This document shows positions 1 through 64,000 of a stretch of 64,000 nucleotides of DNA, piece by piece (the stretch's first letter is position 1; the number at the start of each line of letters is the position of its first letter). The position numbers and the translations under genes were made by a program. Location: the NCBI GenBank assembly GCA_012839295.1, contig DUNO01000001.1, forward strand, positions 62,001 through 126,000, written 5' to 3'. This DNA comes from Clostridiales bacterium. GTDB taxonomy: Bacteria; Bacillota; Clostridia; Lachnospirales; Lachnospiraceae. The notes beneath the pieces were generated by a model. It ran no database searches. It worked only from the letters and a program-made list of their open reading frames with translations, and had not been told where the DNA came from.

Positions 1-398
1 GTATATTGATTTCTGTGTGGGGCGGTTTCAAAAATAAGGCGCACACGATTGTTATGGCTTGTGCTTTATTCGGTTTGACAGGCTTTCTGCTCGGTGTAGT
101 ACCGAATTTTTGGGTATATTTAGGCGTAATGCTCCTCTGTGGTGCGACAATGCCGTTGTTTAACACGCCGAGCATGACGCTGCTCCAGAGCAAAATCGAG
201 CCGGACAAAATGGGGCGTGTATTCAGCGTGATGATGATGTTCAGTGGGTTGGCAATGCCGCTCGGAATGGTTGTATTCGGACCCTTGGGGGATGTGGTGC
301 GCATTGAGTGGTTACTGATTGCGTCGGGCATGGTGATATTCATCAGCGGTTTTGCATTGCTTCGGGCGCGTTCCTTGATTGAGATAGGGAAGCCGTAG
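1..398 (+). CDS. MFS transporter, C-terminal part (cut by window edge)
   Basis: The reading frame is already open at the first bases, so the apparent TTG start at 6 is only internal and the gene begins upstream of the window. The roughly 130 visible residues form about four hydrophobic helices. A polar segment (QSKIEPDKMGRVFS) resembles the cytoplasmic loop motif of the drug-efflux branch of the major facilitator superfamily (MFS_3/Mef-like). That branch exports small molecules by proton antiport. The last residues are charged, as is usual for these C-termini. The substrate cannot be told from this part. Confidence 0.8.
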   Translation, partial: ILISVWGGFKNKAHTIVMACALFGLTGFLLGVVPNFWVYLGVMLLCGATMPLFNTPSMTLLQSKIEPDKMGRVFSVMMMFSGLAMPLGMVVFGPLGDVVRIEWLLIASGMVIFISGFALLRARSLIEIGKP

Positions 399-587
399 TA
401 TAGTTGCCTTAACAGACAGTATTACTGCAACACCTTAAGCGCTCAAATTGCGAATAACTATTCAATGGATCTGATTGATTTAGGTATTGCAAAGAAACAT
501 TTCGAGATAGAAGCAAAAGGGAAGTTTGAATTTGGGAATGGAGGTATCTTTCATTTAGGAACACATGTTGAAAGGGAGCAGATATGA
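399..587 (+). pseudogene. C-terminal remnant, possibly of a nitroreductase-like protein
   Basis: The frame stays open from just after the MFS stop codon to a TGA that overlaps the ATG of the next gene. It has no plausible own start. The encoded text contains SMDLIDLGIAKKHFEIEA and then GKFEFGNGGIF, which looks like the C-terminal helix and tail of clostridial nitroreductase-family proteins (a D-x-GIA-x-x-HF pattern). I read it as the end of a gene whose 5' part was lost when the MFS gene was joined to it. The family assignment is from memory of the motif and is uncertain. Confidence 0.4.
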
Positions 588-2329
588 AAAAAAGTTTGAT
601 TATTTTTACCGTTTTCTTATTTATTCTGAGCTTTAGCAGCTGCGGGGCTCGAAGCGGGAAGCTTGAGGAAGTGGAAGTTAGTACCCCGGAAAACGGAGCA
701 AGCGATACCGAGCTGTCCGTTTTCCCTGTAACGTCAGAAATGGACACTTCGCCCTTAAGCCCCCCGGTAATCACATCAGAGGTTGTAAATAACTGCGGGG
801 ATTGTGCGCTTCAAGGCAGCAGGCTATATTATGCTAACAGCTATGACAATGGAACACTTTATAGTATGAATACCGACGGCAGTGATAACCGTAAGCTTAA
901 CGACGATTGGACGCCGTGGTTCTATGTATCCGGAGACCGGATTTATTACCAAAATGGGGAAGACGGGAAGATCTATGCCATGAATACCGACGGCAGCGGG
1001 CAGCAAAAGTTAAGCGACGATAATTCCGGGAATATTAATGTTACCGGCGACAGGATATATTATAGCAATACGGATGACGATTTTACGCTTTACAGCATGA
1101 ACACCGACGGCAGTGACAGGAAAAAATTGAATGGTGACAATCCCTTGTATATGAATGTGGTGGGTGACCGGATTTATTATTCCGGTAATCTTAGCGGCAG
1201 CAAGGGGATCTACAGTGTAAAAACTGATGGAACCGACAGAATAAAGCTAACCGATGACAGCCCTTATCGTATGACTGTGGCGGACGGCTGGGTTTATTAT
1301 AACAATGAGGACGACGATACCAAACTTTATGCCATTAGAACCGATGGCAGCGATAGGCATAAACTGACCGATGACTCTGGGTTAAACATAAATGTGGTTG
1401 ATAACCGGATTTATTACACGAATGGAAATGATAATAAAATCTACAGTATAAATACGGATGGCAGTGACAGGAAACCCCTGTCCAACGATACCGCGGAGTG
1501 GCTGGTTGTCGGGGGTAGCCGGATTTACTATACGATAACCGGAGCGAATATCTATTATATGAATATAGACGGCGGCGACAAGCGGCTTTTAGCGGATTTG
1601 CGCAGCGGTGTGTACAAGGATGTGACCTATGAAATCAGCGCCAGCCTGCGCAAAGATATGCCAAAGTACCGTTTTACGGCCACGGGAATGACACAAGGTG
1701 CGGATGAATGGGTGGCAGGCTATATTATGGGGTTGGAGGTCTTCGATGAAAAGGGTCGTTCTCTTCTCGCTGCGGACTTTTCACAGACTGTTCTTGATGA
1801 AGTAATCGGAAACGATGCTTATAATATAATGATGGACACTATGGGGCTGCATGTTACAGATATAAATTTTGATGGTTATAAAGATGTGATTATTTTGAAT
1901 AGCTTTGGCGGTGCGCATGCAAATACCTGGTATGATGGCTGGCTATGGAACCCGGAAACCTGGTTGTTTGTCAAAGCGGAATCCTTTACCGACATTTGTA
2001 ATCCTGCGCTTGATCCGGAGAAAAAATGCATTTACTCTACCGGAGGATCAGGAGCGGGCAACCGGGGGTGGAATATTTACCAGTTTATTGACGGGGAGTT
2101 CAAGGTCACGAACAGTTTATCTTATAACGAAGCAAATGGGGATTATTATTTTCAGGAACAAAAGCTTGTGAACGGGGAAATGGAAATCGTTCGGGACGAT
2201 GTTATAGAGGGCGGCAGTTTTGATGACGCGTTGTCTGTTGCAGGTTATATCAACGACGATCTTTGGCAGCTGGATAATCCGCGTTGGTATGGCGTTGGAG
2301 GCCATCAGGCTGACCAATGGCTGGAATGA
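584..2329 (+). CDS. Lipoprotein with DUF5050-type beta-propeller repeats
   Basis: A 581-residue exported lipoprotein. The signal peptide ends in a lipobox with the modified cysteine at residue 20 (LSFSSC). Residues about 65-350 are a run of 40-44 residue repeats with the pattern xIYYxN...xIYxMNTDGSDRxKLxDD, typical of DUF5050/LRP1-like propellers found on clostridial cell surfaces. A separate C-terminal domain of about 200 residues follows, with an FxGYKDVIIL element like FG-GAP or XAC2610-type domains. The ATG at 584 follows GGGAGCAG at good spacing and overlaps the stop of the preceding remnant. The protein probably binds a ligand or partner at the envelope; no catalytic motif is evident. 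Confidence 0.75.
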   Translation: MKKSLIIFTVFLFILSFSSCGARSGKLEEVEVSTPENGASDTELSVFPVTSEMDTSPLSPPVITSEVVNNCGDCALQGSRLYYANSYDNGTLYSMNTDGSDNRKLNDDWTPWFYVSGDRIYYQNGEDGKIYAMNTDGSGQQKLSDDNSGNINVTGDRIYYSNTDDDFTLYSMNTDGSDRKKLNGDNPLYMNVVGDRIYYSGNLSGSKGIYSVKTDGTDRIKLTDDSPYRMTVADGWVYYNNEDDDTKLYAIRTDGSDRHKLTDDSGLNINVVDNRIYYTNGNDNKIYSINTDGSDRKPLSNDTAEWLVVGGSRIYYTITGANIYYMNIDGGDKRLLADLRSGVYKDVTYEISASLRKDMPKYRFTATGMTQGADEWVAGYIMGLEVFDEKGRSLLAADFSQTVLDEVIGNDAYNIMMDTMGLHVTDINFDGYKDVIILNSFGGAHANTWYDGWLWNPETWLFVKAESFTDICNPALDPEKKCIYSTGGSGAGNRGWNIYQFIDGEFKVTNSLSYNEANGDYYFQEQKLVNGEMEIVRDDVIEGGSFDDALSVAGYINDDLWQLDNPRWYGVGGHQADQWLE

Positions 2330-2595
2330 TAAAAACAATAGATGATATTTTAGAAGCAGCATTAAAATCATATGGCGAAATCGGGGGGACAAATATTATG
2401 AGAAAAAAAAGAATGACTGGCCGAAAGTGCTATGACCATTTAGGGGGCAATTTAGGAGCGGCATTATTTGACTTTTATGTTTCAAACGGTTGGATTGAAT
2501 TAGAAGATGGAAAAAATACAATATTTAAGATTACAGAAAAAGGACATTTAGAATTTGCGAAGATGGGATTATATATTGAAACAGATATGCTTTAG
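2317..2595 (+). pseudogene. Truncated winged-helix regulator, ArsR C-terminal part
   Basis: A 92-residue frame that overlaps the end of the lipoprotein gene by 13 bases. From residue 28 on it reads RMTGRKCYDHLGGNLGAAL and then a short wing ending in ITEKGHLEFAKMGL. This matches the C-terminal half typical of some ArsR-family regulators, in which a CYDHL(A/G)G motif follows the DNA-binding domain. The helix-turn-helix itself is absent. The first 25 residues (DDILEAALKSYGEIGG) instead look like the opening helix of a TetR protein, so this may be two fused remnants. An alternative is a genuine small protein starting at the ATG at 2398. It is probably non-functional as a repressor. Confidence 0.45.
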
Positions 2596-2623
2596 TTAGC
2601 TTTTAAATTCCAATTTATAAAAT

Positions 2624-2657
2624 GAGATTGGCTATTAATTATAGTCAGTCTCTTTTT
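2624..2657 (+). terminator. Probable rho-independent terminator
   Basis: Arms 2624-2635 and 2641-2652 (GAGATTGGCTAT / ATAGTCAGTCTC) pair over 12 positions, two of them as G-U, with a 5-base loop and then TTTTT. It lies just after the truncated regulator. The rest of the gap to the sigma factor gene shows nothing else clear. Confidence 0.6.
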
Positions 2658-2848
2658 ATGCACAAGGCACCCTGTCGTAACCCGCTTACGTTATTTCTTT
2701 ATGTGCACCATAAGTGTAACAGGAAACGGCTAAATCCCAATTTATCGAGCAGGCCGATCCTAATCAAAGGGATAGGGTATAAATTTTTTAGATACTTTGC
2801 AGCCTTTTTATCGTCTAAAGCGTATATAGGGTAAAGGAGGTGGAGAGA

Positions 2849-3340
2849 GTGGCATATAAGTCCTGCCGGCCGGAGAACTTCGGGGCTTTTGTAACAAGGC
2901 ACGAAAATAAGCTATACCGTACTGCGCTCGCGATTATGGGAAACGCGCCTGATGCCGAGGATGTGGTGCAGGATACGTTTTTGCGTGCCTATGCGAAAGC
3001 ACCCGAATTTGAAACGGTGGAACATGAAAAGGCGTGGCTCATCAGGGTAACGGTGAACCTTTGCAAAAGCCGCCTGCGTACCCCCTGGCGAAAACGCACG
3101 GAGCCACTTCTGGATTCCTATCCTGCCAAAGAGCCGAAACAGTATGAGCTGCTGGAGTACGTTCTGGCTCTGCCGCCTAAATACCGTGCCGTTATCCACC
3201 TGTTTTATTATGAAGGTTATTCCGTAAAGGACATCGCAAATCTGACCGGACAAAAAGAGAGTACCGTTCGGAGCCTGCTCACCCGCGCCCGGCAAAAGCT
3301 CAAATCTGTCTTAAAGGAGGACGACTATGAAAGCATATAA
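2849..3340 (+). CDS. ECF-family RNA polymerase sigma factor
   Basis: A sigma-70 factor of the extracytoplasmic-function group, about 163 residues, made only of region 2 and region 4. Region 2 contains DAEDVVQDTFLRAYAK, the helix that contacts the core enzyme and the -10 element. Region 4 ends with the helix-turn-helix GYSVKDIANLTGQKESTVRSLLTRAR for -35 recognition. The frame opens at 2840, but the GTG at 2849 is preferred because AAAGGAGG (2833-2840) then sits 8 bases upstream. It overlaps the next gene by 14 bases, the usual arrangement with a cognate anti-sigma factor that holds it inactive at the membrane. The inducing signal is unknown. Confidence 0.88.
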   Translation: MAYKSCRPENFGAFVTRHENKLYRTALAIMGNAPDAEDVVQDTFLRAYAKAPEFETVEHEKAWLIRVTVNLCKSRLRTPWRKRTEPLLDSYPAKEPKQYELLEYVLALPPKYRAVIHLFYYEGYSVKDIANLTGQKESTVRSLLTRARQKLKSVLKEDDYESI

Positions 3341-4253
3341 CGATTATATGGATAATATATCGGTTTCGGATACCCTGCACCGAAGGTTTATATCATGCAC
3401 CGCCAATGCCAGACCCGCACGCCATCCAATTATGGTCAGGCGATATGCTACAGCCTTTGCCTGTCTTGCCGCGATTTTACTGGGCGTGTTAACGGTGCCG
3501 CGGCTGCTTCCGGACAATGTAACACCGATAACCGACTCATCCCATCAGCCAGGAGTGACCAGTCCTGCTATTTCTGAACCTGATACCAAAAGACAAAACG
3601 GCGCGGTATATCATGACATAGACATATCGCAAATTGCCAGGCAGGAATATGAAGCAAAAGTGCCGGAAGGGTTCATCTTTATGCAAAGACTAAGGCTCAT
3701 GAAAAAAGATTTTCGAGATTTTAATATTGATTCCCATTGGGACGAACAAGCACGTTTTACTAAGGAGGATATAGAATCCTCCCTGCATATATCCATTATT
3801 GACCCTGTTCTTCCCAAAGGGGATTATACGACAACGCAAGGTGTTTTAGTGGACGACGCGACGGACGAAACTATCGCGTACCGGACGGATTATTATTACT
3901 TTAACAAAGATACGCTGGAATTTCAAAACAGGTTCAGTATCTTCTATTTCGCAGCGGATTACTTTAATGCAACAGAAATCGAGCGAATGCAAAATGTAAC
4001 CAGAACAGATGGTGAAGTCCATATAGATGATTTTGTTTTAGCGGCTGACGCACATTTTAAGATGCCCCATGTTCGAAAGCTGGTCTATCTGGAAAACGGC
4101 GTTGGTATTGTCATGGAAGCGGAAGCGGCTGCTGTTATAACTGGAGGTCAGGTTGACCAAGAGAAAAGTCTTGGGCGTTATGCGCAAACTGATAAACAAC
4201 TTATTACCTTGATGGACACACATTTGCCTTTGAACCGGAAAGTGGCAGGCTGA
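3327..4253 (+). CDS. Membrane-anchored anti-sigma factor-like protein
   Basis: A 308-residue protein with a short cytoplasmic N-terminus (about 35 residues), one transmembrane helix at about 39-58 (YATAFACLAAILLGVL) and a large extracellular part. This is the layout of ECF anti-sigma proteins of the RsiV/DUF4179 type. It starts inside the sigma factor gene with GGAGG seven bases ahead, so the two are translationally coupled. By position it should bind and silence the upstream sigma factor until an external signal acts on the outer domain. I see no zinc-binding HxxxCxxC motif, so it is not a ZAS-type anti-sigma protein. The function is inferred mostly from context. Confidence 0.65.
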   Translation: MKAYNDYMDNISVSDTLHRRFISCTANARPARHPIMVRRYATAFACLAAILLGVLTVPRLLPDNVTPITDSSHQPGVTSPAISEPDTKRQNGAVYHDIDISQIARQEYEAKVPEGFIFMQRLRLMKKDFRDFNIDSHWDEQARFTKEDIESSLHISIIDPVLPKGDYTTTQGVLVDDATDETIAYRTDYYYFNKDTLEFQNRFSIFYFAADYFNATEIERMQNVTRTDGEVHIDDFVLAADAHFKMPHVRKLVYLENGVGIVMEAEAAAVITGGQVDQEKSLGRYAQTDKQLITLMDTHLPLNRKVAG

Positions 4254-4271
4254 TAATCAGACATTGATAAT

Positions 4272-5957
4272 TCATATTTTGCGTTGATTATGAAAATATG
4301 ATGCCAGTTGGTTGGCAGCTGCCTTTCCGGTAGATAATGCGCCCTGCATCCAGGCGTGTTTTGTGGATACGTGTTCACCGGCAAAGTAAACCCGATGATT
4401 AAATTCCGGCTTCAGCATTTCATAGGCAAATAATTTTTTCTGACCGGGGAGTGCCAGAGCAAAAGCACCCCGGTTATTTGGTTGATTATTCCTTACGACG
4501 GTCTTTTGGTCTTCCACAATGAAATTTAAAAATCCCTTTGGCAATCCATGGATCTCCTCCACATTTGCCCTTGCCAGTTCATACCGGAGCGTTTCTTCCA
4601 TGTTTCCTATTCTCGTTGAGTTTAAATGATAATTATATGAGGCTACCAGTACCCCGGGTTCATCCGGTGAACAGGAGGAAGCACCGGGACAAAGTATATG
4701 ATCTCCTGGATAGAAGATATACTGAATGGGCAAGTCTGTCTGGGAAAACCCCCCAATCATTTGTCCATATGCGGTATTCTGTTCCCAGAAACGTTTATTG
4801 CACATAAATAGGGTTTTTTGTGAATTGGTATAGTTAAATTCTGAAATTGCCTGCATCTTAAGGTTACTGAAATAAGGTTTGATTTCAACTGCCCTCAAAG
4901 TGGAGTAGGGTATTGCACATACGACATAATCAAAAACATCAGCAGCTTCCCGGGAATCTTTCCTATTATGATATTTTAGAATTACTTTATTGCGATATTT
5001 TGATTGATAAATGCCAGTAACAGTCTGACCGGGATGGTAAGTAACAGTACCCAGCAGGGAAACCGGGATATTTTGATACTGGGGCGGATTATCCACGAGA
5101 AAGGATTGGATAAAAGCATAGGGCAGATTTACAATTCCACCTTCGATTGTATAGATATTACGGTAATCAAGAGTATATTCCTCATGAGTGATTTCATCAT
5201 AGCTAATATTCAATAAAGAGCCAGTGCCGGAATCTATACCTGAGATTAAGCTGATTGCCCCCTGACTTAATCCGAGATTTTCCAAAGTCTGCCGGACGGA
5301 GTTGTTTATAAGAGGGAGGTATTTCGGGGAATATTCAGGTAAAATCTGTATTAGCTCTGACCGGATATCGGGTGGAAGCTGCTTCATTAAGTACAAAAAG
5401 GCATATTCATTAAGCTCTGACCAGGGAGTATTTCTTTCCTGGGGAGTTAACTCGTATAAGGGATAAAGCATCTGTTCGACCGAATCGGATGTTCTTAAAC
5501 GGGTATTATGTACATATATAAAATTGTTTCGTCTTGTTTGGGATAGAGGACGGGTGTTAAGACCAAACAAATTGATATAGTGCCAGGTGGTCTCATGGGT
5601 TACTGGAATTCTATGAGCACCAAATTCACTGTAATATTTACCTTGGGAATCAAAGTAATAGGTATAAACTCGCCCACCAATCCTATCTTCACTGGCATCT
5701 AGAACTGTAATATCTGCTCCCAGTTTACGAAGCTCAAATGCAGCGGATAAACCGGCTAGCCCTCCTCCAATGACACCTATTTTTACTCCCTGTAGTTCTC
5801 CTGGCAATGCGTAATTTGTGATATCTAAAGGAGGACTTAATAAATGAATGATATATTCATAATCCTCCGGCCTGCCTTCCGTTTCTAATGAATTTCTAAG
5901 CATTTCATGCCGTTGTTCGTCCGTGGGATTAATTACTTGATTTAATGGAGCATTCAT
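4272..5957 (-). CDS. Flavin-containing amine / L-amino-acid oxidase
   Basis: 561 residues. The dinucleotide-binding fold begins at about residue 58 with GVIGGGLAGLSAAFELRKLG, followed by the acidic end of strand 2 (VLDASE) and the amine oxidase GGR motif (RIGGRVYTY). The C-terminus has the second FAD signature VYFAGEHVS...WMQGALSTGKAAA. Such enzymes oxidise amines or L-amino acids to imines, passing electrons to oxygen with release of H2O2 and ammonium. The length and the extra N-terminal helices fit the L-amino-acid oxidase branch better than the monoamine oxidases. No signal peptide is visible, so it is cytoplasmic. It is transcribed towards the sigma/anti-sigma pair and appears to be a single-gene unit. 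Confidence 0.85.
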   Translation of the reverse strand: MNAPLNQVINPTDEQRHEMLRNSLETEGRPEDYEYIIHLLSPPLDITNYALPGELQGVKIGVIGGGLAGLSAAFELRKLGADITVLDASEDRIGGRVYTYYFDSQGKYYSEFGAHRIPVTHETTWHYINLFGLNTRPLSQTRRNNFIYVHNTRLRTSDSVEQMLYPLYELTPQERNTPWSELNEYAFLYLMKQLPPDIRSELIQILPEYSPKYLPLINNSVRQTLENLGLSQGAISLISGIDSGTGSLLNISYDEITHEEYTLDYRNIYTIEGGIVNLPYAFIQSFLVDNPPQYQNIPVSLLGTVTYHPGQTVTGIYQSKYRNKVILKYHNRKDSREAADVFDYVVCAIPYSTLRAVEIKPYFSNLKMQAISEFNYTNSQKTLFMCNKRFWEQNTAYGQMIGGFSQTDLPIQYIFYPGDHILCPGASSCSPDEPGVLVASYNYHLNSTRIGNMEETLRYELARANVEEIHGLPKGFLNFIVEDQKTVVRNNQPNNRGAFALALPGQKKLFAYEMLKPEFNHRVYFAGEHVSTKHAWMQGALSTGKAAANQLASYFHNQRKI

Positions 5958-5994
5958 TGGTCATACCTCACAATATTGTTACAGTAGTAATATA

Positions 5995-6010
5995 TTGAGA
6001 ACTTTCTCAA
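5995..6010. promoter_or_regulatory. 16-bp palindrome upstream of the amine oxidase gene
   Basis: TTGAGAA-CT-TTCTCAA is a perfect inverted repeat 38 bases upstream of the amine oxidase start, on the side where its promoter must lie. It may be an operator. It lacks a T-run, so a terminator is unlikely. Confidence 0.35.
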
Positions 6011-6574
6011 AATATAACAAAATAGGACAAGTATAATGTATAAATCTACATAGCGGAAAACATGGTTTACATTTAGCAAGTATTTTACACAACCTGAGAA
6101 TTTGGTAAAATCTATGGGGTCAGGGATTAAACAAATTCCTAAAAAGTATATGCTTAGAAGACCATAGGAACAGCAATAATAAAAAAAGAAAAATGTGAAA
6201 AAATTATTAAAGTTAGATTGAAGTTAGATTGAATGTGTAAAATCCCATTAGGGGATGTAAATGTGAAAAATAGAGTGTATTTTGGGTCAGCTTCAGCTAA
6301 GGGAGCATAATACCTTACTTTTTAAGCTATTAAATTAGTTAATCATTGCATCTTTGTTATTAAAGAGATATCGTATCCTTGTGCCTGAAGAAATGCGAAC
6401 GCATTTGCTCCATTTAGTAGCACATGTTTGCTCTTGACAGCGGACATAGAGCATTGAACCAGCATTTTATGCTGATAAGAGGTAACACCCTGCCTTATCA
6501 GTAGTTATAATCGCTGCAACCTTTTTATTAAAATGTTTGTGCCGCAAGCGCAGCGGCTCGGAATGGAGAAATAA
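6011..6574. other. Long AT-rich intergenic region with regulatory elements, no gene
   Basis: About 560 bases between divergent genes with no credible coding frame. It holds the tandem response-regulator site at 6212-6233, an inverted repeat with arms CTGATAAG (6472-6479) and CTTATCAG (6494-6501), and a consensus -10 TATAAT at 6506-6511 directly after it. The second element may be a promoter closer to the response regulator gene with an operator hairpin over its -35 area. The start codon at 6575 lies 12 bases after the run CGGAATGGAG. Confidence 0.5.
6212..6243 (+). promoter_or_regulatory. Tandem 11-bp operator and -10 for the two-component system
   Basis: GTTAGATTGAA occurs twice back to back (6212-6222 and 6223-6233). 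After a gap of 4 bases comes a -10-like TAAAAT (6238-6243). OmpR-family regulators bind such head-to-tail repeats spaced one helical turn apart, in place of a strong -35. The same arrangement stands before the ABC exporter genes at 8767, which points to the regulator encoded at 6575 as the binder. Confidence 0.65.
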
Positions 6575-7246
6575 ATGAATATACGAATTCTGGTTGTGGA
6601 AGATGATATTCACATTCGGGAGATGGTCAAACGATTTTTACAAAGCGGTGGATATTCGGTAGATGCTGTCGCTGATGGAAATACTGCACTACAACTTTTT
6701 TATGACGAACAATATCAGTTAATAATCCTTGATATTATGCTGCCAGGAATCAATGGGCAGGAATTATTAAAAGAACTTAGAAAAATACACGATACTCCTG
6801 TTCTGATGATGACTGCCCTTGATGATGACGAAAATCAGATTAAGGCATTTACAAACGAAGCAGATGATTATGTTATAAAACCTTTTTCTATGCAAATCCT
6901 TGTAAAGCGGGCGGAAGCGTTACTGCGCAGAAGCGGTGTCCTGAAAAAGGAAATCAAAGTCGGAGCCCTCAGTTTATTCCCGGAAACCTTGCGGGTGGAA
7001 TATGTAGGGAATGAAATCAAATTATCCCCGAAGGAATTTGACATATTGATGTTACTGGTTCAAAATCACAAGGCTATCGTACCTCACGAAACGCTGCTTG
7101 TTAAAATATGGGGTTATGACTTTGACGGCAATGAGGGCATTATTCACGCCAGTATGAAGAAATTGCGTGATAAACTGCCAGACAATCTGGTGAGGACCGT
7201 GAAGGGTATAGGATATTGCTTGGAGGTACCAGATAATGAAACATAA
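6575..7246 (+). CDS. OmpR-family response regulator
   Basis: 223 residues with an N-terminal receiver domain and a C-terminal winged helix. The acidic pocket is D10/D11, the phospho-acceptor is D53 in LIILDIMLPG, and the switch residues are the Thr in VLMMTALDD and the Lys in DDYVIKPFS. The DNA-binding half has the usual LSPKEFDILMLL and RTVKGIGYCLE elements. It overlaps the kinase gene downstream by 11 bases, so both are made together. Its likely targets are its own promoter (6212) and the ABC exporter promoter (8767). The layout resembles antimicrobial-peptide or envelope-stress sensing modules; the signal is unknown. Confidence 0.93.
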   Translation: MNIRILVVEDDIHIREMVKRFLQSGGYSVDAVADGNTALQLFYDEQYQLIILDIMLPGINGQELLKELRKIHDTPVLMMTALDDDENQIKAFTNEADDYVIKPFSMQILVKRAEALLRRSGVLKKEIKVGALSLFPETLRVEYVGNEIKLSPKEFDILMLLVQNHKAIVPHETLLVKIWGYDFDGNEGIIHASMKKLRDKLPDNLVRTVKGIGYCLEVPDNET

Positions 7247-8657
7247 TTTTTTCGGGATATTCGGCAAGGTTTTCTTTTATACGGTGCTCATTCTTACAAT
7301 CGTCATTGTGGCTATGTTTGTGTTCTTGTCTGATCAAATCAAATCTGCGGTGGAAACGACACAGCAGCTCCAGATAGCAGATGCTTTCCAGACTTTTTTT
7401 GTACAGATTGAGGGCAGGACTGATGAAGAGGCCGCGGAGCTGGCAAGACAATTTCATCAAAAAAATACATCCTTTGAGTTCTGCTTGGAAAACTCGGACA
7501 AAGAGGTCATATTTCAGACCGATCATTTCAAGAGATCGGATATACCCTCCGATCTGGACTCCGGAAATAAAATCATTACAAAAGGTACAAGATTAACTCA
7601 AAACCGGATGAATTTTTTTAAAGCAGGCGGCTCTGACCGCTTTCAATTTGTTACAATATCTGCGGGAGGGATGAGGCTCTATGTGACGAGCAGTACTTCG
7701 GGAGCTTTCATCTATCATATTTTTATCTGGGATGCAATTGCCGCCTTTGCAATCGTTTTCTGCGCCAGCCTGATTGCCGCCGCGGTCTTTGCAAGGCGCA
7801 TAACAAAACCGATCAAAAAGATTGCGGGTGATACCAGAAAAATGTCCGAGCTTCAAATCGTTGATGAGCCAAGGCAGAGGAATGACGAGATCGGCCAGCT
7901 TGCTGGTGACGTCTATAAGATGTATCGGGCGCTGCAGTCAACCATAGAACAGCTTGAATATGAGATTAAGCGTGAAAAAGAGATGGAGGAAAATCAACGT
8001 TTCTTCTTCTCAGCAGCCTCACATGAGCTTAAAACTCCTATAGCAGCCACATCGGCTCTGCTGGAAGGTATGCTGGAGAATGTAGTAAGGCCGGAGGAAT
8101 ACCCGAAATATATCCGGGAGTGCATGAGGATGACAAAGGAGCAAAGCAGACTGGTTTCAGAAATATTAGAAATGGTGAAGCTTTCAGGAGGGCTCATCGT
8201 GCAAAAGCAGGAAAGCACTAATTTAAAAGAAACAATTGAGTCTGTGATTGGTGCCCACAAGTCAATAGCGGACGCAAGGAATATTGACCTGGATATGGAT
8301 ATACCCGGTAATATATTTTGCACCTATGACACCGGTTTATTCGCAAAGGCGTTATCTAACGTGGTCATAAATGCAATAGACAATACCTCGGACGGTAAAA
8401 AAGTCCATCTTTATGTAAAGAGAGATGGTTTAAAGATAAGGCTATACATTTTCAATGAAGGGGAGACAATTCCCGAGGAAGACTTGCCCAGGCTGTTTGA
8501 GCCTTTTTTCAGCAGGGATAAAGCCCGGAGTAAAACCAGGGAACACAGCGGCTTAGGTCTTGCCATAGTAAAGAAAACCTTAGATTTAATGGAAGTTCCA
8601 TTCTTTATTGAAAACATGGAAAACGGCGTTTTGTTCTGTATGGATCTGCCTTATTGA
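7236..8657 (+). CDS. Sensor histidine kinase
   Basis: 473 residues with two transmembrane helices (about 10-31 and 164-186) around an extracellular sensor domain of roughly 130 residues. A HAMP linker follows (RRITKPIKKIAGDTRK). The phospho-acceptor helix carries SAASHELKTPIA and the ATPase domain has the N box (NVVINAIDN), G1-like and G2 (SGLGLAIVKK) motifs. It phosphorylates the response regulator with which its gene overlaps by 11 bases; GGAGG lies 10 bases before the ATG. A strong terminator follows, separating it from the ABC genes it probably controls. Confidence 0.92.
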   Translation: MKHNFFGIFGKVFFYTVLILTIVIVAMFVFLSDQIKSAVETTQQLQIADAFQTFFVQIEGRTDEEAAELARQFHQKNTSFEFCLENSDKEVIFQTDHFKRSDIPSDLDSGNKIITKGTRLTQNRMNFFKAGGSDRFQFVTISAGGMRLYVTSSTSGAFIYHIFIWDAIAAFAIVFCASLIAAAVFARRITKPIKKIAGDTRKMSELQIVDEPRQRNDEIGQLAGDVYKMYRALQSTIEQLEYEIKREKEMEENQRFFFSAASHELKTPIAATSALLEGMLENVVRPEEYPKYIRECMRMTKEQSRLVSEILEMVKLSGGLIVQKQESTNLKETIESVIGAHKSIADARNIDLDMDIPGNIFCTYDTGLFAKALSNVVINAIDNTSDGKKVHLYVKRDGLKIRLYIFNEGETIPEEDLPRLFEPFFSRDKARSKTREHSGLGLAIVKKTLDLMEVPFFIENMENGVLFCMDLPY

Positions 8658-8670
8658 TATACGGAAAGGA

Positions 8671-8721
8671 GTGATGCAAAACAGATGAGTAGTCATCTGT
8701 TTTGCATCACTCTATTTTTTT
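8671..8721 (+). terminator. Strong rho-independent terminator
   Basis: Arms 8671-8688 and 8693-8710 are perfectly complementary over 18 base pairs around the 4-base loop GTAG. Seven T bases follow shortly after (8715-8721). It ends the regulator/kinase transcript. Confidence 0.9.
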
Positions 8722-8766
8722 GCCCAAATAGAAAATGGATTCGGTGAAGCCGTCATCCTTTTTTTG

Positions 8767-8798
8767 GTTAGATACAGGTTAGATTGGGTTGTTATCCT
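8767..8798 (+). promoter_or_regulatory. Response-regulator-controlled promoter of the ABC exporter
   Basis: Two head-to-tail half-sites, GTTAGATACAG (8767-8777) and GTTAGATTGGG (8778-8788), are followed after 4 bases by a -10-like TATCCT (8793-8798). Half-site length, spacing and distance to the -10 are the same as at 6212-6243. The repeats occupy the place of the -35 box, as in class II activation by OmpR-type regulators. Confidence 0.7.
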
Positions 8799-8831
8799 GT
8801 GTTCAAATAAATTAAAGGAGTGATAAACCCA

Positions 8832-10271
8832 ATGTACATTTTAGAAAATGCATTTAACAATGTCCTTCGGAACAAGGGCAGGAACATCCTGATTGGTGCA
8901 ATTCTTTTCGCGGTTATCGTTACAGCCGTGATTGCACTTATGATCAATACGACCACCAGCAGCATCATCGAGAATTATAAAGGCCGGTTCGGTTCAGAGA
9001 TACGCCTTGAACCTAATATGGAGAAGGTACGCGATGAGGCGATGAAAAACAGCACGGACGGAATGGTCAGAGTAACCGTGCCGAGTATTCCGGCTGAAAA
9101 TTACATTGCCTTCAGCGAATCGGAATATTTACAGGGAAGCATAATGACAGCCAGCGCAGGAGTAATATGTGATAGCATCACGTCTGTGGATGCTGAACTG
9201 GGTGGTGGCAGCGGAATGATGATGATGGGCGGCGGGGCTGGAATAGAAGCATCCGAGAATACGCCTATGCAGTTTATGATGAGTCTCCAAGGCAACAAGC
9301 TCGCTGAGTTTGAAGCAGGAACCCGGGAACTGGCCTCAGGTGAGATGCCTGATGAGCTGAATGAATGCATTGTCAGCACCGATTTAGCGGAGTCGAATGA
9401 CATACAAATTGGCGATAGCTTCACCTTCACTGGCGAGCTCCGTGACATGGCCGAGGGCATTGTTCAGCCAACCAGCTATACATTGACAGTCGTCGGTACC
9501 TACTATGATGTCACAGATGAATACGCGGAAGGCAGCGCACAGAATGCATTTACTAACCGCCGCAACGAAATTATTACGACTTATGACACGGTAGTGCAGG
9601 AAATCCAGAGCGGTATGAACGGAATTAAAGTGGCAGCGACCTATTACTTAAAAAATCCTGAGCTCTTAGATGAATTTGCGGCAGAGGTATATTCAAAAGG
9701 TTTGCCTGAGACCTTTGATGTAACCACGGATAAAGCCACTTACAACAAAATCGTTGGCCCAGTGGAAGGTTTAAAAGGGGTTGCTATTATGTTTATGAGT
9801 GTTGTACTGGTCTTTGGCGGTGTTATTATCGCACTTCTTGCTTCCATTGCAATTCGTGAACGAAAATACGAGATTGGCGTTTTGCGCGCAATGGGTATGA
9901 AAAAAACAAAGGTTGCATTTGGCCTATGGAGTGAGATGCTGCTGATTACTCTGCTTTGTCTTGTGGCAGGCCTTGGCACCGGCAGGCTCTTGGCGCAGCC
10001 TGTTACAGATGCATTACTCGCAGGGCAGATTGAAGCCGCAGAGGCAGCTCAGGATGAGCAGCAATCAAACGGGGGCATGATGCTTAGAATGCCCCAGCAA
10101 GATACAGCAGCGGATGCGGAGCCTTTAAGCGATATTGATTTATCCCTTGGTTTGGATACTATGCTTCAAATCATAGGAATTGCTCTTGTACTGGCTTCTC
10201 TGGCCGGCTTGATTTCCATCAGCAGGATAACAAAATATGAACCCATCAAAATACTCATGGAAAGGAACTAA
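8832..10271 (+). CDS. MacB/FtsX-type ABC transporter permease
   Basis: 479 residues from the ATG at 8832, chosen because the GTG at 8820 lies inside the ribosome binding site AAAGGAG. One transmembrane helix near residues 19-41 is followed by a large extracellular MacB-like domain, then three helices (about 320-345, 375-395, 443-465) of the FtsX fold with the conserved cytoplasmic RERKYEIGVLRAMGMKK segment. Such permeases work as mechanotransmitters or exporters for peptides and lipophilic toxins. The outer domain carries a Met/Gly-rich stretch (GGGSGMMMMGGGAG) and a second one lies at SNGGMMLRMPQQ, which is unusual. The partner ATPase is encoded four bases downstream. Confidence 0.9.
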   Translation: MYILENAFNNVLRNKGRNILIGAILFAVIVTAVIALMINTTTSSIIENYKGRFGSEIRLEPNMEKVRDEAMKNSTDGMVRVTVPSIPAENYIAFSESEYLQGSIMTASAGVICDSITSVDAELGGGSGMMMMGGGAGIEASENTPMQFMMSLQGNKLAEFEAGTRELASGEMPDELNECIVSTDLAESNDIQIGDSFTFTGELRDMAEGIVQPTSYTLTVVGTYYDVTDEYAEGSAQNAFTNRRNEIITTYDTVVQEIQSGMNGIKVAATYYLKNPELLDEFAAEVYSKGLPETFDVTTDKATYNKIVGPVEGLKGVAIMFMSVVLVFGGVIIALLASIAIRERKYEIGVLRAMGMKKTKVAFGLWSEMLLITLLCLVAGLGTGRLLAQPVTDALLAGQIEAAEAAQDEQQSNGGMMLRMPQQDTAADAEPLSDIDLSLGLDTMLQIIGIALVLASLAGLISISRITKYEPIKILMERN

Positions 10272-10275
10272 GATA

Positions 10276-10965
10276 ATGAACGTGTTGACGGTAAATAATA
10301 TTTCCTATCAGTATGAAGGAAGCAAAAAAAATGTGTTAAAGGGGATCAGCGCTGGTTTTGAGGCCGGAAAGGTATATACCCTTGTAGGAAAATCGGGTTC
10401 CGGTAAATCAACGATGCTGTCGCTCATATCCGGGCTGGATATTTGCAAAAACGGTGAAATCCTGTATAAGGATGCCGACTTGAGGGTAATAGACAGGGAC
10501 AAGTATCGGGCACGGGATATCGGCGTTATCTTTCAGTCCTATAACCTACTGACAAACGTTACGGCTGTACAAAACATTGTCCTGTCCCTCCATATCAGCA
10601 AAGCACCTGAAAAGGATAAGAAGAGTTTTGCTTATTCCTTGCTTGAAAAGGTCGGGATCGACCGTGAAACAGCTGATAGACCGGTGCTTAAGCTGTCCGG
10701 TGGTGAGCAGCAGCGTGTAGGTATTGCAAGGGCAATTTCCCATAATCCTGATATGATCATTGCCGATGAACCCACCGGTAATCTGGATAGAGATACCGAG
10801 GCGGAGATCCTTAAGATATTTATAAATCTCGCTCATTCGGAAAATAAGTGTGTAATCATTGTTACCCATTCAAAGAAAGTCTCTGAAATCGCTGATGTCA
10901 TTTATGGGATCAGTGATGGGAAAATAGCCTTTCACAAGCAACTGCCAATAGAAAAAAATTCATAG
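10276..10965 (+). CDS. ABC transporter ATP-binding protein (MacB/LolD family)
   Basis: About 229 residues. Walker A is GKSGSGKST, the Q-loop lies in [11 protein letters not shown], the signature is [14 protein letters not shown], Walker B is [12 protein letters not shown] and the switch His is in IVTHSK. The LSGGEQQRV and DEPTGNLD wording is typical of the LolD/MacB/FtsE branch. The frame extends up to 10237, but the ATG at 10276 follows AAAGGAAC at good spacing and lies just after the permease stop. It powers the permease encoded upstream. Confidence 0.93.
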
Positions 10966-10975
10966 GGAGGCTGCC

Positions 10976-11341
10976 ATGAAAAAAGCAAATGGAATAATAG
11001 CAATTTCACTATTCGCGCTGGCTGGTTTTTTGGTGATATACACAATATGGGCATTCGTAAATTGCTTAAGCTATATTTCAGAAATGACTGCGTCAGGACA
11101 ACTTGTTATAAAGGGCAACGAATATGATGTAATTGATTTTTATATGAGTAACTGCGTACAATATCTGATCAGCGCTGTGTTAATCTTTGCTGCGGGATGG
11201 ATTACAGCGCGTCCCGTTACCGTTTTTCAAAGCAGAAATTATCTGGAGCAGACAGCTTCTGCAGACATAGCAAAAGATGATGATTTGGATGATTGGTTTA
11301 AAAAGATGGATACGGAGGATGTAAAAAAGTTGGGGATGTAA
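10976..11341 (+). CDS. Small membrane protein of the ABC exporter operon
   Basis: 121 residues with two transmembrane helices (about 6-29 and 62-78) and an acidic, lysine-containing C-terminal tail of roughly 40 residues in the cytoplasm. It starts 10 bases after the ATPase gene with GGGAGG upstream, so it is in the same operon. I recognise no family. It may be an accessory subunit or stability factor of the exporter, but that rests on position only. Confidence 0.65.
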   Translation: MKKANGIIAISLFALAGFLVIYTIWAFVNCLSYISEMTASGQLVIKGNEYDVIDFYMSNCVQYLISAVLIFAAGWITARPVTVFQSRNYLEQTASADIAKDDDLDDWFKKMDTEDVKKLGM

Positions 11342-11450
11342 GGAATTATGCACTTTATCCCTCATATGAATAAGCATTTCATTGTATCCAACACGTGTAC
11401 TCATACGGTATCTGTCAAAAAGTCTGCCTGGTAAACAACATTGATTTATT

Positions 11451-11735
11451 TTATATTTCGGCAGGTGAATTTCGGGGCTTCCAATAACGAGAACCGTTCA
11501 TCTCCCGGCATAAGAACCCATTATCAATTAATTCTCGCCTGAGAATGAAATAATCTTTAAAAGTATGCCATTCTTCACAGATGGAGTTTACCTCTTTTTC
11601 AGTATAATTTCGGTTTGCTTCAAATTTTTCAGCTAAATAGCAGAGAGTTGCGACTCTGAAAACCTTCTTTTGAGATAACTGTGTAATTTTTCCTGAATCA
11701 TCAAGAAATCTACTTATATCAATATTTTGATTCAA
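11451..11735 (-). CDS. DUF2087 domain protein
   Basis: A 94-residue protein with the DUF2087 pattern: KKVFRVATLCYLAEKFEANRNYTEKEVN, then FILRRELIDNGFLCRE and an ending like YWKP. The fold is a small winged-helix-like domain often found alone or fused to ArsR regulators, so a role in nucleic-acid binding is likely. The start is TTG at 11735 with AAGGAAG about 9 bases ahead. It stands alone and points against the ABC operon. Confidence 0.8.
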   Translation of the reverse strand: MNQNIDISRFLDDSGKITQLSQKKVFRVATLCYLAEKFEANRNYTEKEVNSICEEWHTFKDYFILRRELIDNGFLCREMNGSRYWKPRNSPAEI

Positions 11736-12109
11736 ATTAAATGCTTCCTTTCTATTAACTGTTTAACTTTTTAGTTCACATTTAATATAAAGTAGCTATA
11801 TTTTTCGTTTTATATCTCATGAATGTATTGTAATTTCCAGGCATGGATTTTTCAATAAACGTTCCGTAGAGTTTTTATACTGAGGGATATTGAATTCTCT
11901 TCAACTACAAAATGAATGCTATTTAAGATTAAAACCTTCAGTACGCTGAGGGTTTTCTTGCTGTCGGCTTTTATCTTTATTTATTAAATTAGACATCGGA
12001 AAATGAGTGTTGTCATGTTATAATAAAAGAAACGTTGAAAGATTGGTGCGCCCTTGTGTGCTTATGCATTAGTTTTAGGGATATAAAATTATACGAAAGA
12101 GGTTTTTGG
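11736..12109. other. Intergenic region between divergent genes
   Basis: About 370 AT-rich bases. A symmetric hairpin (AAAACCTTCAG-TACG-CTGAGGGTTTT, 11931-11956, followed by CTT) can act as a terminator. A TATAAT-like -10 lies in TGTTATAATAAAAG near 12014-12025, probably the promoter of the diguanylate cyclase gene. No gene is apparent. Confidence 0.5.
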
Positions 12110-13720
12110 ATGTTCATTTATCAGATTTTGTTAGTGATTTCTATACTGTTTATGATGCTTTTACTATTTTTAATTGCCCTAAAAAGCAAGAAAAAGCAGA
12201 TTCACTATGCCGTCATGGCCATAGCGGTCAGCCTGCTGACCTGGAATATTTCAGTATTATGCTATATTACCTTTTCAGGGATACCATGGGTATTGGCTGT
12301 CAGTGAAAAAATATATTTTATCGGCATTATTTTTGCCTCACTGGCCACTTTGTTTACCAGTTTGATTTTTGTCCATACCAGGATTAGGTTCTCCTGGAAA
12401 TATGCCCTGTTGTTTGTTGTGCCGTCTGTTTCCCTTGCAGTCTTATTCACCAACCCTTATCATAATTTTTTTTATAAAACCTTCAGCTTAATCCCATCCG
12501 AGCAGGATTTCGGGTTTTATTTTTCCGTCCATACAGCCTATTCCTATTTATGCATCGGAATCGGTCTTTTCTATCTTCTGCATTTTTCCGTCAAGAATTT
12601 TGGCTTTTTTTCCAGGCAGGCCATGCTTATTTTTTTCGGTATCTTGATCTCATTAATTGCAGATACGTTCAGTACGTTTCATATCTTTGACTGGTCAGCG
12701 GCTGTGGAAAACATCGTTTTTTCCGTTACTGCTATTCTTTTTATTTTTGCTATCGTGAAACTGGATTTTTTAAATGTTGTTCCGATTGCCTTGCATAAGG
12801 TTGTTAATATTATTTCCGATGCTTATGTCGTTTTCAGTGAAGAATATGAAATTGTTGATTTCAATAATGCATTTATAACGAACTGGGACGGAGCTTCCAG
12901 AAAAGCCGGAATTTGTGAAGTCATCAAACGGGGATGTCCTGATTTTGACGAAGAACAGTTTATTCATAAGGTCAGTAAATCGGTTCGGGAACAGACAACG
13001 GTAAGTATGGAAATGCAGTGTCCGTCCAGCGACGGTGCAAGATATTACCAGTCGGAAATAACCCCGGTTATTTTCAAAAGCAACCATGTAGGAACCATTA
13101 TGCTCATCAAGGATATTACGGAACTTAAAAAGAATCTGGAAGAAGTGATCAGGCTGAATGAAAAATTGCGGAGCCTGGCGGTGAAAGACTGGCTGACCCA
13201 GGCCTACAACCGTTACTTCTTTGACGAGCGGCTGGAGCAGGAAATCGACCGGGCTTCCAAGCTGCAAAGCTGTGAGGGTGAAGCCGCTAAAGCCGGAAAT
13301 AATCTCGGCTTGATCATGTTCGACATTGATTATTTCAAGGTCTATAATGATTTAAACGGACACCAGGCCGGGGATGAGCTTCTCCAAGTACTGGTAAATA
13401 TCGTAAAAGAAACCCTTTTTCCTGCCGATATACTGTGCCGCTACGGTGGAGAAGAATTTGCGGTGATATGCTGCCGGACCGCGGTAGAAGGGATTAGAGT
13501 CACCGCGGAAAAGATCAGAAAATCACTGGAAGAGCATGAATTCAAATATCAGGATACCCAGCCGGACGGCAATCTGACGGTCAGTGTCGGCGTCGCCTAT
13601 TATGCACAGCCCTGTCTCAAAAAAGACGATTTGATCCAGATGGCCGACCAGAATCTTTATCTGGCCAAAAATACCGGGAAGAATAAGGTTGTGTTCAGGC
13701 AATATGAGGATTTAATATAA
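12110..13720 (+). CDS. Membrane-bound diguanylate cyclase with 7TM and PAS domains
   Basis: About 536 residues from the ATG at 12110, which follows AAGAGG; the TTG at 12035 has no ribosome binding site. The first 230 residues form seven hydrophobic helices of the histidine-kinase N-terminal 7TM type. A PAS-like segment follows (about 240-360), then a GGDEF domain with the active-site loop RYGGEEF. The enzyme makes the second messenger cyclic di-GMP from two GTP. The product-binding RxxD five residues before GGEEF is not obvious, so feedback inhibition may be weak. The gene appears monocistronic. Confidence 0.9.
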   Translation: MFIYQILLVISILFMMLLLFLIALKSKKKQIHYAVMAIAVSLLTWNISVLCYITFSGIPWVLAVSEKIYFIGIIFASLATLFTSLIFVHTRIRFSWKYALLFVVPSVSLAVLFTNPYHNFFYKTFSLIPSEQDFGFYFSVHTAYSYLCIGIGLFYLLHFSVKNFGFFSRQAMLIFFGILISLIADTFSTFHIFDWSAAVENIVFSVTAILFIFAIVKLDFLNVVPIALHKVVNIISDAYVVFSEEYEIVDFNNAFITNWDGASRKAGICEVIKRGCPDFDEEQFIHKVSKSVREQTTVSMEMQCPSSDGARYYQSEITPVIFKSNHVGTIMLIKDITELKKNLEEVIRLNEKLRSLAVKDWLTQAYNRYFFDERLEQEIDRASKLQSCEGEAAKAGNNLGLIMFDIDYFKVYNDLNGHQAGDELLQVLVNIVKETLFPADILCRYGGEEFAVICCRTAVEGIRVTAEKIRKSLEEHEFKYQDTQPDGNLTVSVGVAYYAQPCLKKDDLIQMADQNLYLAKNTGKNKVVFRQYEDLI

Positions 13721-13821
13721 TGCCAGGATGATGGCTGCTGTTTAATATAGGAGATATGTACCCGCCATTTGGATACATTACGTTAAAAGGTTTATACTGG
13801 AAACTTTCATCTCTTCCTATA

Positions 13822-13875
13822 TTGACAAAATGGTTTAACGGCGTTAAACTAAAAATAGATTTAACATCATTAAAC
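13822..13875 (+). promoter_or_regulatory. blaI-type promoter with two palindromic operators
   Basis: A -35 TTGACA (13822-13827) and a -10 TAAACT (13845-13850) stand 17 bases apart. Operator 1, GTTTAAC-N3-GTTAAAC (13833-13849), fills the spacer. Operator 2, ATTTAAC-N3-ATTAAAC (13859-13875), follows 26 bases on, next to the ribosome binding site. Two dyads of the same core in this position fit autorepression by the BlaI-like protein encoded immediately downstream. Confidence 0.75.
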
Positions 13876-13891
13876 CAAAGAGGTGTTTGAT

Positions 13892-14251
13892 ATGGTTGAA
13901 TACAAATTAGGTGTTATGGAAATGAAGTTTGCGGATTTGATGTGGGATAATGAGCCCATTCCCTCTGGTGACTTGGTGAAAATATGTGAACAGGAATTAG
14001 GCTGGAAAAAATCCACAACCTATACCATGCTGCGCCGCCTGTGCCAGCGCAATATTTTCAAAAATCAAGATGGCCTGGTTTCGTCTATCCTATCTAAGCA
14101 AGAGTTTCATGCTTTGCAAAGCGAAAAGTTTATTGAAGAAACCTTCGGCGGCTCGTTGCCGCAATTTTTAGCAGCATTTTCGGCAAGGAAAAAGCTGACT
14201 GATAAGGAAATTGACGAATTGGAAAAACTGATCCGCCAGAACAGGAGGTGA
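13892..14251 (+). CDS. BlaI/MecI/CopY-family transcriptional repressor
   Basis: About 119 residues from the ATG at 13892 (AGAGGTG ahead; the GTG at 13883 lies in that site). It has the Penicillinase_R winged helix: LGVMEMKFADLMWDNEP, GWKKSTTYTMLRRLCQR as recognition helix, and a C-terminal dimerisation helix (KKLTDKEIDELEKLI). Family members repress as dimers and are inactivated by proteolysis triggered by an M56 membrane sensor. That sensor gene follows after four bases. The pair probably controls itself through the two palindromes upstream. No beta-lactamase gene is adjacent. Confidence 0.92.
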   Translation: MVEYKLGVMEMKFADLMWDNEPIPSGDLVKICEQELGWKKSTTYTMLRRLCQRNIFKNQDGLVSSILSKQEFHALQSEKFIEETFGGSLPQFLAAFSARKKLTDKEIDELEKLIRQNRR

Positions 14252-14255
14252 GCCA

Positions 14256-15929
14256 ATGCCGTATTTTATTCAGTCGAAAATCCTTGAGACTTTTTTACAA
14301 GTCCTCAATATGAGTTTGACCGCAAGCACCATAATTGTTTTCGTGCTGGTCGCACGGCTGCTTTTGAAAAAGGCTCCCAAGGTTTTCTCCTATGCCATGT
14401 GGAGCGTCGTATTCTTTCGGCTGCTTTGCCCGGTCTCCATTGAAAGTATGTTTAGCTTGCTGCCGGTCAATGCAAGTCCTATTTCAACAAATACGATTTA
14501 TTCAGAAACACCACAGATAAGCACAGGCATAGCGGCTGTTGATAATATAATTAACCCCATATTACCAGCCCCTGCAAACGGGGCAAGTGTCAATCCGATG
14601 CAGATAGCGGCAGCCATTGGTGAAAGCCTTTGGCTTATGGGAATCGTTGTACTTTTGTCTTATAGTATGGTTTCTCTTTTTAGATTGCGCAAAAATTTGA
14701 TAGGTGCAGTAAGGCTACAGGATAATATTTTTCTTGCCGACCACATTGCCTCCCCATTTGTTATCGGTCTGTTTCGTCCGAAAATTTACTTACCATCGGC
14801 TTTACCGGAGCAGGAGCGAAGCTATATTATCCTGCATGAGCAAACCCATATTCGGCGTTTTGACCATGTAATGAAAATTGTGGCGTTTGCGGCTTTGTGT
14901 ATCCACTGGTTCAATCCACTCATTTGGGTAGCGTTTACTCTTACGATCAGGGATATGGAAATGTCCTGTGATGAAAGCGTAATGAAACGGCTGGGAACCA
15001 ACATCCGGGAAGAGTATTCCGCATCGCTTTTAAGCCTTGCGACGGGCAGAAAAATTATTGCCGGTACTCCTCTGGCCTTTGGGGAAGGAGACACGAAAAG
15101 CAGGATAAAGAATGTATTACACTACAAAAAGCCAGCCTTGTGGGTCATGCTGGCGGCATTGGCTGGCGTAGCAGCAATTTGTATTGCATTTGCATCCAAC
15201 CCGCAGCGCACATCAATGGAATGGGCTAGAAACCTGCGTGTGGAGGATGTTGAAAAAATTGAGTTGGTTGACGAGAAGTTCCTGACTCTTGACGAACTGA
15301 AACTCATTGCGCAAAAGGGTGATGCTATTTCCTGGGATGATTTTGCGCCCTACTATGGGCAGTCCATCGGCTTTGGGTTGTATATCATGCACTATCCAAT
15401 GGAGCAGTCCTATTATGTCAGAGTTGGTGGGGTGCCAAAGGAACCGCCGATGTATGTTTATCTGGGGTCTACAGAGACGGAGCAGTATATCGACATTCGA
15501 AAGGAAAGTATAGATGAGTTTATCCAAAATTCCGAAGCAGAACGCATTGTTTTTTGGGTGAAGCCCGATGAAACGCCGCAAGTGATCGGCGAAGTGGCGG
15601 TGGTGCAGTGGCTGAACCGTTATAAAGGTGATACAGTATCAGATCTTGAGCGTATCACTGATTATACCGTTGACAGTGTGAATGTAATTTCTGGTACACC
15701 CAAAGCAGGACAGACTTGGCTGGATATGCCGTACCATTATGTTGTCCGTGCAAAATACAGCATAGCAACCGCAACGGAAGAATACCTCGCCCCCGCGGAT
15801 GGTGTTTCGGGAAAGGGCTTGTTTGAGGGATTATTTAGAGAACTATGCGTAAAGTCATTGGGCGATGGGTACTTTGAAGTTGTAAGCATAGGAACAGGCG
15901 GAGGCGAGCAAGCATTTTTACAACAGTAA
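14256..15929 (+). CDS. BlaR1/MecR1-like M56 membrane metallopeptidase sensor
   Basis: 557 residues. The N-terminal part has four transmembrane helices (about 15-35, 40-57, 123-143, 295-313) around the cytoplasmic zinc peptidase with HEQTH at residues 194-198 and a downstream Glu in the MEMSCDESV helix. The roughly 240-residue C-terminal extracellular part is not a penicillin-binding domain; it has a DUF4825-like appearance (VVQWLNRYKGDTVSDLERI). It should sense an external ligand and cleave or trigger cleavage of the BlaI-like repressor. The sensor domain suggests a signal other than beta-lactams. Confidence 0.88.
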   Translation: MPYFIQSKILETFLQVLNMSLTASTIIVFVLVARLLLKKAPKVFSYAMWSVVFFRLLCPVSIESMFSLLPVNASPISTNTIYSETPQISTGIAAVDNIINPILPAPANGASVNPMQIAAAIGESLWLMGIVVLLSYSMVSLFRLRKNLIGAVRLQDNIFLADHIASPFVIGLFRPKIYLPSALPEQERSYIILHEQTHIRRFDHVMKIVAFAALCIHWFNPLIWVAFTLTIRDMEMSCDESVMKRLGTNIREEYSASLLSLATGRKIIAGTPLAFGEGDTKSRIKNVLHYKKPALWVMLAALAGVAAICIAFASNPQRTSMEWARNLRVEDVEKIELVDEKFLTLDELKLIAQKGDAISWDDFAPYYGQSIGFGLYIMHYPMEQSYYVRVGGVPKEPPMYVYLGSTETEQYIDIRKESIDEFIQNSEAERIVFWVKPDETPQVIGEVAVVQWLNRYKGDTVSDLERITDYTVDSVNVISGTPKAGQTWLDMPYHYVVRAKYSIATATEEYLAPADGVSGKGLFEGLFRELCVKSLGDGYFEVVSIGTGGGEQAFLQQ

Positions 15930-16046
15930 AGCCCGCAGAGAATTAGCACGGTAAAAATGAACTTGCTTTTTCCTGAATCTAGAAATATGATATAAAAGGC
16001 AATTATTATGGGGATGGACATCCCCAAAAAGAAAAGGCGTGGTGAA

Positions 16047-16727
16047 ATGGGACATATTCTAGTGGTAGAAGATGATGTTATGCTGAATTCCGGTTTGTGC
16101 TATAATCTTGAACTGGACGGATATAAAGCTGTACCGGTCCATAATTCGGCGGCGGCTTTGGAAAAAATACATAGAGAATCTTTTGAGCTTATCATTTTGG
16201 ATGTGAATCTGCCAGACGGCGACGGCTTCAAGCTGTGCAAAAAGATCAAGGCCGTACGGGACATCCCGGTGGTGTTCCTGACTGCACGTGACCTGGAAGC
16301 CGACATGATGGCGGGCTTTGAGCTGGGCGCGGATGATTATATCACGAAACCCTTTAACATTAATATTTTCCGGAAAAAAGTGGCCGTTATTTTGAGACGG
16401 TCGGAAAAATCAGCAAATAAAAACCTCTATATATGCGGTGACCTTATGATAGATTTTGACAGGCTGACGGCAGCTGTTAAGGACGAGCCGGTGCTCCTCA
16501 CTCCCATTGAATATAAAATACTGAAGATTTTTACAAGCAACCCGGATATTCTTTTGACACGGCAGCTTTTACTTGAGAAGCTTTATGACGTGGACGCAAG
16601 CTTTGTGGACGAACACGCCCTGACCGTCAATATCAACCGTTTAAGAAACAAGGTTGAAGCTGAGGACAGAAAGTATATTAAAACGGTTTATGGCATGGGC
16701 TATGTATGGACTGGTGATAAAATATGA
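16047..16727 (+). CDS. OmpR-family response regulator (second module)
   Basis: About 226 residues beginning at MGHILVVEDD; the frame extends up to 16008 but those residues (GMDIPKKKRRGE) do not belong to the receiver domain. Acidic pocket D9/D10, phospho-acceptor D52 in LIILDVNLPDG, Thr in VFLTARD and Lys in DYITKPFN. The winged-helix half ends with KYIKTVYGMGYVW. An ATGA overlap couples it to the kinase gene. It most resembles regulators of BceRS/VraRS-type bacitracin and lantibiotic sensing systems, in line with the FtsX-type transporter downstream. Confidence 0.92.
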   Translation: MGHILVVEDDVMLNSGLCYNLELDGYKAVPVHNSAAALEKIHRESFELIILDVNLPDGDGFKLCKKIKAVRDIPVVFLTARDLEADMMAGFELGADDYITKPFNINIFRKKVAVILRRSEKSANKNLYICGDLMIDFDRLTAAVKDEPVLLTPIEYKILKIFTSNPDILLTRQLLLEKLYDVDASFVDEHALTVNINRLRNKVEAEDRKYIKTVYGMGYVWTGDKI

Positions 16728-17767
16728 GAAAGAGCTTATCCGCAAAGGGAATCTACATTAGTATCGGAGCTGCCTTTACCGTCATTACGGTCTGCTTTCT
16801 TATTGTGATATTTCGCTATACAAGGGATCCGGTGATAAGGTGTGCCGTAATCGTCTTCTCCCTGCTGCTTGTGCTGATTGGTATCACCTTGATTTTGCTG
16901 CTCAGGAGCAAACTGCTTGCCTTTTCGGCATCCATGAACGCCTGTATTGACGATATCGTAAATGGCAAAGTGGGTGTGCAGTTTGATCTGGAATCGGAAA
17001 CTCTGACAGGCAAATTTAACTACAGGCTTAAACGGCTGTACGAAATCATAAGACGAAGCCGGGAGCAAATTCAGGAAGAAAAACGTACCATTCAGGAAAT
17101 GGTCTCCGACATATCCCACCAAGTCAAAACACCGGTATCAAACTTAAAAATGTATAATGCCACCTTGCTGGAACGCAAACTTCCTCTTGAAAAAGAGCAG
17201 GAATTCCACAAATTGATGGAATCCCAAATTAACAAGCTGGATTTTTTAATGCAGGCGATGGTGAAAATGTCACGGTTGGAAACAGGGGTCATTACCCTTT
17301 CTGTTTCTCCCGCACCTATTTATGATACGGTCGGGCTTGCCCTGGCAGGTATCGTACTGCCTGCCGGGAATAAAGATATTGGAGTTACCGTAGACTGTGA
17401 TTCCTCACTTATTGTGCCGCATGATAAGAAATGGACAGCGGAGGCTCTGTTTAATATTTTAGACAATGCGGTCAAATACACCCCACGGGGCGGAAAAATC
17501 GCTGTGACGGCGGTTAAATGGGAGATGGCAACAAAAATTGATATTACGGATACGGGTAAGGGAATTCCGGAGCGGCATCTGGCGCAGATTTTCAAACGCT
17601 TTTACCGGGAAGATGATGTACATGGCATTGACGGTGTGGGCCTCGGCCTCTACCTGTGCCGTGAGATCATTTCCAGGCAGGGCGGCTATATTCAGGTAAA
17701 ATCCGAAGTAGGAAAAGGTTCCACGTTCTCGGTGTTCCTCCCAAGCCAAAGCTATTCTGGGGAATAG
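16724..17767 (+). CDS. Sensor histidine kinase with short extracellular loop
   Basis: 347 residues with two closely spaced transmembrane helices (about 9-30 and 39-62), leaving almost no external sensor. This is the intramembrane-sensing type. The phospho-acceptor helix reads SDISHQVKTPVSNL, followed by the ATPase N box (NILDNAVKY) and GLGLYLCREI. In such systems the cognate FtsX-type ABC transporter itself reports the substrate to the kinase, and transporter genes follow here. Its start codon overlaps the regulator stop (ATGA). Confidence 0.9.
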   Translation: MRKSLSAKGIYISIGAAFTVITVCFLIVIFRYTRDPVIRCAVIVFSLLLVLIGITLILLLRSKLLAFSASMNACIDDIVNGKVGVQFDLESETLTGKFNYRLKRLYEIIRRSREQIQEEKRTIQEMVSDISHQVKTPVSNLKMYNATLLERKLPLEKEQEFHKLMESQINKLDFLMQAMVKMSRLETGVITLSVSPAPIYDTVGLALAGIVLPAGNKDIGVTVDCDSSLIVPHDKKWTAEALFNILDNAVKYTPRGGKIAVTAVKWEMATKIDITDTGKGIPERHLAQIFKRFYREDDVHGIDGVGLGLYLCREIISRQGGYIQVKSEVGKGSTFSVFLPSQSYSGE

Positions 17768-17781
17768 GCTCTGGTTTTACG

Positions 17782-17811
17782 AAAGGCAGCTTTGACGGCT
17801 GCCCTTTTTCT
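17782..17811 (+). terminator. Rho-independent terminator after the second kinase
   Basis: AAAGGCAGC pairs with GCTGCCCTTT around the 7-base loop TTTGACG and runs into a T-rich tail. It separates the regulator/kinase transcript from the transporter operon. Confidence 0.8.
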
Positions 17812-17838
17812 TTACTGGATAGAAATGTCTCAATACTG

Positions 17839-17901
17839 TGACAATTGATTTTTGGATTGAGATAATTGAGTGACATTTGTCCTGTAGGATGGGAATATAA
17901 A
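17839..17901 (+). promoter_or_regulatory. Putative regulated promoter of the second ABC operon
   Basis: GTGACAATTG (17839-17848) and GTGACATTTG (17870-17879) agree at 9 of 10 positions and lie 31 bases apart, three helical turns. A -10-like TATAAA follows at 17896-17901. The -35 match is poor, as in activator-dependent promoters. The response regulator encoded at 16047 is the obvious candidate to bind the repeats. Confidence 0.45.
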
Positions 17902-17923
17902 CCGAAAACCAGGAGGATTTTCT

Positions 17924-17980
17924 ATGAGTAGATTAAAGACAAACTGTTTCCAGGGAGGTGGACGGATTGTTTCAAAATAA
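17924..17980 (+). CDS. Possible 18-codon leader ORF overlapping the permease start
   Basis: An ATG ten bases after the start of AGGAGG opens a frame of 18 codons (MSRLKTNCFQGGGRIVSK) that stops inside the beginning of the permease gene in another frame. The ribosome binding site is stronger than that of the permease, whose TTG start is at 17967. This could couple or meter translation of the permease. It could also be chance or the stub of a lost gene. Confidence 0.3.
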   Translation: MSRLKTNCFQGGGRIVSK

Positions 17981-20348
17981 TAACAGCGCCGTGATTAAAC
18001 ATTTATCAAAAGCTGGCCTTAAATCCAGTAAATTGCGTAACCGGCTTGCGGGAGCCGTTATCGCACTCGCGGCTTTTCTTTTGGCGCTTGCTTCGACATT
18101 TGCCTACAACGCCGCCATGGAACTGCAAAATCTTACCCATTATCAGGCCGTGTTTGAAAATGTGGATACGCAGGTGATCGAAAAAATCAGGACAAATCCG
18201 GACGTGGAAGCCTACGGGATCAGCCGGCGAGCCGGGATGGCCAAAAACGGAGATATCAGCCTTTCCCTGCTGTATTCGGATGAAAAGACGATGGAGCTAT
18301 CCAATGTCCGTATAAAAACAGGAGCGCTGCCGGAGCAGGTCAATCAAATTGCTATCGAAAAGGGGTATCTGGATTCGGTTAATTCAGGAGCACAAATCGG
18401 CGATGACATAACCATCACCTACCGGAACAGCGTAAATAATGAAATGCAGACGGACAGCTTCATCATTACGGGCTTTCTGGGAACGGGAGATGAAAATGGT
18501 ATGGGCAGGAAGGTATACAACGCAGTCGTATCCCGGGCATTTATTGATTCCGATCCCGCGCTGTCCTCTGTTTATCCAACCGTAGTCATAAAGGTTGCAA
18601 ATGCGGACGGGTATTCCAACACAGGCTTAAAAGCGAAAATTAAAGAAATTGGTCAGCTGGCAGGTCTCCCGGAGAAATCCATATATATCAATGATATAAA
18701 CGTAGACAGCAATAACACCACATCCGAGACATCTGCTGCCGTTTTAGCCATTGCCCTGGTTGTCGTGATTGCAGCGGCCCTTGTCATTTACAACATTTTT
18801 TATATTACAATTATAGGAAAAGTAAACGAGTACGGCCAACTGCGTACGCTAGGGGCAACGAAAAGGCAAATCAGAAAAATAGTGATGCGGGAAGGAAAAC
18901 TGCTGTCCCTCCAATCCATTCCGGTTGGAATATTGTCAGGAAGCGGCGTAAGCTATCTGCTCCGGCCGTCCATGTGGCTTGCCGTCCCGAGCCTGATATT
19001 GGCTCTCTGCGTTGGGATCATTACCTTTCTTACCGTTATGCTGTCCTTAAGAAAGCCTGCCAAAATCGCGGCCGGTGTTTCGCCTATGGAGGCGGTCCTT
19101 TATACAGACTTCCATGGAAGCTCAAAGGGTAAAAAACGAAAGGTCAAAAAGCTCACACCCTTTGCACTTGGAAGAATATATCTTACAGGGAATAAAAAGA
19201 AAACCGCGGTCACCTTCCTGTCTCTTACGTTGAGCGGAATCTTGTTTATTACCGCCGCTTCCCTGCTATCTTCCGTTGACCCTGTCAGACGTGCCAGACA
19301 GGGATTTCTCTATGGGGGTGAATATAGGATTGGCTTAAACCGTGAACTGTTGTCTCCCTCCACGAGCTACAGTGATCTTCAAATCAACAATCCCCTGCCA
19401 GAGGAGCTGAAAGCAAAAATAACCGCAATCAGCGGCGTGGATGGCGTGGAAATCCATAAATATATCAGAGGCAGGTTGGTTGGCGCAATTCATGACGATG
19501 AGACAATTGGTGTAGATAATATTCGGGAAAAGGACGCCGCAGAGTTAAAAAAATATCTGGTTGAAGGCAACTTGCCCGACACCTCAGCTGATCAGATCCT
19601 TGTCAATCGCGGGACAATTACCTATGAATACTTTGGCCTGCATTACCAGCCGGGCGATACAATTACGATGCTTCTTTATGACGGGGACACGCAGATTTCA
19701 AAGAAATTTACGGTGTCCGGCATTATAGATAATGATGACAGCGGGGATACCCTGTTCCTGCCGGACAGTGTGATGGACGCATTGATGGCACAAAATTGCA
19801 ATCAGAGTTTCGAAATTCTATCCGGCCAAGGCTATTCGGCTGATGTCGAAGCACAGCTTAAGGCGCTGATAGCGTCAGAGGATAAGCTTGAATTTGACTC
19901 CATGAAGGAGCAGACTGAGCTAGAAGGTCGTGTTTTACATGTGATTGCTACTGCAGCCTATACCTTAGTTGCCTTGATTGCCTGCTTTGGCCTGGTGAAC
20001 CTTGTAAACACAATTATTACAAATATTCTGTCAAGGAAGAATGAGATCGGCATCATGCAGGCGGTGGGACTGAGCAGAAAGCAATTGATGAAAATGCTGT
20101 ATACGGAAAATGCGTACCTGATCTTTGGAAGCTTTATCGTATCTGTTTTTCTCGGAAGCGTTCTCGGATATTACGTTTGCATAGCGGCGGGAAACGTCGG
20201 CGGACTGTCTTATATCCAATACCAGTTCCCAATATGGACAAATGCTGTATATTTTCTGCTGATGATAATTCTGCAGACGATAACGACACGTTTTATTGGA
20301 ATATTCCTGCAGAGGCACAGCGTAATAGAGCGGCTTAGGGAGGTTTAA
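17967..20348 (+). CDS. ABC transporter permease with two FtsX domains
   Basis: About 793 residues from the TTG at 17967, preferred because GGGAGGTG ends seven bases upstream; the GTG at 17958 lies inside that site. The protein has an N-terminal helix, an external domain, three helices, a central helix, a second external domain and three C-terminal helices, i.e. two FtsX units. The conserved loops are NEYGQLRTLGATKRQIRK and KNEIGIMQAVGLSRKQLMK. This matches macrolide/peptide-type exporters and BceB-like detoxification permeases. It works with the ATPase encoded 13 bases downstream. Confidence 0.9.
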   Translation: MFQNNNSAVIKHLSKAGLKSSKLRNRLAGAVIALAAFLLALASTFAYNAAMELQNLTHYQAVFENVDTQVIEKIRTNPDVEAYGISRRAGMAKNGDISLSLLYSDEKTMELSNVRIKTGALPEQVNQIAIEKGYLDSVNSGAQIGDDITITYRNSVNNEMQTDSFIITGFLGTGDENGMGRKVYNAVVSRAFIDSDPALSSVYPTVVIKVANADGYSNTGLKAKIKEIGQLAGLPEKSIYINDINVDSNNTTSETSAAVLAIALVVVIAAALVIYNIFYITIIGKVNEYGQLRTLGATKRQIRKIVMREGKLLSLQSIPVGILSGSGVSYLLRPSMWLAVPSLILALCVGIITFLTVMLSLRKPAKIAAGVSPMEAVLYTDFHGSSKGKKRKVKKLTPFALGRIYLTGNKKKTAVTFLSLTLSGILFITAASLLSSVDPVRRARQGFLYGGEYRIGLNRELLSPSTSYSDLQINNPLPEELKAKITAISGVDGVEIHKYIRGRLVGAIHDDETIGVDNIREKDAAELKKYLVEGNLPDTSADQILVNRGTITYEYFGLHYQPGDTITMLLYDGDTQISKKFTVSGIIDNDDSGDTLFLPDSVMDALMAQNCNQSFEILSGQGYSADVEAQLKALIASEDKLEFDSMKEQTELEGRVLHVIATAAYTLVALIACFGLVNLVNTIITNILSRKNEIGIMQAVGLSRKQLMKMLYTENAYLIFGSFIVSVFLGSVLGYYVCIAAGNVGGLSYIQYQFPIWTNAVYFLLMIILQTITTRFIGIFLQRHSVIERLREV

Positions 20349-20361
20349 AGGAGGGGATTTT

Positions 20362-21027
20362 ATGAGCATATTAAAAACAAGCGGATTGAAAAAGTATTAT
20401 AAAACCGGGCCGAACCTTGTGAAAGCCTTGGACGGCATCGACCTAAAGGTGGAGCCGGGTGAATTTGTGGCGATTGTCGGCACCTCCGGCAGCGGCAAGT
20501 CCACCCTGCTGCACGTGCTCGGAGGTCTGGACAACCCGACCTCCGGCAATGTGGAAATAGATGGGAAAGAACTGTCCAGGATGAACGACGACCAGCTTAC
20601 GATTTTCCGCCGCAGGAATATTGGCTTCGTTTTTCAGAATTACAACCTTGTGCCGATCCTGAACGTTTATGAGAATATCGTCCTGCCCATTGAGCTGGAT
20701 GGAGAGAAGCCGGATAAAGCCTTCCTTGACCAGATCGTGGGGATGCTGGGTCTTAAGGAAAAGCTTGATAATCTGCCGAACAATCTGTCCGGCGGACAGC
20801 AGCAGCGTGTGGCTATTGCACGGGCGCTGGCTACAAAACCCGCTATCCTTCTTGCCGATGAGCCGACCGGGAATCTGGACAGCAGAACCAGTCAGGAAGT
20901 GCTGGGCCTTCTCAAAATGACGAGCCGGCAGTTGCATCAGACCATTGTCATGATCACCCACAACAATGAGATTGCCCAGCTTGCCGACCGTATCGTGCGT
21001 ATTGAGGATGGCCGGATCGTGGCGTGA
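20362..21027 (+). CDS. ABC transporter ATP-binding protein (LolD/BceA-like)
   Basis: 221 residues. Walker [11 protein letters not shown]-loop in [11 protein letters not shown], signature [14 protein letters not shown], Walker [13 protein letters not shown] and switch His in MITHNN. The length and wording are those of the LolD/MacB/BceA branch. AGGAGGGG lies ahead of the ATG. It drives the two-domain permease encoded upstream; by its context it is part of a sensing and resistance module for peptide antibiotics. Confidence 0.93.
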
Positions 21028-21081
21028 GGGAGTGCGTATTCAAACCGGGGTTAGAAGTAATGGAAAAATGATAGGTGCAAA

Positions 21082-21117
21082 AGGGGATGACGGCTTAAAT
21101 ATTATCCCTCTTTTGTG
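21082..21117. terminator. Possible bidirectional terminator hairpin
   Basis: CAAAAGGGGAT and ATCCCTCTTTTG flank a loop of about 16 bases between two converging genes. One bulged base is needed, and no long T-run follows, so the call is moderate. Confidence 0.45.
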
Positions 21118-21138
21118 ATTCATTTGTAATTCCTTTTG

Positions 21139-22161
21139 TCAGCTGCTAGCCTTGATTTTACCTTCGCGTTTGAGCCACTGCGCTTCATCATGCAGCGTCT
21201 CCATATAAGAGCGGGTTTTGTAACCTAATTCCTTTTTTGCCTTACTGTAGTCGAAGGAGTTGTTACGGGCGAGGTTGTAAATAGAAAAGCTGGTCATTAT
21301 CGGTTGTTTGCCAGTCTTTTTTGCTTTCTTCTCCAATTTTTTGGCAATGAAACTGGCAATGCCCAGAGGAAGATAGAATTTAATCGGTTTGCAACCGAGG
21401 TCATTTTGGAGCATCTTGCAGAGTTCCTTCAGTGTAACTTCCTCATTGCCGAGAATATAGCATTCTCCCTTGCGCCCCTTATCAGCTGCCATAATACATC
21501 CATAAGCAAGGTCGCGTACGTCACAGAGATTAAAGGAGCCTTGCATGCCGATGGGCATATCACCATTTACAATTTGTATGATTACCTTAGTTGTTTCACC
21601 CACAGCATAGTCATTGGGACCTAAAATTCCACTGGGATGAAGGATGCAGGCATTCAGCCCACGCTGCCTGACAGCGTCCAGTACTTCCTGGGAGGCCATT
21701 GCCTTGGTTCGGCTGTACCAGCCTACTACTTTATCTGGGTCAAACTGATTGACCTCTTTAATTTTTTGACCCTTGGGTACCTCAGGAATGGCACCGGTGC
21801 TGCTGACATAAACCAGTTTTTTGCATTCAGGATGATTCAGGCATGCTTCAATGATGTTTTTTGTTCCACCGACGTTGACATCTACAAGCTTCCGGTTAAA
21901 ATCAGGGTTCACTGTTACCATGCTAGCACAATGGATGACAATGGATTCCGTTCCCTCAGGGATGGTAAAGAACCGGTTCACAGCATCGGGGTTACATAGG
22001 TCACCCTCACAGAGTTCGACCTCCTGGGGGATATATTTTACGGATTTGTCGCCGGGCAGGACGAATGCACGCACCTTGTCCCCGCGCTCAAGAAGCTGAG
22101 CGCATACGTTGCTGCCCAAGAATCCTGCTGCGCCAGTAAGAAGATAAAGAGTATTTTTCAT
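21139..22161 (-). CDS. NAD-dependent epimerase/dehydratase family protein
   Basis: About 340 residues of the extended short-chain dehydrogenase type. The NAD-binding motif TGAAGFLGSNV lies at residues about 9-19, the conserved YSRTK (YxxxK) with the upstream Ser in VSSTGAIP marks the active site. It resembles dihydroflavonol-4-reductase-like bacterial proteins that act on sugars, sterols or aldehydes. I chose the ATG at 22161 because GGAGG lies nine bases before it; the TTG at 22176 overlaps that site. The substrate is unknown. It is a single-gene unit on the minus strand. Confidence 0.85.
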   Translation of the reverse strand: MKNTLYLLTGAAGFLGSNVCAQLLERGDKVRAFVLPGDKSVKYIPQEVELCEGDLCNPDAVNRFFTIPEGTESIVIHCASMVTVNPDFNRKLVDVNVGGTKNIIEACLNHPECKKLVYVSSTGAIPEVPKGQKIKEVNQFDPDKVVGWYSRTKAMASQEVLDAVRQRGLNACILHPSGILGPNDYAVGETTKVIIQIVNGDMPIGMQGSFNLCDVRDLAYGCIMAADKGRKGECYILGNEEVTLKELCKMLQNDLGCKPIKFYLPLGIASFIAKKLEKKAKKTGKQPIMTSFSIYNLARNNSFDYSKAKKELGYKTRSYMETLHDEAQWLKREGKIKASS

Positions 22162-22872
22162 TGTTGTTTCCTCCAAATAGTTAAGATGTTGTAATAATAG
22201 GGGAGGAATATTTATGAGTTATTTAAATTTTGTTTGCAAAATATTAAAAAGGTTCCAGCTTTTAATTATGGACAGGGGTGTTTTGATCTCATGGAAGACA
22301 TTAGAGACAAAATCGTTTTTCAGCGTTTCAATGCTGCCCGGAAAAGATATAAGGGTCTAAATATCCCCGCAATGTCGGTATATTTCTGTCGATGATTGCG
22401 GGGCTTGTCATTTGCAAGCTGCCAGTGTGCTGTCGCCTCTGGTAGCGGCTGCTGGAAAGGCAGCATAATCTTAGTTTATGGATTTACGATAAGCTTGCGG
22501 TGTGAAACCATACAGTTTTTTAAAGGATCTTTGAAAATGGCTTTGGCTGGGGAAAGAAGTGACAGAGCATTCAAGGATTATTTCAAATATTGAATCACGT
22601 TACTCGGGTGCAACAATTGAGTTTTTACCTGTGTACCCGGGAGCCCGTACCATTGATATGCTGTTATTCAAATGTACCCGTACCAGCCAAATATGCGTAA
22701 TAGCGGTTGCTGATTTAAAGGGTACCGGTTAAGATCCCGAAGAAAATAGTGACCTTCCAAAATTAATATTTTTCAAACAATTTTTTAGCATTTCCCAAAC
22801 ATATTAGCTTTAATTTATAAGCATCATTTGAAATAAACACATTAAATAAATTCAAGCAAGGAGAAATGCATC
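22162..22872. other. 700-base region without an intact gene
   Basis: It holds an AraC-type C-terminal remnant on the minus strand (22471-22582) and a hairpin with arms CCCCGCAAT (22365-22373) and ATTGCGGGG (22395-22403). A 34-codon frame starting [13 protein letters not shown] lies near 22291-22395 without clear homology. A plus-strand open stretch around 22540-22731 overlaps the remnant and has no recognisable product. I read the region as decayed genes plus the promoters of the two flanking dehydrogenases. Confidence 0.5.
22471..22582 (-). pseudogene. AraC-family regulator, C-terminal remnant
   Basis: The minus strand reads SQSHFQRSFKKLYGFTPQAY and then RKSIN and a stop. This is the second helix-turn-helix end of AraC/XylS proteins (consensus FSSQSHFSRVFKKxxGxTPxxYRK). 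The frame is degraded a few residues further upstream and no full-length gene exists. A likely former regulator of one of the neighbouring dehydrogenases. Confidence 0.65.
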
Positions 22873-23697
22873 ATGAAAAAGATTTGTGTTATTACCGGAG
22901 GAGGTAGTGGCATGGGGTATGCTACTGCTAAATTATTAGGTGAACAGGGATACTATATTATTATTGTGGGACGTACCGTCAAGAAATTGGAGGCTGCCAT
23001 AGAGGAACTACATGATATGGGGATTGAAGCTGAGGCATTCAGCTGTGACATATCTGATTATAATAGTACAAAACTATTAGCGAAAACGGCCCGTGAGCGC
23101 GGTGAAGTAAAGATTGTAATTCATGCGGCCGGATTGTCTCCGCAGATGGGGGATGCGCATAAAATTATGGAAGCAAATGCACTTGGCACGATTAATGTCA
23201 ATGACGCATTCTATGAAGTAATGCGGGAGGGAGGATGTATTATTGACACTTCATCAATGTCAGCATATATGACACCTCAATTCATTATGCCAAGGCATGG
23301 TTATAAGTATAGCCGCACTGACCGCAATAAATTTATGAAGAAAATGATGAACCGGGTAAATTTGTTCCCAAAGAAGGTGCGCTCCGGAGTCTCATACGCA
23401 ATTAGTAAAAGTTTTGTTATATGGTTTGCAAGAACTGATGCAGAGCGCTTTGGCAAAAAGGGTGTACGTGTCCTGTCGGTTACTCCCGGATTCTTTGAGA
23501 CACCAATGGGTGATCTGGAGAAGGAGGAGGCGGCAACATATTTAAAATACAGTGCAATAAAGCGTATGGGAAGGCCTGAGGAAATCGCTGCATTATTTGC
23601 TGCTGCAGCTGACGAACGCATGGGGTATCTGACAGGAACAGATATCTTATGTGACGGCGGTTGCATCGCCAGTGGTTGCAACCCTTTAAAACGATAG
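22873..23697 (+). CDS. Short-chain dehydrogenase/reductase
   Basis: 274 residues of the classical SDR family. The cofactor motif is TGGGSGMG (residues 8-15), with the NAG-equivalent HAAG near 87, the catalytic Ser in DTSSMSAY and the catalytic pair in YAISK (Tyr and Lys about 175 and 179). The C-terminus has the usual SVTPGFFETPM and GYLTGTDILCDGG elements. An insertion of about 30 basic residues lies between the Ser and Tyr, longer than usual. It reduces or oxidises a carbonyl substrate with NAD(P)H; the substrate is not evident. AAGGAG precedes the ATG. Confidence 0.9.
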   Translation: MKKICVITGGGSGMGYATAKLLGEQGYYIIIVGRTVKKLEAAIEELHDMGIEAEAFSCDISDYNSTKLLAKTARERGEVKIVIHAAGLSPQMGDAHKIMEANALGTINVNDAFYEVMREGGCIIDTSSMSAYMTPQFIMPRHGYKYSRTDRNKFMKKMMNRVNLFPKKVRSGVSYAISKSFVIWFARTDAERFGKKGVRVLSVTPGFFETPMGDLEKEEAATYLKYSAIKRMGRPEEIAALFAAAADERMGYLTGTDILCDGGCIASGCNPLKR

Positions 23698-23832
23698 TAG
23701 AATATGATATAGCTGGGTGATTAGATATAAGAATCCGTCTTACATTGTTTATGGAGATAAAAGTACAAAATTTATTGAGCTATATACTTTATATCAACAA
23801 AAAGCGATGGGTGGTCACCCTGGCATAGATAG

Positions 23833-23879
23833 TAAAACAGTACAGGATAAGGAATGCCCTTACCCTGTACTGTTTTATT
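23833..23879 (+). terminator. Rho-independent terminator downstream of the SDR gene
   Basis: AAAACAGTACAGG and CCTGTACTGTTTT pair over 13 bases around a loop of about 17 that can pair further (ATAAGG/CCTTA). The 3' side ends in TTTTATTA. The stretch between here and the Nudix gene (23880-24181) holds no gene I can support. Confidence 0.8.
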
Positions 23880-24181
23880 ACCGAAGAATTCTTAACTGTT
23901 TACCGTGGGTTTACTCTCATGCCTTATCATTTAGATGAAGATAAAAATTAATTTGGAGGTAGTTATCACATCGAGAGTACTTTGGTTTCCTGAATAGTAA
24001 ACTGTTTAGGAGTCTTGAATTGAAGGAGAGCAGCTATTACGGCATCTGTCTGCCAAGTACAAATCCTTTGGCAAGAGCAGTGTTTTATGCTATCATTACA
24101 GAAAAGGGCAGAGATTGAAACTCCCTGGGCGATGGCTATGACTTATGAACTTATTGGAATAATCTTAATAGGAGAAAATGA

Positions 24182-24748
24182 ATGATTTTAGAAAAGCAGA
24201 TACAGAATTATATCGCTTATAATGAGCAGGAAGAAAACGACAAAAGAATCATGTTAAAATATATAAATTGTAATCATGATGTATTAACAAGAAACAATGA
24301 GATCGCACATTTTACTGCTTCCGCCTGGGTGATAAATCCTAACGAAAACAAACTATTAATGATATATCATAATATTTATAAATCATGGGCTTGGACAGGG
24401 GGGCATGCAGACGGAGAGGAGGATTTGCTTTCCGTTGCAATACGTGAGGTTCAAGAGGAAACAGGCATTACAAAAGTTGTTCCAGTGATAGATAATATTT
24501 TCTCACTGGAAATCATAACTGTAGATGGACATATGAAAAGAGGAAAATACGTATCATCCCATCTGCATTTAAATGTTACATTCTTATTAAAAGCACTGGA
24601 AGATGAAAAACTCGCTATAAAGCCTGATGAAAATAAGGGAGTAAAATGGATGGAAATTGAGGAAGCTGTTTCATCGTCAAATGAGCCTTGGATGCAAGAA
24701 ATATACAGGAAACTCAACAGAAAACTGAAAGGAATTATGCTTGCATGA
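24182..24748 (+). CDS. Nudix hydrolase
   Basis: 188 residues. The Nudix box runs from about residue 79: GHADGEEDLLSVAIREVQEE then TGI, with the metal-binding REVQEE glutamates in place. Upstream is the usual ASAWVINPNENKLLMIYH strand. These enzymes hydrolyse nucleoside diphosphates linked to another group, often for housecleaning or as part of cofactor salvage. The long N-terminal helix (about 40 residues) is common in clostridial members annotated as isopentenyl- or ADP-ribose-related, so the substrate is open. AGGAGAAAATG-type spacing supports the start. Confidence 0.9.
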   Translation: MILEKQIQNYIAYNEQEENDKRIMLKYINCNHDVLTRNNEIAHFTASAWVINPNENKLLMIYHNIYKSWAWTGGHADGEEDLLSVAIREVQEETGITKVVPVIDNIFSLEIITVDGHMKRGKYVSSHLHLNVTFLLKALEDEKLAIKPDENKGVKWMEIEEAVSSSNEPWMQEIYRKLNRKLKGIMLA

Positions 24749-24780
24749 ATTTACGCAAGTGTGACAAAGCAAAGAATTAT

Positions 24781-24814
24781 TCCGCCGGCTGGAAACACAG
24801 CCGGCGGATTTCTT
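24781..24814 (+). terminator. Rho-independent terminator
   Basis: TCCGCCGGCTG and CAGCCGGCGGA are perfectly complementary over 11 GC-rich base pairs around the loop GAAACA, then TTTCTT. It ends the Nudix transcript. Confidence 0.88.
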
Positions 24815-24984
24815 ATCGATGCCTGTCTCACCCGGGAGTTTTGCTGGATATCTGTGTGCAGCATCCAATAATAGGCGTTTTGACAAGCCTCGGAAGGAAT
24901 GTTTATAAAATGAAGGCGGGCTTGCATATAATACATAATTTGTATAATAATAGAACATGAAATTTACTTTGGAGGTGTAGCGTT

Positions 24985-25713
24985 ATGAATGAAGCACTAG
25001 TGGTTATGGTAAGGGCTATCATAAGTTATTTTTCACTACTTATTTTTGCGCGTGTTCTAGGTAAGGAGCAGATTAGCCAGTTAACTTTCTTCGATTATAT
25101 TTTAGGAATTACAATTGGTTCTATTGCTTCTGAAGTAACGGTGGATCTATCCAGCCGGGCCTGGCCCCATTGGGTAGGGCTTGCAACTTGGGCGGTTTTA
25201 GCCTATCTAATGGAACTGATAACATTAAAATGGAGATATGCTGCAAAGTTTTTTGAAGGGGAACCAACGATTGTTATAATGAATGGAAAAATCATGGAGA
25301 ATGTTTTGAAGAAGATGAAATTCAGGATTACGGATATTTTGGAGCTTTTAAGAAATCAAGGGATTTTTGATTTAAATGAAGTGGATTATGCCATTATTGA
25401 GCCGAACGGCAGCCTTTCTGTATTAAAAAAACCTGAAAATCTTCCGTTAACTCCAAAGGATATGAATATTAATGTAACACCCACTGGTATCAGCACGGAG
25501 CTAATCTATGATGGAGTATTGATTGAGGAAAATCTGCGTCAGATGAATAAAGATAAAAAATGGCTGATGGACCAATTAAAAAAACGGGGTATAAAAGATG
25601 TTTCCGAGGTGTTTTTATTGACCCTGAATGATGCCGAAAGTCTGTATATTGATAAATACAAGGATAATATCAAGAAGGTAAAAGATATCGGTGATTATAA
25701 GGGGCCGTTTTAG
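24985..25713 (+). CDS. DUF421 (YetF-like) membrane protein
   Basis: 242 residues. Three N-terminal transmembrane helices (about 6-24, 32-52, 60-80) are followed by a cytoplasmic YetF domain with the conserved RxxGxxDxNEVxYAIxEPNGSLSVL stretch. The family is widespread in Firmicutes spores and vegetative cells with no settled biochemical role. GGAGGTG lies ahead of the ATG. The DUF4363 gene follows after 11 bases, a pairing often seen for these two families, so they probably act together at the membrane. Confidence 0.88.
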   Translation: MNEALVVMVRAIISYFSLLIFARVLGKEQISQLTFFDYILGITIGSIASEVTVDLSSRAWPHWVGLATWAVLAYLMELITLKWRYAAKFFEGEPTIVIMNGKIMENVLKKMKFRITDILELLRNQGIFDLNEVDYAIIEPNGSLSVLKKPENLPLTPKDMNINVTPTGISTELIYDGVLIEENLRQMNKDKKWLMDQLKKRGIKDVSEVFLLTLNDAESLYIDKYKDNIKKVKDIGDYKGPF

Positions 25714-25724
25714 GAGGAAGGTAT

Positions 25725-26090
25725 ATGAGAAAATTTATGGTTGCTGCAATCCCTGTCGCAGCTCTCGTGTTATTTGTTTGCATTATGATAAGCGGTAGTT
25801 TTTTTAAAAAGCCATTCGGAAAGAATGATGATGTAGCGCAAATGATTGAAACGATTATGGAGGACGTTAACAATGAAGCCTGGGATGAAGCGGTTGCGGA
25901 AGTCGACGAACTGGACAGTGCATGGAGGAAAGTAATAAAGAGAATTCAGTTCAGTGAAGAAAGGGATGAAATTAACTTTCTAACTTCCAATGTAGCACGT
26001 CTTCGGGGAGCTGTATCAGCGAAGGATAAATCGGATGCCCTAATGGAACTGAACGATGCGTATAGTCATTGGAAAGAGCTGGGTAAATAA
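25725..26090 (+). CDS. DUF4363 family protein
   Basis: 121 residues with one N-terminal membrane anchor or signal helix (about 5-25) followed by a soluble, mostly helical and acidic domain of about 90 residues. A conserved-looking WRKVIKRIQFSEERDEI and a terminal SHWKEL are visible. Position right after the DUF421 gene and the overall build fit DUF4363 proteins. The function is unknown; it likely sits on the outer face of the membrane as partner of the YetF protein. Confidence 0.75.
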   Translation: MRKFMVAAIPVAALVLFVCIMISGSFFKKPFGKNDDVAQMIETIMEDVNNEAWDEAVAEVDELDSAWRKVIKRIQFSEERDEINFLTSNVARLRGAVSAKDKSDALMELNDAYSHWKELGK

Positions 26091-26093
26091 GTA

Positions 26094-26148
26094 TTGACTT
26101 CTTCTAAATGATTGTTATAATAATATCACGGGTTAGTATTGACTAACC
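26094..26148 (+). promoter_or_regulatory. Promoter with TetR-type palindrome
   Basis: TTGACT (26094-26099) and TATAAT (26116-26121) stand 16 bases apart. Ten bases further lies the perfect dyad GGTTAGT-ATTG-ACTAACC (26131-26148), in the position of an operator over the transcript start. It now leads only into a truncated gene. Confidence 0.7.
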
Positions 26149-26372
26149 AGTGCTGTACTTCCTTGGCCGGAGCTGATGTGGACGCATTCCATCAAGCATT
26201 GGATTCAGAAGCCTATAAGGAAAAGCGGCTGAAATTAAATAAGTATGGCTGGGAAGAAAATGCCTTGAATTCCGTACCATCCTTCCGGTTAGGGGATGCA
26301 CGGCTGGATGCAGTATATAGCGTAGGCGTTTTACGTCAGCAAATAGAAGAATTTTTAAAAAAGTATGCATAG
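26139..26372 (+). pseudogene. DsbA-like thioredoxin-fold protein, C-terminal remnant
   Basis: The 77-residue frame lacks an ATG start and a ribosome binding site; its first codons lie inside the operator palindrome. The readable part, from HQALDSEAYKEKRLKLNKYG to NSVPSFRLGDARLD and VLRQQIEEFLKKY, matches the C-terminal helix-strand part of DsbA/FrnE-type oxidoreductases (xGVPxFxxG pattern). The catalytic CxxC half is missing. A deletion seems to have joined the old promoter and operator to the gene's end. Confidence 0.6.
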
Positions 26373-26406
26373 GATAAATAAATGCATAGTGTCAGTAAAT
26401 TGGCTA

Positions 26407-26454
26407 ATATGGCGGGAACTAAGCTTGTTTCACATGGCTTAGCTCCCGCCATAT
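26407..26454. terminator. Long GC-rich hairpin after the remnant
   Basis: ATATGGCGGGAACTAAGC and GCTTAGCTCCCGCCATAT form an 18-bp stem with one mismatch around a 12-base loop. There is no T-run, so it may work as a symmetric terminator or be a small repeat element. The following bases to 26636 contain only the promoter area of the reductase gene (TTGACA near 26573, TATGAT near 26597). Confidence 0.5.
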
Positions 26455-26636
26455 CGATTCTTCCTCAGTTGGTTTGGGGAAGTAAAGTCAGATAGGAAGA
26501 ACCATTAGGAAGGAACCCTTCGTGTCAGCGTCCAGATTGGGGATAAGGCCGTCTGTTATCATGCTATCATGTTGACACGTGATTTCACAATGATATATGA
26601 TGTCTATGTATTTAACAAGAAAGGTATGGTGGTATT

Positions 26637-27749
26637 ATGCAAAAACGGCCATTTGGCAACACAGGTTTACACACTTCGATTCTTGGATTTGGTGGATTTC
26701 ATTTGCTGGAGATTCCAGTAAGCGAGGCGAACTATCTACTAAACCGATATCTGGATGAGGGCGGTAATTATATTGAGACTGCCGCAGGCTATGGGGATGG
26801 TGAGTCAGAAAGAAAGATAGGGCAATGTGTATCAGCAAGAAGAAAGGAATTTATTCTGGCAACAAAATCAGAAAAACGATCTAAGGACGGATTGTTGGCC
26901 TCCTTAGGTCGCAGCCTACATAATCTAAATACGGATTATGTTGATCTTCTCATTATGCATGCTGTGGGAACCATGGAGGAGCTGGAGCAGATTCTTGCTC
27001 CCGGCGGAGCCTTGGAAGGAGCATTGCAAGCGAAAAGGGAAGGCCGGATTCATCACATAGGAATCTCAATGCATGGGCAGCCCGATGTCTTAATCCGTGC
27101 ATTAAAGGAATATTCTTTTGAGGCTGTGATGACGACCATTAATTATTATGATCATTTCAACTTCCCCGAGATACAAGAGGTATTATTACCATTAGCACAC
27201 AAGAATAATACTGCAATTATCTTAATGAAGCCGGTAGCAGACGGTCTATTATGGCGGTCTGCCCCGCAGGCGTTCCGTTATGCCTTCAGCCAGCCGGTAT
27301 CTATTGTTGTTGCAGGTATCAATAATAGAGAGTTACTAGAGGCGGATTTACGTTATGCGAATGAATTCAAAGCAATGTCAGAGGAAGAGATGGAGGAGCT
27401 ATATACGAACGCTCCTGAGCTTGGTACCTATGTATGCAGACAATGTGGGAAATGCATGGTCTGTCCCGAGAACATTCCCCTTACGGATATCTTCCTGTAT
27501 GAGGGCTATTTCGACCGGCAAATGGCGGATGGTATCGTAACTAATGCTTCCGATTATGCCTTAAAGGAGCGGCTGCGCTTTTGGTTTGGCAATAAGGATA
27601 TGGCTATGAACCTTTATTCCAAGCTGGAGGTTAAGGCTGATAGCTGCACCGATTGCGGCAAATGTACCCCGGAATGCCCTTACAATATCGATGTAAGACG
27701 TAAGTTAGCAATCGCAGATTATAAGTTAGCGAAGAAGGATATTTTTTAG
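26637..27749 (+). CDS. Aldo/keto reductase with two C-terminal 4Fe-4S motifs
   Basis: 370 residues. The N-terminal 250 form the aldo/keto reductase barrel: GFGGFHL, the Asp and Tyr of YIETAAGYGDGESE, Lys in ILATKSE and His in DYVDLLIMHA. The C-terminus adds a ferredoxin-like part with CRQCGKCMVCPENI and CTDCGKCTPECPYNI, which can hold two 4Fe-4S clusters. Such fused oxidoreductases are common in anaerobes and may take electrons from ferredoxin. The substrate is unknown. The ATG follows AAAGGTATGGTGG. Confidence 0.9.
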   Translation: MQKRPFGNTGLHTSILGFGGFHLLEIPVSEANYLLNRYLDEGGNYIETAAGYGDGESERKIGQCVSARRKEFILATKSEKRSKDGLLASLGRSLHNLNTDYVDLLIMHAVGTMEELEQILAPGGALEGALQAKREGRIHHIGISMHGQPDVLIRALKEYSFEAVMTTINYYDHFNFPEIQEVLLPLAHKNNTAIILMKPVADGLLWRSAPQAFRYAFSQPVSIVVAGINNRELLEADLRYANEFKAMSEEEMEELYTNAPELGTYVCRQCGKCMVCPENIPLTDIFLYEGYFDRQMADGIVTNASDYALKERLRFWFGNKDMAMNLYSKLEVKADSCTDCGKCTPECPYNIDVRRKLAIADYKLAKKDIF

Positions 27750-27814
27750 CTTTATGAATATTGTACAAAGCTGGTGAAAGAGTAGCCACTATTAAAACAT
27801 CACTATTTACTTTT

Positions 27815-27853
27815 GGCACAGGGAGTCGAATAATCTGACTTCCTGTGCTTTTA
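27815..27853. terminator. Bidirectional terminator between converging genes
   Basis: GCACAGG-GAGTC and GACTT-CCTGTGC pair around a loop of about 9 bases; TTTT follows on the plus side and AAAA-rich sequence precedes it. It serves the reductase gene and the drug exporter gene that face each other. Confidence 0.75.
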
Positions 27854-27884
27854 TCAATACCTGTGGCCACTTCATTTGAATATA

Positions 27885-29306
27885 CTATTTCTTGGCTTTC
27901 TTGTTAGTTAAGAACAACGTTGGAATGAGTAATAATAAGCTAAGGACTAAAGCTAACATGAAACCATTATGGTAAGCAGTGGTCATGAGAGGAGCCGTTG
28001 GTACTTTACCTTGGATTGAAAGGCTGACAACCGTTGCAAGCACTGCTGAACCAAACGCACCGCCAATATTTTGCATGAGCCGGGTTCCCACACTGGCTTG
28101 GGCGATTTCTTGTTTGACCATACCAGTATATGCGTCGGTCATCATCGGAATGGTGATGCCACCGATACCGATACCGCGAATAAACAAGGAAATACTCACG
28201 ACAATGAGTGAAGATGCCCTACCAAAGAAGACAAATGGAAACGTGCCAACGATGGCTAATGTCAAACTTGCTAAGACAACATTACGGGCACCCAATTTAT
28301 CCGTTAGCCTACCAATCAATGGACGGGCAATTAGTGTACCGATACCTTGCGGAATCAAGATTAATCCAGCGCCCAAAACTGAGAAGCCCTTAATGTTTTG
28401 GAAAAACAAAGGTAATAATAACATAGGGCCGTTGGTGGCAATCCCTGCAAGGAACAAGCCAACCATGACGGCGCTGAAGTTTTTCAGCTTAAACAAATGT
28501 AAGGGGAGAATGGCTTGCTCCTTTTTGATAGCGGCGTAAATCATGTAGATGGTTAAAACTGCGGCTCCGGCAACAACAAAACCAATGGTCACATTGTTGT
28601 TAAAGGTAGCATTCTTCGCCGCTTTCGTAATCCCATAAATCAAGGCGGCTGAACTGGCGCCCAATAAAAAGATGCCAATGAAATCGAATTTGACTTTCCT
28701 GTTGGCCGGAGTGAAGTCAGGCAGTTTCAAAATCATCAAAGTGATGGCGAGAATACCAATCGGAATGTTGACAAAGAAAATGTAACGCCATGATAAGAAT
28801 TGGACAATCACAGCTCCAATAACCGGGCCAAGGATTGGACCTAAGACCGTGGGGATACCAATGGTCGACATCAGCCGTCCCATCCGATCCCTTCCAGCGA
28901 TTTCAACACACAAAGTAGTCACTAATGTCATAATAAAGCCGGCACTGGCACCTTGAACAATCCTAAAAATAATTAATGAATGGATACTCCAGCTAAATCC
29001 TGAAGCAATCGAAGTTGTTAAGAATAACAAATTGGCGCCAATCATTAACCATTTACCGTTGAAACGCTGAACCATCCAACCTGCAAGTGGCACTGAAATT
29101 GCCATGGATAACACGTAACCCGTAATTACCCATTGGATTAAGTCAAGTCCAATACTGAAATCATTACTCAAGTGCTTGATGGCAATGTTAACCATTGTTG
29201 AATCAAGCAGTGGCATAACTGCTCCAAGCACTAAAATCCAGGCAATGTTCATGATGCTCTTTGGAATCGGTTCAAGTTCCGGAGCTTTTTTATTCTTATT
29301 CATCAT
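27885..29306 (-). CDS. DHA2-family (14-helix) drug exporter, MFS
   Basis: 473 residues with about 14 hydrophobic helices. Motifs of the EmrB/QacA branch are present: LDSTMVNIAIKHL in helix 1, WVITGYVLSMAISVPLAGW, and motif C in helix 5 (GPILGPVIGAVI). These proteins expel drugs and detergents by proton antiport. The gene is divergent from a MerR-type regulator and its promoter has the 19-base spacer of MerR control. AAGGAGG precedes the ATG. Its protein style (many PNRKVKF, NKKAKK-like basic loops) resembles lactobacillar exporters, so transfer is possible. Confidence 0.92.
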   Translation of the reverse strand: MMNKNKKAPELEPIPKSIMNIAWILVLGAVMPLLDSTMVNIAIKHLSNDFSIGLDLIQWVITGYVLSMAISVPLAGWMVQRFNGKWLMIGANLLFLTTSIASGFSWSIHSLIIFRIVQGASAGFIMTLVTTLCVEIAGRDRMGRLMSTIGIPTVLGPILGPVIGAVIVQFLSWRYIFFVNIPIGILAITLMILKLPDFTPANRKVKFDFIGIFLLGASSAALIYGITKAAKNATFNNNVTIGFVVAGAAVLTIYMIYAAIKKEQAILPLHLFKLKNFSAVMVGLFLAGIATNGPMLLLPLFFQNIKGFSVLGAGLILIPQGIGTLIARPLIGRLTDKLGARNVVLASLTLAIVGTFPFVFFGRASSLIVVSISLFIRGIGIGGITIPMMTDAYTGMVKQEIAQASVGTRLMQNIGGAFGSAVLATVVSLSIQGKVPTAPLMTTAYHNGFMLALVLSLLLLIPTLFLTNKKAKK

Positions 29307-29386
29307 AAATAAATCCTCCTTGTCATATGCGGCGTATTGTGTTCACAGTTTTTTACTTTACAAAGCGCCCTTCTTTATTTATAATA

Positions 29387-29417
29387 AGCATAATCTGTCA
29401 CGCAACGTTCGAGTCAA
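29387..29417 (-). promoter_or_regulatory. MerR-type promoter of the drug exporter
   Basis: On the minus strand TTGACT (29412-29417) and TATGCT (29387-29392) are separated by exactly 19 bases, with AACGTT near the spacer centre. An overlong 19-base spacer is the hallmark of promoters that MerR-family activators untwist. The regulator gene lies divergently 60 bases away. Confidence 0.7.
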
Positions 29418-29476
29418 GCGTTTTTTGATAAATATAAAAAATAAAATATAAAAAATTTTATAAAGGGGAAGAGGCA

Positions 29477-30229
29477 ATGAAAAGTGTAAATGAAGTGAGT
29501 AAACTCTCCGGCGTAAGCCGTCGTACCTTGCAATATTATGACGAAATCGGGTTGCTGCCGCCCAGTGCAGTGAAAACATCGGGCTACCGCCAATATGACG
29601 AGGAGAGTTTGCGCCGCTTATGGAGCATTCTATTTTATAAAGAGCTTGGCTTTTCCCTGGAAGAAATTCGGTTGTTGCTTGAAAATTCAAAGGAAATGAA
29701 AAAAGAGTTAATGCGGCAACATAAACAAATCCTTTTAGAAAAACAATCTCAATTACAAAAATTGTTATTGTCAGTTGACCGTATATTAAATGATGAATTT
29801 GATATTTCAATGCTCAGGGATTTTGATAAAAATAGACTTGAAACAATAAAGAAAACATATGCAAATGAAATCCAGGTGTTAATAGAAAGTGGTTTTTTTC
29901 TTCCGGTAGTAAAAAGTGACATAGCTTCGGGCGGTGTATCTATAGAAAATGCCTCGAAAATAATGAACGTGGATTTGGGTAAAATCATCGTTCTTGGCAA
30001 GAAAGTCTTTGAAGAATTTTGTAACGCCATGAAGGAAGGCCCGGACAGTTTGGAGGCAAAAGAGGCGGTTGCTGATTTTAGGGAATTTATAAGTATATTG
30101 ATTCCATGCGATGATACAGCTTTCCGTAAAATCGCACAGGCATATTTGAATAATAAAGAAGAACTGGACAAAAAGACACCGGGACTTGCGGAGTTTGTGT
30201 ATGAAGCCATTTTGCATGTGTATCAGTGA
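29477..30229 (+). CDS. MerR-family regulator with TipAS-like effector domain
   Basis: 250 residues. The N-terminal winged helix has SVNEVSKLSGVSRRTLQYYD and the wing GYRQYDEESLRRL, followed by a long dimerisation helix (KKELMRQHKQILLEKQSQLQ). The C-terminal about 130 residues end in a helical unit (DTAFRKIAQAYLNNK...AEFVYEAILHVY) like the TipAS antibiotic-binding domain. Ligand binding would activate the divergent DHA2 exporter gene. AAGGGGAAGAGG precedes the ATG. Confidence 0.88.
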   Translation: MKSVNEVSKLSGVSRRTLQYYDEIGLLPPSAVKTSGYRQYDEESLRRLWSILFYKELGFSLEEIRLLLENSKEMKKELMRQHKQILLEKQSQLQKLLLSVDRILNDEFDISMLRDFDKNRLETIKKTYANEIQVLIESGFFLPVVKSDIASGGVSIENASKIMNVDLGKIIVLGKKVFEEFCNAMKEGPDSLEAKEAVADFREFISILIPCDDTAFRKIAQAYLNNKEELDKKTPGLAEFVYEAILHVYQ

Positions 30230-30253
30230 TTCTAAGTACATTTTCTCTAGAAG

Positions 30254-30286
30254 GGCAAGGCCATTTTACAGCGGTCTTGCCTTTTT
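30254..30286 (+). terminator. Rho-independent terminator of the MerR gene
   Basis: GGCAAGGCC pairs with GGTCTTGCC (one G-U) around a 10-base loop and is followed by TTTTT. Confidence 0.82.
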
Positions 30287-30298
30287 GTATAGAAAGTA

Positions 30299-30339
30299 TT
30301 GACATCAATGCTATTGCGTGCTACTATATAGCGGTAGTA
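30299..30339 (+). promoter_or_regulatory. Promoter and dyad of the PadR operon
   Basis: TTGACA (30299-30304) and TACTAT (30322-30327) have a 17-base spacer. TACTA-N8-TAGTA (30322-30339) overlaps the -10, a position suited to autorepression by the PadR-like protein encoded 45 bases on. Confidence 0.65.
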
Positions 30340-30383
30340 AGTAATACTGCATATCGGTTATACATAATAGCGAAGGAGGGATT

Positions 30384-30710
30384 ATGCTGGAAAACCTGAC
30401 GGAAATGCTCAAGGGTGTGCTGGAAGGCTGTGTCCTGGAAATTATAAGCCGTAAAGAAACCTACGGCTACGAAATCACGCGGAGGCTGAACGCCCTCGGC
30501 TTCACAGACGTTGTTGATGGAACGGTCTATACTATCTTGGTGCGACTTGAGAAAAATAAGCTCGTGGAAATAGAAAAAAAGCCGTCCGATATGGGGCCGC
30601 CGCGCAAGTTTTACACGCTCAACGACGCAGGGCGCGAAGAACTTCGCCGGTTCTGGGAGAAATGGGAGTTCGTATCATCAAAAATCAACGAGTTAAAGGA
30701 GAAAATATAA
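30384..30710 (+). CDS. PadR-family transcriptional regulator
   Basis: 108 residues with the PadR winged helix: LEGCVLEIISRKETYGYEIT, DVVDGTVYTILVRLEKNKLV and the wing PPRKFYTLNDAGREEL, then a C-terminal dimerisation helix. PadR proteins usually repress an exporter operon until a toxic ligand binds. Here the operon continues with two DUF1048 proteins and an ABC-2 exporter. The stop codon overlaps the next start (TAATG). GAAGGAGGG lies ahead of the ATG. Confidence 0.92.
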   Translation: MLENLTEMLKGVLEGCVLEIISRKETYGYEITRRLNALGFTDVVDGTVYTILVRLEKNKLVEIEKKPSDMGPPRKFYTLNDAGREELRRFWEKWEFVSSKINELKEKI

Positions 30711-31057
30711 TGAATTTTTGGGAAAAGATTACGGGCAGCGACATGACCAAAGAATTGAAAACTTTTGAATCGCGTGTAAAAGGGCTGCCGGCTGATTATC
30801 AAGCGGCATGGGAAGAAATTAAAGCCAATCTTTGGCCGCACTCAGATTTTACCGGGCGCAACCTCATGCCAATTCTTGACGGTGTCCTTGGCCTGCTTGA
30901 AGAAGCGGCGGCAGACGGCCAGAGTGTCAAGGAGGTTCTGGGTGACGATATCAAAGGCTTCTGCTCAGCGCTGGCCGGCGAAGAAGGGGCAAGGACTTTT
31001 CGCGGCAGGTGGCGCGAACAGCTCAACAATAATATCGCTAAAAAATTAGGTAAATAG
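30710..31057 (+). CDS. DUF1048 family protein (first copy)
   Basis: 115 residues from the ATG at 30710, which overlaps the PadR stop; AAAGGAG stands 9 bases upstream. A longer frame from 30662 would run inside padR and is not used. The sequence is helical: DMTKELKTFESRVKGLPADY, then ILDGVLGLLEEAAADGQSVKE and VLGDDIKGFCSAL. DUF1048 proteins are four-helix bundles that commonly stand beside PadR regulators. The function is unknown; a regulatory partner role is plausible. Confidence 0.82.
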   Translation: MNFWEKITGSDMTKELKTFESRVKGLPADYQAAWEEIKANLWPHSDFTGRNLMPILDGVLGLLEEAAADGQSVKEVLGDDIKGFCSALAGEEGARTFRGRWREQLNNNIAKKLGK

Positions 31058-31067
31058 GGGGGATAAA

Positions 31068-31418
31068 ATGAGAATACAAGATATCATCGAAGGCAAAAAA
31101 GAATGGCGGGCACACATGGCGCGTGTCAAGGCGCTCCCGCAAGATTATCAGATTGTTTATAAGGAGATTCAAAAATATTTCTTTAAGGTCGGCCCTGTCC
31201 AGCTAACCGACGGGACGGATTTGCTCTCAGGGATTATCGATCTTTTTGAAGAGGGCGCGGCCTTGGGGAAAGGGGTGCTCGAAGTGACGGGAAGTGATGT
31301 GGCGGCTTTCTGCGACGATCTAATCAAAGATTCAAAAACTTACGCTGACATCTATCAAGAATCTGCTGACCGGGAAGTTAGCAAGGCCATGAAAAAGGTA
31401 ACGGATAAAACAAAGTAA
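31068..31418 (+). CDS. DUF1048 family protein (second copy)
   Basis: 116 residues, clearly related in pattern to the protein before it: KEWRAHMARVKALPQDYQIV, a LLSGIIDLFEEGAALGKGVL helix and VTGSDVAAFCDDLIKD. The two genes look like an old tandem duplication that has diverged strongly. GGGGGG-type ribosome binding site precedes the ATG. It lies between the regulator and the ABC genes, in the same operon. Confidence 0.82.
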   Translation: MRIQDIIEGKKEWRAHMARVKALPQDYQIVYKEIQKYFFKVGPVQLTDGTDLLSGIIDLFEEGAALGKGVLEVTGSDVAAFCDDLIKDSKTYADIYQESADREVSKAMKKVTDKTK

Positions 31419-31434
31419 AAGGGGGAATAGCAGG

Positions 31435-32193
31435 ATGGAACAAGCAATCCAAGTAAAAGGGATACAAAAATCCTACAAGAAGCTTCACGTTCTAAAAGGC
31501 ATAGATTTTGAGGTGGAAAAGGGCAGTATTTTCGCCCTGCTCGGCTCCAACGGTGCGGGCAAGACAACGGTTGTCAAAATCCTCACCACGCTGCTTAAGC
31601 AGGACGAAGGTACCGCTATCGTAAATGGCTTTGATGTCGTGTCAAAGCCCGGCAATGTGAGGCAGTCAATCAGTCTGACCGGACAATTCACCGCTGTGGA
31701 CGAGATTATGACTGGGCGGGAAAACCTGATCATGATTGCCAAACTGCGGCACTTAAAAAATTCGCGTCAGATTAGCGATGATTTGTTAAGACGCTTCGGC
31801 TTGACCGAAGCCGCCGGCCGCAGGGTATCTGTTTATTCCGGCGGGATGCGCCGCAGGCTTGATCTCGCCATGAGCCTGGTGGGAAAATCCCAGATCATTT
31901 TCCTCGATGAGCCAACCACCGGACTTGATCCAGAGGCGCGTATCGAGGTTTGGAAGAATGTCAGAGAACTGGCTGACGGAGGTACAACAGTATTTCTGAC
32001 TACACAGTATTTGGAGGAAGCAGAGCAGCTTGCCGACCGAATTGCCATTCTGCATGAGGGTAGGATTATAGCAAATGGTACGCTGGCGGAACTGAAAAAG
32101 ATGTTCCCGCCTGCAAAGGTGGAGTACGTTGAAAAACAACCGACATTGGAGGAGATATTCCTTGCAATTATTGGAAAAAAGGAGGAAAAGTAA
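31435..32193 (+). CDS. ABC exporter ATP-binding protein (DrrA-like)
   Basis: 252 residues. Walker A GSNGAGKTT, Q-loop in SLTGQFTAVDEIM, signature YSGGMRRRLDLAMS, Walker B IIFLDEPTTGLD and switch segment FLTTQYLEEAEQLAD with Gln replacing the usual His after TT. The YSGGMRRRLDLA and TTQYLEEA wording is that of daunorubicin-resistance type ATPases. The C-terminal short domain (VEYVEKQPTLEEIFL) is also typical. It energises the permease encoded directly after it. Confidence 0.93.
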   Translation: MEQAIQVKGIQKSYKKLHVLKGIDFEVEKGSIFALLGSNGAGKTTVVKILTTLLKQDEGTAIVNGFDVVSKPGNVRQSISLTGQFTAVDEIMTGRENLIMIAKLRHLKNSRQISDDLLRRFGLTEAAGRRVSVYSGGMRRRLDLAMSLVGKSQIIFLDEPTTGLDPEARIEVWKNVRELADGGTTVFLTTQYLEEAEQLADRIAILHEGRIIANGTLAELKKMFPPAKVEYVEKQPTLEEIFLAIIGKKEEK

Positions 32194-32964
32194 ATGGAGA
32201 TGACCAAGAACTATTTTTTCAGTGACATGGGCGTGATGCTTGGACGTTCCCTGCGTCATATTCTTCGCAGTATGGATACCATCATCACGGTCACCATCAT
32301 ACCAATTGGGATGATGCTGTTGTTTGTCTATGTGTTCGGCGGCGCCATTCAGACCGGCACGGATAACTATGTAAATTACCTGCTGCCCGGCATCCTCCTG
32401 ATGGCGATTGGGAGCGGAATCTCCTATACAGCGTTCCGTCTGTTTTTGGATATGCAGCGGGGTATATTTGAGCGGTTCCACTCCATGCCGATTGTGCGTT
32501 CGACTGTGCTATGGGGACATGTGCTGACCTCCCTGGTATCCAACGCGATTTCGGCTATCGTCATCATCCTTGTAGCGCTCGTTATAGGCTTCCGCTCGTC
32601 GGCAGGGATACTCGCGTGGCTTGCCGTGGCCGGTATCCTTGCATTGTTTACATTAGCCCTTACTTGGATCGCAGTGATTCCTGGGCTGACCGCAAAATCA
32701 GTGGATGGAGCAAGTGCATTTTCCTATCCACTTCTCTTCCTGCCCTTTATCAGCTCGGCTTTTGTGCCAACCACGACGATGCCACCGGCCATCCGCGCCT
32801 TTGCTGAAAACCAGCCGGTCACCGCTATCGTTGAAGCGATACGTTCCCTGCTCGCTGGGCAGTCTGTTGGAAATGATATTTGGGTTGCGCTGGCGTGGTG
32901 TCTGGGGATTCTTATTGTTGCATATATATCCGCGATGTGGGTGTATAAACGGAAAGCAGCATAA
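32194..32964 (+). CDS. ABC-2 type exporter permease (DrrB-like)
   Basis: 256 residues with six transmembrane helices typical of ABC-2 permeases and the family stretch NYLLPGILLMAIGSGISYTAFRL. Near the C-terminus PLLFLPFISSAFVPTTTMP matches the drug-exporter subgroup. The ATG directly follows the ATPase stop (TAA-ATG), with AAGGAGG inside the end of that gene. With the ATPase it likely exports a hydrophobic antibiotic or peptide under PadR control. Confidence 0.92.
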   Translation: MEMTKNYFFSDMGVMLGRSLRHILRSMDTIITVTIIPIGMMLLFVYVFGGAIQTGTDNYVNYLLPGILLMAIGSGISYTAFRLFLDMQRGIFERFHSMPIVRSTVLWGHVLTSLVSNAISAIVIILVALVIGFRSSAGILAWLAVAGILALFTLALTWIAVIPGLTAKSVDGASAFSYPLLFLPFISSAFVPTTTMPPAIRAFAENQPVTAIVEAIRSLLAGQSVGNDIWVALAWCLGILIVAYISAMWVYKRKAA

Positions 32965-33106
32965 GGTGTTGATGCTGATTTTATTGGTAAACTGAGAAGG
33001 AGTGTATTTATCCATTAGCAGAAGGCATGCGGCGCCCCATAATCCTATTACAGAAGGAAAGTAGTTAAATTATAAGTTAAAGGAATAGTTATGTACTAGA
33101 ATTGAG

Positions 33107-33140
33107 GGCATGAGAGTGAAAACTTTCACGTCCTTTTTTA
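33107..33140 (+). terminator. Probable terminator after the exporter operon
   Basis: GTGAAA and TTTCAC form the stem tip with further pairing (GAGGGC / GTCC) and a run of six T bases follows. Moderately convincing. Confidence 0.6.
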
Positions 33141-33160
33141 GCTTTATTTTGCCAGAAAAG

Positions 33161-33223
33161 ACTTGACTAATGAGTCAAGTAGGTATATGGTAGATTTATA
33201 GAAATTGACTGGCTAGTCAATTT
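33161..33223 (+). promoter_or_regulatory. Two TetR-type operators around the TetR promoter
   Basis: Operator 1 (33161-33180) is ACTTGACT-AATG-AGTCAAGT; operator 2 (33202-33223) is AAATTGACT-GGCT-AGTCAATTT. Both are perfect dyads with the common core TTGACT-N4-AGTCAA, centred 42 bases apart. The -35 TTGACT lies inside operator 1, and TATGGT (33186-33191) gives a -10 at 17 bases. Binding would block both polymerase entry and the ribosome binding site region. Confidence 0.8.
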
Positions 33224-33233
33224 GGAGGTATCT

Positions 33234-33872
33234 ATGGCGAGAGAGACATTCGAAAAATTAGCAGAGGATAAAAAGAATACTATTATAAAAGGTGGAATAA
33301 CTGAATTTTCAGGGAAATCTTATTCGGAAGCAAGTACAGATGTAATAACCAGAAATTGCGGTATATCGAAAGGAATACTTTTTCATTATTTTGGAAGTAA
33401 AAAAGAATTCTATGTTTATTGCCTGGAGCAGGCGCTGGAACGACTTATTACAGAGCTGCCGGAGCAGGAAGTAAATGATTTTTATGAAATTATCTTTTAT
33501 TTTATGGAAGAAAAATTCGAGCTTTGCCGTAAGTTCAATGGAGAGATGCGGCTTGTAAACATGGCAGCCCGTGAGACAAATGGCCAGGTTTTTGAACAAA
33601 AGAATAGAGTGCTGGCACAGTATATGATAAAGACTAAGAAAAAATCAGCAAAGGTGATGGCTAAGGCGGTGGCAGCGCTCAATCTAAAAGAATCCAATAC
33701 GGAGAAAGTAACAGCGGCTCTTATTCTTTATGTTGGAGCAATCATTAACAAATATTTAGAAATTTACAAAGAGATGCCAGACCGGTTTTTTGAACGGTCA
33801 GAAGCAATAAAAGCAGAGATAAGGGAGTATGTAGATTTTATGCTATACGGTGTGGTGAAGGAGGATGAGTAA
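33234..33872 (+). CDS. TetR-family transcriptional regulator
   Basis: About 212 residues from the ATG at 33234, with GGAGG at 33224-33228; the TTG at 33222 lies in operator 2. The DNA-binding part reads DKKNTIIKGGITEFSGKSYS and STDVITRNCGISKGILFHYFGSKKE, the classical TetR helix-turn-helix. The ligand domain is mostly helical and unassigned. The gene overlaps the next by one base (TAATG), so the regulator and the adenylate-forming enzyme are co-transcribed and probably autoregulated. Confidence 0.92.
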   Translation: MARETFEKLAEDKKNTIIKGGITEFSGKSYSEASTDVITRNCGISKGILFHYFGSKKEFYVYCLEQALERLITELPEQEVNDFYEIIFYFMEEKFELCRKFNGEMRLVNMAARETNGQVFEQKNRVLAQYMIKTKKKSAKVMAKAVAALNLKESNTEKVTAALILYVGAIINKYLEIYKEMPDRFFERSEAIKAEIREYVDFMLYGVVKEDE

Positions 33873-35236
33873 TGAAGAAAATTGGTATTTTTAAAGCTAT
33901 GTTTTTATGCTGGAAATATAAAAATACAGATGAAGCCGGGCAGGCAAGAATACGTAAGGAACGGTTGTATAAGCTTGTAAGCTACGCAAGACGGAACAGT
34001 CCCTATTACAAAACGCTTTGTAAAAATATTTGTGATGAGTTCGAGCTTTCGGATTTACCGCCGACAAACAAGAAGGAGCTAATGTCACATTTCGACGATT
34101 GGATAACAGACCGCTCTATTAAGCTTTCAGATATTAATGAGTTTATGAAAGATCTTGACAACATTGGACGCAAATTCAAAGGGGATTATCTTGTATTTAC
34201 AACGAGTGGATCTACGGGCAATCCCCTGGTAATGCTTTGTGATAGAAATACCAATAATGTAATGGGGGGGATAAGTACAACAAGAGCCTTTGCCAGAAAA
34301 CAAGATTTGCTTGCATATTTGAAGGCCGGAAACAAGACAATTGGGGTATTTGCAACAGGCGGGTTCTATCTGGGAAATAGTTCAGTACGTTCAAGATTAC
34401 TTGCGATGCCTTGGAAGAAAAAGCAGATGGCCGTAACAAGCGCGCTGTTACCCATATCACAGATAGTAGATGAATTGAATTCCTTTCAACCTGCCATGCT
34501 TGGAGGATACCCAACTATATTGGAGCTCCTTATAGAGGAACAGAAAAGTGGGCGTCTTCGCATTGCTCCTGTAATCATTATGACAGGCGGAGAGTATTTG
34601 AGTAACCATTTGCGTGAAAAACTCTCAGAAGCATTTCAATGTTATGTCCAGACGAATTATTCCTGCACCGAAGGAGGAACCATTGCGTGTGAATGTTCAG
34701 AGCAGCATTTCCATATCAATGACGATTGGGTAATTATTGAACCTGTTGATAAGGATAATAGACCAGTTCCCAATGGCGTACAGTCCGATAAAATTCTACT
34801 TACCAACCTATATAATTATACGCAGCCATTCATCCGGTATGAGGTTACTGATCGCGTGGTAATGCATCATGAACCTTGTGCATGTGGGAATAGATCTCCC
34901 TGGCTGACCCTTGAGGGGCGTGTTGATGATATTATCACGTTTCTGGAGGATGGAAAAGAAATAAAAATTGCTCCACTGGCCATCTATGCAATATTGAAAG
35001 AGATCCATGAAATTCAAAGATTCCAAATCGTAGCTTATAAGGATAATAAATTAGAATTAAGAATTAACCCGGGCTACGGACACAGCAAAGAAGAAGTGTT
35101 TGAAGCTGCCTGTATCGCTTTAAGGAGGTTCCTTGCCTCCCATGGTATTCATCATGTGGAGATTTCTTTATCCACGGAGGAGCCAAAGCAGCATCCTCAA
35201 AGTGGTAAGTTTAAACATGTGATAAATGCTGGATGA
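33872..35236 (+). CDS. Phenylacetate-CoA ligase/CapK-like adenylate-forming enzyme
   Basis: 454 residues. The ATP-binding motif TTSGSTGNPLVML lies at about residues 109-121. The second half has YSCTEGGTIACEC, FHINDDWVIIEP and GRVDDIITFLEDGKE, as in PaaK/CapK proteins. A CACGNRSPW element near residue 333 could bind metal. It activates a carboxylic acid to an acyl-adenylate, possibly for transfer to CoA or a carrier. The substrate cannot be read from sequence. It belongs to the TetR operon. Confidence 0.85.
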   Translation: MKKIGIFKAMFLCWKYKNTDEAGQARIRKERLYKLVSYARRNSPYYKTLCKNICDEFELSDLPPTNKKELMSHFDDWITDRSIKLSDINEFMKDLDNIGRKFKGDYLVFTTSGSTGNPLVMLCDRNTNNVMGGISTTRAFARKQDLLAYLKAGNKTIGVFATGGFYLGNSSVRSRLLAMPWKKKQMAVTSALLPISQIVDELNSFQPAMLGGYPTILELLIEEQKSGRLRIAPVIIMTGGEYLSNHLREKLSEAFQCYVQTNYSCTEGGTIACECSEQHFHINDDWVIIEPVDKDNRPVPNGVQSDKILLTNLYNYTQPFIRYEVTDRVVMHHEPCACGNRSPWLTLEGRVDDIITFLEDGKEIKIAPLAIYAILKEIHEIQRFQIVAYKDNKLELRINPGYGHSKEEVFEAACIALRRFLASHGIHHVEISLSTEEPKQHPQSGKFKHVINAG

Positions 35237-35344
35237 AAAATGGGGATTAAACTGATTGTTCAAATAATATTAATGGAGTTTTACTATTTGTATTAGCATA
35301 TTATATTTGTGGGATTATCCGGATTTATTAGGGGAGGTGTTGTG

Positions 35345-35977
35345 ATGATAGGCTTTAAGAAGGTAGGTTCCTGTCAGCGGCTTTTACTTTTTGTATGTTT
35401 GTTCTTATTTTTACTTTTTATCATATACGTTAGCATTCATTTTAGTCTACAAAGTCGGGAAGCCGGTATGGCTGCATATCCGAAGGACTTTTTGGAAATG
35501 CGTTACATAAACCCATCCAAGGATAATGCCGGGGATAGCTTATTTGTTTACGCCAGCGGCCAAAATGCGAATGGATCCTTTCGTATCGCCTATTATCGTG
35601 ACTTTGATACATTTGAATTACAATACCCGTCCGGCGAGTGGGCAGCTATACAAACGGTATACAAAGACGCGGATTATGTCACGGGCGAAGGCATTTCCGT
35701 GGGTTCGGGCAAAAAAGATGTAGTGGCGGTTTACCAAAAATACGGACTCCAGGAGTATAATATCAGCAAAATAACTTCAATGAATTTGTGGTCGCTTGAC
35801 ATCGTTTTAAAGGGGATTGACCTGGCAGATACTTTCCTCTATGTAGACAATCATAATATTTTTGATGATTCTTATCAGGGTACAGATTATTGGGGCAGTC
35901 TTGAGGCTATTATCTTTATTTTGGATCAGGACGATGTGGTCGTCAAAATCGTGAGGGTTGCCCCTACCTCCGGTTAA
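35345..35977 (+). CDS. Single-pass membrane protein of unknown function
   Basis: About 210 residues from the ATG at 35345, which follows GGGGAGGTG; the upstream frame from 35309 is not needed. One transmembrane helix (about 13-36) is followed by an external domain of about 170 residues with no family I recognise. The outer part is rich in Asp, Tyr and Ser, with no cysteine pairs. It stands alone after the TetR operon and before a terminator. Confidence 0.65.
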   Translation: MIGFKKVGSCQRLLLFVCLFLFLLFIIYVSIHFSLQSREAGMAAYPKDFLEMRYINPSKDNAGDSLFVYASGQNANGSFRIAYYRDFDTFELQYPSGEWAAIQTVYKDADYVTGEGISVGSGKKDVVAVYQKYGLQEYNISKITSMNLWSLDIVLKGIDLADTFLYVDNHNIFDDSYQGTDYWGSLEAIIFILDQDDVVVKIVRVAPTSG

Positions 35978-35987
35978 AACCAGTCTG

Positions 35988-36026
35988 TTAAAAGGGGGAA
36001 GTCTTGGATAAGACGCCCCCTTTTCC
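35988..36026. terminator. Bidirectional terminator
   Basis: AAAAGGGGG and CCCCCTTTT are the outer arms, with TCTT/AAGA pairing inside. It lies between the membrane protein gene and the converging metal transporter operon. Confidence 0.82.
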
Positions 36027-36035
36027 ACAACTATA

Positions 36036-37163
36036 TTAATCTGAAAACAATGCTTCATACTCGGCCACACTTAATATGCGTCCTTTGTCTGTCATTTTAA
36101 TGACATCATTTTCAATGATTATATTTCCCTCCTTTAACAGGGCTTTCACAATTTTATCCGTTAAGCCCATATCCCAATGCAAATGGTCTGCCAATGTATG
36201 GACGCCGGCTTCCTGGATTTCCGCTTCACTTCCTTCGTGGTTATATAAATGGAATAGAAGCGTCTTCTTGCTGAAATCTATTTTCTGTCTGCTTCGCCTT
36301 CTCAAAGAACTTATTAATCCTCTGTGAGGAGCTGTTATAAATACGGTTAAGAAAACAAGTCCGGTTATAACTGCCATGCTTCCTGAGATTGAGACATCAA
36401 ATAAAACCGCCAGATAAAATCCCAAAATCCCATTGACAGCACCGATTATTCCACTGAGAACAAGCATATGCTTTAGATTATCTGTCAGCAGATAAGCAGT
36501 AACAGGAGGGCCGATCATAAAAGCAACTACCAATACGGAACCGACTGCCTCAAAAGCTCCTACTGTTGTAACGGAGACAAGCATCATCAGGCTGTAATGG
36601 ATCAGGGAAGGAGAAATTCCGACCACAGCAGCTAACACGGGATCGAAGGTTACTAGTTTCAGCTCTTTAAAAAAGGTTATAATAAAGGCCAGGTTAATGA
36701 TGAGTAAAGCCATTGTACTGTAAATTGCCTTAGCACCAATGTCATAACCGAATAAGACCATACGGTTAAAGGGAACAAAGGCAAGTTCTCCCAGCAGGAC
36801 GGAATCCGTATCCAGATGGACAGAGCCGGCATATTTTGTAATCAATATAATCGCTATGGAGAATAAGAGGGGAAATACAATACCAATGGCAGCATCTTCC
36901 GAAAGCAGCTTTGTACGGTTCATGGTTTCCGTAAGCCATACCGTTGCAAGACCTGTCAGGGCTGCCCCTACAATAAGGAGAGGAGAGGATAAATCATGGG
37001 TCAGGAAAAATGCAAGCACGATTCCCAGCAAAATAGTGTGGGTAATGGAATCGGACATCATGGACATTTTCCTTAAGACCAGAAAAACTCCGGGGAGTGA
37101 GCAGGCTACCGCTACGATTACTGCAACCAACTGGATTTCAAACTGTGGGGACATTTCCATCAC
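36036..37163 (-). CDS. Manganese/iron-type ABC permease with C-terminal winged-helix domain
   Basis: 375 residues. The first about 280 form the ABC-3 permease with about eight helices and the conserved GVFLVLRKMSMMSDSITHTI and VALLVSPAATA-like region (GSVLVVAFMIGPPVTAYLL). After the last helix come about 90 cytoplasmic residues: HLYNHEGSEAEIQEAGVHTL, LADHLHWDMGLTDKIVKALL and IKMTDKGRIL, which look like a DtxR/MarR-type winged helix. This extension is known in TroD/MntD-like permeases of some Firmicutes. It overlaps the preceding permease gene by 26 bases. Confidence 0.88.
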   Translation of the reverse strand: MMEMSPQFEIQLVAVIVAVACSLPGVFLVLRKMSMMSDSITHTILLGIVLAFFLTHDLSSPLLIVGAALTGLATVWLTETMNRTKLLSEDAAIGIVFPLLFSIAIILITKYAGSVHLDTDSVLLGELAFVPFNRMVLFGYDIGAKAIYSTMALLIINLAFIITFFKELKLVTFDPVLAAVVGISPSLIHYSLMMLVSVTTVGAFEAVGSVLVVAFMIGPPVTAYLLTDNLKHMLVLSGIIGAVNGILGFYLAVLFDVSISGSMAVITGLVFLTVFITAPHRGLISSLRRRSRQKIDFSKKTLLFHLYNHEGSEAEIQEAGVHTLADHLHWDMGLTDKIVKALLKEGNIIIENDVIKMTDKGRILSVAEYEALFSD

Positions 37164-38061
37164 CTCCCTGATCTCTTAAAAACAGTTTCAAATTCTTCCG
37201 GTGTATCACTTTTTGTAGGATGCCTCTTCCGGGTGCGAAGAGAACACTGAATATAACAATACCACTGATGAAAACTACGATGGCCGGCCCGGTAGGCAGC
37301 TTTGCCATAAGGGAGCTTGCCGCCGTACCGAAGATTCCGGATATTGCTCCAAAGAGGGCAGAAAGTACAACCATAACCCAAAACCTATTGGTCCATTGCC
37401 TTGCTGCAACGGCCGGTGCAATCAGCATGGCACTCATGAGAATAACACCTACGGTCTGCAAACCCGTAATAATTGCCATAACGATCATGAAAGACAATAA
37501 GAGGTTTAATCTATGTGCCGGGAAACCAAGGCTTTTTGCATACTCATCATCAAAGATATAGAGCTTAAATTCCTTCCAGAATAACAGGATAAAAACAAGC
37601 AGTATGACACCGCAGATTACCATAAAATAGACATCCCTTTGCAGCAGAGTAGATGCCTGCCCAAAGATAAAACGTTTTAAGCCTGCCTGATTGGAATTAG
37701 GTATTTTCTGTACATAGGTTAAAAGCACCAGCCCCAGGCCGAAGAATACTGACATTACCAGGGCCAGGGCGCTGTCAAATTTGATCCGGGTATGCTTTAC
37801 GATGTTGATTATGAAATAAGTGGCGATTAACCCGGAAATCAATGCACCAAGCAGAAGGATCTCCGTATCCTTGGAACCGGTCAGTATAAATGCCATAACA
37901 ACACCGGGCAATGCCGCATGGGATACGCCGTCCCCTAATAAGCTTTGTTTACGCAGCACCGCAAAGCTTCCTAAAACTCCGCTGATTAAGCCCAGAATAG
38001 CGGAACCTAACGCCACTGTTTGAAAGGTATAGTCCTTGAACAGATAAATAAGTGCTTCCAT
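37138..38061 (-). CDS. Manganese/iron-type ABC permease
   Basis: 307 residues with eight or so transmembrane helices of the ABC-3 family. The conserved cytoplasmic loop is AVLRKQSLLGDGVSHAALPG and the later GVILMSAMLIAPAVAAR. It forms a heterodimeric channel with the permease encoded downstream. AAGGGGG precedes the ATG. Together with the ATPase and binding lipoprotein it makes a TroABCD/MntABCD-type importer for Mn2+, Fe2+ or Zn2+. The neighbouring DtxR-family regulator favours manganese or iron. Confidence 0.9.
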   Translation of the reverse strand: MEALIYLFKDYTFQTVALGSAILGLISGVLGSFAVLRKQSLLGDGVSHAALPGVVMAFILTGSKDTEILLLGALISGLIATYFIINIVKHTRIKFDSALALVMSVFFGLGLVLLTYVQKIPNSNQAGLKRFIFGQASTLLQRDVYFMVICGVILLVFILLFWKEFKLYIFDDEYAKSLGFPAHRLNLLLSFMIVMAIITGLQTVGVILMSAMLIAPAVAARQWTNRFWVMVVLSALFGAISGIFGTAASSLMAKLPTGPAIVVFISGIVIFSVLFAPGRGILQKVIHRKNLKLFLRDQGGDGNVPTV

Positions 38062-38076
38062 GAAAACACCCCCTTC

Positions 38077-38835
38077 CTAAACCGCACTTTTTAATAAATT
38101 ACCTGTGCTGCGGTATGCCTTTTTCAGGTTTTGCTCATGAAAAACCTCTTCTACGGGACCGCTGGCAATTACCTTGATATTAATCAGGGTAACCCAGTCA
38201 AAATAATCAGGCACTGTCTGCAAATCATGGTGTACAACCACTACGGTCTTACCGGATTCCTTTAACTCCTTTAACAATACAACAATTGCCTTTTCCGTCT
38301 GGATGTCAACGCCCTTAAAGGGTTCATCCATAAAATAAATATCAGCTGTCTGCATTAAGGCTCTTGCCAAAAAGACTCTTTGCTGCTGGCCGCCGGATAA
38401 CTGGCTGATCTGCCGGCCGGCATATTCTGTCATGCCAACCTTTTGTAAGCATTCCATAGCAGCCTCCTTATCCTTTTTGCCTGGGCGCTTAATGAGGCCC
38501 AGCCTTCCGTAGCAGCCCATAAGCACGATGTCCAGCACAGTTGCGGGGAAATCCCAATCCACACTTCCGCTTTGGGGAACGTAAGCAACTTTATTCTTTA
38601 ACTTCCGAAGGCTGTTGTCCGTTTCATGAAAAAAACGGACAGTTCCCGAAACTGGGACTAAAAGTCCAAGCATGGCTTTCAGCAAGGTAGTCTTGCCGGC
38701 CCCGTTAGGTCCTATGACTGCCATTAGCTTACCCTGCGGGATATCTAAATCAATATCCCACAGTACAGGCTTTGCATCATAAGCAACGGTTAGATCCTCA
38801 ATTTGAACGGCGTAATTTGATTCATATAATTCCAT
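38077..38835 (-). CDS. Metal ABC importer ATP-binding protein (MntB/TroB-like)
   Basis: 252 residues. Walker A GPNGAGKTT, signature [14 protein letters not shown], Walker B IYFMDEPFKGVD and switch His in VVHHDL. The FMDEPFKGVD form is characteristic of the Mn/Zn/Fe chelate importers. AGGAGGTG lies ahead of the ATG at optimal spacing. It hydrolyses ATP at the cytoplasmic face to drive the two permeases. Confidence 0.93.
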   Translation of the reverse strand: MELYESNYAVQIEDLTVAYDAKPVLWDIDLDIPQGKLMAVIGPNGAGKTTLLKAMLGLLVPVSGTVRFFHETDNSLRKLKNKVAYVPQSGSVDWDFPATVLDIVLMGCYGRLGLIKRPGKKDKEAAMECLQKVGMTEYAGRQISQLSGGQQQRVFLARALMQTADIYFMDEPFKGVDIQTEKAIVVLLKELKESGKTVVVVHHDLQTVPDYFDWVTLINIKVIASGPVEEVFHEQNLKKAYRSTGNLLKSAV

Positions 38836-38863
38836 ACAAACACCTCCTTTTTCTGGAGAACAA

Positions 38864-39796
38864 TTATTTTAAAGCTCCAACAATTGTATCGATATTGGAT
38901 TTCACGGTCAGAATGTAAGTCCCGGCACCGGAATCCGCCCCACCCAGGGAATCAGAGTAAAGCTCTCCGCCGATGCTTACCTGAAAACCCTTTGCCTTTA
39001 CGGCCGCCTGCAAAGCCTCTATGGTTTTGGGCGGCACGGAGGATTCAACGAAAATAGCCTTTATTTTGCGTTCCGTAATAAAATCAGCCAGGTTGCTTAC
39101 ATCAGCAGTGCCGGCCTCCGCATCGGTGCTGATGCCCTGCAAGCCCCTTACTTCAAAGCCGTAGGCTCTGCCGAAATAGTTAAAGGCATCATGTGCTGTA
39201 ATTAAAACCCGCTGTTCCTGGGGAACCTCTGAAACTTTATCCTTGATGTATGTATCCAAAGCGTCTAACTCAGTCAGGTATGCCTTAAGATTATTGGCAT
39301 AATCCGTTGAATGCGCAGAATCTGCTTCCGATAATTTATCGGCCACGAGCTGGGCAGCATCTTTCCAAAGGGAAACATCAAACCAGATATGAGGGTCATG
39401 TGTGGAGGAATCGCCCTCCCAGGATAATAAATCTTCCTCATTCAGCCCTTCCTCGATGCATATAACGGTGCTCCCCCGGTCTGTGAGAGATTCAAAAATT
39501 TCTCCCATTTTACCCTCCAGATGCAGACCGTTGTACACTACGACGTCAGCTTCCTGCATCAGTGTAACATCTCCGGCACTTGCCTGGTAAAGATGGGGAT
39601 CAATACCCGGGCCCATGAGACCGTTCACCGTAACATGCCCACCGCCTATGACCTTTGACAGGTCGGCCAGCATGGTAGTAGTTGCCACAAGGTTTAAGGT
39701 ATCCTTTTCCTTTGTTTGTTCTGCCCTTTGGCATCCCGTTAATGCTAAGGCTGCAATAAGAATCAGGCTAAAAAAGATTTTAAAATTTCGACTCAT
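38864..39796 (-). CDS. Metal-binding lipoprotein of the ABC importer (cluster A-I)
   Basis: 310 residues. Signal peptide with lipobox ALTGC (Cys about 21). The family metal ligands are in place: His in DPHLYQ near 67, His in DPHIWF near 133, His in TAHDAFNYFG near 200 and Asp near 280 in a SIGGELYSDSLG stretch. These PsaA/TroA/ZnuA proteins capture Mn2+ or Zn2+ outside the membrane. There is no His-rich loop between the first two ligands, which speaks for manganese rather than zinc. It is the first transporter gene after the regulator. Confidence 0.92.
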   Translation of the reverse strand: MSRNFKIFFSLILIAALALTGCQRAEQTKEKDTLNLVATTTMLADLSKVIGGGHVTVNGLMGPGIDPHLYQASAGDVTLMQEADVVVYNGLHLEGKMGEIFESLTDRGSTVICIEEGLNEEDLLSWEGDSSTHDPHIWFDVSLWKDAAQLVADKLSEADSAHSTDYANNLKAYLTELDALDTYIKDKVSEVPQEQRVLITAHDAFNYFGRAYGFEVRGLQGISTDAEAGTADVSNLADFITERKIKAIFVESSVPPKTIEALQAAVKAKGFQVSIGGELYSDSLGGADSGAGTYILTVKSNIDTIVGALK

Positions 39797-39835
39797 AAAT
39801 AGTCCTCCATTCTTTTAAAAATTAAAGTTATAAGG

Positions 39836-40486
39836 TCATTTGGGTTCAGATACAAAAATCTGACAGGCAGCCTTGTAACTGATCTGAATTGTTTTTTCTT
39901 CCAGGGCCAGTGTAAAGGGACCTTCGTAGTCACCAACGCTGGTAACGGTGAACTGGGTGCCGATTTCGATTCCCTGGTTTTGCAGATAGTCCAGAAACTT
40001 TTTTTCTTCCAGAACTTTTTTTATTTTAGAGGTATCACCTGTTTTCAGATCGGCTAGAAGCATTAAGGTATCTTCGTTTGTTTGTCCGTCTGATTTCGGT
40101 ATTACACTGCCGTGGGGACAGTATTCCGGGTAGTTTAAGAAACGGTCAAGCCGGTCTGTAAGCCTGGAGGGGGATATGTGCTCTAATAGCTCTGCATCTT
40201 CGTGTGCTTCACTCCAGGTATATCCCAGGTGCCTGATAAGAAACACTTCCCATAGACGATGCCCGCGTAATAGTGAAATAGCAATCCTTAGTCCGTCCGG
40301 TGTGAGCTGGGAGCCTTTATAGGGTTCAATGACCAGCAGCCCTTCCTGGCTTAATTTGTTCAACATTTCAGAGACAGATGCCGGGGCTACCTCTAAGACC
40401 TGGGACATTTGTTTATTGCTGACCAGGTGATCCAAACCACCCAGTTTATACAGTTCTTTTAAATAATCTTCTTTGTTTGGTGTCAT
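39836..40486 (-). CDS. DtxR/MntR-family metal-dependent repressor
   Basis: 216 residues: an N-terminal winged helix (KEDYLKELYKLGG, NKQMSQVLEVAPASVSEMLN), the metal-binding dimerisation domain (GHRLWEVFLIRHLGYTWSEA followed by HEDAELLEHISP and the CPHG motif) and a C-terminal FeoA/SH3-like domain. It is the long type, as in IdeR and TroR. With Mn2+ or Fe2+ bound it should shut off the importer operon, of which it is the first gene. The dyad at 40503 overlaps its own transcript start. Confidence 0.92.
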   Translation of the reverse strand: MTPNKEDYLKELYKLGGLDHLVSNKQMSQVLEVAPASVSEMLNKLSQEGLLVIEPYKGSQLTPDGLRIAISLLRGHRLWEVFLIRHLGYTWSEAHEDAELLEHISPSRLTDRLDRFLNYPEYCPHGSVIPKSDGQTNEDTLMLLADLKTGDTSKIKKVLEEKKFLDYLQNQGIEIGTQFTVTSVGDYEGPFTLALEEKTIQISYKAACQIFVSEPK

Positions 40487-40502
40487 TACAGTACCTCCTA
40501 AT

Positions 40503-40556
40503 TTAGGTCAACCTAACTTTTATTATATTATACACCTAAATCAAGAGAAATGCAAG
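40503..40556 (-). promoter_or_regulatory. mntR-type promoter with DtxR-like operator
   Basis: On the minus strand TTGCAT and TATAAT (40527-40532) are 17 bases apart. Ten bases after the -10 lies the perfect dyad TTAGGT-TG-ACCTAA (40503-40516), a sequence of the DtxR/IdeR/MntR box type. Metal-bound repressor would block the whole operon from here. Confidence 0.8.
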
Positions 40557-41050
40557 TGATTATTATTATCATTTAAAAAATATTGTAAAACCGCAGCAGT
40601 TCCATAATTAGCCGACACTAAAAAAGTTTCACTAGACTAAATATATTAACTAAATAAAAAAATGTTACTGAAAGACATTGATAAATTATAATACAGATTC
40701 CCATTGGCCGTAAGGGTATTGGCTACGCTTCCGGATAATGAAGCAAATTGGATATTTTGTGCTGTAATACTTCACATAATTCTACCCTTTGGAAACTTGG
40801 CGCTTTGATATTAATTGAATGTAAGAACCGGAAAAAGAAAGCTGCGACAGGGTCAGAGCAAAACCATAACAAGAACGAGCTGATTTACTGTTTATGGGAT
40901 TGGTTATAAAGCCAGGGGCGGGGGGGATTAGGCGATAGAAGAAAGGAGCCTGACCTTGACAAAAAACAAAGTTGGATATAATATGAAACCAACCCGCAAA
41001 TTCAAACATGTCAGAGCGTTGGAAAACGGATCAAAGGTTAGGAGGCAGTG
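40557..41050. other. Intergenic region between divergent metal regulators
   Basis: About 490 AT-rich bases without a supported gene. The promoter of the Fur-family gene lies near the right end: TTGACA (40956-40961) with TATAAT (40977-40982) or the overlapping TAATAT, giving a 15- or 17-base spacer. The middle part (40600-40940) shows no convincing structure. Confidence 0.55.
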
Positions 41051-41467
41051 ATGCAGAGAATATATAGAACCAAGAGCAGGGAACGGATGTTGCAGTTTTT
41101 CCAAAATCATAAGGAAAAGATGGTCAGTGCCTCTGAAATACATGATTTTTTACAGGAAAAGGATGATAAAGTTAATCTTGCAACCATTTATCGGAACCTG
41201 GATAAGATGACGGAAGACGGTGTTTTAATTAAATACAAGGACAGCCAGGAAGATAAGGCAGTTTACCAATATGTGGGTGAGGATGAGAAGTGCCATGAGC
41301 ATTTGCATATGCAATGCATGAAATGCGGAAAAGTAATTCACCTGGAATGTAATTTTATGAAGGAGATATCGGAACATTTATTAGTACATCATCGGTTTAC
41401 ACTGCAATGTACAAAATCCATTCTGTACGGCATGTGTGGAGAATGTAGGGAAGAAGCGGCAGGATGA
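41051..41467 (+). CDS. Fur-family metal-responsive regulator
   Basis: About 138 residues from the ATG at 41051 (GGAGG seven bases upstream). The winged helix reads VSASEIHDFLQEKDDKVNLA and TIYRNLDKMTEDGVLIKY. The dimerisation part holds CHEHLHMQCMKCGKVIHLEC and a final CGEC, i.e. the structural zinc site CxxC...CxxC and the His-rich regulatory site. Length and motifs fit Zur or Fur rather than PerR. It points towards the zinc cluster and may share control of it with the second Fur-family gene at 45216. Confidence 0.88.
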   Translation: MQRIYRTKSRERMLQFFQNHKEKMVSASEIHDFLQEKDDKVNLATIYRNLDKMTEDGVLIKYKDSQEDKAVYQYVGEDEKCHEHLHMQCMKCGKVIHLECNFMKEISEHLLVHHRFTLQCTKSILYGMCGECREEAAG

Positions 41468-41483
41468 TACAGTGGAAAGTATA

Positions 41484-41541
41484 AAGGGTTCTGTCCCGGT
41501 TATAGGTCTAACCTCTAACCGGGACAGAACCCTTTATTTAA
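41484..41541. terminator. Long bidirectional terminator
   Basis: AAAGGGTTCTGTCCCGGTT and AACCGGGACAGAACCCTTT are perfectly complementary over 19 base pairs, with part of the loop pairing further. It stops the Fur gene and the converging zinc operon. Confidence 0.88.
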
Positions 41542-41569
41542 AAGAATCTTCCCAGGTCTTTAGATATCG

Positions 41570-42466
41570 TTAATAAAATGGATAGATATAACCCTCCACT
41601 TCTTTTGTAGGTGTGATTTTTGCCACAGAGATCTGGGGGTCATCGTATTTTTCACCATCATATTCATATTGTCCAATAAAGATGGTACCTTCGATTGTCA
41701 CCCAGGAACCGGCTTCTAATGCGGAAGCTTTATCATATTTACAGATTAACCCGGCAGGTGATAGATCAGCAGCACAGCATGACATCATAAGGCGGGCTAA
41801 TACAAATTCATCCTTTTGGAGTGATTCAGAATCATTAAAAATGTATCCCGTCATAATAATGGTATATCCGTTATACTCTTCTATGTTATCATATAGTACG
41901 GTAAGCCACATGCTGAAATTATCATTTGATACGGTAATTTTCTTATTCGCCGTATCAAGACCGGGCAGATTGGTTGTATACCCGTCTTCCTCTTCCAATA
42001 TACCGGTTTGTGTGTCGGAAAGAGAGGGGTCTATGGAGTCCATTGCTGCTGAATCCGAGGAAGAAAAATCATTCTCGGAATAAGAGGAGGAATCATCCGT
42101 AGGTCCGGTGATACTTTCCGCAGGAGCCACGTTTGGAACGCTGGATAAAGTATTCCCGCTGACATAATTGCCGGAAAGGTCGGAAATGCTCAGAGGGCTA
42201 TGGGGAAACGACAGTAATAAAATAGGGATCGCCAGTACATAGCAATGGGAAGAACGTATTTTGTATTGCGGGCGAAACAGCCTGCCAAGACCTGCTAAAG
42301 CCCAGATGCCCATGACGATCACTGTAAAATAAAGATAGGGTTCCATCCTGGGAGTGACATAGGAAAGATATTTTCCGCTTTTCACCAGATAAAGTATCAA
42401 TCCGCCAAACACGCAGTAGCAAAGAAACTCTAAAAAAACCTGAGGATTAAATGCTTTTGCCTGCAT
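41570..42466 (-). CDS. TIGR03943/DUF1980 family membrane protein (YcgQ-like)
   Basis: 298 residues. Three N-terminal transmembrane helices (about 8-28, 38-60, 72-90) are followed by an acidic Ser-rich linker and a C-terminal domain with the conserved FVLARLMMSCCAADLSPAGL segment. This CC-containing motif and the fold are typical of TIGR03943/COG3689 proteins, which regularly stand beside COG0701 permeases. Here such a permease is encoded just upstream. The pair is thought to move or handle a metal or small ligand; its true role is unsettled. Last gene of the minus-strand zinc unit. Confidence 0.88.
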   Translation of the reverse strand: MQAKAFNPQVFLEFLCYCVFGGLILYLVKSGKYLSYVTPRMEPYLYFTVIVMGIWALAGLGRLFRPQYKIRSSHCYVLAIPILLLSFPHSPLSISDLSGNYVSGNTLSSVPNVAPAESITGPTDDSSSYSENDFSSSDSAAMDSIDPSLSDTQTGILEEEDGYTTNLPGLDTANKKITVSNDNFSMWLTVLYDNIEEYNGYTIIMTGYIFNDSESLQKDEFVLARLMMSCCAADLSPAGLICKYDKASALEAGSWVTIEGTIFIGQYEYDGEKYDDPQISVAKITPTKEVEGYIYPFY

Positions 42467-42468
42467 AG

Positions 42469-44046
42469 TTATATTCCTCCTACTAACGGTAAATAAAAAA
42501 CTAAGGCAAAGCAGACAATAAATGTCACAATTAACAGCCTGCCAATAAATCGTTTTGAAAATCCGGAAGAGAGCATCATCACGTTTTTAATATCCATCAT
42601 CGGGCCAAACACCAAAAACCCCATAATTGCACTGGTGGGAAACTGTTTGGCTAAGCTTCGGGCAATCACGGCATCGGAGGAGGAGCAGAGGGAAAGAACA
42701 AAGGCCATCACCATCATAATCAAAATGGATACCACCAGTCCGGCACCGTCCTGGGCAGTTGTAAATATCTTGGTTCCAAAAAACTGAAAGATAGAAGCAA
42801 TGAATGTTCCTATCACCAAATATTTTCCGACATTAAAAAATTCTGCTTGGGAATGTCGTAAGAACAGACCCACTTTTCCTTTGAAGGTAGTGACTGATTC
42901 GGCAGCTTCATAACAGCCGCAGCTGCACATAAGCCTGTCGAGTACTCCCCCGGATAGTACCTGACCCTTCGGAGGCCAGGTTGCAACAGTAAGTCCGATG
43001 ATCAGGGAGGCTATGATTCCATAGCATACGCGCCCGGCCACGATCCTCATATTGCCGCCAAAAGCGTAATAAGTTGATAAAATGACTACCGGATTGATTA
43101 CCGGAGTAGCCGTCATAAAGGTAACAGCTACGGGAAGGGGAATCCCTTTCTTAACCAGACTCCTGAAGATGGGAATGGATGCACAGTCGCATACCGGAAG
43201 GCAGAAGCCACCGATAATTGCCACAAGCATCCCCGCCCCAAGAGATTTTGGGAACCGCCGTTCAATAGCACTTTGTGGAATAAAGACCTGAATGGCAGAG
43301 GAAAGCAATATACCGACCAGTAAAAACGGAATGGCCTGCAGGATGATCCCCAAAAATACATTGGTAAATGCGTTGACCGGGATTTGGAAATCCTCTAAAA
43401 CCGGTGCGGCAATAAAATACAGTGCAGCAAGCATACTTACCAATAGGAAAAAAAAGCTGACAGGGCGATCCCTCTCCTCGAGAAGCCGTTGGCATAGATC
43501 GTCGTAGTCTTTTATCTGATAGATATTAACGCCGGGGTTTATGCCTCTTATCAGGTGCCGAATTCGCTTGAAGATTTTTGCCGAAGCTATACCTCGTACA
43601 ACCACGAAATCACTGCTGGCAATCTGTTCAGGCAAGGCGGCACCCGTCCTGCCCAGCAGATTTTCTATGTTTGCAGCGTCCGCAAGATGTATTACTTTTT
43701 TTATTTTACACAGGGTGCGCAGTGAAGAATCTAAAAGCAATGACTGAAGCTGGGAAAATGGAATGACTCCATTCCATTCGATCCAGAGTTCATCAAGCTT
43801 ATGATTTTGCAGGATGCTTCGAATCTGTTCGATAACCAGTTTCGGCTGCTGTTCCAATACTTTTTTCGGAAAAGCAAGGTTATGGCAGTTGCTGTACTGG
43901 CTTTGAAATTCCTCTTCTCCGGCTTCGAACTGTATAACGAGTATACGGACATCCTTCCAGTCGCGCCTGTTCAGAAGGATATTCAGTAAGGAGGTTTTTC
44001 CGGCATCCAGAAATCCGGTGACAACATAAACGGGCAATGTGTTCAT
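42469..44046 (-). CDS. Fusion of COG0523-like GTPase domain and COG0701 permease
   Basis: About 525 residues from the ATG at 44046, two bases after the GTPase stop. Residues 1-190 resemble a CobW/COG0523 (G3E) GTPase: Walker A GFLDAGKTS at 11-19 and the strand order of the family. The metal motif CxCC is absent (one Cys in SNCHNL) and the NKxD base-recognition motif is replaced by VVRG. Residues about 195-525 form a COG0701/DUF318 permease with about eight helices, the signature CLPVCDCASIPIFRSL, and CSCGCYEA in a cytoplasmic loop. The fusion couples a degenerate metallochaperone domain to a membrane pore. A role in zinc handling follows from its neighbours only. Confidence 0.85.
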   Translation of the reverse strand: MNTLPVYVVTGFLDAGKTSLLNILLNRRDWKDVRILVIQFEAGEEEFQSQYSNCHNLAFPKKVLEQQPKLVIEQIRSILQNHKLDELWIEWNGVIPFSQLQSLLLDSSLRTLCKIKKVIHLADAANIENLLGRTGAALPEQIASSDFVVVRGIASAKIFKRIRHLIRGINPGVNIYQIKDYDDLCQRLLEERDRPVSFFFLLVSMLAALYFIAAPVLEDFQIPVNAFTNVFLGIILQAIPFLLVGILLSSAIQVFIPQSAIERRFPKSLGAGMLVAIIGGFCLPVCDCASIPIFRSLVKKGIPLPVAVTFMTATPVINPVVILSTYYAFGGNMRIVAGRVCYGIIASLIIGLTVATWPPKGQVLSGGVLDRLMCSCGCYEAAESVTTFKGKVGLFLRHSQAEFFNVGKYLVIGTFIASIFQFFGTKIFTTAQDGAGLVVSILIMMVMAFVLSLCSSSDAVIARSLAKQFPTSAIMGFLVFGPMMDIKNVMMLSSGFSKRFIGRLLIVTFIVCFALVFYLPLVGGI

Positions 44047-44047
44047 A

Positions 44048-45172
44048 TCATTCACCGCCAAAAAGGGCGCAAAGCTCCCGACGGTTCAAATTCTGGCCTA
44101 TGATACAAAGCATATCGCCGACGGCTGCACATTTTGTAATCTGAATATCTCCAGGGAGATATTGCAGATTGATATATCCGGTTGTGCTGCGAACGATACC
44201 TTTGGCGCGTAGAACCGTTCCTCCTGCATTTTGCTCCATAGCCGATACCCGTGCTTTCAAATCCTCTGTACTGAATATTTGCTTTGTCCTTATAGTAACA
44301 GTATCGAAAACATCTTCGGCCGAATGAGAATGTCCACAATTGTCATGATGAGAATGTCCACAATTGCCGTGATGAGTATGCTCGCAATTGTCATGATGTT
44401 TATGCTCGCAATTACTGTGGTGAGAATGGTCACAATTGTCATGGTGGGAATGGTCACAATCGCCATGGTGAGTATGCTCACAGCTGTTATGGTGAGTGTG
44501 CCCGTAATTGCCATTGGTGTATGTATCCTGCTTCCTATATCCTAAACTGCTCCCATGGCTGGGCTCTGTATGTAGATTGTAATTATATACTGGGTGGAAG
44601 AACTCTGCCATATTGATTTGATCCCAAGGTTTTGAAACAATGGCAGAGTGAGGGTTCAGACTTCTTATCAGCTTCTGGGCGGAGCTCACCTTGTCGGGGA
44701 AATGCCCGGTATGGCTGAGCAGGATAATATCGGCGTTTTTAATCTGATCTTCAAAGAAGTCACCGAAATTCTCCAGATACATCTTGCAGCGTTTCACGTC
44801 CGCCACCGTTATTTTTAACTTTACTTCAGCCAAAGCCTTGATGCGTGGGTCTGAACAAGATTTTACAATATCTGAAAGCTTGCCCACACCAGAGGGTTCA
44901 ATAATAATTTTATCCGGATGGAAACGGTCCAGAACCTCTTTGAGGGCTTTGACAAAATCACCCGAAAGGCTGCAGCAGATACACCCGGAATTTATCTCCT
45001 TTACTTCAACGCTGCCTGATTTAAGCAAGGCAGCATCCACACTTATTTCTCCAAAGTCGTTTTCAATGAGGATGACTTTTTCTTTAGCAAAAGCTTCTTT
45101 CAGCAGCTTTTGGATCAGCGTGGTTTTCCCCGCCCCCAAAAAGCCGGATATTACATATATTTCTGTTGTCAT
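44048..45172 (-). CDS. COG0523 (G3E) GTPase metallochaperone with His-Cys repeats
   Basis: 374 residues. Walker A GFLGAGKTT at 10-18, the metal site GCICC near residue 66, Walker B-like EPSGVG and the CobW C-terminal domain (VLRAKGIVRSTTGYINLQYL). Between the two domains, residues 224-284, are seven octapeptides of the form xHxHHxxC and a partial eighth, an obvious metal-binding tract. Such proteins deliver zinc to client enzymes at GTP cost when zinc is scarce. The gene follows the Fur-family gene and precedes the GTPase-permease fusion; all three look co-transcribed. Confidence 0.92.
   Translation of the reverse strand: MTTEIYVISGFLGAGKTTLIQKLLKEAFAKEKVILIENDFGEISVDAALLKSGSVEVKEINSGCICCSLSGDFVKALKEVLDRFHPDKIIIEPSGVGKLSDIVKSCSDPRIKALAEVKLKITVADVKRCKMYLENFGDFFEDQIKNADIILLSHTGHFPDKVSSAQKLIRSLNPHSAIVSKPWDQINMAEFFHPVYNYNLHTEPSHGSSLGYRKQDTYTNGNYGHTHHNSCEHTHHGDCDHSHHDNCDHSHHSNCEHKHHDNCEHTHHGNCGHSHHDNCGHSHSAEDVFDTVTIRTKQIFSTEDLKARVSAMEQNAGGTVLRAKGIVRSTTGYINLQYLPGDIQITKCAAVGDMLCIIGQNLNRRELCALFGGE
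44321..44503 (-). repeat. 24-bp tandem repeat coding for His-Cys octapeptides
   Basis: The tract is 61 codons: seven units of 8 residues and five residues of an eighth. Units read, for example, EHTHHGDC, DHSHHDNC, DHSHHSNC, EHKHHDNC. Copies differ mainly at silent and first-residue positions. It offers three His and one Cys per unit. Confidence 0.92.
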
Positions 45173-45215
45173 AGGATGCCTCCATTAATTCTGTTGACTT
45201 AAGCGATAATAACAA

Positions 45216-45638
45216 TCAGTGTGATTTACAGTCCTTGCAAAAACCGAAGATCTCCAGATTATGCCCCATTACATAAAAATCCTCGTCCTCCAGTTTCGGT
45301 ATGAATTTCTCCATCGGACAATTATCCATTGTTAGGATTTTGTGGCAATTTATGCATACAGCATAATGTTTATGCTTAAAACGGTTAAGCTCATATACTG
45401 CCATATCACTATTCATAATATTAGTTTTAAGCACAATGCCTTTTTTTAAAAAAAGCTCTAGGATACGGTAGACCGTAGACAGCCACGCTGTATCACCACT
45501 TTTTCCCATTTTGGAGCATATGTCCATTGCGCTTAAGGGTTTCTCAGCTTCTTCAAGAATTGAGAGTACACTTTCACGCTGTTTTGTTCTTTTGATTCCT
45601 GTTGGCCAGTTATTCTGTATCTCTGTCAATGTATTCAC
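45216..45638 (-). CDS. Fur-family regulator, probably the zinc repressor Zur
   Basis: 140 residues. The winged helix has LSAMDICSKMGKSGDTAWLSTV and YRILELFLKKGIV. The C-terminal half has HKHYAVCINCHKILTMDNCP and FCKDCK, the structural CxxC pairs of Zur-like proteins, with His residues of the sensing site. It heads a minus-strand unit with the zinc-type GTPase, the fusion permease and the TIGR03943 protein. Zn-bound dimers should repress that unit and the znu genes through the related operators at 45780 and 47433-47511. Confidence 0.88.
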   Translation of the reverse strand: MNTLTEIQNNWPTGIKRTKQRESVLSILEEAEKPLSAMDICSKMGKSGDTAWLSTVYRILELFLKKGIVLKTNIMNSDMAVYELNRFKHKHYAVCINCHKILTMDNCPMEKFIPKLEDEDFYVMGHNLEIFGFCKDCKSH

Positions 45639-45779
45639 CTCATCTGTTTTAGATAGTTTTTGCAGTTCTTCTTCTCATACGGAAATAAGGGCTTAAGCAT
45701 GAAACAATAACATTTTGTCTTTGGCTGTTCTTTCGCTTATCCCAGATAGCTTATTCTTAGTTTTTATTATATGACATGT

Positions 45780-45835
45780 AAATGCATATTATTCGCATCT
45801 TGTCTCATTATAGAATATCAATATTAAGAAGTCAA
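45780..45835 (-). promoter_or_regulatory. zur-type promoter with Zur-like operator
   Basis: On the minus strand TTGACT (45830-45835) and TATAAT (45807-45812) have a 17-base spacer. Just after the -10 comes the site AAATGCATATTATTCGCAT (45780-45798, plus-strand reading). It agrees closely with the reversed site at 47434-47452 in the znu intergenic region. Confidence 0.72.
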
Positions 45836-45899
45836 GAGCTTTGGAATGCTGTATAACCGTTTGTATGATTCATAACCGTTTGGAAATACTGCATAAACA

Positions 45900-46727
45900 T
45901 TACCTGCTTCGGATGCTGCGAAGGCTTGACAGCAGCTTTTTAGCGATCAGGACAATGATAAGGATGGCGACAGAAATAAGGGCAGTAAAGCCTCCCGGAG
46001 CAACATTGAGATAATAGGAAAGAAACAAACCCAGCAGGATGTCTATTACACTGAAAACGATGGAAAAGATTAAGGTAAGCTTAAAGCCTTTCCCAAGCTG
46101 CAGTGCCGTGGCCACGGGAAGGGCAATCATGGAACTAAGAACGAGTACGCCTACAATTCTTATGGATACGGATATGGCTGCGGACACAAGAATAGAAAAA
46201 ATATAGTTGATCAGCCTGACTCTTACACCTGCTATTTTAGCAGTCTCTTCATCGTAAGCGATATAAATCATCTGGTGGTATAAAAGAATAAGGGTCAATA
46301 CGGAGATCAGGCTGAGGATCAATACCATCACCATATCGAACCGGGTTACGGTCAGGATACTGCCGAACATGAAGGAATCGGCATTTGCATGAAGCTTCCC
46401 GGAGCTTATGATGGTAATTGCGGTGCCCACGCTTAGGGAAAGCACAATAGTAAGAATCAAATCAGTGTATTTTTTGAAATAGCCGCGAAGGAATTCAATC
46501 AGTGCACCGCAAATGGACGTAAAGAGAAAAGCGCCAAGTATGGGATTCTGATTTGTCATCAGTCCGATAGTAATTCCGGCCAGCGAAGCATGGGACAGTG
46601 TATCACCTATCATGGAATAGCGGCGGAGCACTAAAAATATGCCGATACAGGGGCATAGAATAGAAATGAAAATAGAGACAAAAATTGCATTTTGCATAAA
46701 GCCGTAACTAAGCATGGGTATTATCAA
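45900..46727 (-). CDS. znuB: Zinc ABC importer permease (ZnuB-like)
   Basis: 275 residues with about eight helices of the ABC-3 family; the cytoplasmic loop is FLVLRRYSMIGDTLSHASLAG and the later segment VGVLVLSSMIALPVATAL. It overlaps the ATPase gene by 20 bases, so the two are made together. The zinc assignment rests on the divergent lipoprotein gene with its His-rich loop and the shared Zur-like operators. Confidence 0.88.
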   Translation of the reverse strand: MIIPMLSYGFMQNAIFVSIFISILCPCIGIFLVLRRYSMIGDTLSHASLAGITIGLMTNQNPILGAFLFTSICGALIEFLRGYFKKYTDLILTIVLSLSVGTAITIISSGKLHANADSFMFGSILTVTRFDMVMVLILSLISVLTLILLYHQMIYIAYDEETAKIAGVRVRLINYIFSILVSAAISVSIRIVGVLVLSSMIALPVATALQLGKGFKLTLIFSIVFSVIDILLGLFLSYYLNVAPGGFTALISVAILIIVLIAKKLLSSLRSIRSR

Positions 46728-47388
46728 CCTTTCCTTTCATGTTCAAGAATTCATCGGCATACTGCCTGGGAGTACACAGGTGTCCCTGTCCGTCCGTCAA
46801 ATGATAAATTAATGTTGAATTTGAGATGGCGGCATCCAGGTTGTGCTCAACAGAAACAATGGTGATACCGTTTTCTTTGTTTATTTTCTTTAAGAAACCA
46901 TAAATTTCTTTTTGGCTTCTTATATCCACTCCTGTTGAGGGCTCATCCAGAATTAACAAATCGGGGTTTCCCATCAAAGCCCTCGCAATCAATATTTTCT
47001 GGCTTTGTCCGCCGGACAGGTTGCCCATCAGCGCACCTGTAAAGTCAGACATTCCAACCTGCCCAAGCTTTTCCATAAGCATATTTTTATCTTTGAGCTT
47101 CAATAGTCTTCGGTAAGAGTTCAGCATTTCATAGACCGTAATGGGAAAATTAGAGTTGGAGAAGTCATTTTTTTGCGGAACATATCCGATTCTTTGCACC
47201 TGAGTTATGATGTTTCCCCTTGTGGGCTTTATGAATTTTAATATTAACCGCATAAGTGTGCTTTTTCCGCTGCCATTTTCGCCTACGACCGATATATACT
47301 CGCCGCCGCCTATTTCCAGATTGATGCCGTTAAGTACATAGGGCGGTGAGCCTGTGTAGGAAAAATATAAATTTTCTGCTTTAATCAT
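46708..47388 (-). CDS. znuC: Zinc ABC importer ATP-binding protein (ZnuC-like)
   Basis: 226 residues. Walker A GENGSGKST, Q-loop in GYVPQKNDFSNSNFP, signature LSGGQSQKILIARA, Walker B LLILDEPSTGVD and switch His in VSVEHNLD. This is the short ATPase of the metal chelate importer group. The gene starts 147 bases from the divergent znuA and is led by AAAGGATG. It powers import of zinc through the ZnuB-like permease. Confidence 0.9.
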   Translation of the reverse strand: MIKAENLYFSYTGSPPYVLNGINLEIGGGEYISVVGENGSGKSTLMRLILKFIKPTRGNIITQVQRIGYVPQKNDFSNSNFPITVYEMLNSYRRLLKLKDKNMLMEKLGQVGMSDFTGALMGNLSGGQSQKILIARALMGNPDLLILDEPSTGVDIRSQKEIYGFLKKINKENGITIVSVEHNLDAAISNSTLIYHLTDGQGHLCTPRQYADEFLNMKGKVDNTHA

Positions 47389-47432
47389 TTAAGGGTAACA
47401 TCCTTTCTAAAAACAAATCATAAATTGAGGCA

Positions 47433-47511
47433 ATTGCAAATGATATGCATTTTCACTTGACAAAAAGATTTTTACAAATTATTATATTAATGCAAATAGG
47501 AAACATTTGCA
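47433..47511. promoter_or_regulatory. Divergent znu promoter region with two Zur-like operators
   Basis: Operator A at 47434-47452 reads TTGCAAATGATATGCATTT. Operator B at 47491-47511 is the perfect dyad TGCAAAT-N7-ATTTGCA. The znuA promoter between them has TTGACA (47457-47462) and TATTAT (47480-47485) 17 bases apart, so operator B covers its transcript start. Operator A is close to the znuC side. Both share the core TGCAAAT with the site at the zur gene. Confidence 0.75.
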
Positions 47512-47535
47512 AGTAGAAATTGGGAGGTTGAAGAA

Positions 47536-48546
47536 ATGATGAAGAAATGGATCACAATACTATTATGCCTGATGGTTGCGGTAAGCTTATCAGCCTGCAG
47601 TAATAAAAATCAGGAGACTAAGACGGATGAAAGCAGTACACCGGGTAATAGTACGGATCAGACAAGCGGGCCGGAAGAAAGTCCGGTTAAGGTTTCCGTA
47701 ACCTTTGATGCGATGAAGGAATTTGTTGCGGCGGTCGGAAAGGATAAAGTAGAAATATCGACAATCATACCTGACGGAATGGAAGCTCATGATTTTGAGC
47801 CGAAAGCCCAGGATCTTGCGGCTCTCAGCACAGCCAGAATTTTTGTATACAGCGGTCTGGGTATGGAAGCCTGGGCAGAGGAGGCCATAGAGGCTGCCGG
47901 TAATGCGGAGCTGATTATCGTGGAGGCCTCTAAAGGGGCAGATATTATTGAAAGGAAGGAAACTGAGGAAAGCGGGGAGCATGAGGAAGAGCATGAAGGA
48001 GATGAAGAGCATGAGGAAGGCGAAGCGCATGGGCATGGAAAATATGATCCTCACATCTGGCTTGGCCTAAAGAGTGCACAGGTTGAAGTAGAAAACATCA
48101 AGAATGCGCTTGTACAGGCTGATCCATCCAATAAGGACTATTATGAAGCAAACTGCAGTGGTTTTGTTTCACAGCTGGAGAGCCTTTATAATGAATATAA
48201 TGAGAAATTCCAGTCCGTAGAGAGAAAGAACTTTGTAACGGGACATGCCGCTTTTGGATATCTTTGCAGGGATTTTGGCCTGGAGCAAAACAGCGTAAAG
48301 GATATCTTTGCAGAAGGCGAGCCAAGTGCACAGCAATTAGCTGAGCTGGTAGAATACTGTAAGGAAAATAAAGTAACTACAATTTTTGCTGAGGAAATGG
48401 CAAGTCCGGAGGTTTCCCAGACCTTGGCCAATGAAGTTGGTGCAAAGGTAGAAACAATCTACACGATAGAAAGCAGTGAGGATGGTATGACCTATCTGGA
48501 AAGGATGACAGACAATCTGTCAAAGATCTATGATAGTTTAAAATAA
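47536..48546 (+). CDS. znuA: Zinc-binding lipoprotein of the ABC importer (ZnuA-like)
   Basis: 336 residues. The signal peptide ends in LSLSAC (lipobox Cys about 21). Ligands typical of zinc cluster A-I proteins are seen: His in EAHDFEPKAQD, His in KYDPHIWLG, His in VTGHAAFGYL and Glu/Asp near the C-terminus. Between the first two lies an acidic, His-rich loop (EHEEEHEGDEEHEEGEAHGH), the mark of zinc rather than manganese binders. It is transcribed alone, divergent from znuCB. GGGAGG precedes the ATG. Confidence 0.93.
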   Translation: MMKKWITILLCLMVAVSLSACSNKNQETKTDESSTPGNSTDQTSGPEESPVKVSVTFDAMKEFVAAVGKDKVEISTIIPDGMEAHDFEPKAQDLAALSTARIFVYSGLGMEAWAEEAIEAAGNAELIIVEASKGADIIERKETEESGEHEEEHEGDEEHEEGEAHGHGKYDPHIWLGLKSAQVEVENIKNALVQADPSNKDYYEANCSGFVSQLESLYNEYNEKFQSVERKNFVTGHAAFGYLCRDFGLEQNSVKDIFAEGEPSAQQLAELVEYCKENKVTTIFAEEMASPEVSQTLANEVGAKVETIYTIESSEDGMTYLERMTDNLSKIYDSLK

Positions 48547-48554
48547 ATAGTTCG

Positions 48555-48616
48555 GAAAAAGGGTAAGCCCAACTGAAATTAGCTTTATTTTTCTGTAATG
48601 GCTTACCCCTTTTCTA
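48555..48616. terminator. Bidirectional terminator
   Basis: GAAAAAGGGTAAGCC and GGCTTACCCCTTTTC are the arms around a loop of about 30 bases, with T/A runs on either side. It lies between znuA and the converging rsmH. Confidence 0.75.
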
Positions 48617-49666
48617 TTAAGCTTTTATAGCCCAACGTAACTTTGCACACCGGGCACGGCTATTGGAATTACATTCGGCGGCCGATGGCCGGATCGCTTC
48701 CGGAGCTATTTCCCTATAGATACCTTCACGATAGAAGCGTTGGAAGGATTTCTTGACGAGGCGGTCTTCGCCAGAATGAAAAGTGAGGATAGCGACACGC
48801 CCTCCCTCAGCCATGGCCGCAGGAAGCTTTTCTAAAAATTCGTATAGCGCTTCAAATTCATTATTGACATCAATTCGCAACGCCTGAAAGCATCTTTGGC
48901 AGGATTTTTTAACTTCATCGTTCCTGTCTTTTTCCGCAAGGAATTTCAAGGCATCTTTAATAATTTGCTGGAGCTGGGTTGTCGTTGCTATATCAGCTCC
49001 TTTTTTTATTGCGGAAATAATGGCGCGGGCGATTTCTGTGGAATAAGGCTCGTCCGCGTTTTCCAGCAGCATACCGCGTAATTCATCCTGGGAAATGGTT
49101 TTGAGACGATCCGCAGCAGAGATCCCTTTCGATGGATTTAGCCGTAAGTCTAATGGCCCCTCTGTCTTAAAAGAAAAGCCTCTTTCAGGATTATCTATTT
49201 GCATGGAAGAGACACCTAAATCTGCCAATATAAAATCCAAGGGTCCCGATTCGGAAGTGATTTGGTCTATATTGGAGAAGTTTGTTTGCCTGACTGTTAA
49301 AATATCCGGGCCATAGCCTAAGCGCTCTAAACGCTCCTTTGTACGCGGTAATTCGATAGGGTCTACATCAGTAGCATACAAATGCCCCTTTGAATCTAAG
49401 CATTTCAGCATCTCTAAAGTATGTCCGCCATAACCCAGGGTTGCATCTAATCCGGTCTGCCCGGGGGTGATTTGTAAAAATTCTAATATTTCTTTAACGC
49501 AAATGGAACGATGCATGCCGGCAGGAGTATTGCCCTTTTGAATAACCTTTGCCACAGCATCGGCATATAACTCTGGTTGCAGTTCCTTATATTTATCTTT
49601 AAAAGCTTTCGGGTGAGTCCCTTTATACCTGGGACGGCGCTGATGTTTTTGCTCTTGATTATCCAT
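48617..49666 (-). CDS. rsmH: 16S rRNA (cytosine-1402-N4)-methyltransferase RsmH
   Basis: About 349 residues from the ATG at 49666; the frame reaches 49687 but AGGTGG then fits the ATG better. The SAM-binding motif is GLDATLGYGGHTLEML, followed by DPIELPRTKERL, FILADLGVSSMQID and the late FHSGEDRLVKKSF. It methylates C1402 in the decoding centre of 16S rRNA. The gene stands alone rather than in the mra/dcw division cluster, and has a basic N-terminal extension of about 45 residues, as in the second RsmH paralogue of many clostridia. Confidence 0.92.
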   Translation of the reverse strand: MDNQEQKHQRRPRYKGTHPKAFKDKYKELQPELYADAVAKVIQKGNTPAGMHRSICVKEILEFLQITPGQTGLDATLGYGGHTLEMLKCLDSKGHLYATDVDPIELPRTKERLERLGYGPDILTVRQTNFSNIDQITSESGPLDFILADLGVSSMQIDNPERGFSFKTEGPLDLRLNPSKGISAADRLKTISQDELRGMLLENADEPYSTEIARAIISAIKKGADIATTTQLQQIIKDALKFLAEKDRNDEVKKSCQRCFQALRIDVNNEFEALYEFLEKLPAAMAEGGRVAILTFHSGEDRLVKKSFQRFYREGIYREIAPEAIRPSAAECNSNSRARCAKLRWAIKA

Positions 49667-49958
49667 TCTTTCTTCCACCTTTACCAATATCTTTATTATA
49701 TATGATTCAAAGCGTCTGTGGAGCTGACGGTTTTGAATATGCCTACAGCTTACATGATATCAAATGCATGACATAATAGCAAACGCATAATAAAAGAACC
49801 TGTAAGAAAAACCAAGCCCATAGCGGGTGGAGTTGATGAAATAGTTTTTATTGCATTGGAGGGTATCCTCATGTAGAATAGGTTAGTACGTGATCTATCA
49901 AAAATTAAGTGATCCCTTTTGTTATGATACAGTTTTGGATTGAATGAGAGGCTTTGAC
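49667..49958. other. Intergenic region with divergent promoters
   Basis: About 290 bases between rsmH and the helicase gene. Nothing beyond ordinary promoter-like AT-rich sequence is evident. Confidence 0.5.
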
Positions 49959-51401
49959 ATGGATATTAGAAGTTTTCGTGAATTTATCATCAGTGAGGAT
50001 ATTGTAAAGGCGCTTAATGGTCTGGAGTATGATGTACCTACGGAGGTTCAGGCCCGGGTCATTCCATCCGCATTAGAAAAAAATGATCTTATGGTCAAAG
50101 CGCAGACGGGCAGCGGCAAGACTGCAGCCTATGCAATTCCCATATGTGAATTAATTGAATGGCTTGAAAATAAACCGCAAGCCCTTATCTTAACCCCCAC
50201 AAGGGAACTTGCTGTTCAGGTAAAAGAGGATTTTATCAACATAGGTAGATTTAAGCGAATAAAAGCGGCAGCAATCTATGGGAGACACCAGTTTTCCCTT
50301 GAGAAAGCAGAGCTGAAGCAGAAAACACATGTAGTTGTCGGTACACCGGGGCGCGTCATGGACCATATAGAGAAAGGCACCTTAGCCCTGAATAAGATTA
50401 CCTGCTTAGTAATTGATGAAGCCGATAGAATGCTGGACATGGGATTTACCCGCCAGGTAGAAGCAATTATAAAAGAGCTGCCCAAGGAACGGATGACAAT
50501 GTTGTTCTCTGCTACCATGTCTGATGAAGTAAAAAGTATATCATCAAATTATATGAGGAACCCTATCTGTATAGATGTCAGCGAGGCCAGTATCATGACG
50601 GCCGATATCGAGCATTTTCTTTACACTACGGATGAAGAGGATAAATTTGTATTGCTTACCGATGTTATGATTGTTGAAAAACCGGATAGCTGTATCATCT
50701 TTTGCAGTACAAAGGACCGGGTGGATATGGTATATGACCGCCTGGTGGCGTTAGGCTATCCCTGTAATAAAATGCATGGAGGCATGGAGCAGAGAGACCG
50801 GCTATCTGCAATGCTGCGTTTTAAAAGGGGAGAGTACCGCTATTTAATAGCCACAGATGTAGCAGCGAGGGGGATAGATATTGAGAATATTTCCCTGGTG
50901 ATTAACTATGATATTCCCCTGGATGAGGAAAACTATGTCCATCGTACGGGAAGAACAGGGCGCGCAGGGCAAAAAGGGAAAGCCATCTCCTTTGTGGTTC
51001 CCACACAAACCAGATATTTGCATGACATCGAAGGGCTGATCGGGTTTAAAATTCAGGAAATAACGAGGCCGGTCAAAGAGGAAGTCTCCATTCAGAAACT
51101 TTCCTTTAACGAAAAAATGAATAGGGCTCCTCAGATAAAAAAAATGAAAAGTGATCAATTAAACAAGGAGATAATGAAATTACGTTTCACCGGAGGAAAG
51201 AAAAAGAACCTCAGAGCGACCAATTTTGTCGGAGTCATATCCAATCTGGAGGGTGTCAAGGCGGAGGACATCGGAATAATAACCATACAGGATACCCTTA
51301 CCTATATAGAAATACTAAACGGTAAAGGCCCCTTGGTATTGGAGGCAATGAAAAATACAATGATTTGCGGCAAGCTATTAAAAGTAACAAAGGCAGAATA
51401 A
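49959..51401 (+). CDS. dbpA: DEAD-box RNA helicase, DbpA type
   Basis: About 480 residues from the ATG at 49959 (AGAGG seven to nine bases ahead). Motif [13 protein letters not shown], Ia [37 protein letters not shown] and [12 protein letters not shown]. The C-terminal about 75 residues ([20 protein letters not shown]...[14 protein letters not shown]) form the DbpA RNA-binding domain that in relatives recognises hairpin 92 of 23S rRNA. A role in large-subunit assembly is likely. A second helicase gene follows after 25 bases. Confidence 0.9.
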
Positions 51402-51426
51402 AAAATATAATAAACAAGGAGCAAAT

Positions 51427-52890
51427 ATGCAATTTAAAGATTTAAAGGTTATGCCTGCTATCTTAAAGGCTTTAGAGCAGGAAAATTATACAGTTCCTAC
51501 ACCGATACAGGAAAAGGCAATTCCCAGTATTTTAAGCGGTAGGGATTTGCTGGGATGCGCCCAGACCGGAACCGGAAAGACAGCTGCATTTGCAATACCA
51601 ACGCTGCAGCTGCTCAGTGAGGAGAAAGCCCCTAACACTGCAGAACGAAAAATACGGGCCCTAATTGTAACACCAACCAGGGAACTCGCACTTCAGATTT
51701 ACGAAAGCTTTTGTACCTATGGTAAATATACAAAATTAAGATCCTGTGTAATCTTTGGCGGAGTATCACAAAAACCCCAGGAGGAGAAATTACAGCAAGG
51801 TGTGGATATACTCGTAGCGACACCCGGTAGATTGAATGATTTAATCAATCAGAAACGGATTGACTTAAAATATATAAAAATATTTATATTAGATGAAGCT
51901 GACCGTATGCTGGATATGGGATTTATTAACGATATCAGAAAGCTTATTGCTAAGATACCGGTCGATAAACAAACCCTGCTTTTTTCAGCTACCATGCCAG
52001 CTGACATCGCAAAGCTGTCAAATGATATGCTCAAAAATCCTGCAAAAATAGAAATAACACCGGTATCTTCCACCGTGGATACCATAGAGCAGTATATATA
52101 CTATGTGGATAAAAATAATAAGAAGGATTTATTGGTACACATACTAAAAGATAAAACTATAGTATCAGCCCTGGTATTTACCCGTACCAAGCATGGAGCT
52201 GACCGGATTGTCCGGCAATTATCAAAGGATAATGTGACGGCCCAAGCAATCCATGGTGATAAATCCCAGGGAGCGCGCCAAAATGCATTAAATAATTTTA
52301 AAAACAAAAAGCTGCGTATATTAATCGCAACAGATATCGCCGCAAGGGGAATTGACATCGATGAATTATCGCATGTAATTAACTATGATCTGCCAAATGT
52401 ACCTGAGACTTATGTACATCGTATTGGACGGACCGGCCGGGCAGGTCTTGGAGGTGTAGCAATTTCCTTCTGTGATTTTGACGAGAAGGAGCAGCTTGCG
52501 GACATAGAAAAACTGATCGGAAAACGGTTAAAGGAGGTTAAAGACCATCCTTATCCTTTAATAAACAATTTTCCGGCGCCCAAAGCTACGCAACCAAAGA
52601 AAGGGGAAGCACGGCCTGCAGCGTCAAAACATGACCTGGCTCATAAAGCCTTAAACAAATTCGCCCCATCTCCAAAGAAGGACACGTTGCAAACGAATTC
52701 CAGGCAGACGGCTAAACAAACTGCTTCTAAACAAACAGAAACCGCCCCAAATAAAAAGTATCGAATGACTGCAGATGGTAATCTGAAGGAGAAGAAGCCC
52801 TTCGGGAAATTTGCAAGGAGGGGTAAAAAAGAAACAGATTATTCTAAAAAGAAGACTGTTACCGAACCCAAGAGAAAAGAGGGCCTGTAA
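51427..52890 (+). CDS. DEAD-box RNA helicase, RhlE/CshA-like
   Basis: 487 residues. Q motif TPIQEKAIP, motif I AQTGTGKTAAFA, Ia [58 protein letters not shown]. The last roughly 110 residues are a low-complexity, Lys-rich tail (KKPFGKFARRGKKETDYSKK) that can hold RNA non-specifically. Such helicases help RNA folding, ribosome assembly or decay, often in the cold. AAGGAG precedes the ATG, and the gene probably shares a transcript with dbpA. Confidence 0.92.
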   Translation: MQFKDLKVMPAILKALEQENYTVPTPIQEKAIPSILSGRDLLGCAQTGTGKTAAFAIPTLQLLSEEKAPNTAERKIRALIVTPTRELALQIYESFCTYGKYTKLRSCVIFGGVSQKPQEEKLQQGVDILVATPGRLNDLINQKRIDLKYIKIFILDEADRMLDMGFINDIRKLIAKIPVDKQTLLFSATMPADIAKLSNDMLKNPAKIEITPVSSTVDTIEQYIYYVDKNNKKDLLVHILKDKTIVSALVFTRTKHGADRIVRQLSKDNVTAQAIHGDKSQGARQNALNNFKNKKLRILIATDIAARGIDIDELSHVINYDLPNVPETYVHRIGRTGRAGLGGVAISFCDFDEKEQLADIEKLIGKRLKEVKDHPYPLINNFPAPKATQPKKGEARPAASKHDLAHKALNKFAPSPKKDTLQTNSRQTAKQTASKQTETAPNKKYRMTADGNLKEKKPFGKFARRGKKETDYSKKKTVTEPKRKEGL

Positions 52891-52943
52891 AAAATAAGCG
52901 CGAAAACCGTACATTAACCTTTACCATATAAGGAGGAAACGAT

Positions 52944-53222
52944 ATGACAAGATATATCGCGGTAGCAACATTGTTTTTACTTGTAATACTCGTTTTATCA
53001 CGGGCTTTCCAGTTAAAAAAGATGGGGATAAAAGCTATCCGGTTTGGCGAGATGGATAAAAAGGATTTTTTGATTCCTCCCCCGAATTGGATCATACTGA
53101 TTTATATTTTTACCGGTACATGGCTTGTCAACCGGCAAATCCTACTTGAGGAGCAATCGCTAAAAAAGATATATGGTGAAAAATATATGGAATACTGTAA
53201 CAAAGTCAGACGGTTCCTATAA
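52944..53222 (+). pseudogene. Isoprenylcysteine methyltransferase-like protein with internal deletion
   Basis: 92 residues with GGAGGAAACGAT before the ATG. The first about 46 residues (MTRYIAVATLFLLVILVLSR ... KKDFLIPP) look like the start of an ICMT/PEMT-type membrane methyltransferase, with its first helix. The last about 45 (PNWIILIYIFTGTWLVNRQI, LLEEQSLKKIYGEKYMEYCN) look like the end of the same family. The central part, which holds the SAM-binding helices and the (H/S)RNPxY motif, is missing, and the join is in frame. An in-frame deletion is the simplest reading; the product is unlikely to be an active enzyme. Confidence 0.6.
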
Positions 53223-53317
53223 TGCTATTAGCATAGTAGTTCCTTAATGGAAGATAGTGAGGTGAGCAGCTGGTCCTTCCCCACTACAGCCCTCTGCAAT
53301 GAAACGCCTTGTATTAA

Positions 53318-54742
53318 TTGGCTAAATTTGCTATAATATCAAAAACATTTACTTTGCATTTACACCGCAAAGATATGGCAAAAAGGATTTATGAAACCGA
53401 TATGAGAAAAAATAACCCTTTTCCTCAAAAAGCAAACCCGCTACTCATTTCCCTGGCCGTTATCGTCACCTTGTTCTCTGTCTGTCTTTCTTTTATCCTG
53501 ATGCTGCATAATAGCATTAGGCAGAGGGAGGTTTTGGAAATAACGGATCGGTATATGGTGTTTGAAAGCAGAGTACAACGGCTGATTTATTCGAATGTTA
53601 CGCTGCTCCAAGGCTATGAGGCTTATATCAAGCTAGAGCCCAACCTGGATGCGGAGGTCTCTTACCGTTATATGGACAAGCTTCTTTCAACAAACTCAGA
53701 TTACATCCGTAATGTCGGCGTTCTCAGGGATACAACCATTATATGGAATTACCCGCAGGAGTCTAATGCTGAAGCAATCGGGGTTGATTTGTCCAAGGTG
53801 GAAGGGCAGAAGGAGCTTGTGCTGAAAGTAAAACAGGAGCTGAAACCTGTTTTACAGGGGCCTGTGGGCCTGGTACAGGGAGGCTCCGGATTCATTGTCA
53901 GGCTTCCAGTTGTCATGGAAGACACGGGATACTGGGGGCAAATTGCCATTGTGCTAAAAAGCGATAAAATACTGGAGGAGATTGAGGCCTACGCGAAAAA
54001 CTCTGGATTGGATATTGCAATCTACAACCAGGAGAATAAATCCGTTCCATTTTTCCGCTCGATAGGCTTTGACGCAAATTCTCAGTTGGAATTTGCGGTG
54101 GATCCGGAATTTATCAACTGGAGTATTGCGGTCAGTTCGTCAAACGGATGGACGGACAGCCTGTTGTTTGTGCTGCTATTTGTCTTCTCTGTTTGCTTCT
54201 GTGTTTTCGCAGGTCTTTTAATGTATAAATATATAAAATCCAACAATAAGATTGTTATGATGTCAACGCATGATTCCTTGTCAGGCCTGTTCAACCGGAA
54301 TTTTCTCAACAAGTACCAAACCATTGTTTTTGCGGCAGCGAGGCGAAAGGAATACAAATTAGGGATTATGCTGCTTGACCTGGACCATTTTAAGAAAATT
54401 AATGATACTTATGGGCATAGTGTGGGAGATATGGTTCTTGTTGAAACAGCACGCATCCTAAAAGCAAGTATCAGGACAGGTGAGACGGCTTTCCGTCTGG
54501 GTGGGGACGAGTTCCTGTTGATACTGCCGGAAGTTGAGGATGTTGAAAGCCTTCTGCATGCCAAAGAACAGATTCTCAACCGCTTTGAAGGCGAGTTTAA
54601 TATTCCCGGCTATCCTATAAAAATATTGCCAAGCATTGGCTATGCAATATTTCCGGAAGATGGCGGCGACCTTGATACGCTTTTGCATAGGGCGGATACG
54701 CTGATGTATTTGGAAAAATTGGAAAGACAGGCTTCGAACTAA
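53318..54742 (+). CDS. Membrane diguanylate cyclase with extracellular sensor domain
   Basis: 474 residues in the open frame; the true start may be the ATG at 53375 or 53402, as no ribosome binding site fits 53318 well. A transmembrane helix at about 43-65 and a second at about 285-307 enclose a roughly 220-residue external domain of CHASE type. The C-terminal GGDEF domain has RLGGDEF, with DLDHFKKINDTYGHSVGD upstream. It makes cyclic di-GMP in response to an outside signal. A terminator follows and the gene seems to be alone. Confidence 0.9.
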   Translation: MAKFAIISKTFTLHLHRKDMAKRIYETDMRKNNPFPQKANPLLISLAVIVTLFSVCLSFILMLHNSIRQREVLEITDRYMVFESRVQRLIYSNVTLLQGYEAYIKLEPNLDAEVSYRYMDKLLSTNSDYIRNVGVLRDTTIIWNYPQESNAEAIGVDLSKVEGQKELVLKVKQELKPVLQGPVGLVQGGSGFIVRLPVVMEDTGYWGQIAIVLKSDKILEEIEAYAKNSGLDIAIYNQENKSVPFFRSIGFDANSQLEFAVDPEFINWSIAVSSSNGWTDSLLFVLLFVFSVCFCVFAGLLMYKYIKSNNKIVMMSTHDSLSGLFNRNFLNKYQTIVFAAARRKEYKLGIMLLDLDHFKKINDTYGHSVGDMVLVETARILKASIRTGETAFRLGGDEFLLILPEVEDVESLLHAKEQILNRFEGEFNIPGYPIKILPSIGYAIFPEDGGDLDTLLHRADTLMYLEKLERQASN

Positions 54743-54767
54743 AAAGCGATGCCTTTACAGGTGTTTT

Positions 54768-54808
54768 TGGCGGAAAATGGCTTAAGTAAAGCAATTTTCC
54801 GCTTTTTA
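54768..54808 (+). terminator. Rho-independent terminator
   Basis: GCGGAAAAT and ATTTTCCGC (54770-54778, 54793-54801) pair perfectly, with GCTT/AAGC-like pairing inside, followed by TTTTT. Confidence 0.82.
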
Positions 54809-54862
54809 TCATAGCTATTATAATATAAGTCGTCATAATTAAAGCTGAAGTGAAACTTTTTT

Positions 54863-55122
54863 ATGAAAATCGAAGGGCTAATCGCAATTATGATGCTTCT
54901 TTAAAAAGAGAAGTAGTACCCACGGGCGAACTGGCTGAAAAACTGGAAGTAAGTATTTCTGCAGAAACTATTCCTATGTGTCTGTTTGGAATGAGATCTA
55001 TGAACTGCTTGCTAATATAAAGGATGAAGAGGTCGAAAATTTCTTTGTGGATTATCTCGTGAAAGACGATAAAGATCATCCAGAGATAAAGAAACTGGCC
55101 GATAAATACTTTTCGGCTTAAA
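54863..55122 (+). pseudogene. Relic of an unidentified gene, frameshifted
   Basis: Coding-like text in two frames: first RANRNYDASLKREVV and TGELAEKLEVSIS, then, after a shift near 54960, WNEIYELLANIKDEEVENFF, VDYLVKDDKDHPEIKKLADK and YFSA before a stop. The second part is well-formed, acidic/helical protein sequence, and the first has a hint of a helix-turn-helix. I do not recognise the family. The break and missing start mark it as a remnant. Confidence 0.4.
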
Positions 55123-55143
55123 ATTTAGGTTTAGGAGGTAAAA

Positions 55144-55251
55144 ATGGGGCTTATAAAAAGGATTCGCAAAACCATATACGGAATGAAAGCAAGTGGAGAT
55201 ACTTATAGCAAGAAAATCATACTGCATTTGAATATTACGATGTTTCTATAA
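55144..55251 (+). CDS. Possible small ORF, 35 residues
   Basis: An ATG preceded by AGGAGG at correct spacing opens a frame of 35 codons (begins MGLIKRIRKTIYGMKASG). It is basic and ends in a hydrophobic stretch. It may be the truncated beginning of a lost gene or a real small protein just before the response regulator gene. No family recognised. Confidence 0.35.
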   Translation: MGLIKRIRKTIYGMKASGDTYSKKIILHLNITMFL

Positions 55252-55278
55252 ATATCCGACGGAAAGGAGCGCTGGGCA

Positions 55279-55974
55279 ATGAATGAAAAAATCCTGGTAA
55301 TAGAAGATGAAAAAAAGATAGCGGATGCAATTATCTATGCCCTGAAGAGGGAAGGTTATACAACCGAAGCTATTTATCGCGGAGATGAAGCCATGGATGC
55401 GCTGTCCCGGTTTCAACCGGATGCCATTATTTTAGATGTTATGCTTCCTGGGCTGGACGGATATGATATTCTGAAGAGGCTCCAGGATAAGGGGCGGATA
55501 GGAATTATCATGGTAACAGCCAAAGAGGATATCGTGAATAAAATACTTGGACTTGAGCTGGGGGCGGATGATTATTTAACAAAGCCTTTTGATATGCGGG
55601 AGCTGCTTGCCCGTTTAAAATCCCTGTTGCGCAGAATACAGAAGGCGGAAATGAAGCAGGAGGCTGAAGAGGTCAGCCTGGGCGGCATCGCGCTTCATAA
55701 GGGGAAACGAACCGCTTTTGCAGGAGGCAGGCCGCTGGACCTTACACCAAAAGAATATGATATGCTGGCTCTCCTATTGTCTAATCCCGAACGGGTTTAT
55801 ACAAGGGAGCAGCTTCTTGACCTGATCTGGGGAATGGATTATGCGGGAGGCACACGTACTGTGGATATTCATGTCCAGCGGGTTAGAAAGAAGCTTGGCG
55901 AAGAGTATGACGATGTAATACAGACTGTTTATGGGATTGGTTATAAAGCTATAGGAGGAAGCAGTGAAAATTAG
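55279..55974 (+). CDS. OmpR-family response regulator (third module)
   Basis: 231 residues. Acidic pocket D10/E11, phospho-acceptor D53 in AIILDVMLPG, Thr in IMVTAKED and Lys in DYLTKPFD. The winged helix ends in DVIQTVYGIGYKA. It overlaps the kinase gene by 11 bases; GAAAGGAG precedes the ATG. With the kinase and the propeller lipoprotein it probably forms an envelope-sensing unit; the lipoprotein might be an accessory sensor. Confidence 0.93.
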   Translation: MNEKILVIEDEKKIADAIIYALKREGYTTEAIYRGDEAMDALSRFQPDAIILDVMLPGLDGYDILKRLQDKGRIGIIMVTAKEDIVNKILGLELGADDYLTKPFDMRELLARLKSLLRRIQKAEMKQEAEEVSLGGIALHKGKRTAFAGGRPLDLTPKEYDMLALLLSNPERVYTREQLLDLIWGMDYAGGTRTVDIHVQRVRKKLGEEYDDVIQTVYGIGYKAIGGSSEN

Positions 55975-57421
55975 TATAAAAATAAAATTCAGCCTGTTCC
56001 TTGCTGTTTTGCTGCTGTTAGTCGTTTTTTTCTTAAGCGTGCTGGTGCTGCAGGGAATAAGAAGCAACCAGCAAAATCAGTATGAACAATATCTGTCCCA
56101 GCAGGCGAAGCTTGCAAACACCTATTTTATCCAGAGGATTTTATCGGAGGAAAACAAGGTGCCCCAGACCTTCCTGTCGGTCAAAGGCCAGGAATTCGCG
56201 GAGCAATTAGAAGTGATCAGCGGTTTATCCCTGGTTTTATACAACAGTCAGGGAGAGAGGGTCAGTAAAAAAGTGACGGATACGGAGTCTGATAATATAA
56301 AGAAAACACTGGACTATGCGCTTAACAATAAAACTGCATATCTGACGGAAGGTAATTCACTGTATTACCTGGCTCCTTTAAGGATAGGAAATGAGCAGGT
56401 GGGTGTGATACAGTTCTATTACTCCCTGTCAGGGCACCAGGGGTTTTATAACAATATCAGGCAGCTGTTTATTTATATCGGGGCAGGGCTGTTTATTCTA
56501 AGCTTCTTTCTTGGATATATATATTATAATTCCTTTGCCACCGGCATCATAAAGCTGGGTCAGACGGTGGACAGGATACGGGAAGGCCATTATGAAACTA
56601 CCGTCTTAAAACGCGGGGATGAAATCGGCAAGCTAAGCCAGGGAATTCATACAATGAGCGGACAGATTAGTAGAACTCTGCAGGAGATGGAGGCCGAACA
56701 GAATAAATTGAAGCTTGCCGTCGATAAATTATCCCTGCTGGATCAGCAGCAGAAGCAATTTATCGGGAATGTAACCCACGAATTTAAAACCCCTTTAACC
56801 TCCATTAAGGCATACCTTGATTTACTGGAAATGTATCCGGATGATGAGCAGCTTTTACAAACTGCCATTACCAATATGAAAAGTGAAACCGGGCGTTTAT
56901 ATGAAATGGTGGACAAGGTTCTGCAATTATCAGCCCTGGAAAAGTATGATTTTGAACTGAAGTTTGAAAAACTGGCGGTGAAGCAGGCGGTGGAGTTGGT
57001 GCTAAACAGCTTAAAGGGCAGGATGGATAAGTTTGGTATCAGCTTGGATACTGAGTTGGGCGAAGCTTATATGGAAGGGGATAAAGACAGCCTGACAATC
57101 GTACTGATAAACCTTCTGGATAATGCCATCAAATACAACAAAGCCAATGGATCTATTCTTGTTAAAACCTATGTGGCGTCTCACCGGGTGCATATTGAAA
57201 TATCCGATACCGGTATTGGTATTCCCGAGGACTTGATCCATAAGGTATTTGAGCCCTTTTATACAGTTGATAAAAACAGGGCAAGAGAGAATGGAGGAGC
57301 CGGGTTAGGATTGTCACTTGCCAGAAAGCATGCGGAATCAATGGGTGGTACCGTCGAGCTGTTAAATACAGGGAACGAAGGCACCAGCTTCAGGATTTCC
57401 TTTCCGGCGGTTATGAATTAG
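55964..57421 (+). CDS. Sensor histidine kinase (third module)
   Basis: 485 residues with transmembrane helices at about 8-29 and 167-190 around an external domain of about 135 residues. The HAMP linker is followed by the phospho-acceptor GNVTHEFKTPLTSIK and the ATPase domain with NLLDNAIKYN, DTGIGIPED and GLGLSLARKH. Its start lies in the regulator gene. The extracellular domain has no motif I can name. It should phosphorylate the regulator encoded before it. Confidence 0.92.
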   Translation: MKISIKIKFSLFLAVLLLLVVFFLSVLVLQGIRSNQQNQYEQYLSQQAKLANTYFIQRILSEENKVPQTFLSVKGQEFAEQLEVISGLSLVLYNSQGERVSKKVTDTESDNIKKTLDYALNNKTAYLTEGNSLYYLAPLRIGNEQVGVIQFYYSLSGHQGFYNNIRQLFIYIGAGLFILSFFLGYIYYNSFATGIIKLGQTVDRIREGHYETTVLKRGDEIGKLSQGIHTMSGQISRTLQEMEAEQNKLKLAVDKLSLLDQQQKQFIGNVTHEFKTPLTSIKAYLDLLEMYPDDEQLLQTAITNMKSETGRLYEMVDKVLQLSALEKYDFELKFEKLAVKQAVELVLNSLKGRMDKFGISLDTELGEAYMEGDKDSLTIVLINLLDNAIKYNKANGSILVKTYVASHRVHIEISDTGIGIPEDLIHKVFEPFYTVDKNRARENGGAGLGLSLARKHAESMGGTVELLNTGNEGTSFRISFPAVMN

Positions 57422-57589
57422 ACATATAGTGTATAGTTTGGCGGAAAGTGTATGGCTTGGCAGAGCGTGTATGGTGTCTGCCATTCATTTTATTTACATT
57501 TTAGAAACAATTGTTTATCGGATATTTATAATTGTATATTGTGCGGAAACAAAGTCTTGATAATCTATATATCAAGGAGGTGCTTTAAT

Positions 57590-58714
57590 ATGAAAAAGAC
57601 ACAAATTGCAAAAATACTATGTGCTATGTTTTTAATCACAACTGCGACAGGCTGCGGTGCAAAAAGTACAGATGACAAAGTGACCGTACAGGAGCCGGGA
57701 GGTTCCATAACCGTCATTGATAACACGGATAGTGGTGAGAATGAGGCCGGGGAGCCCGGAATCTCCATCGCCGGGATTGACACCTATGAAAAACTGGAAA
57801 TCTCTGATTGGCTGGATTCGGATACTGTGGTTGTTTCAAAGGAAAACGAGGCTTTGGGAAAAATGAAGCTGGAAGAATTAGCGGATTCTTACCCAAGAAG
57901 CCTGTATCTGTATAATCTTAATACCAAGGAATATAAGCTGTTAATGGAGCAGGAAGAACTTAACCTGGGTGGGGCAAAGCTTTCACCGGATAAGAAAAAT
58001 CTGCTATATTACGGTAACAGCCTGGGAGACCCATCCTATTATGTGCTTAACCTTGAGAGCCTGAAAAGCTTTCGTATTGCCGGCGAGGTCGTTGGGAATG
58101 TCGGCAGCGCTGATTGGGCCGATAAAGATACGGTTATCGGGGCAGGTTATATGAACGGAGCTTATTCTGCAGGTACCGATGGAAAAGTTACTGTTTTAAA
58201 GGAACTAGACCAGAAAGCGGTATATATTATTAAGAAAATAAAAGATACGGTTTACTACAATACCGGTGACGATGCTGCCTTGACGGCCCTCGATCTAATA
58301 ACAGGGGAAAGTGCGGACCTGGGCCTGAAGGATGTATTTGGGGTATATCCCTCGCCGGATGAAAACCAGCTGCTGGTTTTACAGTATAGCGGATCAAAAC
58401 AGCTGCTATTACTTTGTGACAGGGATGGCAGCAATGCGAAAACCATTGCCGAAGGTGTTGAGCTTGGCGGAGTATCCTGGTCTCCTGACCAGGGGATGAT
58501 TGCCTATAGTTTGAAAGGGGATGAGAATGGGACTACGGTTGGAGGACTATACATTTATGATATGTTAACCGGAAAATCTACCCAGATCGCAGTAAATATC
58601 AGTAATGTAACTACCTGCTGGAGCCCATCCGGTGAGAAGCTTGTCTATACCCAGTGGGATGGAAAACAGTACAACAGCAGCATTGTTGCTTTAGAATATT
58701 CCCTGAAGAAGTAA
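57590..58714 (+). CDS. Lipoprotein with TolB/WD40-like beta-propeller
   Basis: 374 residues from the ATG at 57590, which follows AAGGAGGTG; the frame open to 57452 upstream is not coding. The signal peptide ends in TTATGC with the lipid-modified Cys about 22. The mature part has repeated blades such as LSPDKKNLLYYGN, SPDENQLLVLQYSG, WSPDQGMIAYSL and WSPSGEKLVYTQWDG, as in TolB-like propellers. It likely binds a protein or peptide at the outer membrane face. It follows the kinase gene by about 170 bases and may belong to the same system. Confidence 0.82.
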   Translation: MKKTQIAKILCAMFLITTATGCGAKSTDDKVTVQEPGGSITVIDNTDSGENEAGEPGISIAGIDTYEKLEISDWLDSDTVVVSKENEALGKMKLEELADSYPRSLYLYNLNTKEYKLLMEQEELNLGGAKLSPDKKNLLYYGNSLGDPSYYVLNLESLKSFRIAGEVVGNVGSADWADKDTVIGAGYMNGAYSAGTDGKVTVLKELDQKAVYIIKKIKDTVYYNTGDDAALTALDLITGESADLGLKDVFGVYPSPDENQLLVLQYSGSKQLLLLCDRDGSNAKTIAEGVELGGVSWSPDQGMIAYSLKGDENGTTVGGLYIYDMLTGKSTQIAVNISNVTTCWSPSGEKLVYTQWDGKQYNSSIVALEYSLKK

Positions 58715-58743
58715 CTGCCAATATAGGATCACCGGCTAGAAAG

Positions 58744-58803
58744 ATAAAGTGCATTCCAAATATCCAATATAAATGCGGATACCTGGATGCACTTTATTTT
58801 TAT
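58744..58803 (+). terminator. Rho-independent terminator of the lipoprotein gene
   Basis: ATAAAGTGCATTCCA and TGGATGCACTTTAT pair with one bulged base and a loop of about 25; TTTTTATTT follows. Confidence 0.75.
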
Positions 58804-58835
58804 TTGCGGGATAAAAAAGCTAAATAAAAAAAATC

Positions 58836-58896
58836 TCTATTGACAGAATGATAAAAAAAGGCTATTCTATAACTACATACCCCCCAGGGGTGGGGT
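58836..58896 (+). promoter_or_regulatory. copA promoter with CsoR-like operator
   Basis: TTGACA (about 58841-58846) and TATTCT (about 58864-58869) stand 17 bases apart. Directly after the -10 is ATACCCCCCAGGGGTGGGGT (58878-58896), a C-run/G-run dyad of the kind bound by copper-responsive CsoR repressors. No csoR gene is present in this window, so the regulator is encoded elsewhere. Confidence 0.72.
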
Positions 58897-58926
58897 GGAA
58901 GAGGGATATAAGAAAGGAGAAATAAC

Positions 58927-61374
58927 ATGGTGACAAAGACTTTACAAATAGAAGGAATGACCTGCGCAGCTTGTGCAAAGGCTGTAGAAAAAGCGTCCGC
59001 AAAGCTTCAGGGTGTTACGGAAGCCAATGTTAATTTCGCTACGGAAAAGCTGAATATAAGCTTTGATGATTCACAGGTTTCCATACCGGACATACAGGCA
59101 GCTGTCGAAAAAGCTGGCTATAAGGCTCTTGTTGAATCCAACAGCAGGACTTTACAAATAGAAGGAATGACCTGTGCAGCTTGTGCGAAGACTGTGGAAA
59201 AGGCAGTCGGTAAGCTGGAGGGTGTGATTGAAGCCAATGTTAATTTTGCTACAGAAAAGCTGAACGTAGTATATGTAGGTTCAAAGGTCAATACCTCAGA
59301 TATAAAAAGTGCGGTTGAAAAAGCGGGCTATAAAGCTTTAGAGGTGCAAGCTACAGTAGACACGGATAAAGAGAAGAAAGAAAAAGAAATGAAATTGTTA
59401 TGGAGGAAGTTTATTATATCTGCCATCTTTTCTGTTCCGCTCCTCTATATATCCATGGGCCATATGATGGGGCTCCCCCTTCCCCATTTTATTGAACCAA
59501 TGATGAATCCGGTAGCCTTTGCAGTAACCCAATTAATTCTAACCATACCTGTTGTAATTTCAGGAAATAGATTCTACACCGTTGGGTTTAAGGCACTATT
59601 TAGAAGAAGCCCCAATATGGATTCACTCATTGCCATAGGCACCTCGGCAGCCATTCTTTATGGTGTCTTCGCAACGGTTAAGATTATTGGGGGAGATTCA
59701 AGCTATGCGATGGATTTATACTTTGAGTCAGCGGCAGTAATTATTACCCTGATAACCCTCGGAAAATACCTGGAATCTGTTTCAAAGGGAAAAACTTCAG
59801 AAGCCATCAAGAAGCTTATGGGGCTTGCCCCTAAAACGGCGATCGTGATAAGAAATGAAAAAGAAACGGAAATCCCTATTGAGGAAGTTGAAGTAGGGGA
59901 TGTTATCATGGTTAGGCCGGGTGAAAAGATGCCGGTAGACGGGGAAGTGGTGGAAGGTACTACTTCTGTAGATGAATCCATGCTTACAGGTGAAAGCATT
60001 CCGGTAGAAAAAAATGCAGGGGACAAAATTATCGGTGCGAGCATAAATAAAAACGGAACGATTAAATATAAGGCTACCAAGGTTGGCAAGGATACGGCCC
60101 TGGCGCAGATCATTAAGCTGGTGGAGGACGCCCAGGGCTCCAAAGCACCCATTGCCAAGCTTGCAGACGTTATTTCAGGCTACTTTGTTCCGGTAGTTAT
60201 CTCTTTAGCCGTGGTGTCCGGTTTGGCATGGTATTTCCTTGGCGGGGAGACTGCAATATTTGCGCTTACAATATTCATATCCGTCCTGGTAATAGCCTGC
60301 CCATGCGCCCTGGGGTTGGCAACGCCGACGGCAATCATGGTTGGTACCGGCAAGGGAGCGGAGTATGGCGTCCTGATTAAAAGTGGTGTAGCCCTCGAAT
60401 CTGCCCATAAGATACAGACCATAGTATTTGACAAGACAGGTACTATTACGGAAGGCAAACCAAAGGTAACAGATGTAGTTGTTACAAATGGCATTACACA
60501 GGATGAATTATTGCAGCTGGCCGCATCAGCTGAAAAAGGGTCGGAGCACCCTCTAGGGGAAGCCATAGTCAAAGGTGCTGAAGAAAAAGGCTTGGAGTTT
60601 AAGGGCATTGAATTTTTCAAAGCCATTCCAGGTCACGGAATCCAAGTTAAGATAGATAATAAGGATATTTTACTTGGCAACAGGAAGCTTATGGTCGAAA
60701 GCAATATCTCTTTAGAAAACCTGGAGGAAAGCTCCGACAGGCTGGCTGGGGAAGGAAAAACCCCGATGTATATAGCGATTGATGGTAAAATGGCCGGAAT
60801 CATAGCGGTGGCTGATACCGTTAAGGAAAATAGTAAAAAAGCAATTGAAAGGCTTCACCAGATGGGCATTAAGGTGGCGATGATAACAGGTGATAACAAG
60901 AGAACAGCTGAAGCTATCGCCAAGCAGGTTGGAATCGACAGGATACTGGCGGAAGTGTTACCGCAGGACAAGGCGAATGAGGTTAAGAAGCTTCAGGCCG
61001 AGGGTAAAAAGGTGGCAATGGTCGGTGACGGAATTAATGATGCCCCCGCATTGGCACAGGCGGATATCGGTATAGCAATCGGTTCTGGAACGGACGTTGC
61101 CATGGAATCTGCGGATATCGTCCTTATGAGAAGTGATCTGATGGATGTACCTACAGCGATACAGTTAAGTAAAAAGACCATTAAAAATATTAGGGAAAAT
61201 CTATTCTGGGCCTTTGGATATAATACGCTGGGCATACCCGTTGCTATGGGAATTCTCCATGTATTTGGAGGGCCGTTGTTAAACCCTATGATAGCAGGAG
61301 CAGCCATGAGCCTGAGTTCCGTATCAGTACTGGCGAATGCCTTAAGATTAAAGCGGTTTAAGCCGGTCAGATAA
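58927..61374 (+). CDS. copA: Copper-transporting P-type ATPase CopA
   Basis: 815 residues. Two N-terminal heavy-metal-associated domains, each with GMTCAACAK, lie at about 4-70 and 76-142 and are nearly repeats of each other. Then come eight transmembrane helices, the ion-binding motif CPC at about 458-460, the phosphorylated Asp in DKTGTITEG (about 502), the TGES loop ([10 protein letters not shown]), HP (SEHPLGEA) and [10 protein letters not shown]. This is a full-length P1B-1 ATPase that expels Cu+ from the cytoplasm. AAAGGAG precedes the ATG. Confidence 0.96.
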
Positions 61375-61381
61375 GATAACA

Positions 61382-61396
61382 TACCTCCTGGAGGTA
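61382..61396. promoter_or_regulatory. Short palindrome after copA, possible second copper operator
   Basis: TACCTCC-T-GGAGGTA is a perfect dyad similar in build to the CsoR-like site before copA. It lies between copA and the small ORF/response regulator unit, upstream of a weak promoter (TTGTAA 61415, TAAAAT 61438). It may bring that unit under copper control. Confidence 0.35.
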
Positions 61397-61418
61397 ATAG
61401 TAGTAACCTAAAGTTTGT

Positions 61419-61472
61419 AAAAACCTTCAAATTGGTGTAAAATGAAATTACACGGTTTGGAGGTTTTATTTT
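61419..61472 (+). promoter_or_regulatory. Long hairpin that encloses the small-ORF ribosome binding site
   Basis: Arms 61419-61440 and 61448-61467 pair over about 18 positions (AAAACCT...GTGTAA with TTACAC...AGGTTTT) and are followed by ATTTTA. It can be read as the copA terminator. The 3' arm also contains GGAGG (61459-61463), the ribosome binding site of the small ORF at 61473, so the structure would hide it. Confidence 0.55.
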
Positions 61473-61619
61473 ATGGGAAAAAGAAGAAGGGATGAGACTC
61501 GCGAAATATGCGGAGGGCAGAAGGTTGAAAGAAATAAAGCGGATAAGCGAAAGGAGGACCGGATCCATGCTGGCACTTTCATGGCGATTTGTGCAGTACA
61601 GGGGCCATGCCCATCGTGA
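61473..61619 (+). CDS. Small basic ORF coupled to the response regulator
   Basis: 48 codons from an ATG nine bases after GGAGG. The N-terminal two thirds are strongly basic (MGKRRRDETREI, KADKRKEDR), the end has three Cys. Its stop overlaps an in-frame ATG of the response regulator as TGATG, which would let ribosomes restart there. No homologue known to me. A leader or coupling peptide is the likely role; a relic of a larger gene is the alternative. Confidence 0.4.
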   Translation: MGKRRRDETREICGGQKVERNKADKRKEDRIHAGTFMAICAVQGPCPS

Positions 61620-61628
61620 TGGGCATGG
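61605..61628. repeat. 24-bp perfect palindrome at the regulator start
   Basis: CCATGCCCATC-GT-GATGGGCATGG covers the small-ORF stop and the possible start of the response regulator at 61619. It can serve as protein-binding site in DNA or as RNA hairpin over the start codon. Confidence 0.7.
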
Positions 61629-62308
61629 ACATAAATATGATTGATATATATTACATTGAGGACGATAAAACAATAGCCCGGATGGTCAAGGAGTATTTAG
61701 TACACCGGGGCTGCAATATTACCCTTTTATCTACTATCGAAGAAGCAAAGGAAGCATTAAACCGGAGTATACCAGCTATTGTTTTAGTGGACTGGAATAT
61801 GCCGGATGGCAGTGGAGATGCCATGTGCCGGTGGATCCGAAACAAATGGAGCAGCCTGCCTGTGATGTTTTTAACTGTCCGTGGTGATTCCCGCGATATC
61901 GTTTCCGGCTTTCAAAATGGGGCGGACGATTATGTAACGAAGCCTTTTGAGTTGGAAGTGCTGTACTCCCGCATTTGCGCATTGTTGCGGAGGGCAGGAA
62001 ATGTGGCGCAGCAGTATCTCTCCTGTGGCTCCATTTCTATCGACCAAAACAGGCTGGCAGTGTTTGATGGGGGAGAAGAGGTCAGTTTAAGCCAGGCCGA
62101 ATATCAGCTGCTCCTGCTGCTGATGATAAATAAAGGGAAAACAGTTACACGGGAAAGACTGTTGGAGCAAATATGGGATAATAACGGAAACTACGTGAAC
62201 AATAATACTTTGACTGTAACAATGAAGCGCCTGCGGGAAAAGCTGCACCAGCCTTCCTGTTTAAAGACTGTTCGAAGCTTTGGATATCGCATGGAGGAAA
62301 CAGTATGA
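61619..62308 (+). CDS. OmpR-family response regulator (fourth module)
   Basis: About 229 residues if begun at the TGATG-coupled ATG at 61619; the receiver domain proper starts with MIDIYYIEDDK at 61637. Phospho-acceptor Asp in AIVLVDWNMPDG, Thr in VMFLTVRGD, Lys in DYVTKPFE. The winged helix has LSQAEYQLLLLL and CLKTVRSFGYRME. An ATGA overlap joins it to the kinase gene. The following genes are a broken FtsX permease and a lipoprotein, so the module probably controlled an ABC exporter that is now decayed. Confidence 0.9.
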   Translation: MGMDINMIDIYYIEDDKTIARMVKEYLVHRGCNITLLSTIEEAKEALNRSIPAIVLVDWNMPDGSGDAMCRWIRNKWSSLPVMFLTVRGDSRDIVSGFQNGADDYVTKPFELEVLYSRICALLRRAGNVAQQYLSCGSISIDQNRLAVFDGGEEVSLSQAEYQLLLLLMINKGKTVTRERLLEQIWDNNGNYVNNNTLTVTMKRLREKLHQPSCLKTVRSFGYRMEETV

Positions 62309-63489
62309 CAAATCGGAAAAATGCAGCAATGCTGGCCGCCCTTATCCTGGCAGTCGGTCTTGTAACAGCTTCACTGACGGCGGTATTTATCACAAAATAT
62401 TATAATCGTGTCCAATTTAATATATTTGCAGGCCTTTACCAGAGCATGGTAGAAGAGCAGCCCGAAGCAGGGAAGAGCATTTTGTCCGCTTTGAAAGAAT
62501 ACAAAAATCAACCTGCAGGGATTGGGGATGGGAATATTCTGGTTAGTTATGGGTATACGGAGGCTGATTTTTTGGATTTTGCACAGAGGCGGAGCGTGCT
62601 TTTCGCAATTCTGGGCTTTCTGGCGGGCAGCCTTTTATTTCTATTTCCCTTATGGTGCTGGTACAGAAAAAACAAGATACGGATAAAGGGATTAACGGAT
62701 TACCTGGAAAACATCAACAGGGACAAGCCGGGGATGCTGATACATACGGAGGAGGATTACTTCTCCGGGCTGCAGGACGAAATTTATAAAACAGTCACGG
62801 CACTTTACCAGACCAGGGATGCTGCAGTAAAGGCAAAAACAAATTTTGCAGAGAATCTTTCCAATATTGCCCATCAGCTAAAAACGCCGATTACGGCAAT
62901 ATCCCTTTCTATACAGATGATGGAGGAAGAATCGAAACCAGAGACCTTGGAACAGGTCCAAAAGCAGCTTGACCGGCTGACGCGTTTAGAAGAGGCACTT
63001 TTATTGTTATTCCGGATTGATGCGGGAACACTGCCATTTGAGCAAAAGGAAATTGATGTATTTACGGTCCTGACGCTTGCGGCAGATAATCTGGCGGAAA
63101 TACTATCAAAAGCAGAGGTTTCAGTTGATATACCGGAGAAAGGCGAGATAGGGATCGTAGGTGACCTGGACTGGACAATGGAGGCAATTATGAACCTGTT
63201 GAAAAATTGTATAGAACATGCTCCGGCAGGCAGCAGCATTCATTGCGACTATGGGCGGAATCCTCTTTATGCCGAAATAGTGATCTGGGATGAGGGGCCG
63301 GGATTTGCAAAGGAGGATTTGCCGCACCTTTTTGAGCGGTTCTATCGTGGGCAGGCTGCAAAAGCGGGCGGTAGCGGAATTGGGCTGTCCATTTCAAAAG
63401 CCATCTTTGAAATGGAGAATGGAATAATCCGTGCAAAAAATCTTCCGGGTGGCGGAGCCTGCTTTGAAATCCGTATATACAGTCACTGA
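62305..63489 (+). CDS. Sensor histidine kinase (fourth module)
   Basis: 394 residues with two transmembrane helices (about 9-31 and 100-118) around a short external loop of about 65 residues. Phospho-acceptor SNIAHQLKTPITAIS, N box NLLKNCIEHA, G1 DEGPGFAKED and G2 SGIGLSISKA. This small-sensor type usually works with a peptide-sensing FtsX transporter. Such a permease gene follows but only its 3' end remains, so the signalling path may be impaired or served by another transporter. Confidence 0.92.
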   Translation: MTNRKNAAMLAALILAVGLVTASLTAVFITKYYNRVQFNIFAGLYQSMVEEQPEAGKSILSALKEYKNQPAGIGDGNILVSYGYTEADFLDFAQRRSVLFAILGFLAGSLLFLFPLWCWYRKNKIRIKGLTDYLENINRDKPGMLIHTEEDYFSGLQDEIYKTVTALYQTRDAAVKAKTNFAENLSNIAHQLKTPITAISLSIQMMEEESKPETLEQVQKQLDRLTRLEEALLLLFRIDAGTLPFEQKEIDVFTVLTLAADNLAEILSKAEVSVDIPEKGEIGIVGDLDWTMEAIMNLLKNCIEHAPAGSSIHCDYGRNPLYAEIVIWDEGPGFAKEDLPHLFERFYRGQAAKAGGSGIGLSISKAIFEMENGIIRAKNLPGGGACFEIRIYSH

Positions 63490-63558
63490 GATGCCACTTT
63501 TCTTTGGAAATATAAAATCGAAGAAGAAAACCGGAGCCAAAAGGAAATCTCTAATGCA

Positions 63559-63836
63559 GAGATCCGGAAGGCATTAGAAAAATTCTCTGGATAGAGGCGT
63601 TCACCATTGCAGGCCGTCCGTTATTGATGACCCTGCCGTTAACTGTGGCATTTGTTTTATTTGCGGTAAAGGCCAGCTATTTGCAGCTGTCGAAATTCAT
63701 GGATGAGCTTCCGGTAATCCCGGTTACTGCATTTACCCTGGTTATCATCCTGTCTGTTGGACTGGCCTACTATATTGGAGGAAAAAGGCTTTTATACAGC
63801 AATTTAAGTGATGCCCTGAAAAATGATGCATTATAG
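63559..63836 (+). pseudogene. FtsX-type ABC permease, C-terminal remnant
   Basis: The frame from about 63559 reads DPEGIRKILWIEAFTIAGRP and LLMTLPLTVAFVLFAVKASY, then a last helix and NLSDALKND. This is the end of a MacB/FtsX permease: the conserved cytoplasmic loop and the last two or three helices. The N-terminal several hundred residues are absent and the upstream bases (63490-63558) hold only shifted scraps. It was presumably the target transporter of the preceding two-component system. Confidence 0.7.
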
Positions 63837-63878
63837 GAGGAACAGGAAACGGTAAAATGATTCAGAAGGAGTGGAAAG

Positions 63879-64000
63879 ATGAAGGAAACTAAGAGTATTT
63901 TAAAAACCAGCCGGATCAAGGTCTCCGGCAGCAGCATAATGCTTGCCCTGTGCCTGCTTCTGCTTTCAGTTCTGTTTACGGCCTGTGAAGCAAAGCCAGA
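63879..64000 (+). CDS. Lipoprotein, N-terminal part (cut by window edge)
   Basis: An ATG after AAGGAG opens a frame that runs out of the window. The visible 40 residues have a basic start, a hydrophobic core (IMLALCLLLLSVLF) and the lipobox FTAC followed by EAKP. It is a secreted lipoprotein of unknown type. Confidence 0.7.
   Translation, partial: MKETKSILKTSRIKVSGSSIMLALCLLLLSVLFTACEAKP

Follow-up and report, generated by a model that had tools for sequence, protein, structure and literature searches.

The window, by which we mean the whole 64 kb stretch of DNA analysed, derives from an assembly of 6.36 Mb in 82 contigs and carries a gene cluster laid out as znuA / znuC-znuB, fur, G1, fusion and TIGR03943. 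The elements of this cluster are as follows.

41570..42466, minus strand: TIGR03943 family membrane partner with DUF1980_N and DUF1980_C (NCBIfam, 131.8 bits, above the cut-off of 88.8)
41579..41980, minus strand: DUF1980_C domain, OB-fold-like, with invariant R..M.CC..D (Pfam, 2.6e-35; alignment of 35)
42469..44046, minus strand: fusion protein of 525 aa, G3E (CobW-like) domain plus ArsP_1 (COG0701) permease
44048..45172, minus strand: G1, COG0523-type metallochaperone GTPase with CxCC and a His-rich HHxxC repeat (cobW 9.5e-41, CobW_C 7.7e-6)
45216..45638, minus strand: Fur-family regulator, candidate Zur (Pfam FUR 3.4e-21; below the NCBIfam Zur cut-offs)
45900..46727, minus strand: ZnuB-type ABC permease (ABC-3 1.5e-59; best NCBIfam match AztB, below cut-off)
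46708..47388, minus strand: ZnuC-type ABC ATPase (ABC_tran 1.6e-26; best NCBIfam match AztA, below cut-off)
47536..48546, plus strand: ZnuA-type substrate-binding lipoprotein with a His/Glu-rich stretch (ZnuA 1.2e-78)

The first-pass annotation of this DNA had placed a stand-alone GTPase with a metal-binding repeat and a TIGR03943 protein beside the fusion, and the CxCC and HHxxC repeat of G1 and the NCBIfam score of the downstream protein agree with that description. Other metal-related genes lie nearby. A second Fur-family gene on the opposite strand (41048-41467) adjoins the TIGR03943 gene, so that either Fur protein is a candidate Zur, and a second ABC metal importer (permease, ATPase and ZnuA-type binding protein; 37138-40486), presumably for manganese, is found a few kb from the zinc cluster together with a DtxR/MntR-type regulator ending in FeoA.

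Domain composition of the fusion protein

The protein is a genuine one-frame fusion of a CobW-like domain with an ArsP_1 permease, as first proposed. The frame opens with an ATG at 44046 (a TTG at 44061 also opens it) and contains no internal stop codon. Within it, Pfam matches cobW (PF02492) at residues 5-154 (E 1e-11, 45.2 bits against a cut-off of 20.7) and ArsP_1 (PF03773) at residues 225-515 (E 6.6e-59, 199.9 bits, profile positions 3-288 of 294). A profile built from 56 sequences matched E. coli YjiA at E ~4e-13 over residues 3-179, and the predicted structure, confident in both parts (mean pLDDT 89.8, pTM 0.80), places a nucleotide-binding fold at residues 4-180 ahead of a helical permease, with YjiA as its best PDB match (Foldseek, E ~5e-6). 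The first-pass annotation had named two ways in which its reading might fail, the lack of a significant CobW match and a sequencing error that removed a stop codon between two ordinary genes. Chance resemblance to CobW is ruled out by the Pfam PF02492, YjiA profile and Foldseek YjiA matches, and sequencing error by full-length homologues in many genomes (8 loci in seven other genomes of the family and 78 of the 80 best named loci). Pfam found CobW_C (PF07683) in G1 and, at E up to 10, none in the fusion, and the permease half had no PDB match by sequence and none among the 50 Foldseek matches listed. The features of the fusion discussed below are:

43510..44034, minus strand: G3E-like nucleotide-binding domain, residues 5-179 (Pfam cobW, YjiA profile match, Foldseek YjiA)
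43993..44016, minus strand: Walker A GFLDAGKT, residues 11-18 (79/79 fusions)
43768..43779, minus strand: G3-type motif EWNG, residues 90-93, replacing EPSG of G1 (motif counts)
42502..43374, minus strand: ArsP_1 permease domain, residues 225-515, two mutually similar halves (Pfam, hhalign)
43183..43197, minus strand: PVCDC motif, residues 284-288 (invariant in 79)
42913..42927, minus strand: CSCGC, residues 374-378, in a loop predicted to be cytoplasmic (charge pattern)
42670..42687, minus strand: CSSSDA motif, residues 454-459, second-half counterpart of PVCDC (outside the scan pattern)

Motifs were counted in 79 fusions (the window and 78 named loci) and in 73 G1 partners, leaving out of the scoring three G1 rows with no P-loop in the stretch. 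Walker A (GxxxxGK[ST]), annotated as kept, is present in all 79 fusions. The motif scan found neither CxCC nor the guanine-specificity pattern [NTS]KxD in any of the 79, in keeping with the loss of both described at first pass, but loss of NKxD is not peculiar to the fusion, since the pattern is also missing in 66 of the 73 CxCC-bearing G1 proteins (present in 7). ExNG occurs in 77/79 fusions against 0/73 G1, which carry EPSG in 67 cases and CxCC in every one. Fusion and COG0523/CobW metallochaperones (YciC, YjiA, ZigA, ZNG1) have the G3E fold and Walker A in common, whereas CxCC and CobW_C are found in G1 next door and the fused domain has neither and is joined to a pore; on the CxCC counts, we class G1, and not the fused domain, as the candidate COG0523 metallochaperone. 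Residues G11, G16, K17, T18, E41, G43, E90 and N92 of the fused domain are each invariant in the 79 fusions, which argues for a working nucleotide site, and the missing guanine-specificity motif leaves room for a nucleotide other than GTP, or for one that is not hydrolysed. Judging from these motifs, labour would so be divided, with the metal site kept by G1 and the nucleotide site by the fused domain. The N-terminal domain could instead be no more than a docking platform that binds nucleotide constitutively or never and recruits G1 to the permease. The absence of CxCC and [NTS]KxD fits such a role and the eight invariant residues speak against it; we consider it quite unlikely.

The fused domain is not a copy of the adjacent G1, given that the tree has G1 on one side (99/92) and the fusions, the short forms and the stand-alone relatives on the other. 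In the window, G1 has a long and regular HHxxC repeat (region 44231-44545), whose length differs among the G1 proteins of related loci. A CobW-related selenoprotein family, NF041053, was dropped as a lead after 0 of 196 genomes scored above its cut-off, the weak matches being generic CobW proteins.

The two halves of the permease align with each other (hhalign P 8.6e-5, probability 60%, reversed control 0.056), pairing PVCDC with CSSSDA. Of the two cysteine signatures annotated at first pass, CxPVCDC and CSCGC, the PVCDC of the former is present in all 79 fusions, a count that, like that of GPMMDIK, is in part circular because the scan used two permease motifs; the latter is less general, with CxCG in 53/79 fusions. 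H398, C454, S455, S457 and D458 are conserved in 79/79. Charge counts put the N-terminal domain, the 255-270 loop and the CSCGC loop on the same side of the membrane, and we take this side to be the cytoplasm; in the model the N-terminal domain precedes the first helix, and the helix flanks fit a cytoplasmic side.

Conservation, gene neighbourhood and operator-like sites

Within the family of the source organism, 37 of 299 genomes match at 1e-10 (the window's own, 7 with full-length and 29 with N-domain-only matches), the 7 carrying full-length fusions at 8 loci with 28-69% identity for a prevalence of 8/299 including the window's own, and in the class at least 18 of 391 genomes, again including it, have a near-full-span match, at 19 loci; with three candidates scored per genome, family and class counts are lower bounds. 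Beyond these 18, frame reading revealed a divergent fusion of 596 aa, in which the linker is longer and ExNG is present (L151 724-2514, genome G322). Named genomes were scanned with two permease motifs and the best 80 of 455 relatives retained, so that the presence of the fusion ORF in 78 of these 80 loci is not a prevalence; the other two, L074 (cut by the contig) and L078, were left out. The best 80 include Alkalibaculum, Desulfosporosinus, Mobilisporobacter, Tissierella, Faecalicatena, Lacrimispora and Hungatella, as well as metagenome-assembled genomes bearing the bin labels Synergistaceae and Anaerolineaceae.

Comparison of gene neighbourhoods, which the first-pass annotation had suggested as a check, reveals a conserved operon. 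Directly downstream of the fusion lies a TIGR03943 gene in 74/78 loci (contig end in 2, another gene in 2), and directly upstream a CxCC-type G1 in 69/78, the remaining nine upstream neighbours being contig ends (2), DtxR type (2), ZnuB (2), Fur (1), ZnuC (1) and unlabelled (1). The distance from G1 stop to fusion start has a median of 2 bp, with 66 of 68 within 30 bp and 17 overlapping. The zinc setting noted at first pass is likewise recovered beyond the znu and fur genes of the window: the stretch covered, which extends more than 6 kb upstream in 61/78 loci, contains ZnuA or ZnuB in 48/78, a Fur-family gene in 35/78, either in 51/78 and none of them in 27/78.

Three Lacrimispora loci have no G1 beside the fusion, and two of them have a DtxR-type regulator before it. 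One of the three (L079 7006-10408) has fusion and TIGR03943 right after the regulator, adjoining a divergent pair that reads as feoAB, and is perhaps a paralogue for another metal, with near relatives in L083 and L084. Four further loci (L065, L105, L106 and L115) contain an extra COG0523 paralogue downstream of TIGR03943, three of which group with a different COG0523 branch.

The DtxR-type regulator and feoAB-like pair of L079 are what would be expected if, at least in some lineages, the cargo were iron, manganese, cobalt or a metal-ligand complex. Against this, most placed neighbours are of ZnuA/ZnuB and Fur type, and the ZnuA of the window has a His-rich stretch, so that we regard a cargo other than zinc as very unlikely.

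Two operator-like palindromes, found by pattern scan and assigned to no strand, lie in promoter regions of the window's cluster:

45783..45797: site upstream of fur, differing from TGCAAATNATTTGCA at 2 positions
47435..47449: site between znuC and znuA, differing from TGCAAATNATTTGCA at 1 position

These are the two best sites in the 64 kb, a result that is no test of the palindrome, as the pattern was read from them. Among the 78 related loci, TGCAAATNATTTGCA at up to 2 mismatches gives 14 sites upstream of cluster genes (17,260 bp), compared with 4 in other intergenic DNA (103,593 bp) and 15 in ORFs (1,031,359 bp), and 0 of 200 permuted palindromes reached 14 cluster-upstream sites (best 3); some loci are closely related, so that these counts do not amount to 78 independent cases. 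At up to 3 mismatches, 24/78 loci have a site and 54/78 have none. The palindrome is thus enriched upstream of related clusters, and constitutes a candidate operator of a Fur-family protein (putative Zur).

Split and stand-alone relatives of the fusion

The modules of the fusion also occur apart. Five loci, in five genomes of one genus-level group, encode in a row G1, a CobW-like protein of 209-218 aa and an ArsP_1 permease of 302-334 aa, followed in 3/5 by TIGR03943. Of the 29 genomes that match in the N-domain only, 22 yielded loci, and in 22/22 the stand-alone P-loop protein (311-345 aa) ends in DUF1980_C. This was detected with a profile built solely on TIGR03943 proteins (E below 1e-4); Pfam agreed in 2/2 tested, and NCBIfam in one, just under cut-off. 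R..M.CC..D is common to both kinds of DUF1980_C. A CxCC G1 gene adjoins the stand-alone protein in 19/22 loci within the stretch covered, and no permease, ZnuA, ZnuB or Fur was found nearby in 16 wider contexts. The five split loci and the 22 domain-DUF1980_C proteins constitute independent links between the same modules.

This stand-alone pair (L015-L036 and L171-L186), a CxCC G1, often His-rich, with a CobW-like protein ending in DUF1980_C, is widespread and apparently represents an undescribed cytoplasmic version of the fusion system. In a domain tree of thinned rows, rooted on G1 and two further COG0523 proteins, a single clade (99/92) unites the stand-alone proteins with the fusions and the short forms; within it, the stand-alone proteins form one group (97/92) that sits with the five fusions of L042, L043, L044, L169 and L170 (99/97). 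The bootstrap of this tree stopped short of settled (0.984, with 0.99 wanted); in 0 of its 200 trees do the fusions form a single group, the stand-alone proteins nesting among them. A DUF1980_C tree, likewise of thinned rows and leaving out 2/16 stand-alone proteins that lack the CC..D pattern, joins stand-alone proteins to the TIGR03943 proteins of the five-fusion loci (94 SH-aLRT; L042 absent owing to a contig end), and the G1 neighbours of stand-alone proteins fall with the G1 of L042 (91/85). Given the gene order domain-permease, membrane anchor-DUF1980_C, loss of the middle stretch would yield the stand-alone form.

The predicted structure of DUF1980_C is OB-like, with Foldseek PDB matches mostly to the OB folds of single-stranded-DNA-binding proteins; by sequence, the TIGR03943 protein had no match in the PDB below E 0.2. 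TIGR03943 proteins have three hydrophobic segments, the third strong in 34/35, and their K+R content is higher in loop 2 (4.37) than in loop 1 (1.54), followed by an acidic linker. These charges favour a DUF1980_C that is probably outside, a placement hard to square with the stand-alone proteins, whose DUF1980_C must lie inside the cell.

An outward-facing DUF1980_C, with its invariant R, M, CC and D, would suit a delivery port in which zinc goes from G1 to the fusion and on outwards to DUF1980_C, to metallate exported zinc enzymes in starvation. Zinc export would be costly for a starved cell, however, and the stand-alone proteins, which have no membrane segment recognised in Pfam terms, join DUF1980_C to a soluble domain, so that it can work inside the cell. 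We judge such a port improbable.

A candidate zinc transporter of starvation

FeoB combines in one chain an N-terminal GTPase domain and a polytopic metal permease with conserved Cys, and has small metal-handling operon partners. The fusion resembles FeoB in these points, a likeness of architecture only: the fusion has a G3E/CobW-type domain, an ArsP_1 permease and a zinc gene setting, and Pfam at E up to 10 found no FeoB_N or Gate domain in it. By its domains, it is therefore not a FeoB, and at most it may work like one.

The reading that we favour, tentatively and at somewhat less than an even chance, is that the fusion is a nucleotide-regulated zinc transporter of starvation, with its own G3E-type domain as regulator and G1 as the protein with which it exchanges metal. 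Its metal, direction and nucleotide are what we infer; in architecture it is FeoB-like, assembled from unrelated parts. In a zinc-starved cell, the Fur-family repressor would come off its promoters, and derepression would yield the ABC zinc importer together with G1 (the CxCC metallochaperone), the fusion and TIGR03943. The ArsP_1 half and its TIGR03943 partner would carry zinc, or a thiol-bound zinc form, past the Cys/Asp site across the membrane, presumably inwards. The G3E domain, having no metal site of its own, may, depending on its nucleotide state, gate the pore or dock G1. The chaperone G1 would take the metal, possibly handed over by the fusion, on its CxCC and His-rich segment and deliver it to clients.

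We count for the zinc-starvation reading the conserved operon partners, the palindrome, the split of CxCC and Walker A between G1 and fusion, the split and stand-alone relatives that link the modules and the modelled position of the N-terminal domain, and we favour import because of the setting among zinc-uptake genes and the shared promoter sites. Counted against it are the 27 loci with no ZnuA, ZnuB or Fur, the 54 with no palindrome and the Lacrimispora loci with no G1.

The opposite direction is suggested by the nearest named families. The methylarsenite exporter ArsP belongs to ArsP_1, and the best NCBIfam matches of the fusion are efflux proteins of the same superfamily, SO_0444 Cu/Zn efflux (NF033936; 2.2e-15) and SaoE (2.8e-15), whose presumed direction, like that of ArsP, is opposite to that proposed for the fusion. 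An exporter would expel a toxic soft metal or a thiol-metal complex, with the domain coupling export to G1-bound metal, and thereby correct overshoot or mis-metalation. Both efflux scores, at 56.6 and 56.4 bits, lie far below the curated cut-offs of 300 and 325, and both the co-occurrence with ZnuABC genes and the operator-like sites held in common suggest that the fusion is expressed on starvation; we thus hold an exporter to be unlikely. Work on Bacillus anthracis bears on both directions: Zur binds upstream of the operon of the ArsP_1 permease BAS1632, numbered next to yciC (BAS1633), and the authors inferred positive, not negative, Zur control (PMC6336718). The binding counts for the zinc-starvation reading; the inferred positive control is in line with export and ill suited to a starvation-induced importer. 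Together with the exporters among the nearest named families, it makes direction the weakest point of the transporter that we favour.

Permease and TIGR03943 families are shared with the adjacent gene pairs YcgR/YcgQ, ScfA/ScfB and SMU.746/747, of which the available part of the source describes the permeases with no GTPase domain (ScfA, 300 aa, 8 predicted TM) and reports that the pair matters for streptococcal fitness (PMC5584981). The fusion itself seems undescribed, as first annotated, and appears widespread in anaerobic bacteria inside zinc-uptake gene clusters: we found no published description in open-licence PubMed Central papers, a scope that leaves subscription reviews of COG0523 outside, and the words fusion, fused and permease are absent from the available text of the 2009 COG0523 survey (PMC2770081). 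Relative to the first-pass annotation, the case is strengthened by operon conservation, split and re-fused architectures and the shared operator-like palindrome.

A bolder version of the starvation transporter, which we advance as a doubtful possibility, would make this a second, independent GTPase-gated metal transporter, in which the SIMIBI-class G3E-ArsP_1 fusion heterodimerises with its CxCC sister G1 and nucleotide turnover couples passage to hand-over. The stand-alone domain-DUF1980_C protein would then be the same machine minus the pore, part of a soluble zinc-transfer pair.

To our knowledge, COG0523 chaperones have no demonstrated metal source so far, and the route by which zinc reaches the right proteins in a starved cell is an open question. 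A chaperone-family domain built into a permease, with a chaperone next door, would, if true, directly link transport to delivery. The fusion would also offer an initial entry point to the widespread, uncharacterised permease-TIGR03943 pair, and would provide a zinc-side comparison for FeoB.
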